Both the position numbers and the translations under genes were made by a program. From positions 1-64,000 of the forward strand of contig JAEEWM010000002.1 of the NCBI GenBank assembly GCA_016287385.1: a DNA stretch of 64,000 nucleotides, read 5' to 3'. The notes beneath the pieces are model-generated. The model saw only the letters and a list, made by a program, of their open reading frames with translations, ran no database searches and had not been told where the DNA came from. Origin of the DNA: Clostridiaceae bacterium (lineage in GTDB: Bacteria; Bacillota; Clostridia; Oscillospirales; Acutalibacteraceae). Position 1 is the stretch's first letter; every line of letters begins with the position of its first letter. Below, one piece after another: positions 1 to 64,000 of this stretch.

Positions 1-3000
1 AAATGAGTGAACGCCGGTATCGGGATGAGTGTTAGTGAGATACAGTTTGATTATCGCCGTGAACGTAAGGGTTGACGGATCGTAACTCGACATAAGCACG
101 GTATCCGAATGCTCTTTCTGGTTATTGTTCGCGTAATTATATTCAGACTGCGCTCCGTATGGAGACCAACTCTGATACCTTGCCACACCGACGATTGGGA
201 GCTGATCCGCTAAGAGTTTTGCCTTGAAGGTCAAGCGGAAATAGCAGGTGCCGGTAAGTGGCGTCCCGGCGGTTTCCGTGAAATCAAGAGGAATAAAGAC
301 GTTCGCGTAGCTTGTGCCGTCCGAACTGTTGGGGCTTATCGTAAACATCTTCGGCGTGCCGTAATCGCCGGTCGCCGGTATCGCTTCGCCGTAGGCGAGT
401 ACCGCGTGGCAGCCTGCGCATCTGGTATCGCCGGTATATCCCGCCTTTTTAGCCGTTGCCGCCCTGTAGTTTACAACCTCGGTTCCGCCGACGTGATTTG
501 CGGGATCGACAGGATATTCAACGTAACCTATTTTTGTTCCGCATTCATCGCAAAGCGTATAAGCGTTGTGACCTTTAGCGATACAGGTCGCCGCCTGTGC
601 GGGAACCTGTGAAGTCGATGAGTGCGTACAGTTATTGTCAAAGAAGTTTGCGGGAATATCCGAAAGATATACGTTATCATCGTAGTAGTTTCTGCTCCAT
701 TTGCCGAGGGGAGCCGTAATAAGAGTTCCTTCTTCGCGGTCAGCCCATTCGCCGGCGCCGCCTATCTGTGTGCAGGCGGAATATCTGTAAGCCGTGTCAA
801 AGGTGTTGGTCTTATCGGTAATCTGAGCGCAAAGGTTGTCGCCTGTGTAGGTGCCCGCCGCGGCGTCATCCGCCGCATAAAGTTCGGGATCCGCGAAAGC
901 AAACGACGTATCGGGTATCTCGTCAAGCCCCGCGCCCGAGCCGTAAGTACCGGTGGAGTTAGGAACAAAGTTGCCTATCATAATAACCGAGTGGGCGCCG
1001 GTAGTGGGCTCATAATACTTGAACTGATCATAATTGTACGGATCAGCGCGCCATAACATAATTGACGCGGTATAGGTGTAGGTCAAAGGATCATAATGTG
1101 TCCATAAAACACGCGTACCGTCTTTATCGTCGGTGCTGGTTCTGTCGTTCGCGGCCGCGGTACCGTTGCCGTAATAGCCGGAGTGAAGTACGGAAATTCT
1201 CGGTATGCCGTCGCCGGAAAGTATCTTCATTTTGCACTGGAAGATAAAGTATTTATCGCCGACCCAGCCGTCGTTATCAACCGTGATGAACGCGCCGCGG
1301 CAGTCGTTTGAAAGACCTTCGGTAGCGTTAACGGTGATCATCTTTTTGGTCGCCGAAACGCTTGAAAGCTCATGTGAGGCAAACTGATCGCTATAGTTTT
1401 TATTGTGCGTAGCACAGGACCAGTATTCAAGTGTAGTATCGGTCGCCGCGTGATGGATCAGAGTACACGCATTGCGGTTGCATACGTTACTGTCAATTAC
1501 CGTCGCGTTCTGAACCGCGCCTTCGACCGAGAATTTACCGAGCGGAGCGTGACGCATCGCAACGTCGAGTGTGCCGTTTACCTTATCGGTGTTTTCCCAG
1601 GGGTTTAAGAACTTATAGCGGGTATCGGCGTCACAGTTAGCCGCGCTCATTTTAGGCGCCTGGTTTGCGCCGTCGAAAAGCGCCGTATCGGTTTCGCCTA
1701 TGGCGTAAACCGTAAATTTGATATCACTTATAATGAATGACGAGTCTGTGGCGCAAGCGTCAAAGCTGTCGTTTGTATGTTCCGCAAGACCTATTGTGAT
1801 ATAAGTGCTGATTCCCGTACGGGTCATCTGCCCGTATTCCTGCGCTTCGATTCTCAGCACTGCCTCAAAATCACCGGTTGAAGCATTGTAGCTTGACGTA
1901 ACATAACTTTGCTGCGCGGCGCTTTCGGTCATAGGGCCGCAGTTGTTGTTATACGCTCTGCCCGATGAAGGAATCGGCACACCCTGACGGGGTTCTTCAC
2001 TGGTCGAGGTGACATAACCGTACCCATAGGATTTACCCACTATCGGCTGACCGCTCCCCGAAAGGCGTTTGGCTTTCATGGTTATTTTCAGCTTGAAGTT
2101 ACCCGAATTCTCGCGTAGATTGGAAGAAGAGCAGCCGAAGTCCGTGGCGCTGTAAGCCGAAAAATATTTATGAACGTTAAGAGGTATAAAGATATTCGCA
2201 TACGTTGCGTTTGGATAATTGCCTGTTTTAGCAGTCGGGTCGTTCGTATCGCCCGCGTGCGATTTTATAACAAACGATTTTTTTGCCGAATCGTTGTTTA
2301 AAAGCGCGCTGTAGCAATTACCGAACTTTTCAAATTTAACGTCGCCGAAATCAGAGCAGGTGTAATATTCGATTTCGTTATCTGTTTCAGCGTGTTTGGT
2401 ATATGTATGAGTGCCGCCCGAGAATATATCGTCGGCAACGGTCACCTGACGCACCGTATCTTCATCGGTGGTAACCGCGCTCCATATACCGGGGGTCGCC
2501 TGAAGCGGATGGTTTTTCATTTTTCTCGCACCGGGAGAAGTGCCGGTAGCAGTGCCGGCAAACAGAGAATAGACCTTGCCTTCATCGAGCAGGGTTTCCG
2601 CCGGAGCCAGTTCGTCGCCTACCGCGCCGCCGGAGCCGCCCGCAAGAGTGGTTATCTTAACGCTTATATCGGTGATTATAAATTCCATCGATAAATCGCT
2701 TTGCTCGTGCATACTGCTGTCGTCGTTTATAACGCCGTTTCCAATATAAATTCCGCCCCAGATAGGCTGGTCGCGGCCGGGAACGTCGCTTCTGCGTGTC
2801 TGTGTGGAGCCGTTCCAGGTATCGGAGTAGAAGCAGTTGCTCGCGCCCGGAATATCTTTGAATTTAACGGAACATGTAAAAGTTCCGTTACTTACGGTTG
2901 ACACGTCGTTACCGTTCCAGTTGCTCGAGATACCGCTGGCCTGGTAAATACTTATCATACCGGCGTTGCCGCTGGTGGCGGATTGAGCGCGCGCCATCTG

Positions 3001-3288
3001 AACGTACGGTTTAGTACCGTTAAGCATTTTTACCTTGGCGGTTATCTGAGCAATCGTACCGTCGCCGTACTTGCCTGTCCGTACCAGCGGCAGGAATATA
3101 CCGGCGGGAACGTTTGCACCGTACCTTTCCGACGGTCCTATATGGATCGCCGTGGTAGTCGCCGTGGCTGTGCCCTCCGCGCTCGCAGTAACGGGAGCGG
3201 CGGTGTTTACTACCAATGTCATCGCAAAGAACATAGTAAATATCATCACTATGGACATCACGCCTGACAAAAGTCTTTTTGTTTTCAT
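1..3288 (-). CDS. Large secreted multi-domain repeat protein, C-terminus beyond window
   Basis: The minus frame is open for all 1096 codons from the ATG at 3286-3288 to the window edge; I checked each in-frame triplet and found no stop. The start has a good ribosome site (GGAGGG, about 6 nt before ATG). Residues 1 to about 38 form a signal peptide: Lys/Arg start, a hydrophobic Met/Phe-rich core, then an Ala-Ser-Ala-type cleavage region. The mature part is rich in Thr, Ser, Asn, Tyr and Gly. Similar blocks recur near residues 357-510, 660-775 and 970-1096, each with an ANVFIPL-like strand (degenerate in the middle copy), a KAKxL...PIVG-like pair and a YDPST..FTA.I.L...TG.HS strand. Between the last two lies a Cys-rich stretch with CDECG (913-917) and CAGCH (957-961). 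I do not recognise the family. The look is that of a surface or secreted beta-sandwich protein, possibly binding carbohydrate. An AraC gene is divergent from it. Confidence 0.8.
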   Translation of the reverse strand, partial: MKTKRLLSGVMSIVMIFTMFFAMTLVVNTAAPVTASAEGTATATTTAIHIGPSERYGANVPAGIFLPLVRTGKYGDGTIAQITAKVKMLNGTKPYVQMARAQSATSGNAGMISIYQASGISSNWNGNDVSTVSNGTFTCSVKFKDIPGASNCFYSDTWNGSTQTRRSDVPGRDQPIWGGIYIGNGVINDDSSMHEQSDLSMEFIITDISVKITTLAGGSGGAVGDELAPAETLLDEGKVYSLFAGTATGTSPGARKMKNHPLQATPGIWSAVTTDEDTVRQVTVADDIFSGGTHTYTKHAETDNEIEYYTCSDFGDVKFEKFGNCYSALLNNDSAKKSFVIKSHAGDTNDPTAKTGNYPNATYANIFIPLNVHKYFSAYSATDFGCSSSNLRENSGNFKLKITMKAKRLSGSGQPIVGKSYGYGYVTSTSEEPRQGVPIPSSGRAYNNNCGPMTESAAQQSYVTSSYNASTGDFEAVLRIEAQEYGQMTRTGISTYITIGLAEHTNDSFDACATDSSFIISDIKFTVYAIGETDTALFDGANQAPKMSAANCDADTRYKFLNPWENTDKVNGTLDVAMRHAPLGKFSVEGAVQNATVIDSNVCNRNACTLIHHAATDTTLEYWSCATHNKNYSDQFASHELSSVSATKKMITVNATEGLSNDCRGAFITVDNDGWVGDKYFIFQCKMKILSGDGIPRISVLHSGYYGNGTAAANDRTSTDDKDGTRVLWTHYDPLTYTYTASIMLWRADPYNYDQFKYYEPTTGAHSVIMIGNFVPNSTGTYGSGAGLDEIPDTSFAFADPELYAADDAAAGTYTGDNLCAQITDKTNTFDTAYRYSACTQIGGAGEWADREEGTLITAPLGKWSRNYYDDNVYLSDIPANFFDNNCTHSSTSQVPAQAATCIAKGHNAYTLCDECGTKIGYVEYPVDPANHVGGTEVVNYRAATAKKAGYTGDTRCAGCHAVLAYGEAIPATGDYGTPKMFTISPNSSDGTSYANVFIPLDFTETAGTPLTGTCYFRLTFKAKLLADQLPIVGVARYQSWSPYGAQSEYNYANNNQKEHSDTVLMSSYDPSTLTFTAIIKLYLTNTHPDTGVHSF

Positions 3289-3421
3289 ACCTAACCCTCC
3301 GAGTTTGATATTATTTTATCATATAATAACACAAAAACAGAAAAATGTATTTATAAAACGGGTACTATTTTTTTAGGTTTTGGTATACGTAAAGTAAATC
3401 GAAAAAAACACCGGATTTCAG

Positions 3422-3450
3422 TTGACCTCAAAGCAATTTGGGACTATAAT
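3422..3450 (+). promoter_or_regulatory. Sigma-A promoter for the AraC gene
   Basis: TTGACC at 3422-3427 and a perfect TATAAT at 3445-3450 are separated by 17 bp. The AraC start codon follows 63 bp later. The rest of the intergenic stretch 3289-3421 is AT-rich; for the divergent secreted-protein gene I see no convincing -35 box, which would fit an activator-dependent promoter. Confidence 0.75.
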
Positions 3451-3513
3451 ATAAAAAAATGAGAAAACATCCTCTTTTTTCAGGAAAAAATTAACTTTTC
3501 GGGCGGTGGACGT

Positions 3514-4332
3514 ATGAGAGTGACGTATATATCTTTTTTCTATTATTTTGACGTTAATCGCGACCATTTTTTTGAAGGGCATAATCATAATACCTTTGAG
3601 GCGAACATTGTGCTGAAGGGCGAACTGGAAGTTACCATTCAAAACAACGTAATAAAGCTGACGGAAGGCGATATGATTTTTTGGGCGGCGGATATGGCGC
3701 ACAACAACCGCGCGCTCCTGGACAATACGCAGTTTATCGCCGTTCACTTCGGGCTGAGTAATGACGCTTTTCTCAAAAAAAATATTGTTTTTCGCCATCT
3801 GGGACGGGATGAAATGTCAACCGTGCAGCTTTTTATCAGAGAGGCGAAAAAAAGCAGCAGCCCCAAAAACGGACTTGCCGATATTTCGATGAAGCAACGT
3901 GAAACCGAAAAGCCCAGGGACGGTACCGCCGCGATTTCTTTGCTTGAATCGCTGATACTCCTCAGTGTGGAGAACTCGCATAATCTTCAGCTTTCCGAGG
4001 ATTTTTCGGCACAGATTTTCCGCAGGGCATTCGCCATTATGACCGCAAATCTGCACCGCGAACTCTCGGTCCCCGAAATTGCGAAGCTTGCCGGCGTTTG
4101 TCAGACCACGCTGAAAAAAGCGTTCAGCCTGCACTCCGGAAAGGGAGTTAAAAAGTATTATAACGAATTGAGAGTCGAAGCGGCGAAGAATATGCTCGCA
4201 AACGGCAAAAACATTACTGAAACCGCCTTTGCGCTCGGCTTTTCCTCTTCTTCGTATTTTTCACAGTTTTTCAAAAACAACACAGGCAGTAATCCGAAGG
4301 ATTATCTTAAAAGAAATCCCGGCGCATTTTAA
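3514..4332 (+). CDS. AraC family transcriptional regulator with N-terminal cupin
   Basis: 272 aa. Residues about 15-95 form a cupin-like sensor fold (a GHNHNTFE metal/ligand-site motif, then GDMIFWAADMAHNN). Residues about 170-270 are the AraC double helix-turn-helix, with the first helix pair at LSVPEIAKLAGVCQTTLKKAF and the second ending in FSSSSYFSQFFKNNTGSNPKDY, the family hallmark. Proteins of this build usually bind a small sugar or related ligand through the cupin and activate a nearby promoter. The gene is divergent from the large secreted protein and 113 bp upstream of the SGNH esterase, so either may be its target (inference). The ATG at 3514 has a GGTGG-type ribosome site. The ligand cannot be told from sequence. 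Confidence 0.9.
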   Translation: MRVTYISFFYYFDVNRDHFFEGHNHNTFEANIVLKGELEVTIQNNVIKLTEGDMIFWAADMAHNNRALLDNTQFIAVHFGLSNDAFLKKNIVFRHLGRDEMSTVQLFIREAKKSSSPKNGLADISMKQRETEKPRDGTAAISLLESLILLSVENSHNLQLSEDFSAQIFRRAFAIMTANLHRELSVPEIAKLAGVCQTTLKKAFSLHSGKGVKKYYNELRVEAAKNMLANGKNITETAFALGFSSSSYFSQFFKNNTGSNPKDYLKRNPGAF

Positions 4333-4395
4333 GCCTTATCTTCCCGGCGGGCGTGCCGCGGTTACGGAATACGCAAACCGGCAAAGGACTTATTC

Positions 4396-4423
4396 TTGCA
4401 ATTTACGGATTATGTAATATAAT
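4396..4423 (+). promoter_or_regulatory. Promoter for the SGNH esterase gene
   Basis: TTGCAA at 4396-4401 and TATAAT at 4418-4423 with a 16-bp spacer, followed by AAAGGAG (4431-4437) and the GTG start at 4446. The transcript leader would be about 17 nt. This position supports the GTG start over the in-frame ATG at 4353, which lies upstream of the promoter. Confidence 0.7.
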
Positions 4424-4445
4424 ACAAAGTAAAGGAGTTTTAACG

Positions 4446-5345
4446 GTGGAGAGCGGTATATCCGATATTGCGGTGAAAATGCGGAGGGATTACGCCGGGA
4501 AAAAGTTTTCGGTGCTCGGCGATTCCATAACCACGCTGGAGGGTTACAGCCCCGACGGCTACCGCGTTTACTATTGCGGATGGCACCTTAAAAAAACCGG
4601 TGTCACCCGCATGGAGGACACCTGGTGGGGAAAGGTTATAAACTTTTTCGGCGGAACTCTTCTTAAAAATAATTCCTGGTCGGGAAGCCGGGTCGCGAAA
4701 GCGCCGGACAGCGACGGAGTATTTCCCTCGGCGTGCTCGGATGAACGCACAGGCGCGCTCGGCGACGGTGAAACATCACCCGACGTTATAATAATCTACC
4801 TCGGCGCAAACGACTGGGAAAAAGGCGCCGTACCGGGAGTAAGACGACCCGCCGCGTACGGTGAAGCCACGGGCAAAAGCGCGGGCGGCTTTGAGACCGG
4901 CGATATTGAGGTTTTCTCGGTCGCTTACGATCTTATGCTGAAAAAACTAAAAAATAACTATCCGGACGCCGAAATCTGGTGCTTGACAATGGCAAAAACT
5001 TATGTTTCAAGCGACCCGTCGCATGAGTTTATTACTGATTACGCCGGTTATCCCGTATATGATTACAACGATGCTATTAAAAGCGCCGCGTTTGAAAACG
5101 GATGTCATATTGCGGATTTATACTCTTTCGGATGGGCGTACGATTCGGTCGACGGCTCTCACCCCACGGCGGAGGGTATGCGCGTTATGGCAAATATGAT
5201 TTGCAGATGTATGTGTGCCGACGCCGGCGAGTTTCTCGACTGTAAGGGTAAGGCGCACGAGTATGTACACGTTGAAAGCTACACGGGCGGCGAAAAATTC
5301 GTTTGCCGGCACTGCGGCAGGGTGCGCCACGATTTGACGGTGTAA
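4446..5345 (+). CDS. SGNH/GDSL-family hydrolase with C-terminal Cys motif
   Basis: About 299 aa from the GTG at 4446; AGGAG sits 8 nt upstream, whereas the longer ATG frame (4353) has no ribosome site and overlaps the promoter. Block I is VLGDSITTLEGY with the nucleophile Ser of GDS. Block III is YLGANDW with the Asn of GxND. Block V is DGSHPTAEG with the catalytic Asp and His. These enzymes are serine esterases or lipases, often removing acetyl groups from polysaccharides. No signal peptide is seen, so it is probably cytoplasmic. The last 45 residues add a CxxC pair (CRHCGR) and further His residues, which look like a small metal-binding tail and are not part of the usual fold. The substrate is unknown. 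Confidence 0.85.
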   Translation: MESGISDIAVKMRRDYAGKKFSVLGDSITTLEGYSPDGYRVYYCGWHLKKTGVTRMEDTWWGKVINFFGGTLLKNNSWSGSRVAKAPDSDGVFPSACSDERTGALGDGETSPDVIIIYLGANDWEKGAVPGVRRPAAYGEATGKSAGGFETGDIEVFSVAYDLMLKKLKNNYPDAEIWCLTMAKTYVSSDPSHEFITDYAGYPVYDYNDAIKSAAFENGCHIADLYSFGWAYDSVDGSHPTAEGMRVMANMICRCMCADAGEFLDCKGKAHEYVHVESYTGGEKFVCRHCGRVRHDLTV

Positions 5346-5391
5346 ACGGAATATTCACTTTGATTAACGCAAGATAAGCGGAGGTAAAAAT

Positions 5392-6132
5392 ATGTTTGAC
5401 GCAAAAAAAGCAAAGGACGGCTGTGTGGCGTGGATACGCGACTTTTTTGAAAAAAACGGTCCGGGCTGCAACGCGGTCGTCGGCATATCCGGCGGAAAGG
5501 ACAGCTCGGTAGTCGCCGCGCTGTGCGTTGAGGCACTCGGGCGCGAGCGGGTGATCGGCGTGCTTATGCCAAACGGGGAGCAGGCGGATATCGATATGGC
5601 GAAGCTGCTTGTAAACCACCTCGGCATACGCCATTTTATAGTAAATATCAAAGACGCGGTCGACGGCGTCAAAAACGCCGTTCCGTTTGAGCTGTCGGAG
5701 CAATCGAAAAACAATCTGCCCGCGAGAATACGGATGGCGACGCTTTACGCCGTATCGCAAAGCAATAACGGCAGGGTCGCCAACACCTGCAATCTTTCCG
5801 AGGACTGGGTGGGTTATTCCACCCGTTACGGCGACAGCGTCGGCGATTTCAGCCCGTGCTCGAATTTTACCGTGTATGAGGTCAGGGCGATAGGCAGACT
5901 GTTCGGTCTACCCGACGTGCTTGTCGATAAAGTGCCTATCGACGGGCTTTGCGGTAAGACCGATGAGGAAAATCTCGGCTTTACCTATGCCGAGCTTGAC
6001 AGATATATCCGCGAGGGTAAAATCGACGATCCGGTAAAAAAAGAGAAAATCGACCGCCTGCATAGAATCAACGCCTTTAAGCTTGAACTTATGCCGGCTT
6101 ACACGCCTGATTTTAAGGAGGAAACAAAATGA
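5392..6132 (+). CDS. nadE: NH3-dependent NAD+ synthetase
   Basis: 246 aa, the normal length for the short, ammonia-using form without a glutaminase domain. It adenylates deamido-NAD and amidates it to NAD+, the last step of NAD synthesis, in the cytoplasm. The N-type ATP pyrophosphatase loop is GISGGKDSS at residues 31-39. Further family motifs are NTCNLSEDWVGYSTRYGDSVGDFSP and VDKVPIDGLCGKTDEENLG. The start at 5392 has GGAGG 8 nt upstream. Its stop overlaps the next start (ATGA), so it is translationally coupled to nicotinate phosphoribosyltransferase, the salvage enzyme that supplies the upstream intermediate. Confidence 0.95.
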   Translation: MFDAKKAKDGCVAWIRDFFEKNGPGCNAVVGISGGKDSSVVAALCVEALGRERVIGVLMPNGEQADIDMAKLLVNHLGIRHFIVNIKDAVDGVKNAVPFELSEQSKNNLPARIRMATLYAVSQSNNGRVANTCNLSEDWVGYSTRYGDSVGDFSPCSNFTVYEVRAIGRLFGLPDVLVDKVPIDGLCGKTDEENLGFTYAELDRYIREGKIDDPVKKEKIDRLHRINAFKLELMPAYTPDFKEETK

Positions 6133-7331
6133 AACTTGAACCTATCATAGTATCGTTGCTTGATACCGACCTTTATAAATTCAATATGGACCAGGTCATA
6201 TTTCATAAGCATACCGACCTTTGCGGTCAGTATTATTTCAAGTGCCGCAATGAAAACATCGTCTTTACCGGTGAAATGGTAAAGGAAATAAACGAGCAGG
6301 TCGATCATCTCTGCTCGCTGCGGTTTTCAAAAAAGGAGCTTGACTATCTCCGTTCGATACGTTTTATCAAGGACGACTATGTAGAGTTCCTGCGGCTTTG
6401 GCACCCGATACGCGATTACGTCAGAATAGAGCTTAAAGAAAACGGCGAGCTTTCCGTGGAGATAAACGGACCGCTGTTTTCCGCCATGCAGTTTGAGATA
6501 TACCTGCTTGAAATAATAAACGAAACATATTTCAGGATGGCTTACGATTACGAAAAGCTTAAAGCGAGCGCGGCGGCGCGGCTCGATGAAAAAATCAAAG
6601 CGATGAACGACGGCACCTATACCTTCAAATTTGCTGAGTTCGGTTGCCGCCGACGCCTTTCGCGCGAGTGGCAGGATGAAGTTATTTACCGCCTTATCAC
6701 CGAAACCGATAAATGCGTGGGCACCTCAAACGTATATCTCGCGATGAAGTATAATATTACGCCTGTCGGCACATACGCGCATGAGTTTGTGCAGATGTAT
6801 CAGGGCATTGATTCAATACCGCTCGCGTATACAAATTACTACGCGATGAAAGACTGGTATAACGAATATAACGGCGATAACGGTACCGCGCTTACCGATA
6901 CGGTTACGACCGACCTGTTTTTGCTTGATTTTAACCGTTCCATGGTCAACAACTATACCGGCGTACGCCATGACAGCGGCGACCCGTACGAATGGGGCGA
7001 AAAAATCATAGCGCATTATAAAAAATACGGGGTAGACCCGAAAACCAAGCTGTTGCTTTTCAGTGACAGTCTGACTTTTGACCGTGCACAGGCGCTTTAT
7101 GACTATTTCCGCGATAAAACGAGGGTTTCTTTCGGCATAGGCACTTTCGTTTCAAACGATACCGACGCCGAGGCGCTCAACATCGTAATAAAACTCCAAT
7201 ACGTAAACGGCAGACCGGTGGCAAAGCTTTCTGATACGCCGAGTAAGGCGATGTGCCGCGACGAGGGCTATCTCGAATACTTAAAGCGTTCGGTCGCTTT
7301 CAGACTTGACAGGGAGAAGGACAGACGTTAG
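6129..7331 (+). CDS. pncB: Nicotinate phosphoribosyltransferase
   Basis: 400 aa, the same length as the Escherichia coli enzyme, which it resembles along its length. It joins nicotinate to PRPP with ATP use to give nicotinate mononucleotide, the entry step of the Preiss-Handler salvage path. Visible motifs are LLDTDLYKFNMDQ at the N-terminus, FGCRRRLSREWQ, VGTSNVYLA and GVRHDSGDPYEWGEK, where His281 would be the residue that is phosphorylated during the reaction. The C-terminal KLSDTPSKAMC segment is also conserved. The start overlaps the nadE stop by 4 nt with AAGGAGG just upstream, so both are made from one mRNA. The stop codon is TAG, showing that TAG is a normal stop here. Confidence 0.95.
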   Translation: MKLEPIIVSLLDTDLYKFNMDQVIFHKHTDLCGQYYFKCRNENIVFTGEMVKEINEQVDHLCSLRFSKKELDYLRSIRFIKDDYVEFLRLWHPIRDYVRIELKENGELSVEINGPLFSAMQFEIYLLEIINETYFRMAYDYEKLKASAAARLDEKIKAMNDGTYTFKFAEFGCRRRLSREWQDEVIYRLITETDKCVGTSNVYLAMKYNITPVGTYAHEFVQMYQGIDSIPLAYTNYYAMKDWYNEYNGDNGTALTDTVTTDLFLLDFNRSMVNNYTGVRHDSGDPYEWGEKIIAHYKKYGVDPKTKLLLFSDSLTFDRAQALYDYFRDKTRVSFGIGTFVSNDTDAEALNIVIKLQYVNGRPVAKLSDTPSKAMCRDEGYLEYLKRSVAFRLDREKDRR

Positions 7332-7334
7332 AAT

Positions 7335-7369
7335 CTGCCGCTGTAAGGCGCGGGTCTTTACCGCGGCAG
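7335..7369 (+). other. Imperfect hairpin in the pncB 3' region
   Basis: CTGCCGC (7335-7341) pairs with GCGGCAG (7363-7369), and GTAA with TTAC inside it after one mismatch. There is no T-run, so it is not a terminator by itself. It may protect the 3' end of the nadE-pncB mRNA or simply be chance. Confidence 0.3.
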
Positions 7370-7392
7370 GATTGAAACGAATCGAAAAACAG

Positions 7393-7426
7393 CGCACGGC
7401 GCGGAGATTTCCGCGCCGTGCGTTTT
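7393..7426. terminator. Bidirectional intrinsic terminator
   Basis: A perfect 12-bp stem (CGCACGGCGCGG at 7393-7404 with CCGCGCCGTGCG at 7411-7422) and a 6-nt AGATTT loop are followed by TTTT on the plus strand; an A-run at 7386-7389 gives a short T-run on the minus strand. It lies between convergent genes and can serve both. Confidence 0.9.
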
Positions 7427-7441
7427 GCTTAAAAACATTCT

Positions 7442-8035
7442 TTAACGCAAGCCCTCAACCGCTTCAAAAAGTCCGTGCCGGTTGCAGTATGCGTATATTC
7501 CTTTCACGCCGCCGATTTTGAATCTCGCCTCGGCGTTCCCCTCGGGATACAGTTTCAAAAACTGCACTTTATCGTCCGATATCGCCGCTAAAAAAGAAAT
7601 ATGATGGCTTTTTTCCATAGGGTGATCGAGCGTGACGAAGTATTCGTCTTCAACCGTACGAACTTTGACGGTATGCTCCTCCGACGCGGGCTCAGGGAGC
7701 GCGGGCGGCAGGGTTATGCCGCAGCAGCTTATCACCGCTTCACCCACGGCGCCGATAATATTTCCGCAAACCGGGCAGACGTAAAACCTGCCCTTGCCAA
7801 TATCGGAAGAGCGGTTGCGGTTTCGTACGTCCTCGCCGGAGAGCAGTTCTATTACCGAAATGCCGAGCGCGTCCGCAAGCGACTCAAGCAGACAGACATC
7901 CGGGAAACCGCGCCCCGTTTCCCATTTGCTTACGGCTTTATCGCTGACGAGAAGCTTTTTTGCAAGCTCTTCCTGCGTCATTTTTTTATCCTCGCGCAGT
8001 TTGCGTATTACCGCGCCGGTAACGTATTTGTCCAT
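7442..8035 (-). CDS. XRE regulator fused to a desulfoferrodoxin-like iron domain
   Basis: 197 aa. Residues 1-66 are an XRE/Cro helix-turn-helix (MTQEELAKKLLVSDKAVSKWETGRGFPD). Residues 84-110 match the desulforedoxin-type Fe(Cys)4 site: C87-x2-C90-GNI...C104-C105-G. Residues about 118-195 match the neelaredoxin/superoxide reductase fold, with all expected ligands of the catalytic Fe(His)4Cys centre in order: EEH (His121), DHPM (His138), SHHIS (His144) and YCNRHG (Cys184, His187). Superoxide reductases turn superoxide into peroxide in anaerobes. Fused to a DNA-binding domain, the iron centre could instead sense superoxide, oxygen or iron (inference). The gene stands alone, convergent with pncB, and is divergent from the partner-switching operon at 8231. 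Confidence 0.85.
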   Translation of the reverse strand: MDKYVTGAVIRKLREDKKMTQEELAKKLLVSDKAVSKWETGRGFPDVCLLESLADALGISVIELLSGEDVRNRNRSSDIGKGRFYVCPVCGNIIGAVGEAVISCCGITLPPALPEPASEEHTVKVRTVEDEYFVTLDHPMEKSHHISFLAAISDDKVQFLKLYPEGNAEARFKIGGVKGIYAYCNRHGLFEAVEGLR

Positions 8036-8134
8036 AAAATCGCCCCTTTGTCCTTATAATACCACGGGCGTTTTCAAATGACAACCTACGCTCGGTAGAG
8101 TGAAAAGGCGGGCATTTTGCAGCGTATTAAAATC

Positions 8135-8163
8135 TTGAATTATGAAACGATATATGATATAAT
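8135..8163 (+). promoter_or_regulatory. Promoter of the partner-switching operon
   Basis: TTGAAT (8135-8140), 17-bp spacer, TATAAT (8158-8163). It is a good sigma-A promoter 68 bp before the ATG at 8231 and is the only strong one I see before 14917, so the six genes that follow are probably one transcript. The gap 8036-8134 holds no gene. Confidence 0.75.
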
Positions 8164-8230
8164 AACTTATCAGGCAGATGATATTACCCGAAAGGGTTTA
8201 ACCGCCTGAAAATAAAAAGGAGAAGAGTAA

Positions 8231-8815
8231 ATGAAAACTGAACAAATCACTGTAACCGGCAACGGAATCGGAATAGATAAAGCGCTTGAGGCAACGGAAA
8301 AACTCGGAAACGAAGCCGGGCTTGATAAAAAATCGGCGCTGCATCTCCGCCTTATCGCCGAAGAACTGTTCGGTATTCTGCGCGGCATTGCCGGGGAGGT
8401 TGAGGCGTGCTGCTGGGCACAAGCCGAGGGCAGGGCTTTTGAAGTCTGTATGAAGTCGGAAGTGAAAATGACCGATGAATTACGCGAGCGGCTGATAGCC
8501 GTATCCACAAGCGGCAAAAACTCCGCCGCGTTAGGAGTTATGGGCAAGATTCGCGTTATGATAGCGGATATGCTGGTTTCCGCAAAAGAAACTATGCCCT
8601 ACGCAATGATGAACACGGCGGCGGCATATAACGCCGCGACCCCTTATGTGTGGACTATGTCGGAATATAAGACCGCGGTTAAAAATGACATCGAAAACAG
8701 CCGTGAGGCATGGGACGAACTTGAAAAATCCGTAATTGCCAACATCGCCGACGATGTCAAGGTAAGCATACTGGGTAAAAGCGTCGGCATAACCGTTTAT
8801 AAAACATTCAAATAA
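8231..8815 (+). CDS. Degenerate GHKL ATPase-like (anti-sigma-type) protein
   Basis: 194 aa, with AAGGAG 7 nt before the ATG. The middle (about residues 35-120) resembles the RsbW/SpoIIAB-like kinase fold: a helix with IAEELFGIL sits where the N-box (E..xN) belongs, and GVMGKIRVMIADM resembles the G2-box helix. The N-box Asn is missing and no DxG box is visible, so ATP binding is doubtful. The C-terminal 60 residues (HATPase-like strand ending SILGKSVGITVYKTFK) are not recognised beyond that. It begins an operon with a STAS antagonist and a PP2C phosphatase. It could be a binding scaffold or decoy for STAS proteins instead of a kinase (inference). Confidence 0.6.
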   Translation: MKTEQITVTGNGIGIDKALEATEKLGNEAGLDKKSALHLRLIAEELFGILRGIAGEVEACCWAQAEGRAFEVCMKSEVKMTDELRERLIAVSTSGKNSAALGVMGKIRVMIADMLVSAKETMPYAMMNTAAAYNAATPYVWTMSEYKTAVKNDIENSREAWDELEKSVIANIADDVKVSILGKSVGITVYKTFK

Positions 8816-8843
8816 AAACAAATAACAGAAAGAGGAAAAAGCA

Positions 8844-9140
8844 ATGACAATCACAAAAGCACAAAACGGAAATGAACTCGTAGTTTCTCTGGAAGGCAGA
8901 CTCGATACGGTTACCGCGCCGGAGCTTGAAGCTGAATTCAAGGCGTCTTTAAGCGGCGTAACCGCGCTCACACTTGATTTTGAAAAACTCGAGTACATAT
9001 CATCCGCGGGTCTTCGCGTTCTGCTTTCGGCACAGAAGGTGATGAACACTCAGGGCGAAATGAAAGTAATAAACGTAAACGAGACCATTATGGAAATATT
9101 CGAGGTCACGGGTTTTTCGGATATACTTACCGTTGAATAG
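8844..9140 (+). CDS. STAS-domain anti-sigma factor antagonist
   Basis: 98 aa, a single STAS domain of SpoIIAA/RsbV size. The phosphorylation loop is LEYISSAGLRVLL, with Ser53 and Ser54 as the candidate sites that a GHKL kinase would phosphorylate and a PP2C phosphatase would clear. In the known switch the unphosphorylated form binds the kinase and frees its other partner. It has AGAGGA before the ATG and is followed 14 nt later by the phosphatase gene. No sigma factor gene is nearby, so the output may be a protein other than a sigma factor. Confidence 0.95.
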   Translation: MTITKAQNGNELVVSLEGRLDTVTAPELEAEFKASLSGVTALTLDFEKLEYISSAGLRVLLSAQKVMNTQGEMKVINVNETIMEIFEVTGFSDILTVE

Positions 9141-9154
9141 ACCGGCAAAGTAAT

Positions 9155-10615
9155 ATGAAAGAAAAAAAGACGCCGTTTTTTGCAAGGCTGCGTGAAAGAC
9201 TTACTGCCGATGAAATGTTTCACGAGACCGAGTATCAGGCAAACCGTCTCGGTGCGCTTATTCTTTTTTGCAGCGGTATTATTCTGCTTATAATTCTTAT
9301 TCTCACCGCGCTGGGCGTGTTCCTTCTGCCGCTTAGCTCGGTCTTTTCTCCTGCCGTTCAGGCAATAGTGGAGATTATAATACTGCTTGTTATATGCCGC
9401 CTTGTGAAGTACGACGCGTGGTGGCTTAAACCGCTTTTGCTGCTCGGACTGGTTCTGGTTTATGCCCGGCTTGACGGTATGCTTACTCACAAAGCGGCGA
9501 TACTTATGGTTATTCCCGTGGTTTTCAGCAGCCGTTATTTTTCAAGACGGCTTACCGTTTTCACGTCGATACTGTCAACGGTGGTTTTTGCCTGCTCCGC
9601 GTACTGGGGCGCTACGCACGGCCTTATAAATCTTAACATCGTAACCTTCCCCGAGGGAACGGTAATGACCGCGACCGGCGGTTTTTTGGGCGAGGCGATA
9701 CAAAATGCCGGCGCGACTGACAGAATGCTTATCGTCAACACGCTGATATTCGATTATCTGCCGAAGTGGCTGATGTTTTCCATTATATCGATAATAAGCT
9801 GTAATATCGCCCGCCGCGGACGCGACCTCGTTGTAACACAGCATGAAAAGGATTTGAAGAGCGCGCGCATAGAGTCGGAACTTAACCTTGCTACGAGTAT
9901 TCAGGCGGATATGCTGCCGAATATCTATCCGGCTTTCCCCGAAAGGACCGAATTTGACATATACGCAACTATGGATCCGGCGAAAGAGGTAGGCGGCGAC
10001 TTTTATGACTTTTTCCTTATTGACGACGACCATCTCTGTATGGTAATGGCGGACGTTTCCGGAAAGGGCGTTCCCGCGGCGCTCTTTATGATGGCGTCTA
10101 AGATTATTCTTGCCAACAACGCCATGATGGGCAAAAGCCCCGCGAGAATTCTGGCGGATACCAACGCGGCGATATGCTCAAATAACCGCGAGGAAATGTT
10201 CGTTACGGTATGGCTGGGTATTTTTGAGATTTCCACCGGTAAGCTGACCGCCGCCAACGCGGGACACGAGTATCCCGTTATTAAGCGCGCAAACGGAGAG
10301 TTTGAACTGCTTAAAGACAAACACGGCTTCGTGATAGGCGGTATGGACGGAACCGTATACAGGGAATATGAGCAGACCTTCGAGCCCGGCTCAAAGCTGT
10401 TTCTTTATACCGACGGCGTTCCCGAAGCGACCGATGCAAACGGCGAAATGTTTACGGCGGAACGTATGCTTGAAGCGCTTAACGGCAACAGCTCGGCGGA
10501 TCCCGAGTCGATACTTAGAAGCGTTCGTTCGGCGGTTGACGGTTTTGTAAATAAGGCGGAGCAGTTTGATGATTTGACAATGCTTTGCTTTGAGTATAAG
10601 GGACTTGAAAAGTAA
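9155..10615 (+). CDS. Membrane-bound SpoIIE/RsbU-type PP2C phosphatase
   Basis: 486 aa. Residues about 30-155 and 190-215 hold about six hydrophobic membrane segments. A short linker helix (225-250, ARIESELNLATSIQADMLP) is the usual start of RsbU-type phosphatase domains. The catalytic domain (265-480) has the metal ligands in EVGGDFYD (Asp282), MADVSGKG (Asp300), YTDGVPEA (Asp420) and FDDLTML (Asp472/473). It would dephosphorylate the STAS protein encoded just upstream and perhaps the STAS domain of the triple fusion. The membrane part looks like a sensor with no named domain; what it senses is unknown. The ribosome site is weak, so translation may be coupled to the STAS gene. Confidence 0.95.
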   Translation: MKEKKTPFFARLRERLTADEMFHETEYQANRLGALILFCSGIILLIILILTALGVFLLPLSSVFSPAVQAIVEIIILLVICRLVKYDAWWLKPLLLLGLVLVYARLDGMLTHKAAILMVIPVVFSSRYFSRRLTVFTSILSTVVFACSAYWGATHGLINLNIVTFPEGTVMTATGGFLGEAIQNAGATDRMLIVNTLIFDYLPKWLMFSIISIISCNIARRGRDLVVTQHEKDLKSARIESELNLATSIQADMLPNIYPAFPERTEFDIYATMDPAKEVGGDFYDFFLIDDDHLCMVMADVSGKGVPAALFMMASKIILANNAMMGKSPARILADTNAAICSNNREEMFVTVWLGIFEISTGKLTAANAGHEYPVIKRANGEFELLKDKHGFVIGGMDGTVYREYEQTFEPGSKLFLYTDGVPEATDANGEMFTAERMLEALNGNSSADPESILRSVRSAVDGFVNKAEQFDDLTMLCFEYKGLEK

Positions 10616-10656
10616 TTCTTTACGGCTATAATAACCGTTTGTTAGTGTGATGTGGG

Positions 10657-12414
10657 ATGATTAAAAAGGTTTTCAGGCAAATGCTCGCGGCTCAGATACT
10701 CTCTGCGATGACGGTCATGATATGTATGCTGGTTGACAGTATCATTATCGGACGTTTTCTCGGAGTAGACGCGATGACCGCCTACGGGCTCGCTAACCCG
10801 GTACTGCTTATTTTTGCGGCGGTGGGAAGTATGCTTTCCGCCGGCATACAGGTGGTATGCGGTAAATTTATGGGAATCGGTGACCGCGAGGGAACAAACC
10901 GCTGTTTTTCGGCGGCGGTGTTTCTCGTTGCGGCAATTTCCGCGGCGGGGCTCGTTTTGGTGCTTGCGCTTTCTTCGCCGCTTTGCGTGTTTCTCGGCGC
11001 CGGGAAACCCGTGTCGGACAACAGGGTGTTTTTCCTTACTCAGGATTACCTTCGCGGCTTTATTGTCGGCGCGCCGGCGTTTCTCTGCGCGATGATAATG
11101 GTGCCGTTTATGCAGATGTCCGGCAACAGGACAAGACTTGTTGCGGCGGTGGCGGCGATGACGGTTTCCGATATCGCTTTTGATTTGCTGAATGTTTACG
11201 TCTTTAAGGGCGGCACGCTCGGTATGGGGCTGGCTTCAAGTTTCAGTTATTATATCGCGCTTGTTATCGGCGGGTCATATTTCTTAAAGAAGAACAGTAT
11301 GTTCCGTTTAAGCCTTAAAGGGATAACGGCAAAAATTTGCGCCGATATTTTCAAAAACGGAATACCCACTATGCTTAATCAGGTGAGTATGGTATTGCTC
11401 GTATTTCTTTTTAATAAATTGCTTCTGTACGTCGGCGGCAACATTTCGGTCGCCGCGTATTCCATTGTTTCCACAATAGGAAATATCTGTTACTGCTTCG
11501 GCGCGGGTATAGGCGCGGTCGCGCTTATGATGTCTTCGCTCTTTTACAGCGATGAAGACCGGCGCGCGCTTTATACCATTGTCAGAACCATGGCGTTTTA
11601 CGCGGTCGTTTCCACCGCGGCGGTGATTGGCGTTCTGATGTTCGCGGCGCCGTTCCTTGTCGGCCTGTTCATTTCGGGTGATTCCGGACCGCGGGAAATA
11701 GCGGCGGCGGGTGTGCGGCTGTTCTCACTCTCTTTGATGCCGAGCGCCCTTAACACCGCGTTTAAGAATTTTTATCAGGGGACGGAGCGCACAAGACTTA
11801 CGAGGATAATTTCGGTATTGCAAAGCTTTGTTTTTACCGCGATTTACGCGGTGATACTCAGCCGTTTTTTCAAAACCACGGGCGTTTGGTGCGGCTGGGT
11901 GCTCGGGGAGTCGACCACGCTTTTGTTTATCTGCGTATTTGTCTGGCTTAAAAACAAAAAAATCGCGGTTTCTTCAAAAATCTACGCGCTTCTTCCGAAA
12001 GATCTCGGTACCACACAGGATAACTGTTTTGATATTACGGCGCGGACGACGGCGGAAGTTGTCGCGGCGTCCGAAAAGGCGACGGCATTCTGTCTTGAAC
12101 GCGGCGAGAGCGAGCGCGACAGCAGACTGATTTCTCTTTGCATTGAAGAAATGGCAAATAATATAGTTGAACACGGCTTTACAAAGGATACCCGCAAGGA
12201 CCATACAATAGATATCCGCCTTATTTTCAAGGATGATAAGCGGCTTATCCGTATACGCGACAACTGTGTTAATTTCGATCCGATCGCCTATATGGATTTA
12301 CATAAAACCGACGACCCCACGGTACATATCGGTATACGCCTTGTAATGAAAATGGTGAAGGACGCAAACTATGTTTGCTCACTCGGGCTTAATAACCTTA
12401 CGCTTGCCCTTTGA
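10657..12414 (+). CDS. MATE-family transporter fused to a GHKL kinase-like domain
   Basis: 585 aa, about 135 longer than ordinary MATE proteins. Residues 1 to about 445 are a complete 12-helix MATE transporter (start VFRQMLAAQILSAMTVMICMLVDSI, then GMGLASSFSYY and FKNFYQGTERTRL), a family that exports drugs or organic cations using an ion gradient. Residues about 455-585 are a cytoplasmic GHKL ATPase-like domain with an intact N-box (CIEEMANNIVEHG, Glu498 and Asn502), a G1-like segment (IRDN, Asp535, lacking the normal glycine) and a G2-like HIGIRLVMKM (Gly559). The frame is continuous, with no sign of frameshift. The setting beside STAS and PP2C genes suggests that transport or ligand occupancy is tied to a partner switch (inference). 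Confidence 0.9.
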   Translation: MIKKVFRQMLAAQILSAMTVMICMLVDSIIIGRFLGVDAMTAYGLANPVLLIFAAVGSMLSAGIQVVCGKFMGIGDREGTNRCFSAAVFLVAAISAAGLVLVLALSSPLCVFLGAGKPVSDNRVFFLTQDYLRGFIVGAPAFLCAMIMVPFMQMSGNRTRLVAAVAAMTVSDIAFDLLNVYVFKGGTLGMGLASSFSYYIALVIGGSYFLKKNSMFRLSLKGITAKICADIFKNGIPTMLNQVSMVLLVFLFNKLLLYVGGNISVAAYSIVSTIGNICYCFGAGIGAVALMMSSLFYSDEDRRALYTIVRTMAFYAVVSTAAVIGVLMFAAPFLVGLFISGDSGPREIAAAGVRLFSLSLMPSALNTAFKNFYQGTERTRLTRIISVLQSFVFTAIYAVILSRFFKTTGVWCGWVLGESTTLLFICVFVWLKNKKIAVSSKIYALLPKDLGTTQDNCFDITARTTAEVVAASEKATAFCLERGESERDSRLISLCIEEMANNIVEHGFTKDTRKDHTIDIRLIFKDDKRLIRIRDNCVNFDPIAYMDLHKTDDPTVHIGIRLVMKMVKDANYVCSLGLNNLTLAL

Positions 12415-12450
12415 TACAGACTTGATTTTGTGTAAAACGGAGGTAACAAT

Positions 12451-14040
12451 ATGACTGAAAAAACAACAGCGGCGCCGGTAACGGTAGTTTTATCCGGCAG
12501 GATAGATTCGGCAAACGCCGCCGAGACCGAAGCCGCCATTAACGCACAGCTTGCCGGCAAGGGCGACGTGCCGGTGATTTTAGACGCGACAAACCTCGAA
12601 TATATATCCAGCGCGGGACTCAGAGTAATTCTGCGCATTAAAAAGCTCAGCCCCGAGCTTAAAATAATCGGTGTAAAATCAGAGGTCTACGAAATATTCG
12701 AGATGACCGGCTTTACCGAAATGATGACGGTTGAAAAAGCGTACCGCACCGTTTCGGTCGAGGGTTGCGAAGTAATAGGCGAGGGCGCGAACGGCAAGGT
12801 TTACCGCATAGACGGCGATAACGTAGTAAAGACCTACAAAAACGCCGACGCTTTAGCGGAAATTCAGCATGAGCGCGAAGTCGCCAGACTTGCGCTCGTA
12901 TTAGGCATACCGACCGCTATTTCATACGACGTTGTGAAAGTGGGCGACAGTTACGGTTCGGTATTCGAGCTGTTGGACGCGAAGTCATTTTCAAAGCTTT
13001 TGGCGAGAGAACCGGAGCGCTTTGACTGGTGCGTCGGGGAATACGTGAAAATGCTTAAAAAGATACATTCCACGGTAGTACCCGAGGGGAAACTGCCCGC
13101 TTTCAAGACAAAGATACTGAACGCTATACGCAGGACGAAAGAGCTCCTGCCCGGCGACCTCGGCGAAAAGCTTCTTAAAATGACCGAGGATATACCGGAA
13201 AGCAACAATATGATACACGGCGATTACCATACTAAAAATATCGTGCTTGCCGGCGACGAGGTGCTGGTAATTGATATGGATACCCTTTCGGTCGGTCATC
13301 CGATTTGCGATTTTATGCGTATGTACAGCGCGTATATCGGTTATTCCGAAAACGATCCGGAGATTATTCTCAAATTCCAGGGTTACAGTCAGGAGGTCGC
13401 AAACCGCTTCTGGCACGACACTCTCGCCGCGTATCTCGGCACCGATGACGAGAGTGAAATCGAGGCGGTCAACGACAAGGTGCGTTGCCTTTCATACGGA
13501 TACCTGCTTGACTGGGGTACCCGGCATAACGCAAGCGGCGACTTACTCGCGCTTTGGAAGAGCCGCCTTATCGAGCTTTTGCCGCGTATCGATTCGTTTA
13601 CCTTTGAAATCGCGGAAAACGCGGGCGGCGACCCGAATGAGCTTGAGCTGGAGGCGACCACGGAGAATCTGCAAACGGTTATTGACTTTGTGGATGCGCG
13701 GCTTGCCTCGGTTGAATGTCCGTTAAAATCCAAAATGCAGCTTGACCTCGCCGTAGAGGAAATATTTGTCAACATCGCAAATTACGCGTACGCGCCCGGC
13801 AGAGGAAAAGCGAGAGTTCGCGTTGAGGTTTCGGGCGACCCCGTCACGGTCGCTATCACCTTTATCGACAGAGGCGTTCCGTACGATCCGCTTAAAAAGG
13901 TCGATCCGGACGTTACGCTTTCGGCGGAGGAAAGGGATATCGGCGGTCTCGGTATTTTTATGACAAAAAAGGTAATGGACGATATTTCCTACGAATACAA
14001 AAACGGTCAGAATATTCTGACGCTTAAGAAAATGATTTGA
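12451..14040 (+). CDS. STAS - APH-like kinase - GHKL triple fusion protein
   Basis: 529 aa, GGAGG before the ATG, one unbroken frame. Residues 5-97 are a STAS domain with the same LEYISSAGLRV phospho-loop (Ser53/54) as the stand-alone STAS protein of this operon. Residues about 105-385 are an aminoglycoside-phosphotransferase/choline-kinase-type fold: a nucleotide loop GEGANGKVYRI (110-120), Lys127, the catalytic loop HGDYHTKN (256-263) and DMD (275-277). Residues about 398-529 are a GHKL domain with N-box EEIFVNIANYA (Glu437, Asn441), DRG (473-475) and GGLG (498-501), all better preserved than in the two other GHKL domains of the operon. One polypeptide thus carries a switch substrate, a small-molecule or protein kinase and a serine kinase. 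The substrate of the middle domain is unknown. Confidence 0.9.
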   Translation: MTEKTTAAPVTVVLSGRIDSANAAETEAAINAQLAGKGDVPVILDATNLEYISSAGLRVILRIKKLSPELKIIGVKSEVYEIFEMTGFTEMMTVEKAYRTVSVEGCEVIGEGANGKVYRIDGDNVVKTYKNADALAEIQHEREVARLALVLGIPTAISYDVVKVGDSYGSVFELLDAKSFSKLLAREPERFDWCVGEYVKMLKKIHSTVVPEGKLPAFKTKILNAIRRTKELLPGDLGEKLLKMTEDIPESNNMIHGDYHTKNIVLAGDEVLVIDMDTLSVGHPICDFMRMYSAYIGYSENDPEIILKFQGYSQEVANRFWHDTLAAYLGTDDESEIEAVNDKVRCLSYGYLLDWGTRHNASGDLLALWKSRLIELLPRIDSFTFEIAENAGGDPNELELEATTENLQTVIDFVDARLASVECPLKSKMQLDLAVEEIFVNIANYAYAPGRGKARVRVEVSGDPVTVAITFIDRGVPYDPLKKVDPDVTLSAEERDIGGLGIFMTKKVMDDISYEYKNGQNILTLKKMI

Positions 14041-14047
14041 CGGGAGC

Positions 14048-14917
14048 GTGCGTGATATTTCAAACGTGGCAGGTAAAATCGATTTGCATATGCACACCAC
14101 GGTTTCCGACGGTACCGATACGCCCGCTTTGCTGGTGCAAAACGTCAGGGACGCGGGCATAAAGGTGTTTTCCGTGACCGATCACGACGCGGTGAAATCA
14201 GCGGGTATCATACGCCCGCTTTTGGGTGACGGCGACCCGGCGTTTATTCCCGGCGTTGAGTTTTCGTGCAGGGATGACGGCGGCAAATACCATATTCTCG
14301 GATACGGCTTCGACCCCGAAAGCACCGCGGTCAGATACGTTGTGGAGCACGGACACTCAATACGTATGAAAAAGGTCACGGCGCGGCTTGAATTTTTGAA
14401 GTCGGAATTCGGCTTCGTCTTTCCGAAAGAGGACGTTGACAAATTGCTTTCGCTTGACAACCCCGGCAAGCCGCACATCGGAAACCTTATGGTCAGGCAC
14501 GGCTTTGCCGATACCAAGGAAAACGCGATAAACAATTATATTAACCGTATTCGTTTTACCGATGAATATATAGGACCCAAAGAGGCGATTTCCGGTATTG
14601 TAGCCGCCGGCGGTATACCGGTGCTCGCCCATCCGTTTTACGGCAGCGGCGACGAGCTTATTATTGGCGGCGATATGGAAAAACGGCTCTTACGCCTTAT
14701 AGAGTGCGGGCTTCGCGGCATAGAGGCATATTACTCGGGTTTTTCCGAAAAGATGTGCGGCGAGGCGCTTTCACTTGCCGAAAGATTTGACTTGTACGTC
14801 ACCGCGGGCAGCGATTACCACGGCGGCAATAAGCTGGTAAAACTCGGCGACACCGGGCTTTCGGGTGAGACAGAATACCCAAAGGGGCTGCGCCGTTTTT
14901 TGGAAGCCGTGCTTTAA
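14048..14917 (+). CDS. PHP-domain phosphoesterase (TrpH/YciV type)
   Basis: About 289 aa. The N-terminal IDLHMHTTVSDG is the HxH metal motif of the PHP superfamily, followed by VTDHDAV, PGVEFSC, a late LAHPFYG and a final GSDYHGG. That layout is the one seen in 3',5'-nucleoside bisphosphate phosphatase / RNase AM proteins of about 280 aa. The start is uncertain: the GTG at 14048 has GGGAG only 1 nt away, so translation may instead rely on coupling to the triple-fusion gene that stops 7 nt upstream. It is the last gene of the operon before a terminator. A link between the phosphatase and the switch is only suggested by position. Confidence 0.85.
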   Translation: MRDISNVAGKIDLHMHTTVSDGTDTPALLVQNVRDAGIKVFSVTDHDAVKSAGIIRPLLGDGDPAFIPGVEFSCRDDGGKYHILGYGFDPESTAVRYVVEHGHSIRMKKVTARLEFLKSEFGFVFPKEDVDKLLSLDNPGKPHIGNLMVRHGFADTKENAINNYINRIRFTDEYIGPKEAISGIVAAGGIPVLAHPFYGSGDELIIGGDMEKRLLRLIECGLRGIEAYYSGFSEKMCGEALSLAERFDLYVTAGSDYHGGNKLVKLGDTGLSGETEYPKGLRRFLEAVL

Positions 14918-14948
14918 CGGTTTTGAGTATTAAACGTATATAATCCAA

Positions 14949-14974
14949 AAACCCGGTAAATCACCGGGTTTTTT
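14949..14974 (+). terminator. Intrinsic terminator of the partner-switching operon
   Basis: AACCCGG and CCGGGTT flank a 7-nt TAAATCA loop, followed by a T-run. An A-run precedes the stem. Confidence 0.85.
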
Positions 14975-15009
14975 GAGCGCTGTTTTCAGATTTCAGAAAG
15001 GGCAGAGGT

Positions 15010-15615
15010 ATGAAATATAAGAATTATATATTTGATTTCGGCAACGTGATAGTTCGTTTCGAGCCGGAAATAATGATGAGTCCCTACATTCCGGATAAAG
15101 AGGACAGACGTTCAGCCGGCAAAGTAATATTTGACCGCGCATACTGGGATAAGTTGGACGCCGGAAGTATAACCGACGGGGAAGTAATATCCGGTATAAA
15201 ATCGCGTTTGCCCGCACGACTGCACAAGGCCGCCGTCGACGCGTACTTGAACTGGTATTGTAATCTGCCGTTTATCAGCGGTATGGATGACCTGATAAAG
15301 GAAATAAAAGAAAAGGGCGGAAGACTTTTTCTGCTTTCAAATATCAGTACCGGTTTTGCCGAAAATTACAGTAAGATAGATAGTCTGCGCGAGCTGTTTT
15401 CGCTTTTCGACGGACTCGTTTTTTCAGGCCCCGTAAAAACAGTGAAGCCGGACTTGCGGATTTTTGAATATTTGCTTAAAAAATATGATATCAGCGCGAA
15501 AGAGAGCGTTTTTATAGATGATAACCCCGCAAACATAAACGCCGCCGCAAAAATACCGGTTAAAGGATATCTTTTTGACGGCGACGTGAAAAAACTGAAA
15601 TCAAGTATTATTTGA
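15010..15615 (+). CDS. HAD-superfamily hydrolase, YihX-like
   Basis: 201 aa. Motif I is IFDFGNVIV with nucleophile Asp9, the variant seen in YihX-type sugar phosphatases where Asn replaces the second motif aspartate. Motif II is FLLSN, motif III is the Lys/KPD of VKTVKPDLRIFEYLL, and motif IV is FIDDNPANI. The cap is helical and sits between motifs I and II. YihX removes phosphate from alpha-glucose-1-phosphate; the substrate here may differ. It lies alone between two terminators, with AGAGG before the ATG. Confidence 0.85.
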   Translation: MKYKNYIFDFGNVIVRFEPEIMMSPYIPDKEDRRSAGKVIFDRAYWDKLDAGSITDGEVISGIKSRLPARLHKAAVDAYLNWYCNLPFISGMDDLIKEIKEKGGRLFLLSNISTGFAENYSKIDSLRELFSLFDGLVFSGPVKTVKPDLRIFEYLLKKYDISAKESVFIDDNPANINAAAKIPVKGYLFDGDVKKLKSSII

Positions 15616-15670
15616 TAAGAACAGGCGGCGGTACGGATATCACCGAAAAGCTTTGAAGCATCCGAGTATA

Positions 15671-15696
15671 ACGCCCCGGCGGTTTTGCCGGGGCGT
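15671..15696. terminator. Hairpin between convergent genes, probable terminator
   Basis: A perfect 10-bp stem (ACGCCCCGGC with GCCGGGGCGT) and a 6-nt loop. The following T content is poor on both strands, so termination may be incomplete. It sits between the ends of the HAD gene and the minus-strand lipase gene. Confidence 0.6.
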
Positions 15697-15708
15697 TGTG
15701 CGCTTTAT

Positions 15709-16623
15709 TTATTTCATTATAAATTTCAGTATATCCTCCGCGGACTGCTCGCGGCAGGTGTCGTTATGTATTTCGTGGCGGCAGTTCCGGTAAAGGCGGA
15801 TTTCCACATTACAGCCGTTTTCTTTTAAGTTCTTATAAACGGTACGCACGCCCTTGCCGTAATCGCCGACAGGGTCATCCTCGCCCGAGATAATAAGTAT
15901 CGGCAGGTCGCGGCGAACAGAGGCGAACCACGCTTTTTTATTGCAAAGCGAATTAAGCTTTATAAGGTCGCCGAGCGCCGAAAGGGTGAAACGGAAGGTG
16001 CAAAGCGGGTCCGCGGCGTATGCGGCGCGCACGCCGGTGTCTTTCGTAAGCCACGCGTATTTGTCGCCCTCTTCAAAACGCTTGTTATAGGCGCCGAACG
16101 CCATATTTTCTATAAAAGATGAATAAGCGCGCTTCCCCTTAAAGAGAGAAAATATCTTTATAAGCGCAAGTCCCGCGCCCGCCGCGGGGTTAGGTCCGCC
16201 GGTGCCGCAGATTATCAGCTTGTCGATACCGTCCTTGTACTTCTGCGCCGTCATTCTCACTATAAAAGACCCCATGCTGTGACCGAAGAGATAATAAGGA
16301 ATGCCGGGATAGTCTTTTTTTACGGCGTCGCCGAAACGCATTACATCGTCGATAAGATATTTGTAACCGTCCTTTTCGGCGATAAAGCCGAACTCGTTTT
16401 CACCCGCGGTTTTTCCGTGTCCCAAATTATCAAAACCGCAGGCGACGTATCCGGCGGACGCGATAAGCGAAAGCAAAGCGTCATACCTGCCGATATATTC
16501 CGTCATGCCGTGAACAATGTGAAATATACCTTTAGGCGCCGAGGCGGGCAAATAGATAACGCCTTTAAGAGTATGAACGCCGTCGCTTGAGAGAACCTCT
16601 TTTTTGATGATTTCCGTATTCAA
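15709..16623 (-). CDS. Alpha/beta hydrolase, lysophospholipase / monoacylglycerol lipase type
   Basis: 304 aa. It is a Hydrolase_4 family protein: oxyanion motif HGMTEYIGRY, nucleophile elbow FGHSMGS, acid in SGEDDPVG, and the catalytic His near CRHEIHND. No signal peptide is seen, so it is cytoplasmic. The start is TTG at 16623; AAGGAG is 7 nt upstream and overlaps the glpK stop, so the two are coupled. Next to glycerol kinase, a role in freeing glycerol from monoglycerides or lysolipids is plausible (inference). Confidence 0.85.
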   Translation of the reverse strand: MNTEIIKKEVLSSDGVHTLKGVIYLPASAPKGIFHIVHGMTEYIGRYDALLSLIASAGYVACGFDNLGHGKTAGENEFGFIAEKDGYKYLIDDVMRFGDAVKKDYPGIPYYLFGHSMGSFIVRMTAQKYKDGIDKLIICGTGGPNPAAGAGLALIKIFSLFKGKRAYSSFIENMAFGAYNKRFEEGDKYAWLTKDTGVRAAYAADPLCTFRFTLSALGDLIKLNSLCNKKAWFASVRRDLPILIISGEDDPVGDYGKGVRTVYKNLKENGCNVEIRLYRNCRHEIHNDTCREQSAEDILKFIMK

Positions 16624-16627
16624 AGTA

Positions 16628-18118
16628 TCACTCCTTGTGAAAAGTCATAGTGCTTTTTATCGCCTGGCGCCAGCCCGAAAGAAGCGCCTGACGTTTGTCA
16701 TCCCCGATTTCCGGCGTGAAAGCGCTCAATTCGCCCGAAAGCTTTTTAAGCGACTCTCGGCTTTCGTAAAAGCCGCAGGTAAGCCCCGCAAGCAGCGCGG
16801 CGCCGAGCGCCGTCGCCTCCGCGTTTTGGGGACGGCAGACCTCTATATCCGAAATATCCGACTGAAACTGCATTAGAAAGTTGTTTCTCGAAGCGCCGCC
16901 GTCAACCTTTAACTTCTTAATCGCGTTTGATGAATCCTCCGTCATTGCAACCAGTAAATCATTGGTTTGATAGGCGATGGATTCAAGGCAGGCGCGTATA
17001 ATGTGGTTCCGGTTGGTGCCGCGTGTTATGCCGCAGATAGTGCCGCGGGCGTACATGTCCCAATATGGGGTCCCGAGTCCCGAAAACGCCGGTACAACGT
17101 AAACACCGCCGCTGTCCTCAACCGCGGTCGCCGCCGCTTCGCTTTGAGCGGCGCTTGAAATAAGCTTCATTTCATCTCTTACCCACTGGATAACCGCGCC
17201 GCCTATAAACACACTGCCCTCGAGGGCGTACTGAGGCGTTTCGCCGTCGAGCGTTGCTGCCACGGTCGTAACAAGCCCGTGACTGCTTTTAACCGCGTCT
17301 GCGCCTGTATTCATAAGCAGAAAACAGCCGGTGCCGTAGGTGTTTTTAGCGTCGCCCGGTTCAAAGCAGTGCTGACCGAAGAGCGCCGCCTGCTGGTCGC
17401 CCGCTATGCCGCATACCGGCACCTTGACGCCGGTGATATCGACCTCGCCGAAATTACTGCCGCTCGGAAGCACTTCGGGAAGCATTGAGCGCGGTATACC
17501 GAATATTTCAAGCAGTTTTTCGTCCCACGAAAGCGTGTGGATATTAAAAAGCATGGTGCGCGACGCGTTGGTCATATCTGTGGCGAAGATTTTGCCGCCG
17601 GAAAGCTTATAAAGCAGATAGGTGTCCACGGTGCCGAAAAGAAGCTCGCCCCTTTCGGCTTTCTCTCTCGCGCCCGGCACGTTATCAAGTATCCATTTAA
17701 TCTTGGTCGCGCTGAAATAGGCGTCGATTTTAAGCCCGGTGGTATCGGTTATGTAATCCTCCACGCCCTGCTTTTTTATCTGCTCGCACATTTCGGCGGT
17801 GCGTCTGCACTGCCATACTATGGCGTTATAAACCGGCTCGCCGGTGTTTTTATCCCAGACGACGGTGGTTTCGCGCTGATTTGTAATACCTATCGCGGCA
17901 ACGTCGTTTGCCGAGGCGTGCGCGGCGGCGAGCGCCTCTATAACCGAGGAATACTGCGCGGTGAAAATTTCCGTCGGGTCATGCTCGACAAAAGAGGGCT
18001 GCGGATATATCTGCCTGAACTCGTGCTGTGCCGTCGCCACCGCGCGGCAGTCTTTGTCAAAAAGTATTGCGCGTGCGCTTGTAGTCCCCTCATCAAGGGT
18101 AAGGATATACTTTTTCAT
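16628..18118 (-). CDS. glpK: Glycerol kinase
   Basis: 496 aa, the normal length. It phosphorylates glycerol with ATP to sn-glycerol-3-phosphate in the cytoplasm. Family motifs are [14 protein letters not shown] at the N-terminus (the family usually has DQGTTS), [38 protein letters not shown] and [29 protein letters not shown] precedes the ATG. It is third in the minus operon ychF-alr-glpK-lipase. No glycerol facilitator or glycerol-3-phosphate dehydrogenase gene is next to it. Confidence 0.97.
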
Positions 18119-18133
18119 ATATTTCCTCCGTCG

Positions 18134-19273
18134 TTATTCTACCGCTATTCTCGGCACCCTCGGCGCGATACCGCAAACCGTTTCGTAACTTATCGTACCG
18201 CACTTTTCGGCTATCTCGTCAACCGAAAGGTCTTTGCCGAAGAGTATTACCTCGTCGCCCGTTTTTATGTCGCCTATGCCGTTTACGTCTATCATCAGCT
18301 GGTCCATACACACCCTGCCGGTGACTTTAACCCGCCTGCCGCACACGAGCAGTTCGCCGGTGTTTGAAAGCTTACGCGGATAGCCGTCGGCATAGCCTGC
18401 CGCGACGGTGGCGATTTTCATGTCCCGCGGCGCCGTATAGGTCATGCCGTAGCTTACGGGGGTATCCTTTTTGACCGTTTTTACAAACGATACCACCGAT
18501 TTGAGCGTCATTACCGGGATAAGCTTCATATCGGGGTCAAAATCACGGTCGGGCGACAGTCCGTAGAGGATTATTCCCGGGCGCACGGTATTGAAAGTGT
18601 ATTTTTCGCGGCAAATCGCCGCCGAATTATCGCAATGTATATATTCGGGGCATATGCCGTTTTCGCGCAGAAAATCAACGCCTTTAAGAAAACGCTCATG
18701 CTGTGCCTCGGTAAACTTCACGCAACCGCCGTCATCCGAATCCGCGGCGGCAAAGTGGGTAAAAACGCCCTCTGTGTTAAGGCGCGGCAGTTTTGCCGCG
18801 AGGAGCAGGTCTTGCGCTTCGCAGTCGCAGTCGCCTCTGAAATCAAATCCGAGTCGCGACATACCGGTATCGAGTTTAAGGTGAATGTTTATATCCGCAT
18901 TCGCCTTGCTTGCGCAGTCCGACAAATGCCTTGCGTATTCAAGCGAGTAAACGCACTGCGAAATATTGTTCTCTGCAAGCGTTTTTGCGAGGTTTGCGGG
19001 CGTGTAGCCGAGTATCAGCACAGGGGCGGTTATTCCGCACTTTCGCAGAGATATCGCCTCGTCGATATTGGATACCGCAAAGGCGTCGGCGCCCAGCTTT
19101 TCAAGAAACGGCGCGACGATATCCGCGCCGTGACCGTAGGCGTTTGCTTTTACCACCGCCATTATTTTCGCGCCTTTCGCGCGCCTTTTAATTTCCTTAA
19201 AATTGTTTTCAAGGGCGCTTAAACTTATTTCCGCCCATGTTCTGTGCAAATAATCCAAAATCAACACCCGCAA
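18134..19273 (-). CDS. alr: Alanine racemase
   Basis: About 379 aa. It interconverts L- and D-alanine for peptidoglycan. The PLP lysine lies in VVKANAYGHG near residue 42; the second-half motifs PVSYGMTYTAPRD (catalytic Tyr), AGYADGYPR and RVCMDQLMIDV are all present. The start is uncertain: the TTG at 19273 follows the ychF stop by 1 nt and has no clear ribosome site, and GTG at 19267 or later TTG codons are also in frame. The conserved protein begins near LHRTWAEI. Likely coupled to ychF. Confidence 0.95.
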   Translation of the reverse strand: MRVLILDYLHRTWAEISLSALENNFKEIKRRAKGAKIMAVVKANAYGHGADIVAPFLEKLGADAFAVSNIDEAISLRKCGITAPVLILGYTPANLAKTLAENNISQCVYSLEYARHLSDCASKANADINIHLKLDTGMSRLGFDFRGDCDCEAQDLLLAAKLPRLNTEGVFTHFAAADSDDGGCVKFTEAQHERFLKGVDFLRENGICPEYIHCDNSAAICREKYTFNTVRPGIILYGLSPDRDFDPDMKLIPVMTLKSVVSFVKTVKKDTPVSYGMTYTAPRDMKIATVAAGYADGYPRKLSNTGELLVCGRRVKVTGRVCMDQLMIDVNGIGDIKTGDEVILFGKDLSVDEIAEKCGTISYETVCGIAPRVPRIAVE

Positions 19274-19274
19274 A

Positions 19275-20375
19275 TCAAACGTTAAATCTGAAAAGGACGA
19301 TGTCGCCGTCCTGCATTACGTAATCCTTACCTTCGCTTCGCACGAGTCCCTTTTCTTTCGCCGCGGTCATACTGCCGCCGGAAGCGATGAAATCATCGTA
19401 AGATACGACCTCGGCACGTATAAAGCCGCGCTCGAAATCACTGTGTATCTTGCCCGCCGCCTGAGGCGCTCTGGTGCCTTTTTTAATGGTCCACGCGCGC
19501 ACTTCGGGTTTTCCCGCGGTCAGGTACGAAATAAGGCCTAAAAGCGAGTAACACTTTTGTATCATACGGTCAAGTCCCGATTTTTCAAGCCCGAGCTCCT
19601 CTAAAAACAGCAGTTTTTCTTCTTCGCTGAGCGAGGATATCTCGGCTTCAAGCGCGGCGCAAACCGGCAGTATTTCGGCGCCCTCGCTTTCGGCTATTTC
19701 TTTGACTTTAAGGTAGTTGGCGTTTTCTTCAATACCGCCTCTGAAATCCTCCTCGCTCATATTGCAGGCGTATATGACCGGCTTGTATGAGAGCAGACTT
19801 GTAGTGGCGAGTATCTCCTTTTGCCAGTCCTCGGGCGCTTCAATGCTTCTCGCGCTTTTGCCGCTTTCGAGATGCGCGGTCAGCTTCTTTAAGAAATCGA
19901 CCTCGCCTTGCATGCTTTTATCGCCTTTGAGCGCTTTTTGCGCCTTATCAAGACGCCTGCCGACTATTTCGAGGTCTGAAAGTATGAGTTCTATGTTTAT
20001 AGTGTCGATATCCCTTACCGGGTCCACCGAGCCCTCAACGTGGATGATATCGGTACTTTCAAAACAGCGCACTACGTGAACGATGGCGTCAACCTCGCGG
20101 ATATGGGACAGGAATTTGTTTCCGAGACCCTCGCCGCCCGAGGCGCCCTTTACAAGACCCGCGATGTCGACAAACTCTATGACCGCCGGGGTGAATTTAT
20201 CCGGTTTGTATATTTCGGCGAGCTTTTCAAGCCGCGCGTCGGGTACGCTTACCATACCGACGTTCGGTTCAATGGTGCAGAACGGGTAATTTGCCGACTG
20301 CGCTCCCGCGTTTGTTATAGCGTTAAAAAGGGTCGATTTACCGACATTCGGCAACCCTACCATACCGAGTTTCAT
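19275..20375 (-). CDS. ychF: Redox-regulated ATPase/GTPase YchF (Obg family)
   Basis: 366 aa, the usual length. G1 is GLPNVGKST at residues 7-15; G3 is DIAGLVKGAS. The C-terminus is the TGS domain ending with the characteristic YVMQDGDIVLFRFNV. YchF binds ribosomes and, unlike most Obg proteins, prefers ATP. GGAGG sits before the ATG. It heads the operon with alr, glpK and a lipase and is divergent from hprK. Confidence 0.97.
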   Translation of the reverse strand: MKLGMVGLPNVGKSTLFNAITNAGAQSANYPFCTIEPNVGMVSVPDARLEKLAEIYKPDKFTPAVIEFVDIAGLVKGASGGEGLGNKFLSHIREVDAIVHVVRCFESTDIIHVEGSVDPVRDIDTINIELILSDLEIVGRRLDKAQKALKGDKSMQGEVDFLKKLTAHLESGKSARSIEAPEDWQKEILATTSLLSYKPVIYACNMSEEDFRGGIEENANYLKVKEIAESEGAEILPVCAALEAEISSLSEEEKLLFLEELGLEKSGLDRMIQKCYSLLGLISYLTAGKPEVRAWTIKKGTRAPQAAGKIHSDFERGFIRAEVVSYDDFIASGGSMTAAKEKGLVRSEGKDYVMQDGDIVLFRFNV

Positions 20376-20411
20376 TGCTTTTTTGCCTCCAACAAAGTAA
20401 AATACACACTA

Positions 20412-20440
20412 ATTATATAATATTATAATGAAAAAAGCAA
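20412..20440 (-). promoter_or_regulatory. Promoter of the ychF-alr-glpK operon
   Basis: Read on the minus strand: TTGCTT (20440-20435), 17 bp, TATAAT (20417-20412), 36 bp before the ychF ATG. The divergent gap 20376-20511 also holds a plus-strand TATAAT at 20482-20487 before hprK, but I see no good -35 box for that one. Confidence 0.6.
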
Positions 20441-20511
20441 ATTTTTTGAAAAAAACATTTTAATTTTCGGCGCGGATATAGTATAATGATTTAAGTAAAG
20501 GGGGAAATCTT

Positions 20512-21456
20512 TTGAAGACCGAATACAAAATTTCTCTTGACAGAATAATAAAGGAATTTTCGCTCGAAGAACTGTGTATGCCGAAAAGCAGTGAGGAAAT
20601 ACTCATTTCAAGTCCCGAGATAAACCGTCCGGGCTTACAGTTTGCCGGCTACTTTGAATACTTCGCGCCCGAGCGGATACAGATACTCGGTATCAGCGAG
20701 ATAGAATTTCTGCGTAGGTTTACCGAGGAAAAGGCGCGCGAGCGCATAGAAAAGTTTTTTTCAAACGCTCCCGCCGCGGTGATAATCGCGCGCGGACTGC
20801 ACGTTGAAGATTATTATATCGAGATAGCGCGCAAGTATTCCGTGCCGCTTCTGCGTTCGAGCGTGAGCACGTCGGAGTTTACCTCGGCGCTTATCGCTTT
20901 TCTTAATCTGCATTTAGCGCCCCGCATTACCCGTCACGGCGTTTTTGTGGAGGTTTACGGTGAGGGTATTCTGATACTGGGCGAGAGCGGAATAGGAAAG
21001 AGCGAAACGGCGATAGAGCTTGTAAAACGCGGTCACCGTCTTATAGCGGACGACGCGGTTGAAATAAAAAAAGTGTCGAGCAAATCGCTTGTCGGTTCGG
21101 CGCCGGATAATATCCGGCATTTTATCGAGCTTCGCGGCATAGGTATAATAAATGCCAGCCGCATATTCGGTATAGGCGCGGTAAAGCCTACCGAAAAGGT
21201 AGACCTTGTAATCAACCTTGAACTTTGGGACGTTAACAAGGTGTACGACAGAATGGGTATAGATAATCAAACCACGGAAATACTCGGTCTTAGTATTCCT
21301 TCAATGACCATACCGGTAAAACCGGGCAGAAACTTGGCTGTGATAATAGAAGTTGCCGCAATGAACAGCAGGCAGAAAAAACTCGGCTACAACGCGGCGG
21401 AGGATCTGCTTAACCGTCTCGGTATGGCAGATGATTTGACCGGCGGTAAAAAATAA
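20512..21456 (+). CDS. hprK: HPr kinase/phosphorylase
   Basis: 314 aa, usual size. It phosphorylates and dephosphorylates Ser46 of HPr and so drives carbon catabolite control in Firmicutes. The P-loop is ILGESGIGKSETA near residue 157, preceded by RHGVFVEVYGEGI and followed by the signature GHRLIADDAVEI. The C-terminal EVAAMNSRQKKLGYNAAEDL is typical. The start is TTG at 20512 with a GGGGGA ribosome site. The ROK glucokinase follows after 15 nt. Confidence 0.97.
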   Translation: MKTEYKISLDRIIKEFSLEELCMPKSSEEILISSPEINRPGLQFAGYFEYFAPERIQILGISEIEFLRRFTEEKARERIEKFFSNAPAAVIIARGLHVEDYYIEIARKYSVPLLRSSVSTSEFTSALIAFLNLHLAPRITRHGVFVEVYGEGILILGESGIGKSETAIELVKRGHRLIADDAVEIKKVSSKSLVGSAPDNIRHFIELRGIGIINASRIFGIGAVKPTEKVDLVINLELWDVNKVYDRMGIDNQTTEILGLSIPSMTIPVKPGRNLAVIIEVAAMNSRQKKLGYNAAEDLLNRLGMADDLTGGKK

Positions 21457-21471
21457 ACGGAGGGGAAAGAA

Positions 21472-22425
21472 TTGTACAGACTCGGAATTGATTTGGGCGG
21501 CACTAACATAGTTGCCGGAATAGTTGACGATAATTATAAAATAATATCAAAGGCACGCGCGAAGACCGCGCTGCCGAGACCCGCGGAGCAGATAGTCGAT
21601 GATATGGCAAATCTTGCCTTGCAGGCGGCTAGGTTCGCGGGGCTTACTTTTGACGATATCGGGAGTTTCGGCATAGGAACGCCCGGATCGGTCGAGGCGG
21701 AAAGCGGAACGGTGATTTACGCGAACAACCTCAATTTCCACGATGTACCGCTCGCCGATATGATGTTCAGCCGCACCGGCAAGAAATTCAGAATAGCAAA
21801 TGACGCCGACAGCGCCGCCTACGGCGAGTTCATAGCCGGCGCGGGCAAGGGTACGCGCGATTTTGTTATGATAACGCTCGGTACGGGCGTCGGCGGCGGC
21901 GTAATAATTGAGGGAAAGATACGCTCCGGCTTTAACGGCGCGGGCGGCGAGCTCGGTCATACGGTAATTCAGATGAACGGCGAGGCGTGCACCTGCGGCA
22001 GAAACGGCTGTTTTGAGGCGTACGCTTCCGCAACTGCGCTCATAAGGCAGACTAAGCAGGCGATGATAAGGCATGCCGACAGCTATATGTGGAAGCTTTG
22101 CGGAAACGACATCAACCGCGTGACCGGACGTACCGCGTTTGACGCGATGCGCGCCGACGATAAGGCGGGTAAAGCGGTGGTTGACGCGTATATCGGCTAT
22201 CTCGCTGTCGGCGCCGCAAACATAATCAACACCTTCCAGCCCGAGGTGCTCTGCATAGGCGGCGGCATTTCAAAAGAGGGAGATACCATCATAAAGCCGC
22301 TTATGGCGATAGTTTCGGGCGATAACTACGCACGTTCCATAAAGAAAAAGACCGAAATAAAAACGGCGCTTCTCGGCAACGACGCCGGCATAATAGGCGC
22401 GGCGTGTATCGGTGACGGGAAATAA
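21472..22425 (+). CDS. glcK: ROK-family glucokinase
   Basis: 317 aa. The ATP loop is IDLGGTNIVAGIVD; NDADSAAYGEF and TLGTGVGGGVI are the sugar and phosphate motifs; ELGHTVIQMNGEACTCGRNGCFEAYAS contains the ROK zinc site CxCGxxGCxE. It would phosphorylate glucose to glucose-6-phosphate in the cytoplasm. The start is TTG at 21472 with GGAGGGG upstream. Co-transcription with hprK and murB is likely from spacing. Confidence 0.9.
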   Translation: MYRLGIDLGGTNIVAGIVDDNYKIISKARAKTALPRPAEQIVDDMANLALQAARFAGLTFDDIGSFGIGTPGSVEAESGTVIYANNLNFHDVPLADMMFSRTGKKFRIANDADSAAYGEFIAGAGKGTRDFVMITLGTGVGGGVIIEGKIRSGFNGAGGELGHTVIQMNGEACTCGRNGCFEAYASATALIRQTKQAMIRHADSYMWKLCGNDINRVTGRTAFDAMRADDKAGKAVVDAYIGYLAVGAANIINTFQPEVLCIGGGISKEGDTIIKPLMAIVSGDNYARSIKKKTEIKTALLGNDAGIIGAACIGDGK

Positions 22426-22443
22426 TTATTTTTTGGAGTGTTT

Positions 22444-23346
22444 ATGGGCAAGGCAGAATTCATCAGCGCTATAAAGAGCGGCGGCGCGGCTTTTGCGGAA
22501 AACGAGCCGATGTCGAAGCATACCACCTTCAAAATAGGCGGTAACGCCGACGTGTTCGTAACCCCGCGGGATGAAAGCGAGTTGCTTTTTGCCGTGAGCG
22601 CGGCAAAAAGCGCGGGGCTTCCTTATTATGTAACCGGCAACGGCTCCGACCTGCTCGTTTCGGATAAGGGAATAGAGGGCGCGGTTATCTGCCTTGAAAA
22701 AATGCGGGGAATATCGCTTGGCGAAAACACGGCCGCGGTATCCGCGGGGCAGAGCATGATGTCGCTTTGCTTGTCACTTCAAAAGGCAGGGCTTGGCGGT
22801 CTTGAATTCGCCTACGGAATACCCGGTACCGTCGGCGGCGCGGTTTATATGAACGCGGGCGCTTACGGCGGCGAAATAAAAGACGTTATCGTTTCGGCAA
22901 GGTATCTTGATAAATCGGGTGAGGTTAAAGAAATAGGCAAGGATGAGATGCGCTTCGGCTACCGCAAAAGCGTTTTTCAGGAGAACGGCGGCATAATTCT
23001 TTCCGCAACTTTTTTCCTTAATAACGACGACCCCGAAAGCATACTTGAAAGAATGAACGATTACTACTCCCGCAGGACGGCAAAGCAGCCGCTCGATTAT
23101 CCGAGCGCGGGCAGCGTTTTCAGACGTCCCGAGGGCAATTTTGCCGGTACGCTTATTGAAAAAAGCGGACTTAAAGGCGCAAGCGTGGGCGGCGCCGCGG
23201 TCAGCGTGAAGCACGCGGGATTTATAGTCAATACCGGCGGCGCGACAAGTGAGGACGTTAAAGAACTCATTGAAATAATAAAACAGAAGGTTTCAGCCGA
23301 CAGCGGCGTGGACCTTCAGACGGAAGTTATATTTATCGGCAGGTGA
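22444..23346 (+). CDS. murB: UDP-N-acetylenolpyruvoylglucosamine reductase
   Basis: About 300 aa, FAD-dependent, makes UDP-MurNAc for peptidoglycan. FAD-site segments TGNGSDLLVSD and GIPGTVGGAVYMNAGAYGG are clear; FGYRKSVFQ and PSAGSVFRRPEGNFAGTLIEKSGLKG carry the substrate and proton-donor residues. The start chosen is ATG at 22444 because GGAG lies 5 nt upstream; the in-frame GTG at 22438 overlaps that site. Its stop overlaps the region before rapZ. Confidence 0.97.
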   Translation: MGKAEFISAIKSGGAAFAENEPMSKHTTFKIGGNADVFVTPRDESELLFAVSAAKSAGLPYYVTGNGSDLLVSDKGIEGAVICLEKMRGISLGENTAAVSAGQSMMSLCLSLQKAGLGGLEFAYGIPGTVGGAVYMNAGAYGGEIKDVIVSARYLDKSGEVKEIGKDEMRFGYRKSVFQENGGIILSATFFLNNDDPESILERMNDYYSRRTAKQPLDYPSAGSVFRRPEGNFAGTLIEKSGLKGASVGGAAVSVKHAGFIVNTGGATSEDVKELIEIIKQKVSADSGVDLQTEVIFIGR

Positions 23347-23351
23347 GATTT

Positions 23352-24212
23352 ATGAATCTGGTAATTGTAACGGGGCTTTCAGGCGCCGGAAAATCACAGG
23401 CGGCAAACGCGCTTGAAGATATGGGATACTACTGCGTGGATAATATACCGCCGGCGATTATCCCCGCGTTCGTCGACCTCTCAAAGCGCGAAAGCGAGGG
23501 CTTTTCAAAGCTCGCGGTCGTAACGGATATACGCGGCGGCAGTATGTTTTCGGATATTGAAAGGGTTTTGGTGCGGCTTAAAACAATGGGGATAGAGTAT
23601 AAAATACTCTTCCTTGACGCCTCGGACGACGTGCTTATCCGCAGGTATAAGGAAAACCGCCGCAAGCACCCGCTTTGCGACGCGGAGGGGCTTTCGCTTT
23701 CGGACGCGGTGAAGTCCGAGCGTGAAAAGCTTGCGCGTATCCGCTCAATGGCGGACTTTGATATAGATACAAGTCTTCTTTCAAGCGCACAGCTTAAAAC
23801 CATACTTACGGAAACCTTCTTAAAGAGCGCCGAGAGCGGACTGCGTATTCTCTGCAAATCGTTTGGCTTCAAGTACGGAATAGATACCGACGCTGACAAT
23901 ATTTTCGACGTGCGCTGTCTTCCGAATCCGTACTATGTTGACGAACTTAAATACAGAACCGGACTTGAAGCGGAGGTAAGCGACTACGTAATGAACAGTC
24001 CCGACAGTGAAAAATTCAAAAAATCGGTCTTTGAGTTTGCCGATTTTTCAATTCCGCTTTACATAAAAGAGGGTAAAAGTCAGCTCGTTTTCTCGTTTGG
24101 CTGTACCGGCGGCAAGCACCGCTCGGTGACATTCGCGGAACTGCTTTGCGCCTACCTTAAAGGAAAGGGCTATAACGCCAGCGTGATACACAGGGATATA
24201 GATAAAGATTAG
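23352..24212 (+). CDS. rapZ: RNase adapter / nucleotide-binding protein RapZ (YvcJ)
   Basis: About 286 aa. Walker A is TGLSGAGKSQA at residues 7-17; VVTDIRGG and the C-terminal SFGCTGGKHRSVTFAELL are hallmarks of the family. In E. coli RapZ controls glucosamine-6-phosphate synthase via small RNAs; in Firmicutes YvcJ binds nucleotides and the role is less defined. ATG at 23352 is preferred over the GTG at 23343, since AGGTGA then lies at the right distance. It directly follows murB, but the usual next gene yvcK is absent. Confidence 0.95.
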   Translation: MNLVIVTGLSGAGKSQAANALEDMGYYCVDNIPPAIIPAFVDLSKRESEGFSKLAVVTDIRGGSMFSDIERVLVRLKTMGIEYKILFLDASDDVLIRRYKENRRKHPLCDAEGLSLSDAVKSEREKLARIRSMADFDIDTSLLSSAQLKTILTETFLKSAESGLRILCKSFGFKYGIDTDADNIFDVRCLPNPYYVDELKYRTGLEAEVSDYVMNSPDSEKFKKSVFEFADFSIPLYIKEGKSQLVFSFGCTGGKHRSVTFAELLCAYLKGKGYNASVIHRDIDKD

Positions 24213-24220
24213 GTGATTTG

Positions 24221-25114
24221 ATGTCTTTTTCCTCTGACGTTAAAACAGAACTATGTAAAATCAGGCCGCCTGCGGGCGGCAGGTTGCCGCTTGCATACGG
24301 CTTCCTGCTGTTCAGCAGGTCTTTTTCGGTAAAGGGCATAAAAATGCAGACCGAAAACGAAGCGGTTGCGCGTTTCTTTTCAAGGCTGATAAGCGGAGAA
24401 TACGGTGTGGAATGCCTCATAAAAGCGGGCGGCGGCAAGCGCAGGGTATACGGTATAGACGTATCGAGCGAGGCGGACAGGCTTAAGCTCCTCGCCTCGG
24501 TCGACTTCGGCGTATACGAGGGTAAAATAAACCGCGAAACGCTGCGTTCCGACGCGCAAACCGCCTGCTTCATAAGGGGGGCGTTTCTCGCCTGCGGCCA
24601 GATAAGCGACCCCGAAAAGAATTGCCGGGTCGATTTTTCCGTAAAGGATAAGGCGTTGGCGCAGGAATTTCGCGAATTACTCCGCGAAAACTATATAGAA
24701 ACCAATTTAAGCGTCCGCGGCAGCGGATATGTGGTTTACATAAAGCGCAACGAGATGATAACCAACCTGCTGACTTTCATCGGCGCCTCAATGCGAAGTC
24801 TCGAGCTTATTGAAACGAGCATACTGAAAAGCGTTAAAAACAACCTGAACCGTGCGGCGAACTGCGATAACGCAAACCTTGACCGCATGGTCGAGGCTTC
24901 TTACAGACAGCGCGAGGCGATAGCGTACCTTGATAAAAAGGGTATTTTGCAGACCCTGCCTGATGAACTTATCAAAACCGCCCGACTGCGGCAGGATAAC
25001 GCGGAGGCTTCCATAAAGGAGCTTTGCGCGCTTTCGGGCGAACAGATAAGCCCGTCGGGGATGAATCACCGCTTAAGAAAAATTGTTGAGATTTACACGG
25101 AGCGTAAAAAATAA
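24221..25114 (+). CDS. whiA: Sporulation/cell-division regulator WhiA
   Basis: About 297 aa. The N-terminal half is the LAGLIDADG-like fold (SSDVKTELCKI...RGAFLACGQISDPEKNCRVDF); the C-terminal half is the WhiA helix-turn-helix (NRAANCDNANLDRMVEASYRQREAI, then LSGEQISPSGMNHRLRKI). It binds DNA and affects cell division and chromosome segregation. ATG at 24221 is used; the TTG one codon earlier is less likely. AGGTGA upstream. Confidence 0.95.
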   Translation: MSFSSDVKTELCKIRPPAGGRLPLAYGFLLFSRSFSVKGIKMQTENEAVARFFSRLISGEYGVECLIKAGGGKRRVYGIDVSSEADRLKLLASVDFGVYEGKINRETLRSDAQTACFIRGAFLACGQISDPEKNCRVDFSVKDKALAQEFRELLRENYIETNLSVRGSGYVVYIKRNEMITNLLTFIGASMRSLELIETSILKSVKNNLNRAANCDNANLDRMVEASYRQREAIAYLDKKGILQTLPDELIKTARLRQDNAEASIKELCALSGEQISPSGMNHRLRKIVEIYTERKK

Positions 25115-25132
25115 AGAGGGAGGAAATACGGC

Positions 25133-28100
25133 GTGGCGTTTACACATCTTCATCTTCATACCGAATACAGTCTGCTTGACGGCTGCTGCCGTATTGACAG
25201 GCTCGTTTCGGCTGTAAAAAAACTCGGGCAGACGGCGGTCGCCGTCACCGACCACGGCGTTATGTACGGCGCGATAGATTTTTATAAGGCGGCGCTTAAA
25301 GAGGGAATAAAACCGATTATCGGCTGCGAGGTTTACGTCGCGCCGAGAAAGCGCACCGATAAGCAAAAGGGATCTGACAGCGAGTACAGTCACCTTGTGC
25401 TGCTTTGCGAAAACAATGAAGGATATAAAAACCTTATAAAAATGGTGTCGCTTTCCTTTACCGAGGGATTTTATTCAAAGCCGCGAGTGGATAAGGAGCT
25501 GCTCGAAAAATACCACGGCGGCATAATCGCGCTTTCCGCCTGCCTTGCGGGTGAGATACCGAAGGCGCTCCTCTCACGCGATTATGACCGGGCAAAAGAG
25601 GTCGCAAACTGGTATAAATCGGTCTTCGGCGCGGAAAATTTCTTTCTTGAACTGCAAAATCACGGGCTCAGTGAGCAGGCGCAGATTAACCCTTATATAC
25701 TTAAACTTTCCCGCGAAACCGGGATAAAAACGGTCGCCACAAACGACGTGCACTATATTGAAAAAGAAGACGCGTTTATGCACAAGGTGCTTTTGTGCGT
25801 TCAGACCGGCAGTAAAATTAACGAGAAAAACCCTCTTGAATTCAAAACAGAGGAGTTTTATCTCAAAAGCGAACAGGAAATGCGGCAGGCGTTCAGCGAC
25901 TGCGCCGAGGCGGTGGAGAACACCGCGAAAATAGCCGAGCGGTGCAACGTAACATTCAAATTCGGCGAAATAAAACTGCCGTATTTTGATACCGGCGGCG
26001 AAAACCATTTTGAATATTTTAAGCGTCTTTGCTTTGAGGGGCTTAAAAAGCGCTACGGTGAAAATCCGTCAAAAGAGATCGTCGGGCGGCTCGAATACGA
26101 GCTTGGCGTTATAAGCAAAATGGGGTACGTCGATTACTATCTCATAGTCGGCGATTTTGTAAATTACGCAAAAAGCCACGATATACCCGTAGGACCCGGC
26201 AGAGGCTCGGGCGCGGGCAGTCTTGCGGCGTACTGTATAGGCATAACCGGTATTGACCCGATAAAATACAACCTGATTTTTGAACGCTTTCTTAACCCCG
26301 AAAGGGTATCTATGCCCGATTTCGATATAGACTTCTGTTATGTGAAGCGCCAGCAGGTGATAGATTACGTTATCCGAAAATACGGCGCCGACCATGTCGC
26401 CCAGATAGTGACTTTCGGTACCCTCGCCGCGCGCGCGGCGGTGAGAGACGTAGGGCGCGCCATGGATATACCTTACGCGTTTTGCGATAAGCTTGCAAAG
26501 CTCGTTCCGCAACGGCTCGGGATGACGCTTAAAGCGGCGCTCGGCGAGTCGAAGGAGCTTCGCGAGCTTTATGACGCCGACCCGCGCGCAAAATCGGTTT
26601 TCGATATGGCAATAAAGGTAGAGGGTATGCCGAGGCACGCCTCAACTCACGCCGCCGGTGTGGTTATATCCGATAAGCCGGTGAGCGAGTATGTGCCGCT
26701 CTCCCTTAACGATAACGCGACCGTAACCCAGTACACCATGACCGCGCTCGACGAGCTGGGACTTCTGAAAATGGACTTTTTGGGGCTTCGCAACCTGACT
26801 GTTATTTACGACTGTGAGCAGGCGGTAAGAAAAGCCGACCCTGCCTTTTCGGTCGAGAAAATACCGATGGATGACGCCGAGACTCTCAAAATGCTCGGCA
26901 GAGGCGATACCAACGGCGTTTTTCAGTTTGAATCAGACGGGATGAAAAACGTGCTTACGCGATTCGGACCGCAAAACATTGAAGACCTGATAGCGATTAT
27001 CTCGCTTTACAGGCCGGGACCTATGGACTCCATACCGACCTATATCCACAACCGCCATAACCCGCAGGACGTGAAGTATGACACGCCCCTGCTTAAACCC
27101 ATTCTCGAGGTTACGTACGGTTGTATAGTATATCAGGAACAGGTTATGCAGGTTTTCAGAAGTCTTGCGGGATATTCGCTCGGGCGCGCGGATATAGTGC
27201 GCCGCGCCATGGCTAAGAAAAAACACGACGTTATGGCGAGAGAGCGCGAGGCATTCGTTTACGGTGAGAAGGACAGCGACGGCAACGTCCTGTGCGAGGG
27301 CGCGGTAAACCGCGGCGTAAGCGAAAAGACGGCGCAGAAGATATTTGATGAAATGTCGGCGTTCAGCTCCTACGCCTTCAATAAATCGCACGCGGCGGCG
27401 TACGCCGTGCTCGCGTATATCACAGCGTATCTTAAATGCCACCATAAAAAAGAATATTTTGCCGCGCTTCTTACGAGCGTGCTCGATTCCGCCGGCAAAA
27501 TAGCGCTTTATACGGGTGAGTGTAAAAACGCAGGCATAAAAATACTGCCGCCCTCCGTCAACGAGAGCGGCGAGGGCTTTACCGCCACTCCCGCGGGTAT
27601 ACGCTTCGGACTCCTGGCGGTAAAAAACCTCGGAAGAACGCTTATAGAAAAGCTGATAGCCGGGCGTGAAGACGGTGAATATACCGACCTTTACGATTTC
27701 TGCTCCCGGAACTACGGCAGGGAACTTAACCGCCGCGCCGTTGAAGGGCTTATCAAGAGCGGCGCGCTGGACGGACTCGGCGCAAACCGCAGAAGCATGA
27801 TTTTTTCGATAGATAAAGTCTTTTCGGTTCTTGAAGGAGAAAAGAAGTATTCCCTCGGCGGTCAGATAGGCTTTTTTGACGCGGGAGAGGAAAGCGGAAT
27901 TGAGCTTCCCGTTGTTGACGAAATGCCGCAAAGCGAACTGCTGGCTTTTGAAAAGCAGGCGACCGGAATGTATCTTTCGGGTCATCCGATGGGGCAGTAT
28001 GCCGCCGCGGCGAAAAAGTCCGGCTGTACGCCGATAATAAATATTGTGTCGGGAAAGGTTGCCGACGGCGGTCGCGTTCGCGTAATGGGCATACTCGACG

Positions 28101-28564
28101 CAATAAAGGTAAAACAGCTTAAAAACGGCGGCACACTCGCTTCAACCGTTATTGAGGACGTGACGGCGGCGGTCGACGTGACGGTGTTTTCAGCCGCCTT
28201 TGAAATGTACAGGCAGTATCTTACCGCCGGTTCGGTGGTGGAGCTTACCGGTAAGGTTAGCGAGCGGGAGGACCGCAACACCGAAATAGTTTGCTCATCC
28301 GTAAAGCCGGTAGATGAAACCTGTATCGCAGATATGGCGGAACCGGAGCGCCTGAAAATAAGGGTGAGCAGTATTGTCGGCGCCGATTTTATGACGGCGC
28401 AAAAAATTATGGAGAGGTTCCCCGGCGAGTGCGGCGTTCTCGTGTATTGCCGTGATAACGGTAAGCGACTTTTAGCGCCCGAACGGCTCAACGTGAGCCG
28501 CGATGAAAGGCTGATAAGCGAGCTTAAAAGGGTGCTCGGTGAAAATAATGTGAAATTCGGCTGA
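25133..28564 (+). CDS. dnaE: DNA polymerase III subunit alpha
   Basis: 1143 aa. An N-terminal PHP domain (FTHLHLHTEYSLLDG) is followed by the polymerase: GPGRGSGAGSLAAYC and the catalytic PDFDIDF (Asp396, Asp398, Asp400). A helix-hairpin-helix region and a C-terminal OB fold follow. It is of DnaE type, with no exonuclease insert, so not PolC. The start is GTG at 25133 with GGGAGG 7 nt away. Firmicutes usually have both enzymes; PolC is not in this window. A 350-codon minus-strand open frame lies inside it and is a shadow. Confidence 0.97.
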   Translation: MAFTHLHLHTEYSLLDGCCRIDRLVSAVKKLGQTAVAVTDHGVMYGAIDFYKAALKEGIKPIIGCEVYVAPRKRTDKQKGSDSEYSHLVLLCENNEGYKNLIKMVSLSFTEGFYSKPRVDKELLEKYHGGIIALSACLAGEIPKALLSRDYDRAKEVANWYKSVFGAENFFLELQNHGLSEQAQINPYILKLSRETGIKTVATNDVHYIEKEDAFMHKVLLCVQTGSKINEKNPLEFKTEEFYLKSEQEMRQAFSDCAEAVENTAKIAERCNVTFKFGEIKLPYFDTGGENHFEYFKRLCFEGLKKRYGENPSKEIVGRLEYELGVISKMGYVDYYLIVGDFVNYAKSHDIPVGPGRGSGAGSLAAYCIGITGIDPIKYNLIFERFLNPERVSMPDFDIDFCYVKRQQVIDYVIRKYGADHVAQIVTFGTLAARAAVRDVGRAMDIPYAFCDKLAKLVPQRLGMTLKAALGESKELRELYDADPRAKSVFDMAIKVEGMPRHASTHAAGVVISDKPVSEYVPLSLNDNATVTQYTMTALDELGLLKMDFLGLRNLTVIYDCEQAVRKADPAFSVEKIPMDDAETLKMLGRGDTNGVFQFESDGMKNVLTRFGPQNIEDLIAIISLYRPGPMDSIPTYIHNRHNPQDVKYDTPLLKPILEVTYGCIVYQEQVMQVFRSLAGYSLGRADIVRRAMAKKKHDVMAREREAFVYGEKDSDGNVLCEGAVNRGVSEKTAQKIFDEMSAFSSYAFNKSHAAAYAVLAYITAYLKCHHKKEYFAALLTSVLDSAGKIALYTGECKNAGIKILPPSVNESGEGFTATPAGIRFGLLAVKNLGRTLIEKLIAGREDGEYTDLYDFCSRNYGRELNRRAVEGLIKSGALDGLGANRRSMIFSIDKVFSVLEGEKKYSLGGQIGFFDAGEESGIELPVVDEMPQSELLAFEKQATGMYLSGHPMGQYAAAAKKSGCTPIINIVSGKVADGGRVRVMGILDAIKVKQLKNGGTLASTVIEDVTAAVDVTVFSAAFEMYRQYLTAGSVVELTGKVSEREDRNTEIVCSSVKPVDETCIADMAEPERLKIRVSSIVGADFMTAQKIMERFPGECGVLVYCRDNGKRLLAPERLNVSRDERLISELKRVLGENNVKFG

Positions 28565-28571
28565 TAAAAAC

Positions 28572-28600
28572 TTGATATTTTGCGGTATTTGCTGTATAAT
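28572..28600 (+). promoter_or_regulatory. Promoter for pfkA
   Basis: TTGATA (28572-28577), 17-bp spacer, TATAAT (28595-28600), 23 bp before the ATG at 28624. pfkA therefore has its own promoter in addition to any read-through from dnaE. Confidence 0.8.
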
Positions 28601-28623
28601 AACGTGGTTTGGAGTTGATATTT

Positions 28624-29583
28624 ATGAAAACGATAGGTGTACTTACTTCCGGCGGCGACGCTCCCGGTATGAACGCCGCGGTGCGCGCGGTAGTCAGAAC
28701 GGCGGTTTCGCTCGGTATGAACGTTAAGGGAATAAAGAGCGGTTACAGCGGACTTATACATGATGAGATAGTCGACCTTGACGCCCGCTCGGTATCCGAT
28801 ATAATCAGCCGCGGCGGCACTATTCTCTATACGGCGAGAAGTAAAAAATTCATGACAGAAGAGGGCGTGCTTATGGCGGTTGAGACCTGCAAAAAGCACG
28901 GTATAGAAGGCATAGTGGTAATCGGCGGCGACGGCTCGTTCCGCGGTGCGCGCGACTTGTCAAATCACGGCATACCCTGCGTTGGCGTTCCCGGCACCAT
29001 CGATAACGATATCGCTTCTACCGAGTATACGATAGGTTTTGATACCGCTATGAATACCGCGGTGGAAATGATAGATAAAATACGCGATACCGCGCAGTCG
29101 CACCACCGCTGCTCCGTAATCGAGGTCATGGGCAGACACGCGGGATATATCGCGCTTCAGGTAGGTATCGCCACGGGCGCTACCGGTATTCTCGTGCCCG
29201 AACTGCCGGTAAATATAGATTCACTGGTCGAAAAAATACTGAAAGTTAAAAAAACCGGCAAAAAGCACTTTATAGTCGTAGTTGCCGAGGGCGTAGGCGG
29301 AGTAGATAAGATAGCTGAATACATTCAGGAAAAAACCGGCATTGATTCGCGCGCCACCGTGCTCGGTCACGTTCAGCGCGGCGGCAGTCCCACCGTGCGC
29401 GACAGGGTGCGCGCAACTCAGATGGGCAGCGCGGCGGTTCATCTGCTTTATAAAGGAATAGGCAACAGAGTTATTGCGTATAAGCGCGGCGAGATAGTTG
29501 ATTTTGATATTCATGAGGCGCTCGGTATGACTAAAACCTTTGACGCCGGCATGATAGACGTTGCGCACGAAACGGCGATTTAG
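28624..29583 (+). CDS. pfkA: ATP-dependent 6-phosphofructokinase
   Basis: About 319 aa from ATG 28624, with GGAG 9 nt upstream; the in-frame TTG at 28609 is less likely. It phosphorylates fructose-6-phosphate, the committed glycolytic step. TSGGDAPGMNAAVR starts the ATP site and IGGDGSFRGA holds the Gly that marks ATP use (pyrophosphate enzymes have Asp there). PGTIDNDIASTEYTIGFDTA and VMGRHAGYIA complete the active site. GHVQRGGSPT is the effector-site segment. It ends the dnaE cluster and is followed by a terminator. Confidence 0.97.
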   Translation: MKTIGVLTSGGDAPGMNAAVRAVVRTAVSLGMNVKGIKSGYSGLIHDEIVDLDARSVSDIISRGGTILYTARSKKFMTEEGVLMAVETCKKHGIEGIVVIGGDGSFRGARDLSNHGIPCVGVPGTIDNDIASTEYTIGFDTAMNTAVEMIDKIRDTAQSHHRCSVIEVMGRHAGYIALQVGIATGATGILVPELPVNIDSLVEKILKVKKTGKKHFIVVVAEGVGGVDKIAEYIQEKTGIDSRATVLGHVQRGGSPTVRDRVRATQMGSAAVHLLYKGIGNRVIAYKRGEIVDFDIHEALGMTKTFDAGMIDVAHETAI

Positions 29584-29617
29584 ACGTTAGATATTAGACG
29601 TTAGACATTAGAAAAAT

Positions 29618-29648
29618 ACCGCGGCGAGATTTCGCCGCGGTGTTTTTT
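29618..29648. terminator. Bidirectional terminator, left hairpin of the SLOG-XRE cassette
   Basis: ACCGCGGCGA (29618-29627) and TCGCCGCGGT (29632-29641) around GATT, with a T-run to the right and an A-run to the left (a T-run on the minus strand). It serves pfkA and the convergent SLOG gene. The hairpin at 30507-30528 has the same arms, differing by one base in the centre. Confidence 0.9.
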
Positions 29649-30088
29649 CAGTATTCGCCGATTTTTATTAGTGTTTTGCCTTGCCTTTCGGCGATAGCCG
29701 CGTATTTCGCGGCACCTTGACCGAAAGGGTTTGTGATATAGGTTACAACATATTGTGCTTGCTTTATCATCCAACGGTTACAAAAGTCAATTCTGAACCT
29801 GTGTGGTGTTTTCTCTATTCCTTCGGGGATAACCGCAAGAGAATAATCAAAAGTATCAAATTCGTTTTTGATCGTAGGTATTTCGGATAAAACCTTTTTG
29901 TAATCAATGTCATGTTCGGGCGACAATTCACTTAAAACCTCAAAACACATTCGGTCAAAAGTCCCGTGTGTGCCTACATAAAACTTATTTACGCCGTGGT
30001 TTTTAATCAGATTTATTATTGTTTCTTTAATTATGGCTTTTATTTCGTATGGAGCAAAACTGTGCCCGAAAAAAGTACAGACCGTAAT
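29648..30088 (-). CDS. SLOG-family (DUF1273/YpsA-like) protein with apparent ATT start
   Basis: 146 aa if it starts at the ATT at 30088-30086. The first ATG (29950) would remove the conserved N-terminus. The N-terminal ITVCTFFGHSFAPYE matches the start of a clostridial family that normally begins M-x-VCTFFGH; the body has FYVGTHGTFDRM, then PEGIEKTP and the end NRWMIKQAQYVVTYITNPFGQGA. These are nucleotide-binding Rossmann folds of the SLOG superfamily; function is not established. The stop upstream is only five codons before ATT, and no ATG, GTG or TTG lies between. AGGA sits 6 nt before ATT, and a good promoter is 24 nt further up. So ATT is probably the real start, or the start codon was lost. 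AT-richer than its neighbours. Confidence 0.7.
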   Translation of the reverse strand: MTVCTFFGHSFAPYEIKAIIKETIINLIKNHGVNKFYVGTHGTFDRMCFEVLSELSPEHDIDYKKVLSEIPTIKNEFDTFDYSLAVIPEGIEKTPHRFRIDFCNRWMIKQAQYVVTYITNPFGQGAAKYAAIAERQGKTLIKIGEY

Positions 30089-30118
30089 ATCACATCCTGA
30101 TTAACTATATATAGGTAA

Positions 30119-30147
30119 ATATTACGGTATAAATTCAAAAAAGTCAA
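30119..30147 (-). promoter_or_regulatory. Promoter of the SLOG gene
   Basis: Minus strand: TTGACT (30147-30142), 17 bp, TAATAT (30124-30119). Transcription would begin about 24 nt before the ATT codon. Confidence 0.7.
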
Positions 30148-30160
30148 CCCATATATGGGT
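30147..30160. promoter_or_regulatory. 14-bp palindrome, candidate operator
   Basis: ACCCATATATGGGT is a perfect palindrome that abuts the -35 box of the SLOG promoter. The XRE gene reads away from the same gap, so this is a likely binding site for that regulator (inference). Confidence 0.5.
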
Positions 30161-30179
30161 AATAACCGCCGTTTCTCAT

Positions 30180-30214
30180 ATTATCATTATTTTGTAATCG
30201 TAGGTAATGATAAT
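30180..30214. promoter_or_regulatory. Perfect 10-bp inverted repeat before the XRE gene
   Basis: ATTATCATTA (30180-30189) and TAATGATAAT (30205-30214), 15 nt apart, end a few bases before the XRE ribosome site GAGGTG. It may be an operator for autoregulation or an mRNA hairpin that limits translation. Confidence 0.5.
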
Positions 30215-30228
30215 GTTGAGGTGCGGTA

Positions 30229-30477
30229 ATGAAATATAATCAACTGTACATAGACCGAATATCGGATTTATGTAAAAAGCGCGGAATATCAATCAATAAA
30301 CTAGCGAATATGAGCGGAGTAAGGCAGTCTACTCTTGATAATATTATGAGAGGCATTTCAAAAAATCCCCGTGCGGCGACGCTCCACAAGATAGCGATTG
30401 CTTTTAATATGACGCTTTCGGAATTTTTGGATTTTAAGTTACTTAACGATTATTCTTTTGACGATAATGAAGAATAG
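30229..30477 (+). CDS. Small XRE-family transcriptional regulator
   Basis: 82 aa. Almost all of it is one Cro/C1-type helix-turn-helix: KRGISINKLANMSGVRQSTLDNIMRGISKNPRAATLHKIA, then FNMTLSEFLDF. The acidic tail DDNEE is unusual but short. GAGGTG precedes the ATG. It is divergent from the SLOG gene with 140 bp between them holding two inverted repeats, so it probably represses itself and its neighbour. Codon use is AT-rich compared with surrounding genes, a sign of transfer. Confidence 0.9.
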   Translation: MKYNQLYIDRISDLCKKRGISINKLANMSGVRQSTLDNIMRGISKNPRAATLHKIAIAFNMTLSEFLDFKLLNDYSFDDNEE

Positions 30478-30504
30478 TATTTATTTGAAACGGTAAAAAA
30501 AGAT

Positions 30505-30537
30505 AACCGCGGCGAGATCTCGCCGCGGTTTTTGTTT
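30505..30537. terminator. Bidirectional terminator, right hairpin of the SLOG-XRE cassette
   Basis: AACCGCGGCGAGA and TCTCGCCGCGGTT form a perfect 13-bp palindrome (30505-30530) with a T-run to the right and an A-run to the left. It ends the XRE gene and the convergent ABC exporter. Confidence 0.9.
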
Positions 30538-30544
30538 GTAATTA

Positions 30545-32287
30545 TTACAGTTCGTCGCTTATCAAATCATTTTCTCTGAATTGCAGGCTGTAAAGCTTCT
30601 GATAAATTCCGCCTTTTTCCATAAGCTCGTCGTGCGTGCCGAGCTCTCTTACGGTACCCTCGGTTATTACCGCTATTTCGTCCGCGCCGCGTATCGTTGA
30701 GAGCCGGTGCGCCACTACCAGCGTTGTGCGCCCCTTACAAAGCTCGTCAAGCGAATGCTGGATAAGCACCTCGGTGGTGTTGTCAAGTGCGCTGGTCGCC
30801 TCGTCGAGTATGAGTATGGCGGGGTCTTTAAGGAATACCCGCGCAATACTGACTCTTTGCTTCTGCCCGCCCGAAAGCTTGACGCCGCGCTCGCCTATTT
30901 CGGTATCGTAGCCGTGTTCGAGCGACATTACAAAATCGTGAATGTTTGCGCGCTTCGCGGCGGTTATAACCTCTTCGTCCGTTGCGTTCGGTCTGCCGTA
31001 AAGTATGTTTTCCTTTATGGTGCCCACAAAGAGGAATACGTCCTGCTGGACTATGCCGATATTTCTTCTTACCGAGTCAAGCGTCAGATTCCGGGTATCC
31101 TTGCCGTCTATCAGTATCGCGCCGCCGTCGTCGCCAAGGCGGTAAAAATTCGGCAGCAGGTGGCAAAGAGTGGTTTTTCCGCCGCCGGAGGGCCCTACGA
31201 GAGCAAGCTTTTGCCCCTTTGCGATTTTCAGGTTGATATTATGTAAGACCTCAACGCCGGGCTCATAAGAGTAGCTTACGTTCCTGAACTCTATCTCGCC
31301 CTTTACGTCGGTAAGTTCCACGGCGCCGGGCGAGTCGGTCTCGGGCGGCTCGTTCATAAGCTCCACAAATCGCGTAAATCCCGACGCGCCGTTCTGGAAC
31401 TGCTCCATAAACCCGATAAGCGTGCTTACCGGGCTTAAAAAGATGTTTACCGATACGATAAATGTAGAGTATTCGGCAAGGGTAAGCTTTCCCGCGTATA
31501 AAAACAGGCCGCCGGCGATAAGAATAATTACGTTGAAAACATCGGTTATAAACGAGGATGAGGAATGGAATTTACCCATTGCCTTGTACGCGTCCTTTGA
31601 AGAGGAAACAAATTTATCGTCGCCTATCGCGAACTTTTCCTCCTCCGTTTTCGAGTTGGTGTACGCCTTCGTAACGCGTATGCCTGTGATACTGCTTTCC
31701 ACCGCCGCGTTAATTATCGCGTTGCTCTTTCTGCGGTCCTTGAACGCCTGGCGCATGGCTTTTCTGTAATGGTGGGAAACTATTATCAGTATAGGTACGC
31801 AGGCAAATATTATAAGGGTCAGTATCCAGTTTATCGTCATAAGGTAGGAAAACGAAAGAATTATCATAACCGAGCAAATGAGCAGGTTTTCGGGTCCGTG
31901 GTGCGCAAGCTCGCATATCTCGAACAGGTCGCTGGTGATACGGGTCATTATCTGACCGGTTTCGTTGTTATCGTAGAAGCTGTACGGCAGTTTTTGCAGA
32001 TGTGAAAAAAGGTCGCGCCGCATTTGCGACTGCATCCGCACGCCTATAATATGACCGTAATACTGAACGAAAAACTGCAAAAACATTCTTATTACATATA
32101 TGATGAGCACGACAATACCGGATATGATTATAAGACGGTATTTTTTATCCGGAATAAACTCACCGAGCATTCTCCGCGTAATGATGGGGTATACCATACC
32201 GAAAACCGATATAAGAAGCGAAGCCGCCATATCAAGAGCGAGCAGTTTTTTGTGCGGTTTGTAATAGCTGATAAAACGTTTTAGCAT
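30545..32287 (-). CDS. ABC transporter, fused permease and ATPase (exporter type)
   Basis: About 580 aa. Residues 1 to about 310 are six membrane helices (ABC_membrane); the rest is the ATPase with Walker A GPSGGGKTTLC, a Q-loop IGIVQQDVFLF, signature LSGGQKQRVSIARVFL, Walker B ILILDEATSALD and switch His in VVAHRLST. Works as a homo- or heterodimer to export lipids, drugs or peptides. The start used is ATG 32287: GGAGGT lies 5 nt before it, and the upstream ATG-containing extension would overlap the ribosome site. It is alone, with no partner half nearby, so probably a homodimer. Substrate unknown. Confidence 0.92.
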   Translation of the reverse strand: MLKRFISYYKPHKKLLALDMAASLLISVFGMVYPIITRRMLGEFIPDKKYRLIIISGIVVLIIYVIRMFLQFFVQYYGHIIGVRMQSQMRRDLFSHLQKLPYSFYDNNETGQIMTRITSDLFEICELAHHGPENLLICSVMIILSFSYLMTINWILTLIIFACVPILIIVSHHYRKAMRQAFKDRRKSNAIINAAVESSITGIRVTKAYTNSKTEEEKFAIGDDKFVSSSKDAYKAMGKFHSSSSFITDVFNVIILIAGGLFLYAGKLTLAEYSTFIVSVNIFLSPVSTLIGFMEQFQNGASGFTRFVELMNEPPETDSPGAVELTDVKGEIEFRNVSYSYEPGVEVLHNINLKIAKGQKLALVGPSGGGKTTLCHLLPNFYRLGDDGGAILIDGKDTRNLTLDSVRRNIGIVQQDVFLFVGTIKENILYGRPNATDEEVITAAKRANIHDFVMSLEHGYDTEIGERGVKLSGGQKQRVSIARVFLKDPAILILDEATSALDNTTEVLIQHSLDELCKGRTTLVVAHRLSTIRGADEIAVITEGTVRELGTHDELMEKGGIYQKLYSLQFRENDLISDEL

Positions 32288-32414
32288 TTTGCACCTCCGT
32301 GTCCGCAATACCTTATAATTATAATGCCTGCGCCTGCTTTCGTCAATAACTTAAAACGGCTTTTTAAGCCGCGTTTTATTTTTTCTCTGCGTTTTTATAC
32401 TGATACGTTAAAGC

Positions 32415-32448
32415 AAAAAAATCCCGGCGGATCCTACGGCCGCCGGGA
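32415..32448 (-). terminator. Intrinsic terminator of the diguanylate cyclase gene
   Basis: TCCCGGCGG (32422-32430) pairs with CCGCCGGGA (32440-32448); on the minus strand the hairpin is followed by seven T. Confidence 0.85.
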
Positions 32449-32464
32449 GCGTTTTAATTATTGT

Positions 32465-33634
32465 TTATCTCTTGTTTCTGTAATAGCCCTGCTTATCGGC
32501 GTACATTATCCTGTCCGCCTCTTTAAGGTAAGAGTTAGCCGTTCTCTTCGGGTCGGTACAGAGAATGTGACCTATCGCAAGAGATAAAACATAGGGCCTT
32601 TGCTGTGCCTTGCATTCCGCCTCAACTCTGTGGCGGATATCGCTTATTACCATTTCGGGGTCAACGTCGCCGTTCTTTATCGGTCGCCACGCCCATACGA
32701 ACTCGTCGCCGCCGTAACGCGCCGCAAAACCGTCATACGCGGAAGCGCTCTTTTTGACCGCCTCCGAGAATATCATGAGCGCACAATCGCCTTCGTAGTG
32801 ACCGTGCTCGTCGTTTATCAGTTTGAAACCGTTGATATCGCCCATGAACAGATATATCGGCTCGGAGTTTGAACAGTTCTTAACTTCGTTTGCAAGGTAT
32901 ATCTCGGCTTTCCTGCGGTTGTTAAGGCCGGTTAAGGTATCGGTATAAATATTTGATTTCTGCGAGGTTACAAACAAGTGGAGAAGAACCGTGAAAACCG
33001 CGACATGGATGACGGTAGTGCCTTTAAGCGGATGATCAATTACAAGCCAGAGTAGTATGAACACTATCGGCCACGACACCGCCATAGCATCTCTTTTTGC
33101 CTGGTTTGTGCCGACCTTCTTCGCTTTTGAAAATGCGATTCTGAAAATCGCCAGGAAATAGAAGAGAGAGCAGACGTGAACTATGAAATAAAGGGGACCG
33201 CTGGACTGCTTGCCGTTAGCGTCAACACTGAAAACAATGCCGTTAAAGATGGACGCCACCAGAAACAGAGCAACCGCGAAGATGGGCACAAGCCCTACAA
33301 GGAGCGCCCTTGTGTTGTGCACCGCGCCGAGGTCGAAGTGGTTTACGATATAAAGATAGTATATGAAGGAAATCAAAATCGGAAGGAACAGAGTTGAGAA
33401 GCAGATTATCCTATAATACATGATACCGGGATTCAGGTTATCAAGCACGCCGTGCTCCTGAAGGGTATAAAGGCACACAAGCACAACATATGCCTGAAAG
33501 GCGAGTACGAGCGCCCGGAAGCTGCGCACCTCCATCTTGGTCATTATATCGGAAGAAGACTGGAAATAGAGATATACCGAAAGAAAAAGCATACCGAGAC
33601 TGAACGCAAGGTAGGTCTCTATAAACGTATTCAT
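32465..33634 (-). CDS. Membrane diguanylate cyclase (GGDEF)
   Basis: 389 aa. Residues 1 to about 215 contain seven or eight hydrophobic segments with no named sensor domain. The GGDEF domain (about 225-389) has TLTGLNNRRKAEIY, FMGDINGFKLINDEHGH and the intact active site RYGGDEF near residue 307. It should make c-di-GMP from two GTP. The usual inhibitory RxxD five residues before the active site is SAYD here, so product inhibition at that site is unlikely. It is monocistronic with its own promoter and terminator. Confidence 0.92.
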   Translation of the reverse strand: MNTFIETYLAFSLGMLFLSVYLYFQSSSDIMTKMEVRSFRALVLAFQAYVVLVCLYTLQEHGVLDNLNPGIMYYRIICFSTLFLPILISFIYYLYIVNHFDLGAVHNTRALLVGLVPIFAVALFLVASIFNGIVFSVDANGKQSSGPLYFIVHVCSLFYFLAIFRIAFSKAKKVGTNQAKRDAMAVSWPIVFILLWLVIDHPLKGTTVIHVAVFTVLLHLFVTSQKSNIYTDTLTGLNNRRKAEIYLANEVKNCSNSEPIYLFMGDINGFKLINDEHGHYEGDCALMIFSEAVKKSASAYDGFAARYGGDEFVWAWRPIKNGDVDPEMVISDIRHRVEAECKAQQRPYVLSLAIGHILCTDPKRTANSYLKEADRIMYADKQGYYRNKR

Positions 33635-33705
33635 ACCTGAAATAATCCCCTTTCTTTCAACGCGACCTTATGCAATTTCTAAAAAAATATGCATATATAT
33701 ATCTT

Positions 33706-33734
33706 ATAATACCACAACTTTATGATTTATGCAA
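33706..33734 (-). promoter_or_regulatory. Promoter of the diguanylate cyclase gene
   Basis: Minus strand: TTGCAT (33734-33729), 17 bp, TATTAT (33711-33706), about 70 bp before the ATG. Confidence 0.6.
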
Positions 33735-33771
33735 ACAATATTTTTGCTTTGCGGAGATTTCCGGGGTAAAA

Positions 33772-33799
33772 AATACGCAGGGGCGAACCCCTGCGTATT
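33772..33799. terminator. Bidirectional terminator after the oligopeptide operon
   Basis: AATACGCAGGGG and CCCCTGCGTATT with a CGAA tetraloop; A-run on the left and T-run on the right. It ends the minus-strand transporter operon. Confidence 0.9.
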
Positions 33800-33834
33800 T
33801 TTTTGCCGTTTTATAAACGGTTAAAATTCTCTTA

Positions 33835-35658
33835 TCAGTCCTTGACTGTGCAATACATGAAGTATTTGTAGCCGAGCGGGTTGGAGAAGAAGCCGCTTAC
33901 CTTTGAGCTGAGCATATAAAGGTCGGTGTAGAAGTAAATCGGGGTAACGCAGCCGGACTTCATAAGCATATCCTCAGCCATGTGCATCATCTTATAGCGC
34001 TTGTCAGCGTCGGTGCAGCTCTTGATTGTGGAGATAAGAACGTCATAGGTCTGTGCCCAGGTGGCGTTTTCAACCTTGGTCTCATAGCCGAGAGCGGTGA
34101 GATCCAAGCTGTAAGCGGCAACCTTTTCGTGAGCGCCTTTACCGAACTGGATGTCGTTGTTGCCGGAAGCGGTAGTCCACATATCGAGGAAGCAGATAGG
34201 ATCGTTGTAGTCGGCAAGCCAGCCGTTACGCGCGATGGAATAATCGCCCTTCTTACGGGTGTTGAGGAATGTGTTCCACTCCTGATTTTCCATTGTCATA
34301 TTGATGCCTACGCTGGCAAGTGCCGCCTGAATGTATTCGCCGATAGCCTTGTGACCTTCACTTGTGTTGTAGAGATAGGTCATAGCGGGGAAGTCGGTGA
34401 ACTTCTTGGTGGACTCGTCATAGGTATAATACTTTTTGAGTGTTTCAACAGCGGTGTTGAAGTTGTCTTTAAGAGCGGCTTCGGAGGTGTCGAAATAACC
34501 TGTGAATTTATCGCTGACGCCGGTGTTCTTGTAGAACTGGGAACCGTCGGCATCGGTAAGACCCATGGCAACAAACGAAGAAGCCGGGAGCTGACCGCCC
34601 TGTGCGATCTCGTTTACGACGTAGTTACGGTCGATAAGCAGAGAAACAGCGTTTCTGATTTCGGCCTTGGCGTTTTCAGCCTCAACGCCGGTAAGGGTAG
34701 AGCCCTTCGGCAGGATGTTTTCATTGATGTTCCAGCATACATAGTAGGTACCGATCTGGCCTACGTTGAAGAATTCGTCCGGATAATCGGCTTTAAGAGC
34801 GGCGATTTCATTTGTCGGAACGTCATCAATGAGCAGCCAGTCGCCGTTCTTGAAGTTGGCAAGCTGGTTGTTTGCGTCATCGGAAAGATAGAATTCGATG
34901 GTTTCCATCGTTACTTCGTCGGCATCCGGATGATCGGGATTCTTTTTAAGGGTTATGAGTGAATCATGCTCCCAGGAATCGAGAGTGTACATACCGTTGC
35001 AGACATAGGTTTTAGGATCGGTCGCCCACTTTTCGTTGGCAACTACGTCTTCCCTTACGGGATAGTAGGTCGGGAAAGCAAGGAGCTCATCCCAGTAGCT
35101 GATAGCGTTTGCGAGAGTGACTTTTATGGTTTTCTCGTCAACAGCTTCAACATTGAGTTTTGCGTCGGGGTTGACGGGGTTTCCGTCGGCATCAGCTTCG
35201 GTAACCTTGTCATAACCGTCGATAACCTCAAACATATAGCCGTAGTCCGCGGCAAGTTCAAGAGAAGCGGCTCTCTGCCACGCGAATACGAAATCGCCCG
35301 CGGTAACAGCTTTACCGTCCGACCATTTGATGCCGTCTCTGAGGGTGTAAGTGTAGGTTACTGTGCCATCCTCATTCTCTACACCTTTTACGAGTTCTTT
35401 CGCAGCGTCGGGAACGATCTGGAGTTTTCCGGAATCGTCCTGCGACCACTTTGCAAGACCTGAGAACAGGTGAGCAAGCAGAGTAGCGCCGTCAACCGCG
35501 GAGTTAAGCGCGGGGTCGATAGTGTCGGGCTCGGAAGCCAGACATACCGCAATAGACGTTGCCGATGCCGTGGTTTTTTTCTTGCCGCACGCGGTAAGTG
35601 TAACGAGGAGAGAAAGCGTGATGACAAGAGCAAGGGTAATTGCAACTATTCTTTTCAT
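33835..35658 (-). CDS. oppA: Oligopeptide-binding lipoprotein of ABC transporter
   Basis: 607 aa. A lipoprotein signal peptide ends in the lipobox LTAC-G (Cys near residue 24) followed by a Lys-rich linker, so it is anchored to the outer face of the membrane. The body is an SBP_bac_5 protein: PDTIDPALNSAVDGATLLAHLFSGL, then RDGIKWSDGKAVTAGDFVFAWQRA and the late MTYLYNTSEGH. It captures peptides for the permease encoded upstream. The start has AAAGGATG. It is last in the order oppB-oppC-oppD-oppF-oppA. Dipeptide or nickel transport cannot be excluded. Confidence 0.93.
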   Translation of the reverse strand: MKRIVAITLALVITLSLLVTLTACGKKKTTASATSIAVCLASEPDTIDPALNSAVDGATLLAHLFSGLAKWSQDDSGKLQIVPDAAKELVKGVENEDGTVTYTYTLRDGIKWSDGKAVTAGDFVFAWQRAASLELAADYGYMFEVIDGYDKVTEADADGNPVNPDAKLNVEAVDEKTIKVTLANAISYWDELLAFPTYYPVREDVVANEKWATDPKTYVCNGMYTLDSWEHDSLITLKKNPDHPDADEVTMETIEFYLSDDANNQLANFKNGDWLLIDDVPTNEIAALKADYPDEFFNVGQIGTYYVCWNINENILPKGSTLTGVEAENAKAEIRNAVSLLIDRNYVVNEIAQGGQLPASSFVAMGLTDADGSQFYKNTGVSDKFTGYFDTSEAALKDNFNTAVETLKKYYTYDESTKKFTDFPAMTYLYNTSEGHKAIGEYIQAALASVGINMTMENQEWNTFLNTRKKGDYSIARNGWLADYNDPICFLDMWTTASGNNDIQFGKGAHEKVAAYSLDLTALGYETKVENATWAQTYDVLISTIKSCTDADKRYKMMHMAEDMLMKSGCVTPIYFYTDLYMLSSKVSGFFSNPLGYKYFMYCTVKD

Positions 35659-35693
35659 TTAATTTCATCCTTTCTAAAATGAACTTATTTTTT

Positions 35694-35714
35694 GTACAGA
35701 GAATAGAACTGTAC
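35694..35714 (-). repeat. Small inverted repeat between oppF and oppA
   Basis: GTACAG and CTGTAC are 9 nt apart, 36-56 nt before the oppA start. It may form an mRNA hairpin that raises oppA message over the rest of the operon, a known habit of such operons; the sequence itself only shows the repeat. Confidence 0.35.
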
Positions 35715-35735
35715 TTGTAAACCCTTTTGCCGTGC

Positions 35736-36719
35736 TCAGTCGTTTATTTCTTCTAAACGGTGGCAGGCGACGAAGTGACCGGAGGATACCTCTTTGAATT
35801 CCGGCATGCTTTCGGCGCATTTGTCGCAGGCATAGCGGCAACGCGTTCTGAAAGGACAACCTGAGGGCGCGTTAAGCGGACTCGGTATATCGCCGGTCAG
35901 CACGACGCGCCGGTTGGAGCGCGCTATCTTCGGGTCGGGTATCGGTACCGCCGAAAGAAGTGATTTTGAATACGGGTGAAGCGGATGATCGTAAATCTCC
36001 GCGGCGGAAGCGAGCTCCACCATGTGACCCAGGTACATAACGGCTATCCTGTCTGAAATATGTCTTACAACAAGCAGGTCGTGCGCGATAAACAGATAGG
36101 TGAGTCCGAGTCTGTCCTGCAGCTCGTCAAACATATTTATGACCTGCGCCTGAATTGAAACGTCAAGCGCGGAAACCGGCTCGTCACAGACTATGAAATC
36201 GGGGTCAACCGCGAGCGAACGCGCGATACCGATACGCTGGCGCTGACCGCCCGAAAACTCGTGCGCATATCTCGCGGCGTGTTCGCTGTTAAGACCTACG
36301 AGGTCCATATAGGAAAGAATTTTTTCCATTCTTTCCTTTTTGTTTCCGTAAAGACCGTGCACATCGAGCGGCTCGCCTATGATATCCGAAACCGTCATTC
36401 TCGGGTTAAGCGAGGAATAGGGGTCCTGAAAAACCATGGTTGCCTTTTTCCTGAACTTCTGTATATCCGATTTGGTTTCGATTTTCTTGCCGTCGTACCA
36501 TATTTCGCCCGCGGTGGGCTTATAAAGGTGCAGTATTGTTCTGCCTACGGTGGTTTTTCCGCATCCCGATTCACCTACAAGACCGAGCGTTTCGCCTTTC
36601 TTTATTGAAAAGGATATGTCGTCCACCGCTTTAAGCGGCTTTGAACGGAACATACCGGTACGGATATTGAAATACTGTTTAAGGTTTCTGACGTCGATAA
36701 GCGGCAATTCGTTACTCAT
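35736..36719 (-). CDS. oppF: Oligopeptide ABC transporter ATP-binding protein (OppF type)
   Basis: About 327 aa from the ATG at 36719, which overlaps the oppD stop (ATGAGTAA) with AAGGTG just upstream; a longer in-frame start at 36761 would sit inside oppD without support. Walker A GESGCGKTTVG, signature FSGGQRQRIGIARSL, Walker B FIVCDEPVSALD. The C-terminal Cys-rich peptide-transporter domain reads CPFRTRCRYACDKC, which in this family may bind an iron-sulfur cluster. It powers peptide import with OppD. Confidence 0.94.
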   Translation of the reverse strand: MSNELPLIDVRNLKQYFNIRTGMFRSKPLKAVDDISFSIKKGETLGLVGESGCGKTTVGRTILHLYKPTAGEIWYDGKKIETKSDIQKFRKKATMVFQDPYSSLNPRMTVSDIIGEPLDVHGLYGNKKERMEKILSYMDLVGLNSEHAARYAHEFSGGQRQRIGIARSLAVDPDFIVCDEPVSALDVSIQAQVINMFDELQDRLGLTYLFIAHDLLVVRHISDRIAVMYLGHMVELASAAEIYDHPLHPYSKSLLSAVPIPDPKIARSNRRVVLTGDIPSPLNAPSGCPFRTRCRYACDKCAESMPEFKEVSSGHFVACHRLEEIND

Positions 36720-37728
36720 TGTCTTCACCTTCTTCGTCAAGAATAATATCGCCGCTGTCAAGACCCTTCTTAACGTTCATCCAACAGGTGGCAAAGTGGT
36801 CGTCGTTTATTTGCATACCCTGTGCTCTGTGATCTATGCAGATCTTCATTGCACCGTCGCAGCGCGGCGCGAAGGGGCATCCCTTCGGCATATTCAAAAG
36901 GTCTATCGGCGTGCCGGTTATGGGCTGAAGCTTATTGCCCGCGGTATCCGCCGTGGGAATTGAACGCATAAGACCTTTCGTGTATTCGTGGCAGGGATTG
37001 TAGAATATTTCGTCCGCCGTGCCCTGTTCGCATATGGATCCGGCGTACATAACGATTACCTCATCGCACATCTGGGCGACTACGCCGAGGTCGTGTGTGA
37101 TAAGAATTATCGCCATACCGAGTTCTTTTTGAAGGTCCGCCATAAGCTCGAGTATCTGCGCCTGAATAGTAACGTCAAGCGCGGTGGTCGGCTCATCCGC
37201 GATAAGTATATCGGGCTCGCACGCCAGCGCCATAGCTATCATAACGCGCTGACGCATACCGCCGGAAAGCTCAAACGGGTATTGCTTCATTCTCTTTTCC
37301 GGCTCGTTTATATTGACGAGCCGAAGCATTTCCACGGCGCGATCGTACGCCTGCGCTTTGGTGCGGTTGGTATGGAGAATAATGGGCTCCATAAGCTGCT
37401 TGCCTATGGTATATGTGGGATTGAGCGAGGTCATGGGGTCCTGGAATATTATGGAAATCCTGTTTCCCCTTATATCCTTCATCGCTTTCTCGCCTATGCC
37501 GACAAGCTCCTGCCCGTCGATTTTTATCGAACCGCCGATTATTTTGCCGGTACCCGCGAGTATCTGCATTATCGAATACGCCGTCACCGATTTGCCCGAG
37601 CCGGACTCACCGATAATACCGAGAACCTTACCCTTATCAAGGGTGAAGGATACGTCGTTTACCGCCTTTACCTCGCCCGCGTCGGTAAAGAAGGAGGTGC
37701 AAAGATTTTTGACTTCTAATAATGGCAT
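36712..37728 (-). CDS. oppD: Oligopeptide ABC transporter ATP-binding protein (OppD type)
   Basis: About 338 aa from the ATG at 37728 with GGAGGGG upstream; the ORF extends to 37764 but that part overlaps oppC and lacks a ribosome site. Walker A GESGSGKSVT, signature LSGGMRQRVMIAMAL, Walker B ILIADEPTTALDV, and the family tail CPFAPRC. The C-terminus is very acidic (DEEGEDNE). Confidence 0.94.
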   Translation of the reverse strand: MPLLEVKNLCTSFFTDAGEVKAVNDVSFTLDKGKVLGIIGESGSGKSVTAYSIMQILAGTGKIIGGSIKIDGQELVGIGEKAMKDIRGNRISIIFQDPMTSLNPTYTIGKQLMEPIILHTNRTKAQAYDRAVEMLRLVNINEPEKRMKQYPFELSGGMRQRVMIAMALACEPDILIADEPTTALDVTIQAQILELMADLQKELGMAIILITHDLGVVAQMCDEVIVMYAGSICEQGTADEIFYNPCHEYTKGLMRSIPTADTAGNKLQPITGTPIDLLNMPKGCPFAPRCDGAMKICIDHRAQGMQINDDHFATCWMNVKKGLDSGDIILDEEGEDNE

Positions 37729-37741
37729 ACGTTCCCCCTCC

Positions 37742-38797
37742 TTAACTGTTGAGTTTCGGGTCAAACGCGTCGCGCAGACCGTCGCCTAAAAGATTAAGAC
37801 TCAACACTATAAGCGAAATGACGATAGCGGGAATTATCAGGCGGTACGTATGGCTTGTAAGACCGTCAAGCGCTTCCGAAGCGAGCGAACCGAGCGACGG
37901 CATCGGCGCGTTTACGCCAAGACCTAAGAAGGAAAGATAACTTTCCGTAAATATCGCCGAGGGTATTTGAAGCGCGGCGGAAATAACGATAACGCTTATG
38001 CAGTTCGGGATAAGGTGTTTTACTATTATCCATTTGCCCTTCGCGCCCGTCGCTTTTGCGGAAAGCACATATTCCTGCTCGCGCAGGGAAAGTATCTGCC
38101 CGCGGATGAGACGGCACATACTTACCCAGTAAAGCAGAGCGAAAACTATAAACAGGCTTATGATGTTTGAGCCTATTGTTTCAAGCGCCGTACCCTCTAT
38201 GACAGGCGTCAGTTTAAGCCGCATTACCGTGGCGAGAAGTATAACGAGCAGCATATCGGGCAGGGAATAGATGATATCTACTATCCGCATTATTATAAGG
38301 TCGACCTTGCCGCCGAAATATCCGGATATCGAACCTATAAACGTACCTATAATCAAGACTATGAGACTTGCGAAAAATCCGACCGCGAGGGAAACGCGCG
38401 TTCCGTAGATAACGCGTATAAAATAATCTCTGCCGGAGGAATCGGTGCCGAAAATGTGCGGAAAAACGGTTTTTCCCTCTTCTATCGCCGCTTTTTCCGA
38501 TTTGCCGTACTCGAAGGGTCTCAGGTTGTTGTATGAGGGGTCGACCGGCTCGCCGGGGATAACGCCGAGCTGGCTTTCGTAGGAATACGGCCAGACCAAC
38601 GGCAAAACTATACTTGAAACGGTTATCAGTACAATAACTATTAAGCTTACAAACGCGACCTTGTTTTTGTACAGCCGCTTAACGCCGTCCTTGAAAAACG
38701 TGGAAGACGGACGCATCTGCACGAGATACTCCTTGTCCTCGTCGGTTGCGGGGATAAACATATCAAGGTCTACATGGAAACCGAAATTTTTCTTCAT
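37742..38797 (-). CDS. oppC: Oligopeptide ABC transporter permease (OppC type)
   Basis: About 351 aa. An N-terminal cytoplasmic stretch (about 50 aa) precedes the first membrane helix, then a large outside loop and the BPD_transp_1 domain with five helices; the EAA-like loop is ALSAKATGAKGKWIIVKHLIPN. The start is uncertain: ATG 38797 has a GAGG about 10 nt away, while ATG 38812 overlaps the oppB stop. I use 38797. Confidence 0.9.
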   Translation of the reverse strand: MKKNFGFHVDLDMFIPATDEDKEYLVQMRPSSTFFKDGVKRLYKNKVAFVSLIVIVLITVSSIVLPLVWPYSYESQLGVIPGEPVDPSYNNLRPFEYGKSEKAAIEEGKTVFPHIFGTDSSGRDYFIRVIYGTRVSLAVGFFASLIVLIIGTFIGSISGYFGGKVDLIIMRIVDIIYSLPDMLLVILLATVMRLKLTPVIEGTALETIGSNIISLFIVFALLYWVSMCRLIRGQILSLREQEYVLSAKATGAKGKWIIVKHLIPNCISVIVISAALQIPSAIFTESYLSFLGLGVNAPMPSLGSLASEALDGLTSHTYRLIIPAIVISLIVLSLNLLGDGLRDAFDPKLNS

Positions 38798-38811
38798 CGC
38801 GCCATACCTCA

Positions 38812-39741
38812 TCAATCAAACGAAATTCTCGGATCCACTACTTTGTAGAGTATATCCGTGATCAGATTCATAATAACTATAAGAGTCGCCAGTATTATGG
38901 TGGTGCCCATAATCAAAGGATAATCTCTGCCCGTTATCGAATTGACAAAGGTCCTGCCTATTCCGGGAACGGCGAATATTTTTTCCACGACCAGCGAGCC
39001 GGTGACGATGTACGCCAGCATCGGACCCACGTATGTAAGCACCGGAATAAGCGAGTTTTTAAGCGCGTGACCGAAGATGACGTTTTTGCTTGAAACACCC
39101 TTCGCTTTGGCGGTGCGGATATAGTCCTGACCGAGTACGTCAAGCATTGACGAGCGCGTAAGCCGCGTTATATAGGCGGTGGGGTACAGCGCCAGAGTGA
39201 TTATCGGCAGAACCAACCCCTCCGCGGTGGACCCGTTTGCCGGGAACACCTTATATTTTATTGAAAACAGTATAAGCAGTATAGAGCCGATTATAAACGA
39301 CGGCATCGATACAAACGCCGTGGTTATTATCATAATTATCCTGTCGATTATCTTGTTTCTGCGCAGTGCCGCTATCGAGCCGAGAACGATACCGCACACC
39401 GTCGCGGCGGCAGCCGCTATAAGACCGAGCTTGGCTGAGGTGCCCATACCGTCGCCGATGATATCAACCACCGTTCTGCCGCGCTTTTTAAGCGACGGTC
39501 CGAAATCAAATTTAGTGACGATATCTTTCAGGTAATCCGTGTATTGAGTAATGAGCGGCTTGTCAAGGTTAAACTTTTTTTCCATAGCGGCTTTGATTGC
39601 CGCGGACGGAGCTTTTTCACTGTCAAACGGACCGCCCGGCACAAAATGCATAACGAAAAAAGTCACGGTAATAACCACCCATACCGTGAAAACCGCGAGA
39701 AGTATCCGCTTTACGATGTAAAGTACAGTCTTTGAATCCAT
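38812..39741 (-). CDS. oppB: Oligopeptide ABC transporter permease (OppB type)
   Basis: 309 aa. N-terminal helix YIVKRILLAVFTVWVVITVTFFVMHFVPGGPFD is the classic OppB/DppB start; the EAA loop is RTAKAKGVSSKNVIFGHALKN. Six membrane helices. AGGTGGGT precedes the ATG. It is first in the operon; a 20-bp palindrome, an attenuator-like hairpin and a good promoter lie upstream. Confidence 0.94.
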   Translation of the reverse strand: MDSKTVLYIVKRILLAVFTVWVVITVTFFVMHFVPGGPFDSEKAPSAAIKAAMEKKFNLDKPLITQYTDYLKDIVTKFDFGPSLKKRGRTVVDIIGDGMGTSAKLGLIAAAAATVCGIVLGSIAALRRNKIIDRIIMIITTAFVSMPSFIIGSILLILFSIKYKVFPANGSTAEGLVLPIITLALYPTAYITRLTRSSMLDVLGQDYIRTAKAKGVSSKNVIFGHALKNSLIPVLTYVGPMLAYIVTGSLVVEKIFAVPGIGRTFVNSITGRDYPLIMGTTIILATLIVIMNLITDILYKVVDPRISFD

Positions 39742-39758
39742 AACATACCCACCTGTAA

Positions 39759-39778
39759 GTTAGTGATATATCACTAAC
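39759..39778. promoter_or_regulatory. 20-bp perfect palindrome before oppB
   Basis: GTTAGTGATATATCACTAAC lies between the leader hairpin and the oppB ribosome site, about 17 nt before the ATG. As DNA it could bind a dimeric repressor as a roadblock; as RNA it could fold over the ribosome site. I do not recognise the regulator. Confidence 0.5.
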
Positions 39779-39785
39779 ACCGGTT

Positions 39786-39834
39786 AAAAAAATAAAACCG
39801 CGCGGACCCGGCGGCAAACGCCGCAAAGCGGTCC
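39786..39834 (-). terminator. Attenuator-like hairpin in the opp leader
   Basis: On the minus strand GGACC (39834-39830) pairs with GGTCC (39808-39804), with an inner GCGGC/GCCGC stem and a GTTT loop, then CCGCGCGG and a T-rich run (39797-39786). It lies after the promoter and before oppB, so it would stop transcription unless disrupted. No T-box or known riboswitch motif was recognised. Confidence 0.5.
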
Positions 39835-39908
39835 TTAGCAATATATCGGGAGTCTGAAATGTGAATATGCACAATAGCAGATAGCGCATAACACATTTTA
39901 ACAAGTCA

Positions 39909-39937
39909 ATTTTACCATAAAAGCGTAGAATAATCAA
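39909..39937 (-). promoter_or_regulatory. Promoter of the opp operon
   Basis: Minus strand: TTGATT (39937-39932), 17 bp, TAAAAT (39914-39909). The leader to oppB would be about 160 nt. Confidence 0.65.
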
Positions 39938-39979
39938 GGGCTTTTTTAATCAGCCGCGCCTTTCGGGAAAGTTTCCGTC

Positions 39980-40008
39980 TTGAAAGATTACGTATTGTCT
40001 GTTACAAT
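39980..40008 (+). promoter_or_regulatory. Promoter of the flavodiiron protein gene
   Basis: TTGAAA (39980-39985), 17 bp, TACAAT (40003-40008), 29 bp before the ATG, with AAGGAG between. Confidence 0.75.
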
Positions 40009-40037
40009 GAAAGCAAATACAGGTAAGGAGTTTTATT

Positions 40038-41825
40038 ATGACAGTTACGAAGGATATAAAGTGGATAGGCGTAAACGACCGTAAAATCGATTTGTTTGAG
40101 GGACAGTATGAAGTACCGAACGGAATGGCGTACAATTCCTACATAATACTTGATGAAAAAATTGCCGTTATGGACACGGTGGACGCCAATTTTACGCACG
40201 AGTGGCTTGACAATCTCGCCGCTGCTCTGTCAGGCAGAAAGCCCGACTATCTCGTCGTTCAGCACATGGAGCCCGACCATTCGGCGAATATACTTAACTT
40301 TACAAAGGTTTATCCCGACGCGAAAATCGTAACTTCCGCGAAAGCGCTTACAATGATGACGCAGTTTTTCGGCGTTGATTTTTCTGATAAGGCGATAACC
40401 GTGACCGAGGGCGACAGTCTTGCGCTCGGCAGGCATACGCTTACCTTTATAACCGCGCCTATGGTGCACTGGCCGGAGGTCATTATGACCTACGATCAAA
40501 CCGATAAGGTGCTTTTTTCGGCTGACGGCTTCGGCAAGTTCGGCGCGACCGACGCGGACGAGGACTGGGCGTGCGAGGCGCGCAGATACTATTTCGGCAT
40601 TGTCGGCAAATACGGCGCGCAGGTGCAATCTGTGCTCAAAAAAGCGGCGGGGCTTGACATAAGCGTTATTTGTCCGCTTCACGGACCGGTTCTCGGCGAA
40701 AATCTCGGATATTATCTTAATCTTTATAACATCTGGTCATCCTACGGCGTTGAAAGCGAGGGCGTGATGATAGCGTACACCTCGGTTTACGGCAACACTA
40801 AAAAAGCCGCCGAGCTTCTGGCGGAAAAGCTGAAAGAAAACGGCTGTCCCAAGGTGGCGCTCAACGATCTCGCCCGCTGCGACATGGCGGAGGCGGTTGA
40901 AGACGCTTTCCGTTACGGTAAGATAGTTCTTGCCACCACCACCTATAACGCCGAAATATTCCCCTTTATGCACCACTTTATTCTTGACCTTGTTGAGCGG
41001 AATTTCCAGAACAAGACGGTGGCGCTCATCGAAAACGGTACCTGGGCGCCTATGGCGGCAAAGGTAATGAAAGGTATGCTTGAAAAGTGCAAAAACCTCG
41101 ATATTATCGATACCGTAACAATAAAATCCGCAATGACGGCTGAAAACCGCGAGCAGATAGCGGCGCTCGCGCGTGAGCTCTCGAAAGACTACATTGCCAA
41201 GGATGATAACAAGGCGGATAAGAACAACCTTAAAGCGCTCTTTAATATCGGTTACGGTCTTTACGTTGTAACAAGCAGGGACGGCGACCGCGATAACGCG
41301 CTCATAGTAAACACCGTCACGCAGGTGACCGATACTCCGAATCGCGTGGCTGTTACGATAAACAAACAGAATTATTCTCACCATATAATAAAGCAGACCG
41401 GAATTATGAATGTGAACTGCCTGTCGGTCGAAGCGCCGTTTTCGCTTTTCCGTAAATACGGTTTTGAAAGCGGCAGAGTCAAAAACAAGTTTGAGGGCGA
41501 AGAGGTGATACGAAGCGGCAACGGACTTGTTTTCCTCGGTCAGTACATAAACTCGTTTATGTCCTTAAAGGTTGAGGATTACGTCGACCTCGGCTCGCAC
41601 GGTATGTTTATATGCTCTGTAAGCGAAGCGCGCGTGCTTTCCGATAAAGAAACCATGACCTATACGTATTATCAGAAAAACGTAAAACCGAAGCCCGAAA
41701 CCGAGGGTAAAAAGGGCTTTGTGTGCAAGGTGTGCGGATACGTTTACGAGGGCGACGAGCTTCCCGATGATTTTATCTGCCCGCTTTGCAAACACGGGGT
41801 CGCCGATTTTGAACCGATAGCTTAA
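40038..41825 (+). CDS. Flavodiiron protein fused to flavin reductase and rubredoxin
   Basis: 595 aa, about 200 longer than a core flavodiiron protein. Residues 1-245: metallo-beta-lactamase-like diiron domain with HMEPDH (His76, Glu78, Asp80, His81), then APMVHWPE, LFSADGFGKFG and PLHGPV. Residues 250-390: flavodoxin fold with FMN loop TSVYGNTKKA. Residues about 400-550: flavin-reductase-like domain (LFNIGYGLYVVTSRDGD...NKQNYSHH). Residues 555-595: rubredoxin with CKVCGY and CPLCKHG. These enzymes reduce oxygen to water or nitric oxide to nitrous oxide in the cytoplasm of anaerobes. The fusion would bring electrons from NAD(P)H to the diiron site within one chain. Single gene with own promoter and terminator. 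Confidence 0.95.
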   Translation: MTVTKDIKWIGVNDRKIDLFEGQYEVPNGMAYNSYIILDEKIAVMDTVDANFTHEWLDNLAAALSGRKPDYLVVQHMEPDHSANILNFTKVYPDAKIVTSAKALTMMTQFFGVDFSDKAITVTEGDSLALGRHTLTFITAPMVHWPEVIMTYDQTDKVLFSADGFGKFGATDADEDWACEARRYYFGIVGKYGAQVQSVLKKAAGLDISVICPLHGPVLGENLGYYLNLYNIWSSYGVESEGVMIAYTSVYGNTKKAAELLAEKLKENGCPKVALNDLARCDMAEAVEDAFRYGKIVLATTTYNAEIFPFMHHFILDLVERNFQNKTVALIENGTWAPMAAKVMKGMLEKCKNLDIIDTVTIKSAMTAENREQIAALARELSKDYIAKDDNKADKNNLKALFNIGYGLYVVTSRDGDRDNALIVNTVTQVTDTPNRVAVTINKQNYSHHIIKQTGIMNVNCLSVEAPFSLFRKYGFESGRVKNKFEGEEVIRSGNGLVFLGQYINSFMSLKVEDYVDLGSHGMFICSVSEARVLSDKETMTYTYYQKNVKPKPETEGKKGFVCKVCGYVYEGDELPDDFICPLCKHGVADFEPIA

Positions 41826-41840
41826 AACCGCAAAAGAACA

Positions 41841-41864
41841 GCGCCCGCCTAAAGAGGCGGGCGC
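41841..41864. terminator. Terminator between convergent genes
   Basis: GCGCCCGCCT-AAAG-AGGCGGGCGC, a perfect 10-bp stem, followed by TTCGCTTTAT. The T-run is broken, so strength is uncertain. Confidence 0.7.
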
Positions 41865-41881
41865 TTCGCTTTATATCGCGA

Positions 41882-43786
41882 TTATTCCTCAAAGTGTATT
41901 TCTCTGTTTTTTACATAGGCAAAAGGACCCGGCTCGATAAGTCCCTTCATGCCGTCGGGCAGAGAAACAACCGTTTTCGGGGAAATGAATTTATCGGTTC
42001 TGCCTATTACGCAGTCGCCGTCCCCGTTCAGCGGTACAATAACAAAAAGCTTGAAATCATCGTTGCTTTTAAGCTTTACTCGCAGTTTTTCATCTTTTTT
42101 GAGAACCTTAAATTCGCGACTGAAATGCTCGTATACCGCAAACTCCGCGCCGCGAAGTCCCTCGACGTCGGCCGGGCTTATACAGCCCTCCTGCGTGCCG
42201 CCGTCGTTTTTCAGGTTGAACGCCGCTATTACTCCCGAGTCGCCGCATACGTTTTGCAGTTTGAATATCTGCCCGGCGGTTCGCGGGTCAATCGTAAGGC
42301 AATCGCGCGTCGGCACCGCGGGACGGTCGCAGCGAAGTATCCTGCCGTTTGAGAGGACAAGCGGCATAATGATATCGCGTATACTCCTTTTAAGCTTATC
42401 GCTTACGTATACCGGACCGCCGCTTATTGCGCGTATTACACTGTTTTTAAGCGCCTGACCGTCGTCGGTCCACCACATATCCCAGTCCTCGTGGTAGAAC
42501 TGCCCCTGAACGAGCGAGTTATAAGAGCACTGCAAAATGTGCTTTGCAAACCACTCGCGGTTTTCGGGCTGGAAATCGTCACTGCAACGGGAAACGGGGC
42601 TGTCAGTGCGGTTGAACATATCCTCGCTCGCCATACCCATGCAGTTTATCATAACGCCGCCGAAATGCTCGTTTACCGACTTCTCGATAGCGTTATGAAA
42701 GCTTCTCGCAACAAAGCCTACGCTGTCGAATTTCTTATAAAATCTGCGAGTCATGCTCTGGTTGTCGATTTTAACAAAATCGGTGCCGGCGTCTTTGAGA
42801 AAGTCGTGAAACGCCGAATAGAATCGGTACGCCTTGTCCTCTTTGTAAGACGGTATAAGATACCCGCATTCGGCGGTAAGCAGGTTGTCCTTTTGCTTTT
42901 TTGCGATAGGGCCGTCTTTTGTAACGCCTGACCAGTAACCCGTCGTAGGATGCCATACGCCGACTTTGAGACCGTATTTTTTGATTTTTTCTATCGCGCC
43001 TTTAAGACCGCCGGGAAAGCGCTTCGAGTCGGCGGCAAAATCGTACAGGGTGGAAGAGTGCATAAGGGAAAACATTTCTTCGCGCGTTTCATACTTCGCG
43101 CCGTAAAACTCGTGCACCTCGCCCCACATATCGTCTATTATCATCCATTTTACCGGTATGTTTTTGGTTTTGAATTCCTCACATTTTTCAAGCAGTTTTT
43201 CTTCGCTGACTCTTATTTCAAACGCATCCCAGCTGCACCAGCCGAGATACTCGAAAACTTCCGGGTATTCCCGCTCGGCGATAGTTTTAAGTCCGAAACC
43301 GAGATATTCCGCCGCTCGCTTTGCGGTGAGCCGCAGAAGCTCGTAAGGATCACAGCCCTCCGCGTAGACAAACGCGGGCGCGTCTATGACGTTTAAGCCC
43401 TGATACCACGAAAAAAGCTTTGCTTCGCCGCCGCGCTCACTGCCGTAAAGCACGCATTTATAATCGTCGGACACCACCGGCAGACAGACGCCGTAGCAGT
43501 CTTTTTTTCGGTAAATCAGGCATTGGATGTTATCGGGCGCCTCTTTCAGATCCCTGCCGAAAAAAGGGCGGCACCAGAATTCGCTGTGCCTGTGATCGCA
43601 CATATAGTCAATGACGTTTTCAGGGTCGAATACAAAGGAAGCACCGAGCTCGCCGTCAAGCGCCGGTTCCGTCTTGCCCTTTACCGTCACGATGTGAACG
43701 CCCTTAAAGACTTCATCGATTACGGCGACGTTATCCGCCGTCTTTTTTCCGTCAACCGTTTGTAAGTACGCACCGCTGATTTTCAT
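41882..43786 (-). CDS. GH36-type alpha-galactosidase / raffinose synthase (Sip1) family protein
   Basis: 634 aa. The central TIM barrel carries YLGWCSWDAF (near residue 182), WMIIDDMWG, VGVWHPTTGYW (near 278), FVKIDNQS (near 338, the Asp being the probable nucleophile) and SRCSDDFQPEN (near 403, probable acid/base). These are the motifs of the raffinose synthase/Sip1 branch of family 36. Plant members move galactose between sugars; bacterial ones are little studied and may split alpha-galactosides. No signal peptide, so it would act on imported sugars, but no sugar transporter is next to it. Monocistronic-looking, 52 nt after the PAP2 gene. Confidence 0.85.
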   Translation of the reverse strand: MKISGAYLQTVDGKKTADNVAVIDEVFKGVHIVTVKGKTEPALDGELGASFVFDPENVIDYMCDHRHSEFWCRPFFGRDLKEAPDNIQCLIYRKKDCYGVCLPVVSDDYKCVLYGSERGGEAKLFSWYQGLNVIDAPAFVYAEGCDPYELLRLTAKRAAEYLGFGLKTIAEREYPEVFEYLGWCSWDAFEIRVSEEKLLEKCEEFKTKNIPVKWMIIDDMWGEVHEFYGAKYETREEMFSLMHSSTLYDFAADSKRFPGGLKGAIEKIKKYGLKVGVWHPTTGYWSGVTKDGPIAKKQKDNLLTAECGYLIPSYKEDKAYRFYSAFHDFLKDAGTDFVKIDNQSMTRRFYKKFDSVGFVARSFHNAIEKSVNEHFGGVMINCMGMASEDMFNRTDSPVSRCSDDFQPENREWFAKHILQCSYNSLVQGQFYHEDWDMWWTDDGQALKNSVIRAISGGPVYVSDKLKRSIRDIIMPLVLSNGRILRCDRPAVPTRDCLTIDPRTAGQIFKLQNVCGDSGVIAAFNLKNDGGTQEGCISPADVEGLRGAEFAVYEHFSREFKVLKKDEKLRVKLKSNDDFKLFVIVPLNGDGDCVIGRTDKFISPKTVVSLPDGMKGLIEPGPFAYVKNREIHFEE

Positions 43787-43838
43787 AATGTCTCCCCGAA
43801 AGAATAAAGTAAAAAGGTTTTATTAAAATAATGACGTC

Positions 43839-44507
43839 CTATTCCTGCTTTTTGGCGATAAGAGCGCCGAAAAGCGAAAGCAGGAAGCAGGAAAGAAAAA
43901 CGCTGCCGAGTATATCGGTAAACCAGTGAACGCCTGAAAGAAGTCTGCCGACGACCGTTATTACGCCCACCGCGCAGACGAGCGCGGAAATTATATGCCG
44001 CAGAATATTTTTCTTTATATACTTCGGCAAAAGCATAATTGCGCTTCCCGAGACCACCGCCGCGAGCACGGTATGCGAAGAGGGAAAGGACGAATCAGCC
44101 GCCGTCTCGCCGAACGCCGTTATCGGACGGCAGTTTATCACCGCTTTGTCGAAGAAAACGTAGATAACCGCAAGCGCTGCGTAGAGACAGCCGAGCAGAA
44201 TTATCTCTCTGTCCACCTTAAAAATACTTTTGCGTTTTATCAGCTGAAAAACGCCGATAAGCGCAAAAACGCCGCCGCAGGCGATAGCGGCGAGGCCGGT
44301 AACCTCCGAAATCTCATACCAGGTCTCACTCTGACCGAAAAAGCAGTGCGCCCTGCCGTTAAGGTGCGAAAGACCGACCTTGCTTTCAAGACCGCATACA
44401 TATCCGACATCCACCGTTTTAAGTATAACGGTAAGCAGTATAAAAAGCATGGCGCAAAATGCCGGAAATAAAAAACGTGTATTTTGTTTCATGAAAATGT
44501 CACTCAC
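43839..44507 (-). CDS. PAP2-family membrane phosphatase
   Basis: 222 aa with about six membrane helices. The three phosphatase motifs are present: KAVINCRPIT (Lys and Arg of motif 1), SSFPSSHTVLA (motif 2) and VGRLLSGVHWFTDILGS (motif 3 with His and Asp). It should remove phosphate from lipid phosphates such as undecaprenyl pyrophosphate or phosphatidic acid on the outer membrane face. Substrate unknown. Confidence 0.9.
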   Translation of the reverse strand: MSDIFMKQNTRFLFPAFCAMLFILLTVILKTVDVGYVCGLESKVGLSHLNGRAHCFFGQSETWYEISEVTGLAAIACGGVFALIGVFQLIKRKSIFKVDREIILLGCLYAALAVIYVFFDKAVINCRPITAFGETAADSSFPSSHTVLAAVVSGSAIMLLPKYIKKNILRHIISALVCAVGVITVVGRLLSGVHWFTDILGSVFLSCFLLSLFGALIAKKQE

Positions 44508-44669
44508 TTATTATAAGTTTGATTGTATATAACGGGATTGCGGTCGCCGTAAACAAAGCCGGCGTTGTGCGCGTTGCCTTCACGCTTTCCCCGGTCTCAG
44601 GGCGATACCCTGCTTTTTCCCTTAATACCATATTCCGAAACGCGGCGGTAAATGCCGCGACTTTAATTT

Positions 44670-45608
44670 TCAGTTTTTTGCCGTCATTTCAAGCTCAATG
44701 CAAAAAAAACCGCCGCCAAGCGCCGCGGGAAGCGCCCGGTCGTTTGTTACCGTGATTTCTTTTCCGTTCTCAAAAACAAAGGTGAGCGATTTTTCGCGTT
44801 CAAGGGCGTATTCGTTTTTCGGTAAGCGGTTCCACAAAAGCAGACCGTTGTCTTTAATACTTGACTTTACAGCGAGTACGGTTTTCGCGTCTACCGGCTT
44901 TTCACTTTCGTAAATATCGCCGCCGTCATACTGAGAGGCTTTTTTGTTTGTCGCGGTGCCGTCGGGCAAAAACGAGAGCGTCGCTTTGGTAAAACCGCCT
45001 TCGCGCTTTTCTTCGAACACTATTTTTTTAAGCGCCGATACATCGGGGGCGGCGATACTCTCACGCTTTAAGTATGAGTCGATAAGCTTTGCCGTTTCCC
45101 GCGCGGCGCCGCGCGGCAGAACGGGGCACTGATTATCCGAAAAGCTTATCCTTTCGCCGCTTGAATAAACGATTTTCACACCGCCGCCGAAGTTTTCGGG
45201 CAAACCGTGCGTGGTTGAATTATAACCGTTTTGCTTTGCAAGGTCATATTTCTTCACAATGGCGTCAAGCTCGGGAAATATGTTTCCCTTAACAAGTGAA
45301 AAAACGGGGGCTTCGGGATCGGCGCGGTGTGAAGAAGCGGTTTGAAGGAACAAAAAAGCGTTCTCACCGCACTTTGAGGCAAAAGCGGAGATATACTGTA
45401 TATCCGAAAATTTTTCGGCTTTCGCGCCGGAGTCCCCGACAACAAAACCAAGCGCCGAGGTCACGTCAAACAGCACGATATCCTCAGATTTGATTTCTTT
45501 GGGCGCACTTTTGTCGAGGGTGGCGTCGGTTCCTCCGCATTCGTTCGGGCGGGTGCTTTTAAGTATTATGATATTTTTGTCTTTTTTTCTTTTTAAGAAA
45601 TCGGGCAT
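44670..45608 (-). CDS. Hypothetical protein, 312 aa
   Basis: I do not recognise this protein. It has a Lys-rich start (FLKRKKDKNIIILK), no signal peptide and no membrane segment. Strand-rich segments such as GGGVKIVYSSGERISFSDNQCPVLP and TKATLSFLPDGTATNK suggest a beta fold, and the end repeats the theme LTFVFENGKEITVTNDRALP. GGAGGA precedes the ATG, and codon use is like the neighbours, so it is a real gene. A weak hairpin lies just after its stop (44641-44658). The gap 44508-44669 holds nothing else I can name. Confidence 0.7.
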   Translation of the reverse strand: MPDFLKRKKDKNIIILKSTRPNECGGTDATLDKSAPKEIKSEDIVLFDVTSALGFVVGDSGAKAEKFSDIQYISAFASKCGENAFLFLQTASSHRADPEAPVFSLVKGNIFPELDAIVKKYDLAKQNGYNSTTHGLPENFGGGVKIVYSSGERISFSDNQCPVLPRGAARETAKLIDSYLKRESIAAPDVSALKKIVFEEKREGGFTKATLSFLPDGTATNKKASQYDGGDIYESEKPVDAKTVLAVKSSIKDNGLLLWNRLPKNEYALEREKSLTFVFENGKEITVTNDRALPAALGGGFFCIELEMTAKN

Positions 45609-45643
45609 AGTATCCTCCGTTTTATCCGGACCGGATTTAGCGC

Positions 45644-46732
45644 TCAGCCATTTTCGGGTTCCGGCATTTCCTTTTTCATTTCAAACTTGTTTTCATACAT
45701 CTTTTTGTCCGCGTTTCGCAGTACGTCGTCTATCAAATCGCCGGGCATTTTAACGGCATAGCCGAAGGCGCAGGAATACTCGGTTTTATCAAGTGCGTCT
45801 TTCATAAGCAATATTGCCTTTTTCATCTCCGCCTCATCGGAATTCGTATAAAGAATTATAAATTCATCGCCGCCTATGCGGTATGCCATACCGTGTTCAA
45901 GACGGTTGCTTTTCAGTATTTCCGCGATGGTTTTAAGGGCCTTATCGCCAGCTTCGTGCCCGTAATTATCGTTTAAGTATTTCAGGTAGTTCATATCCAC
46001 CGAAACAATTCCGGTTATCGATTTTTTAAGCGTTTCTGTATCCTGATAAAAGCACTGGCGGTTAAGCAGACGGGTGAGGGTATCGAGCTTTGCTTCGTGT
46101 ATATAAATGAAAATGTAGTATACCAATATGCTGGTGGCAAATAGCTCGCCGTAGTCATTGTTCGATTCGTAGGCGGTGTAGAACAGCACACCCACGATTG
46201 CCGCGACGACTATATAACCGTATGCAAAACGGTTCATATATGAATAGCCCCTGAAGAAACGGATGTTGTAAATCAGGAAAATTACGAGGTAAAGCCCGAA
46301 AACGGCATACGGCAGGTTGGAAAGCGGACCGCCCATGTAATGATTGTCATCCGTATAGTAACAAACGAGGTGAGACCACTGCGAGGTGAAATAAAGCGGA
46401 ATGCTGAGTATCTCGGGCGCGAGCAAAAGCAGATATTTACCCTTTGATAAAGTGCCGGGCATAAGCAACCGCATAATTACGATAAGTATTACCGGATAGA
46501 TCGAATAAATGCAGGCGGTGAGCATCGGCCGCAGTAAGCTTAAATGCTCAAAGGATTGCGTGCATTTTTCGGCAAAAAAGACGAGAGATTCCGCGATAAG
46601 CAGTACAATGACCCATAAGGTCAGTTTTTTCGCTTTCTTTGATATATGCACACTCAGCTTGAGCATTATCAGCAGACCGATAAGTTCAAAATACATTATG
46701 TAATTTCCCAGAATGAATTCTCTTATTTGCAC
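45644..46732 (-). CDS. Membrane diguanylate cyclase (GGDEF)
   Basis: 362 aa. Residues 1 to about 200 hold about seven hydrophobic segments. The GGDEF domain starts at KLDTLTRLLNRQCFYQD and has VDMNYLKYLNDNYGHEAGD and the active site RIGGDEF near residue 286. The position of the inhibitory RxxD reads RLEH, so that site is not canonical. The start is GTG at 46732 with AAGGAG 10 nt before it. It lies in a long minus-strand run of genes with an HD-GYP gene three genes upstream. The first cyclase (32465) is a distant paralogue. Confidence 0.92.
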   Translation of the reverse strand: MQIREFILGNYIMYFELIGLLIMLKLSVHISKKAKKLTLWVIVLLIAESLVFFAEKCTQSFEHLSLLRPMLTACIYSIYPVILIVIMRLLMPGTLSKGKYLLLLAPEILSIPLYFTSQWSHLVCYYTDDNHYMGGPLSNLPYAVFGLYLVIFLIYNIRFFRGYSYMNRFAYGYIVVAAIVGVLFYTAYESNNDYGELFATSILVYYIFIYIHEAKLDTLTRLLNRQCFYQDTETLKKSITGIVSVDMNYLKYLNDNYGHEAGDKALKTIAEILKSNRLEHGMAYRIGGDEFIILYTNSDEAEMKKAILLMKDALDKTEYSCAFGYAVKMPGDLIDDVLRNADKKMYENKFEMKKEMPEPENG

Positions 46733-46759
46733 TTGAAAAACTCCTTGATAAATTCTCGG

Positions 46760-47386
46760 TTAAAATATTTGTCCGGGAAGCTTGAGCTTCAGCTTTTTCG
46801 GAAAGTCCCGGTCGAATTCCTCAACGTCCTTATCGTCCACGTAATACCCCTGCGGCGTAAGGTAAACGCCGGTGACGCTGTCAAGATATCCTTTTTTAAG
46901 CTCTTTGCAAAGGAAAAAAGACGAGTCCGCACCCTCCGGCAAGTCGTGATATCTTATCCCGAATCTGCTTGCGTAATCAAATCCGCTTTTGCCGTAAAAC
47001 AATATATTACCCTCGAACAGCACCGCTCCGAAGCCGAGTTCGGCTGCCCTTTCAAGCGAATAATCAAGCAGTATTTTGCCGTAGCCCTTGCGTTTAAGGT
47101 CGGGCGTTATGCAGATAGGACCCATGGTAAGAACGGGCACATCATTTCCGCCGTCGTCCTTTATCACGGTTTTCATAAACATATTCTGACCGATAAGCAC
47201 GCCGTCCTTTTCCATAACGAAGTCAAGTTCCTTTACAAACGCCGGGTCGTTACGCAGTACGTGTATGACGTAATGCTCACTGCAGCCGGGTCTGTATACG
47301 TTCCAGAACGATTCTCTTATAAGGTTTTCAACCGCGCGGCGCTCTCCGGGCGCTTCCGCGCGTATAATATAATCATTTTTTTGCAT
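46760..47386 (-). CDS. GNAT-family N-acetyltransferase
   Basis: 208 aa. The acetyl-CoA loop is RKGYGKILL, after strand VLTMGPICITPDLKR; FEGNILFYGKSGFDYASRFGIRY is the C-terminal motif B. It resembles the YhbS-like branch. The substrate is unknown. It is 27 nt before the GGDEF gene. Confidence 0.88.
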   Translation of the reverse strand: MQKNDYIIRAEAPGERRAVENLIRESFWNVYRPGCSEHYVIHVLRNDPAFVKELDFVMEKDGVLIGQNMFMKTVIKDDGGNDVPVLTMGPICITPDLKRKGYGKILLDYSLERAAELGFGAVLFEGNILFYGKSGFDYASRFGIRYHDLPEGADSSFFLCKELKKGYLDSVTGVYLTPQGYYVDDKDVEEFDRDFPKKLKLKLPGQIF

Positions 47387-47474
47387 AGTTTCACCATTCT
47401 TCAGATTGAGGTTTTGCGCTTTGCGCGGTAAAGGGAATAAGTCCGCAACCTTTCTGCCGTCCCTTTTTTTCGGC

Positions 47475-48023
47475 TTAAAGTCGCACGGCGGACTCCCACT
47501 CTTCTTTTGTAAGGCGGTTATAATGCTCGGTTCTTAAATCGCCCATAAGCTTGTTGGGCTTGTCTTTTTCGGTGTGGTGGTAAATAAAGCCGCACTTTTC
47601 CTGCGTGCGCTTCGATTTTTCGTTGCCGTCATAGTAGCCGCACCACACGGCGTCGCAGCCGAGGTCGCAAAAGGCGTACCGAAGCAGAATCCGCGCCGCC
47701 TCGGGTATGTAGCCGTTGCCCCAAAAGGGCTTGCCTATCCAAAAGCCAAGCTCAAGTTCTTTTCCCGTAGCTTTCGCCGTTGTCTGCGTCGGCTCGTGAA
47801 AACCGATGCTTCCTATCGCGCGGTTATCGCTTATAAGACATACGGCGTAGGTCTCCGGCTCGGATAAAACGGTTTTTATCACCTCGCGGCTGTTTTCCAC
47901 GCTCACGTGCGGCGGCCAGCCCGCCGCGGGACCGATGTCGGGGTCTTTTGCGTATTCATATAAGCTTTCGGCGTCGGATTCATGCCACGGCCGAAGTAAA
48001 AGTCTTTTGGTGACGAAAATCAT
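47475..48023 (-). CDS. GNAT acetyltransferase, RimJ/RimL type
   Basis: 182 aa. N-terminal TKRLLLRPWHESDAESLYEYAKD is the common start of this family, followed by GSIGFHEP, ELGFWIGKPFWGNGYIPEAARILL (acetyl-CoA site) and NEKSKRTQEKCGF. Members acetylate ribosomal proteins or small molecules. It is followed by the other GNAT gene after an 88-nt gap and preceded by HD-GYP. Confidence 0.9.
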   Translation of the reverse strand: MIFVTKRLLLRPWHESDAESLYEYAKDPDIGPAAGWPPHVSVENSREVIKTVLSEPETYAVCLISDNRAIGSIGFHEPTQTTAKATGKELELGFWIGKPFWGNGYIPEAARILLRYAFCDLGCDAVWCGYYDGNEKSKRTQEKCGFIYHHTEKDKPNKLMGDLRTEHYNRLTKEEWESAVRL

Positions 48024-48043
48024 ATTTTTTTAGTCTCGCCTTA

Positions 48044-49318
48044 TCAGATACGGCAGAAATCTTCCCTGTGATTTAAAAAGACCTCGACGAGCTTCGGGTC
48101 GAAATGTTCGCCCGATTCCTCCTCAATTATTCTGAACGCCTCATCGGCGGGTATCGGTTCTTTATAACAGCGCTTTGAAACAAGCGCGTCAAAAACGTCG
48201 GCAATAGCCATAATGCGGGCGGAAAGCGGAATTTCTTCGCCTTTAAGACCTTTCGGGTATCCCTTGCCGTTCCACTTTTCATGGTGGCAGGCGGCGATGT
48301 CTGCCGCCGCTGATATGTATTCGTCGTCCGCAACGCCGTTTAACACTTCACGTATGATCTCGCCGCCGGCGGGCGTGTGCTGTTTCATCTGTTCGTATTC
48401 TTCTTCGGTGAGCTTGCCGGGTTTTCTTAAAATTTTATCCGATACTACTATTTTTCCAACATCGTGCATAGGGGCAAGCATACGTATCATATCGATAAAT
48501 GCATCACTTAGAGCGTCGCTGTAAACGCCGTCGTTTCTGGCGTCGCGCGCGAGTGTTTCCACAAATGCGGCGGTACGCGAAACGTGGCCTCCGGTTTCGG
48601 TGTCGCGGTTTTCTATCAAGCTCGCAAGACTTGTGATTATATGCTCCTGCATACTCGTAAGTTTTTTCTGATTTGCAACAAGCTCCGATTTTATATCCTG
48701 CTGAACAAGGTCGTTATAGTATATGTAGCAAAGACTCGCGCTGAGCGCTATCGCGATATAGGTGATGTTAAGCTTGTATAAGGTCATCGGCACTATACCC
48801 GCGACGAGTATAACCAGTATCATTATAATCGTGACCGCGTCTCTGTGGCGGAATCTTTTACCTACGAAAGTCATACAAACTATGAGGTAAAGCAAGCTTA
48901 CAAAGTAGAATATGCCGTAGATAAAGAAGTAGTTTCCGCGCTGATATCCGTTTTCGGCAAAGTAAAAAATCAAACCGAAGGGCGCGGATATTATTTCGGC
49001 AACGGCGCTCGCCGATACAAAGAATATCGCAAACTTGGCCTGCTTTGTAAGACCCAGCGCACCGGTGAACAGTACGCCGAGCAGGGGAGATATCGAAAAC
49101 TGCAAAACGGTAATTACCGTAAGCGGTATTTTGTAGGCGGGATTATAATATCCGCAATGCACGGCATATTCCGCCGCCGCGCAGAGCATTATGGAAATAA
49201 AGGTCAGCAGATACCACGTTTTTTGCGTTTTGGTAAATCCCGAATAATTCAGCACGTGGAGCAGCATTGCTATCATCATCAATTCGGTCATTATAATAAC
49301 GCTTGTATAAAATGTCAT
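48044..49318 (-). CDS. HD-GYP domain phosphodiesterase with membrane sensor
   Basis: 424 aa. About seven hydrophobic segments in residues 1-205, a coiled linker (SELVANQKKLTSMQEHI), then the HD-GYP domain: DTETGGHVSRT, MHDVGKIVV (near 285), KQHTPAGGEII, CHHEKWNGKGYPKGLKGEEIPLSARIMAIADVFDAL. All catalytic His/Asp and the GYP motif are present, so it should cleave c-di-GMP. A decayed copy of its last 50 codons lies just upstream (49379-49545). Confidence 0.95.
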   Translation of the reverse strand: MTFYTSVIIMTELMMIAMLLHVLNYSGFTKTQKTWYLLTFISIMLCAAAEYAVHCGYYNPAYKIPLTVITVLQFSISPLLGVLFTGALGLTKQAKFAIFFVSASAVAEIISAPFGLIFYFAENGYQRGNYFFIYGIFYFVSLLYLIVCMTFVGKRFRHRDAVTIIMILVILVAGIVPMTLYKLNITYIAIALSASLCYIYYNDLVQQDIKSELVANQKKLTSMQEHIITSLASLIENRDTETGGHVSRTAAFVETLARDARNDGVYSDALSDAFIDMIRMLAPMHDVGKIVVSDKILRKPGKLTEEEYEQMKQHTPAGGEIIREVLNGVADDEYISAAADIAACHHEKWNGKGYPKGLKGEEIPLSARIMAIADVFDALVSKRCYKEPIPADEAFRIIEEESGEHFDPKLVEVFLNHREDFCRI

Positions 49319-49378
49319 CGTTTTAACCCGCCTTTTAGGTTTGTGTTTTTACTTTATAAGCTAATTCTGCGCTGATTG

Positions 49379-49545
49379 TCATTTGAAAACCGCGCCGATT
49401 TTCTTTTGATATTCTAAGGCTTCTTCAAACTCTTTTTTCGTCGGCTGCCCCGAGTCCTCTTCAACGATCCCGAACGTCTCTTCAACCGGTATTGGTTCTT
49501 TACGGCAACGCTTTGAAACGGGCGCGTCAAAAACGTCGGCAAAGC
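49379..49545 (-). pseudogene. Remnant of a duplicated HD-GYP C-terminus
   Basis: Translated on the minus strand it reads FADVFDAPVSKRCRKEPIP then VEETFGIVEEDSG, matching the intact neighbour's ADVFDALVSKRCYKEPIP and ADEAFRIIEEESG. It then runs into an unrelated Lys-rich tail (PTKKEFEEALEYQKKIGAVFK) and a TGA. No start codon or the rest of the domain is present. At the DNA level the stretch that reads tattggttctttacggc is close to the intact gene's tatcggttctttataac. It is what is left of a tandem duplication. Confidence 0.85.
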
Positions 49546-49579
49546 AAAACCGGATCGGGATCTGTTTGATATTTCGGTT

Positions 49580-50563
49580 TTACGTCCGCAGGCGGGGATT
49601 CTTTTCGTAACTCATTTTAAGCTCGCTAAGGCGGCCGTTTTTCTTTGCAAGAATAAGGACAACCGCGGCAAGCAGTAAATCGGCAAATATGGCGGGCAGC
49701 GCGGCCTCTACGCCGAAGTCGTAATTATAAATCAGATTGTTTGTGCCCTTTGCCGCCTCAAGCCCGAACACCGATAATTCGGATACAAGACCGCTGTTGG
49801 GCAGACCGAAGATAAAGTTTTGCGTAAAGTTCCACATGGTGTGCAGACCTATCGCCACCCAGATACTGCCCGTATACCAGCGGACAAGCGAATAAGATAA
49901 GCCGCACACAGCAATCGATATAATAGCCAGAACGCTTACGCCGTCGTTGAATATGTGAAGTAATCCGAAAAATATGCCGTTTGCAAGCACCGCCACCCAT
50001 ACGGGATAGCGGATACATATCCTTTCGTACATAAAGCCCCTGCACCACAGCTCTTCGGAGGCGCTTTGTATAAATACCATCAGCAGCGCGTAAAGCAGAG
50101 TAGGTATATAGCCGGCGCTGAAGCTGAAATAAAACGCGACGTCGCCGTGGAGCATGGCGCAGACTATGCAGGCAAAATTAGAAAGAAAGCCCAGTGCCAG
50201 CCCGAGCAGCAACATTGTCACGGTGTTTTTCTGTGAAGGCTCATAGGTATCCTCTATAACTCTTATTTTGTGGTCTTTACCCCTGCCTTCGGGAAGAAAA
50301 GATCTTAATATAAAACGGTTCTTTTTGATTATAAGGCATACGAGGATTATCGTTATGACCGCGCCGATGGTAGGCGTATAGTATTCATTTATAAAAACCA
50401 CCGACGAAGACGCTCCGCCGAAAAGCCGAACGATTAGCCGAACGATTAAATCCACACCGACTTCGACAAAAGACGACAGAAAAAAGTATAAAGCGATCAT
50501 TAAAAATATGATCCACAGAATAAAATTACTGAATTTGAATTTCCGCGGTTTTATTTCTTCCAT
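49580..50563 (-). CDS. CPBP-family intramembrane metalloprotease
   Basis: 327 aa with about eight membrane helices. The three motifs are SASEELWCRGFMYER (EExxxR), FFGLLHIFN (FxxxH) and GLHTMWNFTQNF (HxxxN). Bacterial relatives include proteins that protect from bacteriocins (Abi) or process membrane proteins. GGAGGA precedes the ATG. The substrate is unknown; it stands between the HD-GYP remnant and the GIY-YIG gene, with nothing obvious as a partner. Confidence 0.9.
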   Translation of the reverse strand: MEEIKPRKFKFSNFILWIIFLMIALYFFLSSFVEVGVDLIVRLIVRLFGGASSSVVFINEYYTPTIGAVITIILVCLIIKKNRFILRSFLPEGRGKDHKIRVIEDTYEPSQKNTVTMLLLGLALGFLSNFACIVCAMLHGDVAFYFSFSAGYIPTLLYALLMVFIQSASEELWCRGFMYERICIRYPVWVAVLANGIFFGLLHIFNDGVSVLAIISIAVCGLSYSLVRWYTGSIWVAIGLHTMWNFTQNFIFGLPNSGLVSELSVFGLEAAKGTNNLIYNYDFGVEAALPAIFADLLLAAVVLILAKKNGRLSELKMSYEKNPRLRT

Positions 50564-50700
50564 TTTTTTATCCTCCGGGTTTTTATATTGGTTCTGATAT
50601 CTGTCAGGAATTTATATCGCTGCGAAGCAGCTTGCAAATTGTCTCGACATAGATTAGTCATTCAAACATATCGATATACCATATAAAATGCATAATAAAA

Positions 50701-51357
50701 CTAGTTGTTCAGCATTGAATAATACTCTTTTATCTCCTGCGGTGATGTCAAAAACCATTCCGTTCCAGGAGCATTTTTCAGCCATTTATCCTGGTATTTT
50801 AAAATACTATGCAAAGCCACTTCAAGTGCTGAAGAATCATCGCAATATATTATTAAAGCAATATGTGGCAATTCCGGATAGCAGGTTCCCGCTTGTCCTA
50901 TTACACGTTGTATGGGATCTCTGTCAGTTCTTCCGATTTTGCAAGGCCATTCTTCATTTCCTTTATTCTCCGCAAGTTGCTTATAGACATCATAATAATA
51001 TACATATACCGCATTACTGCCAGTTCCTAATGTTTCATCTACTGTATATGTAATAGTTTCTGTCTTTATGTCTTCAACGACATCTGTTGTATCTTGAACT
51101 TGATAGTGTAATTCCCAAGTCCCATAGCCTTTATTTACCAATCCAGCATCAGTTTTCTGAAGATCTTGTGTTGCTTTTTTAAAAATGGCAGCAACATCTC
51201 GCCCTTCTTCAATAATGCCACCATGTTCAAGATGATAATCTGTCACATTTTTTATAGCTGTTTGACGTGTAAACTGTTTTCCATCAAACAGCAACACTAG
51301 TAGTTCCTTAAAAACAGCTGGAAAAAGCTTCATTCCTGAGTATTTGTAATTATCCAT
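50701..51357 (-). CDS. GIY-YIG superfamily (T5orf172-like) protein with N-terminal winged helix
   Basis: 218 aa. Residues 5-90 resemble the winged-helix of Mrr-type restriction proteins (KQFTRQTAIKNVTDYHLEHGG...GLVNKGYGTWEL). Residues about 118-215 match T5orf172: VYVYYYDVYKQL, CKIGRTDRDPIQRV, ALEVALHSILKY and APGTEWFL, giving the Tyr, Gly, Arg and Glu positions of GIY-YIG nucleases. Such proteins occur near restriction systems and phage genes; function unproven. The gene and its flanks (50564-51400) are clearly richer in A and T than the neighbours, with different codon use, and the gene lies just after the 3' end of rlmD, a sign of a transferred insert. No integrase or partner gene is with it. 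Confidence 0.8.
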   Translation of the reverse strand: MDNYKYSGMKLFPAVFKELLVLLFDGKQFTRQTAIKNVTDYHLEHGGIIEEGRDVAAIFKKATQDLQKTDAGLVNKGYGTWELHYQVQDTTDVVEDIKTETITYTVDETLGTGSNAVYVYYYDVYKQLAENKGNEEWPCKIGRTDRDPIQRVIGQAGTCYPELPHIALIIYCDDSSALEVALHSILKYQDKWLKNAPGTEWFLTSPQEIKEYYSMLNN

Positions 51358-51378
51358 ATAGCATCTCCCTTAATAGAT

Positions 51379-51561
51379 TCAGATCATCTGAAAATGCCTG
51401 AGGGCTTCGATGATCGTTTCTTCCTTCTCCTTCGGCGTCTCCGGTGATCTGCTTTCATCACTTTTTGGCAGGTTATAGTTCTGCCGCTCAACGATCCAGC
51501 ATTTCCGCTTCGTTTTCGCGATATTCATGTGCGTCACATGAAAGCCGTACTTTTCCTGTAT
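51379..51561 (-). pseudogene. Cut-off C-terminal tail of rlmD after an internal TAG
   Basis: The rlmD frame continues past its TAG stop (51562-51564) for 60 codons to a TGA, reading YGFHVTHMNIAKTKRKCWIV, then ERQNYNLPKSDESRSPETP and KEKEETIIEALRHFQMI. From memory, a tail of this kind (ATYxxIxxYVLEKxGLKVS...QNYNLPKS...CPPEKE...AL.HF.MI) ends several methyltransferases in Clostridia. Here the expected Tyr/Val codon position just after QIQE is TAG. So the tail is separated by one nonsense codon. Confidence 0.75.
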
Positions 51562-53001
51562 CTACTCCTGGATCTGCTCATATGTAGCACCTTGCTGAAA
51601 GCCGGACATATCCATGTCTTCGAGAGAGAATTCACCTCTGACATTCTGACTCGATGTGTTTCCCTTGGAAAGTTGTACAACCGTCTCCACATGCGCTGTA
51701 CGGGGGAACATATCGAAAACCGTATATTCATCCGGCTTGTATCCGAGTGATGAGAGAATTTTTATATCTCTTGCAAGCGTGCCCGGGTCGCAGGAAACGT
51801 AGACTATCCTTTCGGGTGAAAAGCCGCTTGCTACCGTTTCAAGCAATGCGCGGTCGCAGCCCTTGCGCGGCGGGTCAAGTATTACGACGTCCGCCTTTTC
51901 GCCGCGGCGTTCAAGTTCTTTTGCCGCGCCTGCGGCGTCGCCGCATATAAATTCCGCGTTTTTTACGCTGTTATTTAAGGCGTTGATTTCGGCGTCGTTT
52001 ACCGCCTCGGGTACAATCTCCACACCGGTTACGCGCCTTGCCTTTTTCGCCATTGAAAGACCTATCGTACCGGCGCCGCAGTAAAGGTCGATTACCGATT
52101 TGTTTTCGGGCGCCGCGTATTCCGATACCTTTTCATAGAGTATTTCCGCCGTGCTGTGATTAACCTGATAAAATGTAAAGGGCGAAAGACGCACTTTGAC
52201 GCCGCAAAGGGTATCGTTTATATACGGCTCGCCGTATATGACGGTATTTTTATCTCCCAAAATCACGTTGGTGTCTTTTTGGTTTACGTTTATCTGAAAG
52301 CTTTTAAGACGGTCGCCGAGCAGTTCTTCAAGTCTGCTTACGAGTATTTCCTCCTTCGGCAGGCGGCTGCCGTTTATCACCAAAACGACCATTATTTCGC
52401 CGCTTATTTCGCCTTTTCTTATGTAGAGGTGGCGAAGCAGACCTGTATGCGTTTCCTCGCTGTAAACGGGCAGTGAGAACTCCTTACAGAACGCCGATAC
52501 GCATTCGGATATTTCACTGAACACGCCGGGTAAAAGCGCGCAGTTTTTTATGGGTATGACTCTGTGGGAGCGGGGCGCGAAAAAGCCCGCCTCATAGTCC
52601 TTTGAAAACGGAAACTGCGCTTTGTTGCGGTAGCCGTCGGGCAAAGCGGAGCCCACAATGCCCGAACACCTGATTTCGGCGCCGCCTATTCTTTTAAGCG
52701 TTTCGCTTACGCGGCGCAGTTTGATTTCAAGCTCGGCTTCGTAGTTTATATGCCTGAAAACACAGCCGCCGCATTTGTAAAAATACGGGCAGTCGACCTG
52801 TATCCTGTTTTCGGACGGCGAAAGTATTTCAAGCATCCTGCCGTAGGCGTAGCGCGGCTTGACCTTTACCGCGGCGACCTTTACTTTATCGCCTACCGCC
52901 GTAAACGGCACAAACACCGCCATGCCTTCAAAACGCCCCACGCCGAAGCCCTCGGCGGTAACGTCGGTTATATCAAGCGTAAAAATATCGTTTTTATTCA
53001 T
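51562..53001 (-). CDS. rlmD: 23S rRNA (uracil-5-)-methyltransferase RumA/RlmD type
   Basis: 479 aa to the TAG. An N-terminal TRAM domain (DITDVTAEGFGVGRFEGMAVFVP) is followed by CPYFYKCGGCVFRH with the iron-sulfur Cys residues. The SAM fold has DLYCGAGTIGLSMAKKA, VILDPPRKGCDRAL and VSCDPGTLARDIK with the catalytic Cys. The core ends near HVETVVQLSKG; the next 35 residues (SSQNVRGEFSLEDMDMSGFQQGATYEQIQE) have a different base composition and lead into the cut-off tail. The ATG overlaps the stop of the gene upstream by 8 nt, so the two are coupled. RlmD-like enzymes methylate U1939 of 23S rRNA; RlmC cannot be excluded. Confidence 0.92.
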   Translation of the reverse strand: MNKNDIFTLDITDVTAEGFGVGRFEGMAVFVPFTAVGDKVKVAAVKVKPRYAYGRMLEILSPSENRIQVDCPYFYKCGGCVFRHINYEAELEIKLRRVSETLKRIGGAEIRCSGIVGSALPDGYRNKAQFPFSKDYEAGFFAPRSHRVIPIKNCALLPGVFSEISECVSAFCKEFSLPVYSEETHTGLLRHLYIRKGEISGEIMVVLVINGSRLPKEEILVSRLEELLGDRLKSFQINVNQKDTNVILGDKNTVIYGEPYINDTLCGVKVRLSPFTFYQVNHSTAEILYEKVSEYAAPENKSVIDLYCGAGTIGLSMAKKARRVTGVEIVPEAVNDAEINALNNSVKNAEFICGDAAGAAKELERRGEKADVVILDPPRKGCDRALLETVASGFSPERIVYVSCDPGTLARDIKILSSLGYKPDEYTVFDMFPRTAHVETVVQLSKGNTSSQNVRGEFSLEDMDMSGFQQGATYEQIQE

Positions 53002-53404
53002 TCTCGGCTATCTTTTCCGCCGTAACGCCCTCGCTGAAAATGGCGGTACCTCTTCTTGAATCAAATTTATCGCTTTCGATATTGAGCGGTATGTCGTTTA
53101 TGATAACGCTCTTTTCGCTGAGCCATTTTATGCTTGCTTCCTTAACGCCGGTCTGCCAGAATATGTTTTTGCGCAGGGAATCATTCTTGAGCTCGCCTCT
53201 TACGGCGCAGCCCATACTGTTTTCCACAAGATAGAAATTTATCTGCGATTTTTCATCCGGGGAAGAGGAGGTTTTTAGGAGGGTGCCTTCGGGCAGGTCG
53301 GAAATATCCGGCGTAAGCGACTTTACCGCCGCGAAAACGGTATTGAAAATCATGACCGCGAAGGTCAGCGCGAAAAGCGACACGGTTAAAAAATTTTTCT
53401 TCAT
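52994..53404 (-). CDS. Small membrane-anchored protein, DUF5412-like
   Basis: 136 aa. Residues 1-27 are a signal anchor. The outside part has CAVRGELKNDSLRKNIFWQTG and IKWLSEKSVIINDIPLNIESDKFD, which I recall as the pattern of DUF5412 proteins (RNIYW...V.W....V.IN). Function unknown. It overlaps rlmD by 8 nt and follows the DUF975-type gene by 9 nt. Confidence 0.65.
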   Translation of the reverse strand: MKKNFLTVSLFALTFAVMIFNTVFAAVKSLTPDISDLPEGTLLKTSSSPDEKSQINFYLVENSMGCAVRGELKNDSLRKNIFWQTGVKEASIKWLSEKSVIINDIPLNIESDKFDSRRGTAIFSEGVTAEKIAENE

Positions 53405-53413
53405 AAAATCACC

Positions 53414-54217
53414 TTAAAAGCTTATGTCTGCTTCAAAGCTCGGCGCGGCGCTCATGCCGTCCGCGTTTTTGTTGTACGCGGCGACGGCGTATCTGCAATG
53501 TACCGCGTATGCCGCCGCAAAGTAGGGAAAGACGAATATCATCGGAATCACAAAAACGCACGCGACGATGTAACCGATAAAGCCGCAGATAAGAAATATG
53601 AACTCACGCCGCGTTACGCGCGCGATGGTTTTTGATATTTGCAGCGCTTCAAAAATGTCCATATCCTCGTTTGCGGCCACAAGAAAGGGCGAAAGATAAA
53701 ACTTAAGCATCAAAGAAAGAAGTATTGCCAGCGCGATTATCCTCAGAATATGCGATAACACCGAAAGCCATGAAGCCCAGGACGGTATTTCGGCGCCCAT
53801 CATTTTGAAAAGACCGCCGTTTGCCGTAAGGTCACATAAAACAACCGGGAAAAACAGGAAAATCCCGAAAAACGCGGCGTTGCCCGCAAGGATTACGGAA
53901 AGCTTCAGCGCCCTTAAATATTCTTTACCGCCGGAAAAGTATTTGAAAAGTACCTGCGGTTCGCAGTCGCTGCCGAAAATCAGTCTTACGGAATAGTAAA
54001 CAAAGCCCTGCGCCAGCGGAAATATAAGGAATACTATAACCGCGGCGAGTAAGGCAAACGCGGCGACGGGTCCCGCGACGGCGCCTGTAATTTTAACGCA
54101 TTCATAAAGCACAATCCAGGCGAATATGAATATGCACGAGACTATCACCGTTTTGAAATAATTGCCTTTAAGCGCCGTGCGCGCCGTCTTTTTTACAACC
54201 GTACCGGAAATATCCAT
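53414..54217 (-). CDS. DUF975-like integral membrane protein
   Basis: 267 aa with about six membrane helices and a short N-terminal amphipathic start (KKTARTALKGNY). The segment SPFLVAANEDMDIFEALQISKTI is like the conserved loop of DUF975 proteins. Function is unknown. AAGGAG precedes the ATG. It is 55 nt after pcrA, with a T-poor hairpin (54249-54266) between, so it may still be co-transcribed. Confidence 0.7.
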   Translation of the reverse strand: MDISGTVVKKTARTALKGNYFKTVIVSCIFIFAWIVLYECVKITGAVAGPVAAFALLAAVIVFLIFPLAQGFVYYSVRLIFGSDCEPQVLFKYFSGGKEYLRALKLSVILAGNAAFFGIFLFFPVVLCDLTANGGLFKMMGAEIPSWASWLSVLSHILRIIALAILLSLMLKFYLSPFLVAANEDMDIFEALQISKTIARVTRREFIFLICGFIGYIVACVFVIPMIFVFPYFAAAYAVHCRYAVAAYNKNADGMSAAPSFEADISF

Positions 54218-54272
54218 AACGTTCTCCTTGCTTGAACCGACGGGGCGGACCCGAGCCGGTTCGGGTTAAATC

Positions 54273-56702
54273 TCAAAGTGTTTTAAGATTGGCGAAATTC
54301 GCCATAATTTTTTTGGTGCCCACACTGTCAAAAGCAATTTCAAGCAGTGTATCGCTGCCCATGGGCTTCACCGATATTATCATGCCCTTTCCGAACGCCT
54401 TATGCTCGACCGACTGTCCCGGCGAGTATGAGGCGGGGTCGGTTTTTGCGGCCGGCTTTGCGGCGCTTTTGAATTCGCGTTTGGGTCTTGTATCCGCGAA
54501 AGGCGAGAAAAAACCGTCAGAGCCGAAAGCGTCGTCGCCGTCGCGGTATCTGCGCTCGCCGAAGGAGCGCTTCTGATATCCGCCTGAAAGGGAAGTCTTG
54601 CCGTAGGCGTAACCGCCGTAAGACGGTTCTGCTTCATGCGTTTCGCAAAGCTCCTCCGGTATTTCCCGAAGAAAGCGTGAGGGAAGATTTCTGCCGGTAG
54701 AGCCGTAAAGCATACGGGTAGCGGCGCGGCTTACGGTGAGATTCTTTTTAGCCCTCGTAATGGCGACGTAGGCGAGCCGCCGTTCTTCTTCCATCTCCTG
54801 CGGCCCGGCGTACAGCGTCTGGGTGCCCGGGAACAAGCCCTCCTCCATACCTACGAGGAATACGTTTTCAAATTCAAGTCCCTTTGCCGAGTGAACCGTC
54901 ATAAGCGTTACGCGGTCCTCGGAGGTATCATACGAATCGATATCGCTTACAAGGGCTATTTCCTCGAGAAACGCCGCGAGCGACGGTTCTTCGTTTTCCT
55001 GCTCGTAAATGCCGACGGTGCTTTGCAGCTCCTTTAAGTTTTCGAGCCGGTCCTTCGCCTCATCGGTATTCTCAAAAACCAGCGCGTTGCGGTAGCCCGA
55101 TTTTTCGAGCAGTGTTTCAAGCAGAACCGAAAGCGTGACTTCGTCTTTTAAGTTTATAAGCTCAGTCATCATATCGCCGAAAGCTTTAAGCCTGCCGGCG
55201 CTTTTTGCGAGTATCGGGTATTTTTCCGGGCGGCAAAGCGTATCAAACATGCTTTTGCCTTCCGCGGCGGCTATCTCACGCACCCTTTCCAGCGTTGTGC
55301 CGCCTATGCCGCGCGCCGGCTCGTTGATTATGCGGGCGAGTCTTAAATCGTCGGCTGTGTTGTTTATCACGCACAGATATGCGAGTATATCCTTTATTTC
55401 CTTGCGGTCATAAAATCTGGTGCCGCCTATTATTCTGTATGCTATTCCCGAGCGGGCGAATACGTTTTCAAAGCCCGCCGACTGCGCGTTCATTCTGTAA
55501 AGCACGGCGTTATCCGAAAAGCGCCCGCCGAGCCGTACGTTTTCAAGTATCCTGTCCGCGACGTAGTTTGCCTCGCCGCGTTCGCTTTCGGCAACGTACA
55601 CCGTTATCGGCTTGCCGTCTTCATCCGCGGTCCACAGCGTTTTGCCTTTTCTGCCGCGGTTGTTTTCTATAACCTTATTCGCGGCGGCGAGTATATTGCC
55701 GGTCGAGCGGTAGTTCTGCTCGAGACGCACGGTTTTCGCGTTTTTGAAGGTCTCCTCAAAGCTTAAAATATTTTCAATGGTGGCGCCGCGGAAGCGGTAA
55801 ATGCTCTGGTCGTCGTCGCCTACCACACAGATGTTGTTATGTACGCCCGACAGTAGCCGCACAAGCTCATACTGCGCGTGGTTGGTATCCTGATACTCAT
55901 CCACCATGATATATTTGAATTTGCAGGCGTAGTAATCGAGCGCGTCGCGGCATACGCCGAAAAGCCGCACCGTGTTCACTATCATATCGTCGAAGTCCAT
56001 GGCGTTTGCCGCAAACAGCCGCCGCTGGTATTCGCGATAGAGCGCGGCGCAGGTTTTGTTTCTGTAATCGTTTCCGGCGGTGCTCTCGAACTCGTCGGGA
56101 CCGATGAGCGAGTCCTTCGCGTTGGAAATTACCGACAGCACCGATTTAGGCGGAAACATTTTTTCGTCTGCTCCGGCGTTTTTTATGATGTCCTTCATAA
56201 CGCGCTTCTGGTCGTCGGTATCGTATATGGTAAAACTTGAAGTGTAGCCGAGCTCTTGCGCGTAGCGGCGAAGTATTCTGCCGCACACGCTGTGAAACGT
56301 GCCCGCCCAGATGTTATCCGAAAGACTGCCGAGCTTGGCGCTTATTCTGCTTTTAAGCTCATCCGCCGCCTTGTTGGTAAAGGTTATGGCTAAAATCTCC
56401 CAGTCGTGCGGGGCGTTTACGGCGTAAGCGCCGTCGGGTAAAGTATCGCGCTCGCCGGCGATGTACTTTTCCGCCGCTTCGATTTCTTCGTCGGTCAGGA
56501 CGGGCGGATTTTCCGACAAATAGGCGTTGCCGTATTTTATAAGGCAGGCGGTGCGGTTTACGAGTACGGTCGTTTTTCCGCTGCCCGCGCCCGCGAGCAC
56601 GAGAAGCGGGCCGTTCACCGTGGTGACCGCCTCAAACTGCCGTTCATTCATATCGCGAAAATCGTATTCTATCAGTTTTTTAATAAGTTGTTTTGTTTCC
56701 AT
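54273..56702 (-). CDS. pcrA: ATP-dependent DNA helicase PcrA/UvrD
   Basis: 809 aa. Walker A is LAGAGSGKTTVLVNR near residue 36; Walker B is VDEYQDTNHAQYELV; motif IV region EQNYRSTGNIL, motif V TVHSAKGLEFENVFLVGMEEGLFP and motif VI VAITRAKKNL. The C-terminus is the PcrA-specific tail (SPGQSVEHKAFGKGMIISV), which contacts RNA polymerase in Bacillus. It works in DNA repair and replication restart. No ligA gene, the usual PcrA neighbour, is next to it. Confidence 0.96.
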   Translation of the reverse strand: METKQLIKKLIEYDFRDMNERQFEAVTTVNGPLLVLAGAGSGKTTVLVNRTACLIKYGNAYLSENPPVLTDEEIEAAEKYIAGERDTLPDGAYAVNAPHDWEILAITFTNKAADELKSRISAKLGSLSDNIWAGTFHSVCGRILRRYAQELGYTSSFTIYDTDDQKRVMKDIIKNAGADEKMFPPKSVLSVISNAKDSLIGPDEFESTAGNDYRNKTCAALYREYQRRLFAANAMDFDDMIVNTVRLFGVCRDALDYYACKFKYIMVDEYQDTNHAQYELVRLLSGVHNNICVVGDDDQSIYRFRGATIENILSFEETFKNAKTVRLEQNYRSTGNILAAANKVIENNRGRKGKTLWTADEDGKPITVYVAESERGEANYVADRILENVRLGGRFSDNAVLYRMNAQSAGFENVFARSGIAYRIIGGTRFYDRKEIKDILAYLCVINNTADDLRLARIINEPARGIGGTTLERVREIAAAEGKSMFDTLCRPEKYPILAKSAGRLKAFGDMMTELINLKDEVTLSVLLETLLEKSGYRNALVFENTDEAKDRLENLKELQSTVGIYEQENEEPSLAAFLEEIALVSDIDSYDTSEDRVTLMTVHSAKGLEFENVFLVGMEEGLFPGTQTLYAGPQEMEEERRLAYVAITRAKKNLTVSRAATRMLYGSTGRNLPSRFLREIPEELCETHEAEPSYGGYAYGKTSLSGGYQKRSFGERRYRDGDDAFGSDGFFSPFADTRPKREFKSAAKPAAKTDPASYSPGQSVEHKAFGKGMIISVKPMGSDTLLEIAFDSVGTKKIMANFANLKTL

Positions 56703-56709
56703 TTGAGAG

Positions 56710-56949
56710 TTATTTATCCTCGTAAAGCAGATTTCTTATCCGCTTTAACAGCTCGCCGCAGCTTTCGCAGTGCGCCGTCATCAAAAGCGGTTTTGTAAGG
56801 TCAAGGCTGAACACATCGTCTACATTCTTTGCGTTCACGGTTTTTTTGCCGAGCGTAAGCTCGATGTCGTACGGCTCGTCCGCCGCGATTTCAAAAAAGT
56901 TCTTTAACGATGTAAAATCCTTCAGTATTATGGTTTTTTCAATCATCAT
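56710..56949 (-). CDS. Degenerate HPr-like protein
   Basis: About 79 aa from the ATG at 56949, with GGGGG 5 nt before it; a longer frame to 57012 overlaps the gene upstream and is unlikely. The sequence LTLGKKTVNAKNVDDVFSLDLTKPLLMTAHCE follows the HPr pattern G..vnAKSi.gvmsL. The N-terminal His15 site (GIHARPA) is missing and the Ser46 position is Asn, so neither PTS nor HprK phosphorylation looks possible. It sits before pcrA. It may be a binding-only relative; function unknown. Confidence 0.7.
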   Translation of the reverse strand: MMIEKTIILKDFTSLKNFFEIAADEPYDIELTLGKKTVNAKNVDDVFSLDLTKPLLMTAHCESCGELLKRIRNLLYEDK

Positions 56950-56986
56950 TTCATCCCCCGTGCCGTCAGTGCGTAACGCGCGGCGT

Positions 56987-57661
56987 TTAGAGCCGGTATA
57001 TTCCGTCGTCAAGCTGGACGTATTCGCAGTCCGAAACGCTGATATACGCTTTTACGCTGCGGTCGAACCGGCAGTAGTCCTCCACCGTATAGGTATCGAG
57101 ATTTACCCTTGTGAGCGTGTTGGAGCCGATGTTGCTTACCGTGGCGATATTGCCCGAAGTGAAAACGCCGCGAGGTTTTGAGAAAGGTGAGCGCGCGCCG
57201 CCTATGCGAAGCTCCTCGCGCATGGTGGCGAGGTTAAAGCGTATCAGCACGTTATATTCGAGAAAGCTCGCCCACACGCAGTTGTTGTAGAGGGATATGT
57301 CGCTCGGCGCGCAGTCGCGGTACTGTATCGTACCGTTCCATAGAACGCCGCCTGTTTCGTCAAGCAGGAGGCATTTGCCGCCGGCGTCCCTGTCGCATAT
57401 AAAAAGCTTGCCGCTCGGAAGCGATATCGCTTTTGCCGTTATCGTATTTGAAATAAGCTTTATTACCGTTTTGTAATCGCCGCCGAATTTTGCCAGCAGG
57501 TATACGTTTTTTGATACGTTTCTTATCAAATCCGACTGCGCGTCGACGGTTTTGTAAAGCATAAGCATTTTATCGTCTATAATATCAGCTCTGTGGGAAA
57601 AAATAAAACCGTCGGGCTTTTGAACCAAATCATATACGTCGCCTTCAAATATTCTTTTCAA
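56987..57661 (-). CDS. Hypothetical protein, beta-propeller-like
   Basis: 224 aa, not recognised. It has four or five similar strand runs (GDYKTVIKLISNTITAKAI, SLPSGKLFICDRDAGGK, LWNGTIQYRDCAPSDISLYN, GVFTSGNIATVSNIGSN), with the -D-, G-, and W-spacing of small propellers such as NHL or WD-like folds. No signal peptide. The start is TTG at 57661 with GGGGGG upstream, overlapping the end of the PLP lyase gene by 17 nt. That tight coupling suggests a related job. Confidence 0.6.
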   Translation of the reverse strand: MKRIFEGDVYDLVQKPDGFIFSHRADIIDDKMLMLYKTVDAQSDLIRNVSKNVYLLAKFGGDYKTVIKLISNTITAKAISLPSGKLFICDRDAGGKCLLLDETGGVLWNGTIQYRDCAPSDISLYNNCVWASFLEYNVLIRFNLATMREELRIGGARSPFSKPRGVFTSGNIATVSNIGSNTLTRVNLDTYTVEDYCRFDRSVKAYISVSDCEYVQLDDGIYRL

Positions 57662-58940
57662 AGTATTCCCCCCTGATGCTTTCGGCGTTGTTTTTTATAA
57701 GTCGGTCGGCGGCGAGCAATACCCCGACCTTTGCACTGTAAAAGTTAAGTCCGCCCTGCATATATACGCAATACGGCTCCCTTATCGGGGCGTCGGCGGA
57801 AAGCTCTATTGAAGCGCCGCCGGTAAACGCGCCCGCCGCCATTACCACGTCGTCTTCGTAGCCGGGCATCGGCGCGGGTGTCGGCACCGCCGCCGCGTCT
57901 ACGGGTGAGCCCGACTGAAGCCCGCGGCAGAAGGATATAAGCGCTTCCTTACACCCGAGATATATTATTTCGATAATGTCGGCGCGCGGCTCGTCGGTTT
58001 CGGGGCTTGTCTTAAAACCGAGCAGAGAGAAAAGCGCCGAGGCGTAAACCGCGGTTTTAAGCGCCTCGCCCGCGGTGTGGGGCGCGGCGAAAAAGCCCAT
58101 AAAAAGCTCGCGGTTGTGGCCGAGCGTCGCACCGACTTCACGTCCTACGCCGGCGCAGGTCATTCTGTGAGCGCACATTTCCACATACTCTTTTTTCCCC
58201 GCGATATAGCCGCCGCAGGGTGCGATACCGCCGCCCGGGTTTTTAATGAGCGAGCCCGCCATCAGGTCGGCGCCGACCTCGGTCGGTTCTTTCTTTTCGA
58301 CAAATTCGCCGTAGCAGTTATCCACCATAACGACGGTGTCGGGCGATACCGATTTCACCGCGTCACAGAGCTGTTTTATCGTTTCGACCGAAAGACTCTT
58401 TCGCGCGCTGTATCCGCGCGAGCGCTGAATGTACGCCATTTTGTAAAACTTGGTTTTAAGGCGCGACTTTATCGCCTCAAGGTCCGGCTCGCCGGCGGGA
58501 GTGAGTTCTGTTTGCTCGTAGTTTACGCCGAAATCGCGAAGTGAGCCGTCGGTTTTTGAATCAATGCCGAATACTCCTGTTATGGTATCGTAGGGTCTGC
58601 CGGTCAGCGCCAGCACCGTATCGCCCGGACGCAGTACGCCGAAAAGCGCGACCGAAAGCGTGTGAGTGCCCGAGGCGAAGCTGTGGCGGATGAGCGCGTC
58701 CTGCGCGCCGAAGGTCTTTGCCACGACTTTATCGAGAGTATCGCGACCGACGTCGTCGTAACCGTAGCCGGTCGTGACGCCCAGATGCATTTCGCTTACG
58801 CCGCACGATATAAAAGCGGACAGCACCTTCTGCTGATTATATTCGGATATTTGCTCAATAGTCTTAAAAGCCGGCCTCGCTTTTTCGGTCGCGAGAGCGT
58901 CGAGCCGGTCAAGTCTTTTGTCCGTATCAAAAAAGTTCAA
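57645..58940 (-). CDS. PLP-dependent methionine gamma-lyase family (aluminium resistance-like) protein
   Basis: 431 aa. The protein starts LATEKARPAFKTIEQISEYNQQKVLSAF and has GYGYDDVGRDTLDKV, ASGTHTLSVALFGVLRPGD, MVDNCYGEFVE (Asp binding PLP) and the lysine in AGSLIKNPGGGIAPCGGYIAG. This is the Met_gamma_lyase (PF06838) family, also called aluminium resistance protein and often seen next to hfq/miaA in Firmicutes; here those are absent. Real substrate unclear. TTG start at 58940 with GGAGG 7 nt upstream. Confidence 0.92.
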   Translation of the reverse strand: MNFFDTDKRLDRLDALATEKARPAFKTIEQISEYNQQKVLSAFISCGVSEMHLGVTTGYGYDDVGRDTLDKVVAKTFGAQDALIRHSFASGTHTLSVALFGVLRPGDTVLALTGRPYDTITGVFGIDSKTDGSLRDFGVNYEQTELTPAGEPDLEAIKSRLKTKFYKMAYIQRSRGYSARKSLSVETIKQLCDAVKSVSPDTVVMVDNCYGEFVEKKEPTEVGADLMAGSLIKNPGGGIAPCGGYIAGKKEYVEMCAHRMTCAGVGREVGATLGHNRELFMGFFAAPHTAGEALKTAVYASALFSLLGFKTSPETDEPRADIIEIIYLGCKEALISFCRGLQSGSPVDAAAVPTPAPMPGYEDDVVMAAGAFTGGASIELSADAPIREPYCVYMQGGLNFYSAKVGVLLAADRLIKNNAESIRGEYFEKNI

Positions 58941-58941
58941 G

Positions 58942-59601
58942 TTATTTCCTCCAATATCCCGCTTTGTAAAGCGGCTCGAAGCCGTACCTGGTATAAAACG
59001 GCAAAAGTGAATCTTCCGCCACGCAGAGCACCGGTTTATTACCCGAAACAGCGTAGGTCAGCAGTGCGCCGCCGAGTCCTTTTCTGTTTGAGGCGATACC
59101 GGCGAGAAGTCTGTAATTCTTACTTTCAAGCGTAATAGCCGCGCACAGGTCTTTTTTGGCGAAAACCTTTATAAGCCCGTGATTAAGTCTGCGGCAGTAA
59201 TCGGTGGCGAAGTATTCGTAAGGCGGCAGTAAAAAACCGCCGGCGGTAAGGATTTCGTATGCCTCGCGGCTTGAAAGCGCGTCCGAAAACGTGTTGCCGG
59301 AAAGCTTCGGCGGTTTTCTTAAAATAAGTACGTTTGCCGCGTCAAAGCTTCCGAAAACGGTTTTCAGATTGTCACTGCTTGAAAAAACGCTGTCCGGTCG
59401 CAGAAAACGCACGAAATCTTTTACTTCCTCATCGGCTTTTCCGCAGATTATCGCGTCTTTGCCGAGCAGAAAAATCAGTGTGCCGCCGTCCTGACGGAAA
59501 AGCTGCGCCTCGCCGCCGTAAGCGGAAAACAGATTTTCGATTTTAAGTATTTCCGCGGTGGGCTCGTCCCACGCGGGAAGAGCGGATATCTTATTTATCA
59601 T
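58942..59601 (-). CDS. GNAT-like acetyltransferase
   Basis: About 219 aa from the ATG at 59601; a TTG two codons earlier (59607) is also in frame. The second half holds the acetyl-CoA site GLGGALLTYAV and the final CVAEDSLLPFYTRYGFEPLY. The first half is a poorly conserved GNAT-like lobe. It overlaps the M42 peptidase gene stop by 11 nt and is followed by the PLP lyase gene after 1 nt. The ribosome site is weak, so it depends on coupling. Confidence 0.8.
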   Translation of the reverse strand: MINKISALPAWDEPTAEILKIENLFSAYGGEAQLFRQDGGTLIFLLGKDAIICGKADEEVKDFVRFLRPDSVFSSSDNLKTVFGSFDAANVLILRKPPKLSGNTFSDALSSREAYEILTAGGFLLPPYEYFATDYCRRLNHGLIKVFAKKDLCAAITLESKNYRLLAGIASNRKGLGGALLTYAVSGNKPVLCVAEDSLLPFYTRYGFEPLYKAGYWRK

Positions 59602-60595
59602 CGGCAATATACTTTATCATGTACCTGCAAAGCTCAAAAGCGGCGTTCACGTCGTTCAGGTCAGCCACGGAGCTGTTTGTGTGAATGTATCTGCACGGTA
59701 CGCTTATCGCGAGCGTGCGAACGCCGCCGCGGGAAAGGTGAACGCTGCCCGCGTTATTGCCGCCGGCGACCGCGGCTTTGCTTTGCACCGCTATACCCGA
59801 GTCGAGCGCCGCGTTGTAGTATTCACGGTCGTATGCGGTGGCGCGGTCCATAAAGGATACCGCCGCGCCCCTGCCGAGTTTGCAAACGGTCTTATCGTCC
59901 GGCACGCCGGCAACGTCAGCCGCGGTAGTGCTCTCCACTATTATCGCGGCGTCGGGGCGGACGCTGTAAGTCGCCGTCTTTGCGCCGCGAAGCCCTATTT
60001 CCTCCTGCACGGTGAAGGTGACGGTGTAATCGTATTCGTCGTATTCCCTTAAAAGCTTTATCAGTATCGCGCAGCCGATACGGTCGTCGAGCGCCTTTGA
60101 TATCAGTTTATTGCCCGAAACCGTGAAATCGGATACTATAACCGCACGGTCGCCGGGGGAAACCGCGCTCAGCGTCTCCTCCTTTGAGGCGGCGCCGATA
60201 TCGATATAAAGACTGTCCGCCTCGGGCAGCTTCTCCTGCTCCTCGCCGTGCATAAGGTGTATCGGCTTTCCGCTTATCACGCCGCCCGAGTTTCCGTTTA
60301 TCCTGACCGCTCTGAACATCAGCGCGCTTGTGTTTATGCCGCCGAGCGTTTTGAAACGCAGAAAACCGTCTTCTGTGACCGAGGTGATTATCAGACCGAC
60401 TTCATCCATGTGCGCGTCGAGCAGTATTCTTTTGGCGGGCGCTTTTTTGCCTTTCTTTTCGGCGATTATGTTGCCGAGCGGGTCGGTTTTACAGGTGCAG
60501 TACGGCGATATCTCGCCGAGTATGAACTCGCGGACGGCGTCTTCGCCGCCCGACGTGCCGTCAAGCAGAGCGAGCTTTTTTATCAGGTCAACCAT
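59591..60595 (-). CDS. M42-family metallo-aminopeptidase
   Basis: 334 aa. Metal and catalytic motifs in order: LDAHMDEVGLII (His and Asp), SKALDDRIGCAILI (bridging Asp), VQEEIGLRGAKTATYS (Glu-Glu), AAIIVEST (Asp/Glu site) and the late CRYIHTNSS (His). Members are large TET-like aminopeptidases or deblocking enzymes. It is a tandem paralogue of the next gene, overlapping it by 8 nt. Confidence 0.93.
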   Translation of the reverse strand: MVDLIKKLALLDGTSGGEDAVREFILGEISPYCTCKTDPLGNIIAEKKGKKAPAKRILLDAHMDEVGLIITSVTEDGFLRFKTLGGINTSALMFRAVRINGNSGGVISGKPIHLMHGEEQEKLPEADSLYIDIGAASKEETLSAVSPGDRAVIVSDFTVSGNKLISKALDDRIGCAILIKLLREYDEYDYTVTFTVQEEIGLRGAKTATYSVRPDAAIIVESTTAADVAGVPDDKTVCKLGRGAAVSFMDRATAYDREYYNAALDSGIAVQSKAAVAGGNNAGSVHLSRGGVRTLAISVPCRYIHTNSSVADLNDVNAAFELCRYMIKYIADDK

Positions 60596-61598
60596 TTACG
60601 CCACCGTCCCTTACGTAAGAATAAAGCAGATCGCAAACGCTCTCAACGTCGGAAAGCGACAGCGTCTCACAGTCGGTGTGCATATTGCGAAGCGGAATTG
60701 AAACCAGCCCCGTCTTAACGCCTGATTTTGTGACCGATATAACGTCGGCGTCGGTACCGGTGGAGCCGCCCATTATTTCGGTTTGATACGGTATGCCGTT
60801 ATCTTCCGCCGCCTTTATCAGCTTTTCGGATATTTCGCGGCTGAGCACGGGGGAGACGCCTATCATGGCGCCGCCGCCGATTTTACCGCAGCTTTCCGGC
60901 TTTATATCGGGACCGTCGCCGAAGCTTACGTCAATGGCTATCGCCTCGTCGGGGCAGAGCGCGAAGGCGCTTGTTCTGGCGCCGCGAAGACCTATCTCTT
61001 CCATGTCCGAAAGGCAGAAAGCGAGATTTACAGGCGGCTTCTTATGCCGGAATCTGCTTGCGAGCGCGATAAGCACCGCGACGCCGGCGCGGTCGTCAAG
61101 CGATTTTGAACAGACCCTGTCGCCTAAAAGGCAAAACGGCTCGCCGGCAAAGGTAACGTAATCGCCGACCGATATAATATCCCTTGCCCTATTGCCGAGG
61201 CAGGAATCGATTTTCATATCCTCAACCTTCCGGAAGGTCGCGTCTTTTTCCGAAAGATGCGGCGGGGTAGAGCAGAAAACTCCGCGTATCTCTTCTTTGC
61301 CGTGAATTGCGACCTGCCTTGACGGCAGAGCGCGTAAATCTATGCCGCCGCACGCCGAAACGGTCAGAAAACCGTTTTCATCGACGGCGGTGACGATAAA
61401 ACCTATCTGGTCGATATGCGCTTCAAGGGCGAGAGTGTAATCGCTTTCGCCCTTAATGCTCGCAATGAAGCCCTGATTATCGGTACGGGATATCTCGCAG
61501 AAGCCGTCGAAATACTTTGCGGCGGTTTCCGCGGCGTCTTTTATATTACCGATACCGGTGCTTCCCGTCAGCTCAAAAATTATTTCCTTTAAGTTCAT
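60588..61598 (-). CDS. M42-family metallo-aminopeptidase, second copy
   Basis: 336 aa. Motifs LEAHIDQIGFIVTAVDENGF, SKSLDDRAGVAVLI, SDMEEIGLRGARTSAFALCPDEAIAIDVSFGDGPD and the final RNMHTDCE are as in the neighbouring paralogue. Where the first copy has HMDE, this one has HIDQ. It starts inside the murD stop (ATGA overlap). Two different copies may form mixed complexes or cut different peptides (inference). Confidence 0.93.
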   Translation of the reverse strand: MNLKEIIFELTGSTGIGNIKDAAETAAKYFDGFCEISRTDNQGFIASIKGESDYTLALEAHIDQIGFIVTAVDENGFLTVSACGGIDLRALPSRQVAIHGKEEIRGVFCSTPPHLSEKDATFRKVEDMKIDSCLGNRARDIISVGDYVTFAGEPFCLLGDRVCSKSLDDRAGVAVLIALASRFRHKKPPVNLAFCLSDMEEIGLRGARTSAFALCPDEAIAIDVSFGDGPDIKPESCGKIGGGAMIGVSPVLSREISEKLIKAAEDNGIPYQTEIMGGSTGTDADVISVTKSGVKTGLVSIPLRNMHTDCETLSLSDVESVCDLLYSYVRDGGVNG

Positions 61599-62977
61599 TG
61601 CAGTTTGTTTACCAGGTCCTTATAGTAGTTGCCTCTCGCTACAAAGTTCGGGAAGGCGTCAAAACTCGCGCAGGCGGGGGAGAGGGTCACGATATCGCCC
61701 GGCACGGCGCCGTCGTGCGCCCGCTTTACGGCTTCTTCGATATCCTTACAGCGTATTATCTCCGGCTGTCCCGCATAGTCCGCGTAAGCGCGAATACAGT
61801 TTTCGATTTTTTCGGCGGTTGCGCCGCAAAGATATAACGTTTTAACCTTTTGGGTGACAACCGGAGCAAGCGGCTCGAACGGTATGTGCTTATCGTAACC
61901 GCCGGCTATGAGTATGACCTTTTTATCAAACGCTTTAAGTCCCGCTATTGTACGGGTCGGGCTTGAAGCTATGGAATCGTTATAATATTTTACGCCGTCA
62001 AGCTCACGCACAAGTTCAATGCGGTGCTCAACGCCGCCGAATTCGCGCGCAACCTTGCAGATGCTGTCAACGCCCACGTATCCCCACACCGCGGCTATCG
62101 CGGCGAGGTAGTTGGCTACGTTGTGGTCGCCGATGACCGCTATTTCCCTGCGGTCTATTATCGGTACGTCCACACCGCGGTACGCCATGTGCAGAACGCC
62201 GTCGTCATCGAGCCATGCGCCGTTGTTAAGGCGGCGCAGCATGCTGAAGCCGAGACTCTGACCTCTTACGTCTTTTCTGAACCCTTCGGTTATTTCATCG
62301 TCACGGTTGAGCACCGTGCGGGAAAAGGCGTTCTGGTGAAGCATGATATTTTTCTTCGCCTGTACGTATTCGTCCATATCCTTGTGGATATCAAGGTGGT
62401 TGGGCGATACGTTGGTAACTACCGCGACGTCGGGACTCTTACGCATGGATATAAGCTGAAAAGATGAAAGCTCAACCACCACGAAATCCTCCGGCTTTAT
62501 GTTTTCTATCTCCGGCAGAAGCGGGTTGCCGATATTGCCGCCGATGTGCACTTTCTTGCCCTCGGCTTCAAGCATTTTTGCGATAAGGGTGGTCGTAGTT
62601 GTTTTGCCGTCCGACCCGGTTATGGCGAAAATAGTCGCCGGGCAAAGGTCAAAGAAAACTTCCATTTCGCTTGTGACCGCTATGCCGCGCTTCCTCGCGC
62701 GTTCAAGCTCTTCAAGGTGAAAATTCATGCCGGGCGTGCGGAAAATGATATCGACTTCGAGATTTTCGAGATACCCTTCGCCGAGTTTGAGCTCCGCGCC
62801 CGCTTTTTCAAGCCGGTCGGCGAGCTCGCCTACCTGTTCCCGCTCTCTGCGGTCGCAGGCGATAACTCTCGCGCCCTGCTCCAAAAAGTCAAGGATAAGC
62901 GGAGTATTGCTTATGCCTATTCCGCACATCGCGATTTTCTTTCCCTTTATCTGACTGAAAAACTGTTTGAAATCCAA
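61595..62977 (-). CDS. murD: UDP-N-acetylmuramoyl-L-alanine--D-glutamate ligase
   Basis: 460 aa. It adds D-glutamate to UDP-MurNAc-L-Ala. The ATP loop is ITGSDGKTTTTTLIAKML, with VVTNVSPNHLDIHKDM, GVEHRIELVRELDGVKYYNDSIASSP and LILAGGYDKHIPF-type strands (here VILIAGGYDKHIPF). The start is TTG at 62977, supported by AGGAGGG 7 nt away. Its stop overlaps the M42 gene, an unusual neighbour; a typical dcw cluster is not seen here. Confidence 0.96.
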   Translation of the reverse strand: MDFKQFFSQIKGKKIAMCGIGISNTPLILDFLEQGARVIACDRREREQVGELADRLEKAGAELKLGEGYLENLEVDIIFRTPGMNFHLEELERARKRGIAVTSEMEVFFDLCPATIFAITGSDGKTTTTTLIAKMLEAEGKKVHIGGNIGNPLLPEIENIKPEDFVVVELSSFQLISMRKSPDVAVVTNVSPNHLDIHKDMDEYVQAKKNIMLHQNAFSRTVLNRDDEITEGFRKDVRGQSLGFSMLRRLNNGAWLDDDGVLHMAYRGVDVPIIDRREIAVIGDHNVANYLAAIAAVWGYVGVDSICKVAREFGGVEHRIELVRELDGVKYYNDSIASSPTRTIAGLKAFDKKVILIAGGYDKHIPFEPLAPVVTQKVKTLYLCGATAEKIENCIRAYADYAGQPEIIRCKDIEEAVKRAHDGAVPGDIVTLSPACASFDAFPNFVARGNYYKDLVNKLQ

Positions 62978-63004
62978 AATAAAACCCTCCTAAAAGCCAA
63001 ACGG

Positions 63005-63829
63005 TCACTGCGCCGTCTCGGGCGTGGCGTTATCATATATCCCCGCCTGCGGCTCAAGACCCTTATATTCAATATATTCCTCAAGCGTCATGTTTAGATT
63101 ATTTATCTCTTTCGCGGTGTTTATTCCGACGAAGCGCCAGTGCCACGATTCGTACTTGACGCCGGTGATGTCGGTGCGGTCGTTCGGATAGCGGAGTATA
63201 AAGCCGTATTCGCCCGCGTGCTCGCGCATCCATGCAAACTCGGGCGTGCTTTCAAACCGGCTCGACGCCATATTGAAGTCGGCGCAAAGCCCGGTGTGGT
63301 GTTCGCTTGTGCCGGGGCGCGCCACCGACTGCGCCGCTTTTGCCTCATCGCCGTTTTCTTTGGCTACCCGGTTCTTGAACAGACGCTCCTGCATTTCGTA
63401 GGTGCGGTAGGGCGACCATACCGAAAGGTCGACGCCTTCGCTTCTTGCCGCTTCCACCATTGCTTTCATATAAGGCCACACGCCCGCGTCTATTCTGTGC
63501 ATCAGCTTATCGGAGTTGTTGCTGTACGCCGCGTCAAATTCGGTAAGATTCCAGTTGTAATCGTAATCCGAGGGGAGCGGGTTTTTCGCGTTTACGAGCA
63601 GCAGCCGCGAATAATCCGCATTGAGGGTATATTCGCCGCGCACTACCATTTCGGGTCCCTTTTTCTCGGGCTGTGTTTTGCCGTTTTGTGACGAAACGTC
63701 GGTTTTTGTCTTTTTGCCGTGCGAGCCGCACGCGGCAACCGTCACGGCTATGATTACGGCGGGTATCAGGACGCAGGCGCAAAGAAAGAGCCTTCTGCGC
63801 CGTATTGCGCGCCTTCTTTTTTCGGTCAT
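63005..63829 (-). CDS. D-Ala-D-Ala carboxypeptidase, VanY/M15B type
   Basis: 274 aa. Residues about 11-34 form a single membrane anchor after a very basic start (EKRRRAIRRRR), then a Lys/Gly linker, so the enzyme part is outside. The zinc site is SVARPGTSEHHTGLCADFNM (His and Asp) and WHWRFVG (second His), the marks of M15B peptidases. It trims D-Ala from peptidoglycan stems. GGGGGA before the ATG, which lies 10 nt after lepA, and 27 nt before murD. Confidence 0.93.
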   Translation of the reverse strand: MTEKRRRAIRRRRLFLCACVLIPAVIIAVTVAACGSHGKKTKTDVSSQNGKTQPEKKGPEMVVRGEYTLNADYSRLLLVNAKNPLPSDYDYNWNLTEFDAAYSNNSDKLMHRIDAGVWPYMKAMVEAARSEGVDLSVWSPYRTYEMQERLFKNRVAKENGDEAKAAQSVARPGTSEHHTGLCADFNMASSRFESTPEFAWMREHAGEYGFILRYPNDRTDITGVKYESWHWRFVGINTAKEINNLNMTLEEYIEYKGLEPQAGIYDNATPETAQ

Positions 63830-63839
63830 AAAAATCCCC

Positions 63840-64000
63840 CTATTCGTCGAGTTTAAGTACAGCCATAAACGCGTCCTTAGGCACCTCTACACTGCCGAGC
63901 TTGCGCATTTTCTTTTTGCCTTCTTTTTGCTTTTCGAGAAGTTTTTTCTTTCTTGTTATATCGCCGCCGTAGCATTTGGCGAGAACGTCTTTTCGCAGAG
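63840..64000 (-). CDS. lepA: Elongation factor 4 (LepA), C-terminal end only
   Basis: 53 codons ending in TAG at 63840. The translation [23 protein letters not shown] and [27 protein letters not shown] is the very conserved tail of LepA. The rest lies beyond the right edge of the window. Confidence 0.95.

Follow-up and report, generated by a model that had tools for sequence, protein, structure and literature searches.

Partner switches have been studied mostly as regulators of sigma factors, and an operon of a gut bacterium that carries the parts of such a switch, with no sigma gene among them, raises the question of what this one controls. The operon lies in a 64 000-nt stretch of contig JAEEWM010000002.1 (Clostridiaceae), hereafter the window. 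Our best explanation, to which we give a probability of about one half, is a switch of the RsbU/RsbV/RsbW type whose outputs would be wired into its own MATE transporter and APH kinase instead of a sigma factor. The explanation is based on domain content, conserved catalytic and phosphorylation sites, gene clustering and the genome inventory; from these we infer every step of binding, phosphorylation and output.

As listed in Table 1, the segment from 8231 to 14917 contains six open reading frames, all on the + strand and spaced by 7 to 41 nt. ORF calls and Pfam searches recovered, at the same positions, the array given in a preliminary description of this DNA, i.e. a degenerate GHKL-like protein, a STAS protein, a membrane-associated SpoIIE-type PP2C phosphatase, a MATE-GHKL fusion, a STAS-APH-GHKL fusion and a PHP phosphoesterase. 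The 'one strong promoter' of that description fared less well: a TG-bearing match to the consensus does precede gene 1, but the junction of genes 3 and 4 has a better one, and the region is rich in promoter-like matches (19 observed versus 10.5 ± 3.2 expected). A second promoter upstream of gene 4 was considered and rejected, as the orthologous locus L036, read by eye, has no visible counterpart at the same place. From the sequence, a single promoter for the six genes is plausible. The terminator announced after the last gene was found as a hairpin followed by Ts, with 3 of 200 shuffled sequences equally stable; it was absent from the list given by a consensus scan of the region. No tRNA gene or Rfam feature was found in the window, and no deviation in base composition stands out in the operon. 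Carriage of gene 5 by plasmids or phages found no support: the matches to plasmid (13) and phage (1) records were partial, none reaching 80% coverage of the gene, and a relative is encoded in none of 18 pattern stretches from viral contigs.

Table 1. Coordinates of the operon features within the window
Feature	Position	Strand	Basis
Promoter-like site, TTGAAT-17-TATAAT with TG before the -10 box	8135-8163	+	10/12 consensus match; such matches common in the region
Gene 1 (g1), 194 aa, putative GHKL-like pseudo-kinase	8231-8815	+	AF2 model and weak GHKL profile matches
Gene 2, 98 aa, free STAS, anti-sigma-antagonist type	8844-9140	+	Pfam STAS 3.3e-15; TIGR00377 above its cut-off
Gene 3, 486 aa, hydrophobic N-terminal half and SpoIIE/RsbU-type PP2C	9155-10615	+	Pfam SpoIIE 8.8e-49
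Gene 3, PP2C catalytic part	10022-10597	+	
Promoter-like match between genes 3 and 4	10605-10632		11/12 consensus match
Gene 4, 585 aa, MATE transporter with C-terminal GHKL	10657-12414	+	Pfam MatE 5e-23, HATPase_c_2 1.9e-7
Gene 4, MATE part	about 10657-11976	+	
Gene 4, GHKL part	about 12001-12411	+	
Gene 5, 529 aa, STAS-APH-GHKL	12451-14040	+	Pfam STAS 3.1e-13, APH 3.1e-16, HATPase_c_2 4.7e-22
Gene 5, STAS part	12451-12750	+	
Gene 5, APH/TIGR02172 kinase part	about 12769-13434	+	
Gene 5, GHKL kinase part	about 13651-14031	+	
Gene 6, 289 aa, predicted PHP phosphoesterase	14048-14917	+	profile match to solved PHP phosphoesterases 3e0f, 9etk, 2yb1, 7ug9
Intrinsic terminator, 11-pair hairpin and T run	14947-14976	+	-16.4 kcal/mol, z -3.25
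Terminator hairpin	14947-14973	+	

The sites expected of a phosphorylation cycle are conserved. The STAS and GHKL parts match the solved SpoIIAA and RsbW structures, and the SpoIIAA and RsbW/SpoIIAB families, respectively. The N, G1 and G2 boxes of the gene 5 GHKL domain are intact, with E436, E437, N441, D473, G475, G498, G499 and G501 present in 49/49 homologues, as are S53 and S54 of the fused STAS domain. The phospho-serine motif ISSAGL is found in both STAS domains of the operon and the motif in 60 of 61 free STAS proteins, so that the two STAS domains, previously called of different quality, do not differ at the phospho-site. In gene 3, the PP2C aspartates D282, D300, D420, D472 and D473 are conserved in 47/47 homologues. 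Since the gene 5 motifs, the STAS serines and the PP2C aspartates are invariant, a phosphorylation cycle appears to be under strong constraint. The APH part of gene 5 is equally conserved (K127, H256, G257, D258, N263, D275 and D277 in 49/49), and has the HGDxxxxN motif, a downstream catalytic Asp and an ATP-binding Lys; at 103.8 bits it is under the 228-bit cut-off of TIGR02172, and hence outside that narrow family. Of 295 genomes from the order, 18 encode STAS-APH-GHKL at full length, the bacterium's own included.

The claim of three GHKL domains of different quality stands, gene 5 being intact, gene 4 having kept its N-box and g1 having lost the N-box Asn. For g1 itself the label 'degenerate GHKL' is likely rather than secure. 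There is no Pfam or NCBIfam match for g1, and the 16 members of its family likewise lack a Pfam GHKL match. Its AF2 model, of middling confidence (pLDDT 75.5, pTM 0.71), shows an order of elements that we take to resemble GHKL, and its matches to GHKL profiles are in register but weak (P 0.02 and 0.025). The EE of the N-box is kept, whereas the Mg-binding Asn is missing in 16/16 members, with a hydrophobic residue or Thr in its place. Among STAS genes directly 3' of g1, 10 of 14, gene 2 included, fall in one 18-row group (SH-aLRT 93); with few alignment columns and weak forks, this is a hint of a dedicated STAS partner for g1. Its identity with the ~190-aa gene of split loci was discarded: there was no significant match, and the two such genes scanned are HD_4 domain proteins.

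Gene 4 has two MatE stretches and, in a simple scan, 12 above-threshold hydrophobic stretches, some of them overlapping. Its GHKL residues E497, E498, N502 and D535 are kept in 15/15 aligned members, and this domain could thus be a second kinase. In five more distant Bacillota genomes (L163-L167), MATE-GHKL is beside PP2C in all five and beside STAS in three, in loci without STAS-APH. They include L163, with MATE-GHKL and PP2C and no STAS found, and L166, which consists of STAS, one other gene, a MATE-GHKL with intact motifs and PP2C, with no further GHKL within 13 kb. Eight further MATE fusions were examined, and six have lost the N-box Asn; four of these six have a separate intact GHKL in the same stretch, as expected if the fused GHKL is a docking site and not a kinase. 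No separate intact GHKL was found for the degenerate fusions of L165 and of L222, where the contig stops inside PP2C. Between the fusion lineages compared, identity is 19-29% for MATE versus 36-53% for GHKL. Independent fusion of GHKL to three MATE lineages was nevertheless ruled out by a 57-row MATE tree, on which the fusions cluster. With the first labels the tree needs three changes; after three rows were relabelled on inspection (L194 for its GHKL match, L082 for a weak one of 14.9 bits, and the row of the own genome as clipped by a contig end), the 27 fusion rows need one. The fusion clade has a support of 86/89 and is present in 84% of 200 bootstraps. By this tree the MATE-GHKL fusions are one clade; their fine branching order is unsure, the branches being long.

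How far the six genes belong together was read from the 80 named loci to which gene 5 led, the best 80 of 387 relatives. The set does recur, where a lack of joint conservation would have told against the preliminary description: a free STAS gene is near gene 5 in 54/80, PHP (within 6 kb) in 49/80 and PP2C in 48/80. Lower values are given by g1 (19/80) and MATE-GHKL (14/80, or 11 of the 44 loci flanked on each side by 4.5 kb or more). Since MATE-GHKL accompanies gene 5 in only 14/80 of these loci, the transporter would be an accessory output at most.

These frequencies feed the best surviving alternative, namely that the real output is the APH kinase together with the PHP (or HD_4) phosphohydrolase, the two enzymes adding and removing phosphate on a small molecule or nucleotide in a regulated way, with MATE-GHKL as an optional extra that exports the product or its precursor. 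Gene 6 is, by its profiles, a member of the PHP superfamily and a predicted phosphoesterase: its Pfam PHP match (2.9e-5, 24.9 bits) is just below the 26.4-bit cut-off, a 24-sequence profile matches a solved PHP phosphoesterase at 8.6e-41, and H14, H16, D21, H46, E71, H82, H143, H195, D256 and H258 are present in 24/24 sequences. Its best NCBIfam match, of the 3',5'-nucleoside bisphosphate phosphatase/RNase AM kind, reaches 98 bits, the cut-off being 400. Near gene 5, PHP is far commoner than MATE-GHKL, and PHP and HD_4 never occur together (PHP only 50, HD_4 only 2, neither 28, both 0 of the best 80 of 387), as if two nucleotide-type phosphohydrolases substituted for each other; with HD_4 at only 2/80 loci, however, this exclusion is statistically not strong. 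STAS-APH also exists without a fused GHKL, at nine loci (L056-L064); six of them have HD_4-like genes and PHP was found in none. On the other hand, the APH substrate may be a protein, and in L163-L167 MATE-GHKL stands with PP2C, and in part with STAS, but without STAS-APH, so that the transporter branch, too, occurs by itself. We regard this alternative as doubtful.

A sigma factor as the hidden target was addressed by the inventory of the bacterium's own genome (99.97% complete). It has three Pfam STAS domains (SpoIIAA and the two of the operon), four HATPase_c_2 domains above cut-off (SpoIIAB, two of the operon and one within a cluster of hydrogenase genes) and three SpoIIE-type PP2Cs above cut-off (gene 3, a SpoIIE-like protein and one on contig C10). 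The six sigma-70 genes above the family cut-off have as best matches SigA and the sporulation types E, F, G, K and H, with no SigB-like factor among them. This inventory of STAS, GHKL, PP2C and sigma genes nearly closes the circuit. Absence of a sigma gene, as first described, was upheld for the operon, and one was detected near gene 5 at 2/80 loci (best 80 of 387). A sigma gene need not lie next to that of its anti-sigma factor, and a GHKL domain could bind a sigma factor encoded at a distance. The operon would then be an ordinary anti-sigma switch, with the GHKL of gene 5 binding, for example, SigF, SigG or a SigH-like factor and the MATE and enzyme genes merely co-transcribed. The family matches of its STAS and GHKL domains, the SigF/SpoIIAA/SpoIIAB set and SpoIIE of the genome and the two sigma-bearing loci are in keeping with this. 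We nonetheless hold it to be unlikely: no SigB-like factor is among the six found, SigF is adjoined by its own SpoIIAB, and both the one-clade MATE-GHKL fusion across the phylum and the STAS-APH fusion would be left unexplained. Very unlikely, in view of the invariant gene 5 motifs, STAS serines and PP2C aspartates, is a role of the STAS and GHKL parts as mere scaffolds for assembly and membrane docking, in which no phosphorylation switch operates, in spite of the catalytic residues lost from g1 and many MATE-fused GHKL domains and of MlaB, a STAS protein described as necessary for an ABC transporter to assemble and be stable (PMC7367683).

Returning to a switch with a transporter and a kinase as outputs, its steps may be pictured as follows. 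The membrane PP2C would be the signal input, dephosphorylating the STAS serines of gene 2 and of the gene 5 N-terminus, and the intact GHKL of gene 5 would act as the RsbW-like kinase that restores the phosphate. STAS without its phosphate would dock on GHKL faces. Binding to the one fused to MATE (gene 4) would change transport, and binding to that of gene 5 would change the APH kinase lying between its STAS and GHKL domains. Lacking the Mg-binding Asn, g1 would hold STAS without phosphorylating it and so set a threshold, and the PHP phosphoesterase would work on the metabolite side. Here the two fusions are taken as the links between switch and outputs: because parts of the switch are fused to a transporter and to a phosphate-transferring enzyme, it probably acts on transport and metabolism directly and not on transcription, with transport or a small-molecule reaction as the proposed output. 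At somewhat less than even odds, we further propose a class of partner-switched Bacillota transporters, in which the phosphorylation state of STAS would gate a MATE protein through its covalently attached, anti-sigma-type GHKL with no transcription step. The version in the window would add a STAS-gated APH kinase and PHP, so that a single signal would set how a metabolite is made as well as how it is moved; in L166, the minimal form with STAS, MATE-GHKL and PP2C, the transporter itself would replace RsbW.

To our knowledge, little is known of the post-translational control of MATE transporters. If MATE and APH are direct outputs, the same module would control export and metabolism post-translationally. 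This arrangement occurs widely among Clostridia of the rumen and gut, which are known chiefly from assembled genomes, and the rules of the circuit would help to interpret many STAS/GHKL/PP2C loci lacking an assigned output. The circuit is self-contained to an unusual degree: Pfam finds so few STAS and GHKL domains in this genome that few partner choices are left, and the binding pairs are testable with six proteins. Titles and abstract openings in open PubMed Central revealed no recognisable account of a MATE-GHKL or STAS-APH-GHKL protein, and no paper there mentions TIGR02172.

Like RsbU/RsbV/RsbW and SpoIIE/SpoIIAA/SpoIIAB of Bacillus, the operon has a PP2C, a phospho-serine STAS and a GHKL serine kinase; unlike them, it is without a sigma gene, its kinase domain is fused to STAS and APH, and besides a second GHKL, on MATE, it has the additional GHKL-like g1, which is devoid of the Mg-binding Asn. 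The partner switches SiaA/SiaB/SiaC/SiaD, HsbA/HsbD and BgrV/BgrR act on diguanylate cyclases and so share an enzyme as output, whereas no transporter or APH fusion is mentioned in the sections cited (PMC8457831). In CapK/CapS and VapK/VapS, an HTH-STAS-GHKL or STAS-GHKL kinase acts on a separate STAS protein; a non-sigma output is common to them and to our proposed scheme, but theirs is a DNA-binding repressor or the VapC toxin, with no PP2C, APH or MATE in the portion of text concerned (PMC13373217). Non-canonical STAS-only proteins (SypA/SypE, BtrU/V/W, RbaV, HmpV) have non-sigma or unassigned targets, and the passages on them describe no transporter or APH fusions (PMC8256260). STAS is tied to a transporter in MlaB (MlaFEDB) and in SulP/SLC26, as outlined in PMC7367683 and PMC8256260; here it is GHKL, not STAS, that is tied to the transporter, and a MATE instead of an ABC or SulP protein. 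To conclude, non-sigma outputs are already known, as in SiaC/SiaD and CapK/CapS, and what is new here is the MATE and APH fusions as proposed outputs.

The six genes of the operon (8231-14917) are all on the + strand, with intergenic gaps of 28, 14, 41, 36 and 7 nt, and belong to a 246-kb contig of a 1.86-Mb genome (27 contigs, completeness listed as 99.97%). Gene 2 codes for an anti-sigma-antagonist-type STAS protein (TIGR00377, 75.1 bits versus a cut-off of 53.5 bits), and gene 3 for a SpoIIE-type PP2C with a hydrophobic N-terminal part; D282, D300, D420, D472 and D473 of the latter were present in 47 of 47 homologues. Gene 6, a PHP phosphoesterase, matched in profile comparison the solved relatives 3e0f, 9etk, 2yb1 and 7ug9, and ten His/Asp/Glu positions were invariant in its 24 sequences. 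Gene 5 combines a STAS domain, an APH-type kinase and a GHKL domain in one protein. S53, S54, K127, H256, G257, D258, N263, D275 and D277 were invariant in 49 of 49 homologues, as were E436, E437, N441, D473, G475, G498, G499 and G501; on this invariance, all three domains look active. We take the invariant residues of genes 3, 5 and 6 to be the catalytic or metal-binding residues of these families. Gene 1 had no match in Pfam or NCBIfam. Throughout its 16-member family, a conserved Glu-Glu pair aligns with the N-box of GHKL domains, and the N-box Asn is replaced by Met, Ile, Leu or Thr (16/16). Its AlphaFold model (pLDDT 75.5, pTM 0.71) displays an order of elements that we regard as GHKL-like, and we infer that gene 1 probably encodes a pseudo-GHKL.

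Gene 4 is a MATE transporter joined to a GHKL domain in which E497, E498, N502, H506 and D535 are kept in 15 of 15 sequences, all of them with a Cys where the G1 box would have its second glycine. At E 1e-30, it was matched in seven of 398 genomes of the phylum, own included; in five of the other six the match spanned the whole length with the GHKL domain, and in the sixth it was confined to the MATE part. A PP2C gene adjoins all five whole-length fusions, with STAS near three and a separate GHKL near two. In trees, MATE-GHKL fusions form one clade. The N-box Asn is missing in six of the eight MATE fusions outside the main alignment (L163-L167, L222, L059 and L082), and for four of these six the fetched stretch contains a separate intact GHKL; none was found in those of L165 and L222, the latter ending inside PP2C. 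Because of this loss and of these separate domains, the sequences suggest that the MATE-fused GHKL serves mainly for docking and that its catalytic activity may be retained or lost; that of gene 4, with its Asn kept and its G1 glycine replaced, represents an intermediate stage. At L166, a 436-aa gene separates STAS from a MATE-GHKL whose N-box is intact, PP2C follows, and no second GHKL occurs in 13 kb: there, the transporter occupies RsbW's position. Next to MATE-GHKL are found, at L164, a dCache-HAMP ORF followed by a PP2C ORF and, at L165, a PP2C ORF of 678 aa; they suggest an outside sensor on PP2C.

What was observed directly is the set of parts with conserved active sites, the clustering of their genes and the absence of a free SigB-like sigma factor. 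For the whole, we give a probability of about 0.5 to a STAS/GHKL/PP2C switch acting on the MATE transporter and the APH kinase, its interactions and outputs all being predicted from sequence. Upon a signal, the PP2C of gene 3 would remove phosphate from STAS, which would then dock onto GHKL faces, the relevant ones being on the transporter and beside the APH kinase; the GHKL of gene 5 would reset the circuit by putting phosphate back on STAS.

Gene 5 was matched at E 1e-10 in 77 of 295 genomes of the order, and the full three-domain protein was found in 18 (own included). At least 387 relatives were confirmed in named genomes among at least 596 pattern stretches, and the best 80 loci, with titles mostly of rumen or gut Clostridia and Oscillospiraceae assemblies, were retained. 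Neighbours were counted within 6 kb on the same strand (MATE-GHKL: within 10 kb, either strand). Among these best 80 of at least 387, free STAS was found near gene 5 in 54, PHP in 49, PP2C in 48, gene 1 in 19 and MATE-GHKL in 14 (33, 29, 30, 11 and 11 in the 44 loci that extend 4.5 kb or more to each side), with profiles made from the window and early relatives, which distant versions may escape, and with many loci cut by contig ends. At L036, from another family of the same order, all six genes occur in the identical order, with 56, 79, 80, 77, 82 and 71% identity for genes 1 to 6. It is possible, if doubtful, that APH/PHP chemistry is the main output and the transporter optional.

PHP and HD_4 proteins were not found together: in the best 80 loci, 50 had PHP, two HD_4 near gene 5, none both and 28 neither. 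In the nine loci whose STAS-APH carries no fused GHKL (L056-L064), an HD_4-like gene was present in six (Pfam-confirmed in L057 and L062, with which the remaining ones align) and PHP was detected in none of the nine. A DUF218-domain membrane protein, absent from the window's operon, recurs near the PHP gene in 15 of the best 80 loci (by clustering; Pfam-checked in one). A GH3-family protein adjoins STAS and PP2C-GHKL at L074, and a Y_phosphatase3 protein lies within the gene-5 operon of L052; both may be further enzyme outputs of similar circuits.

Features of the operon's surroundings and of loci from other genomes or other contigs of the same genome (L numbers)
Feature	Location	Strand	Remark
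XRE-type HTH protein, desulfoferrodoxin-like C-terminal domain	7442-8035	-	divergent, directly upstream of operon
Hairpin terminator	14947-14973	+	3' of gene 6
HAD hydrolase gene	starts 15010		next gene past terminator
MATE gene of fused clade	L207 (contig C10), 3-1406	-	C-terminus cut by contig end
Membrane PP2C	L207 (contig C10), 4833-7064	+
Stand-alone GHKL	L031 (contig C17), 7875-8297
dCache-HAMP and PP2C ORFs	L164, 10708-12744
PP2C ORF	L165, 6512-8548
GH3-family protein	L074, 6877-8535
Y_phosphatase3 protein	L052, 7183-8361
DUF218 membrane protein	L114, 12504-13709		example; 14 other loci
HD_4-like proteins	L056, L057, L059, L062, L063, L064		beside STAS-APH without fused GHKL
Same-genus gene order	L219		STAS-APH-GHKL, MATE-GHKL, PHP
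Same-genus gene order	L220		PP2C, STAS-APH-GHKL, MATE-GHKL, PHP, STAS
Same-genus gene order	L221		gene 1, STAS, other, PP2C, STAS-APH-GHKL, PHP

In RpoD, the window's genome shares 85-88% identity with three same-genus genomes and 62-70% with five other-family genomes of the order (70% for residues 105-355 only). For gene 5 the relation is opposite, i.e. 60-62% with the three same-genus genomes having a full-length copy and 68-82% with the five other-family ones; these identities indicate that gene 5 at least was transferred between lineages. Gene 4 follows the same trend more weakly, at 77% identity with L036 against 72-75% with two genomes of the genus. Among 13 same-genus genomes, gene 5 is full length in three, absent from nine and broken or partial in one, and the gene order around it varies.

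The genome contains three Pfam STAS domains (SpoIIAA, genes 2 and 5), four HATPase_c_2 domains above cut-off (genes 4 and 5, SpoIIAB, and one among hydrogenase-like genes) with three weaker matches below it, and three SpoIIE-type PP2Cs above cut-off (gene 3, a SpoIIE-like protein and the membrane PP2C of contig C10). Of six sigma-70 region-2 genes above cut-off, RpoD, SigG and SigK each exceed a curated model's cut-off; SigE falls just below (334 of 339 bits), with SpoIIGA adjoining; SigF is below, but SpoIIAA and SpoIIAB adjoin; the sixth is weakly SigH-like, and SigB is the best match of none. From this inventory, few possible partners exist outside the operon's circuit; the obvious candidates are SpoIIAA and SpoIIAB. 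The proposal that the target is a sigma factor encoded elsewhere is unlikely; a sigma gene lies near gene 5 in two of the best 80 loci (at 1.4 and 5.3 kb), as judged with a profile of three sigma factors of the same genome that ECF-type factors could escape. That the STAS/GHKL parts are scaffold only, to be set against the invariant residues of gene 5, is less probable still. On contig C10, 3.4 kb separate the MATE gene from the PP2C, a 1029-aa unannotated gene lying between them; the two are perhaps a second circuit. The stand-alone GHKL protein of contig C17 (141 aa, SpoIIAB-like profile match) neighbours hydrogenase-like genes (Fe_hyd_lg_C, 2Fe-2S ferredoxin).

Partner switches with a sigma-free output are already known. 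SiaC/SiaD, HsbA/HsbD and BgrV/BgrR are partner switches with diguanylate cyclases as targets (PMC8457831), CapK/CapS targets a repressor and VapK/VapS a toxin (PMC13373217), and MlaFEDB has a STAS protein tied to a transporter (PMC7367683). Searches of an open-access library gave no description of a MATE transporter carrying a fused GHKL domain or of a STAS-APH-GHKL protein and, as far as that library shows, these two are what is new here. Because non-sigma outputs are known and neither fusion was found described, the operon would represent a novel form of a known type of switch.
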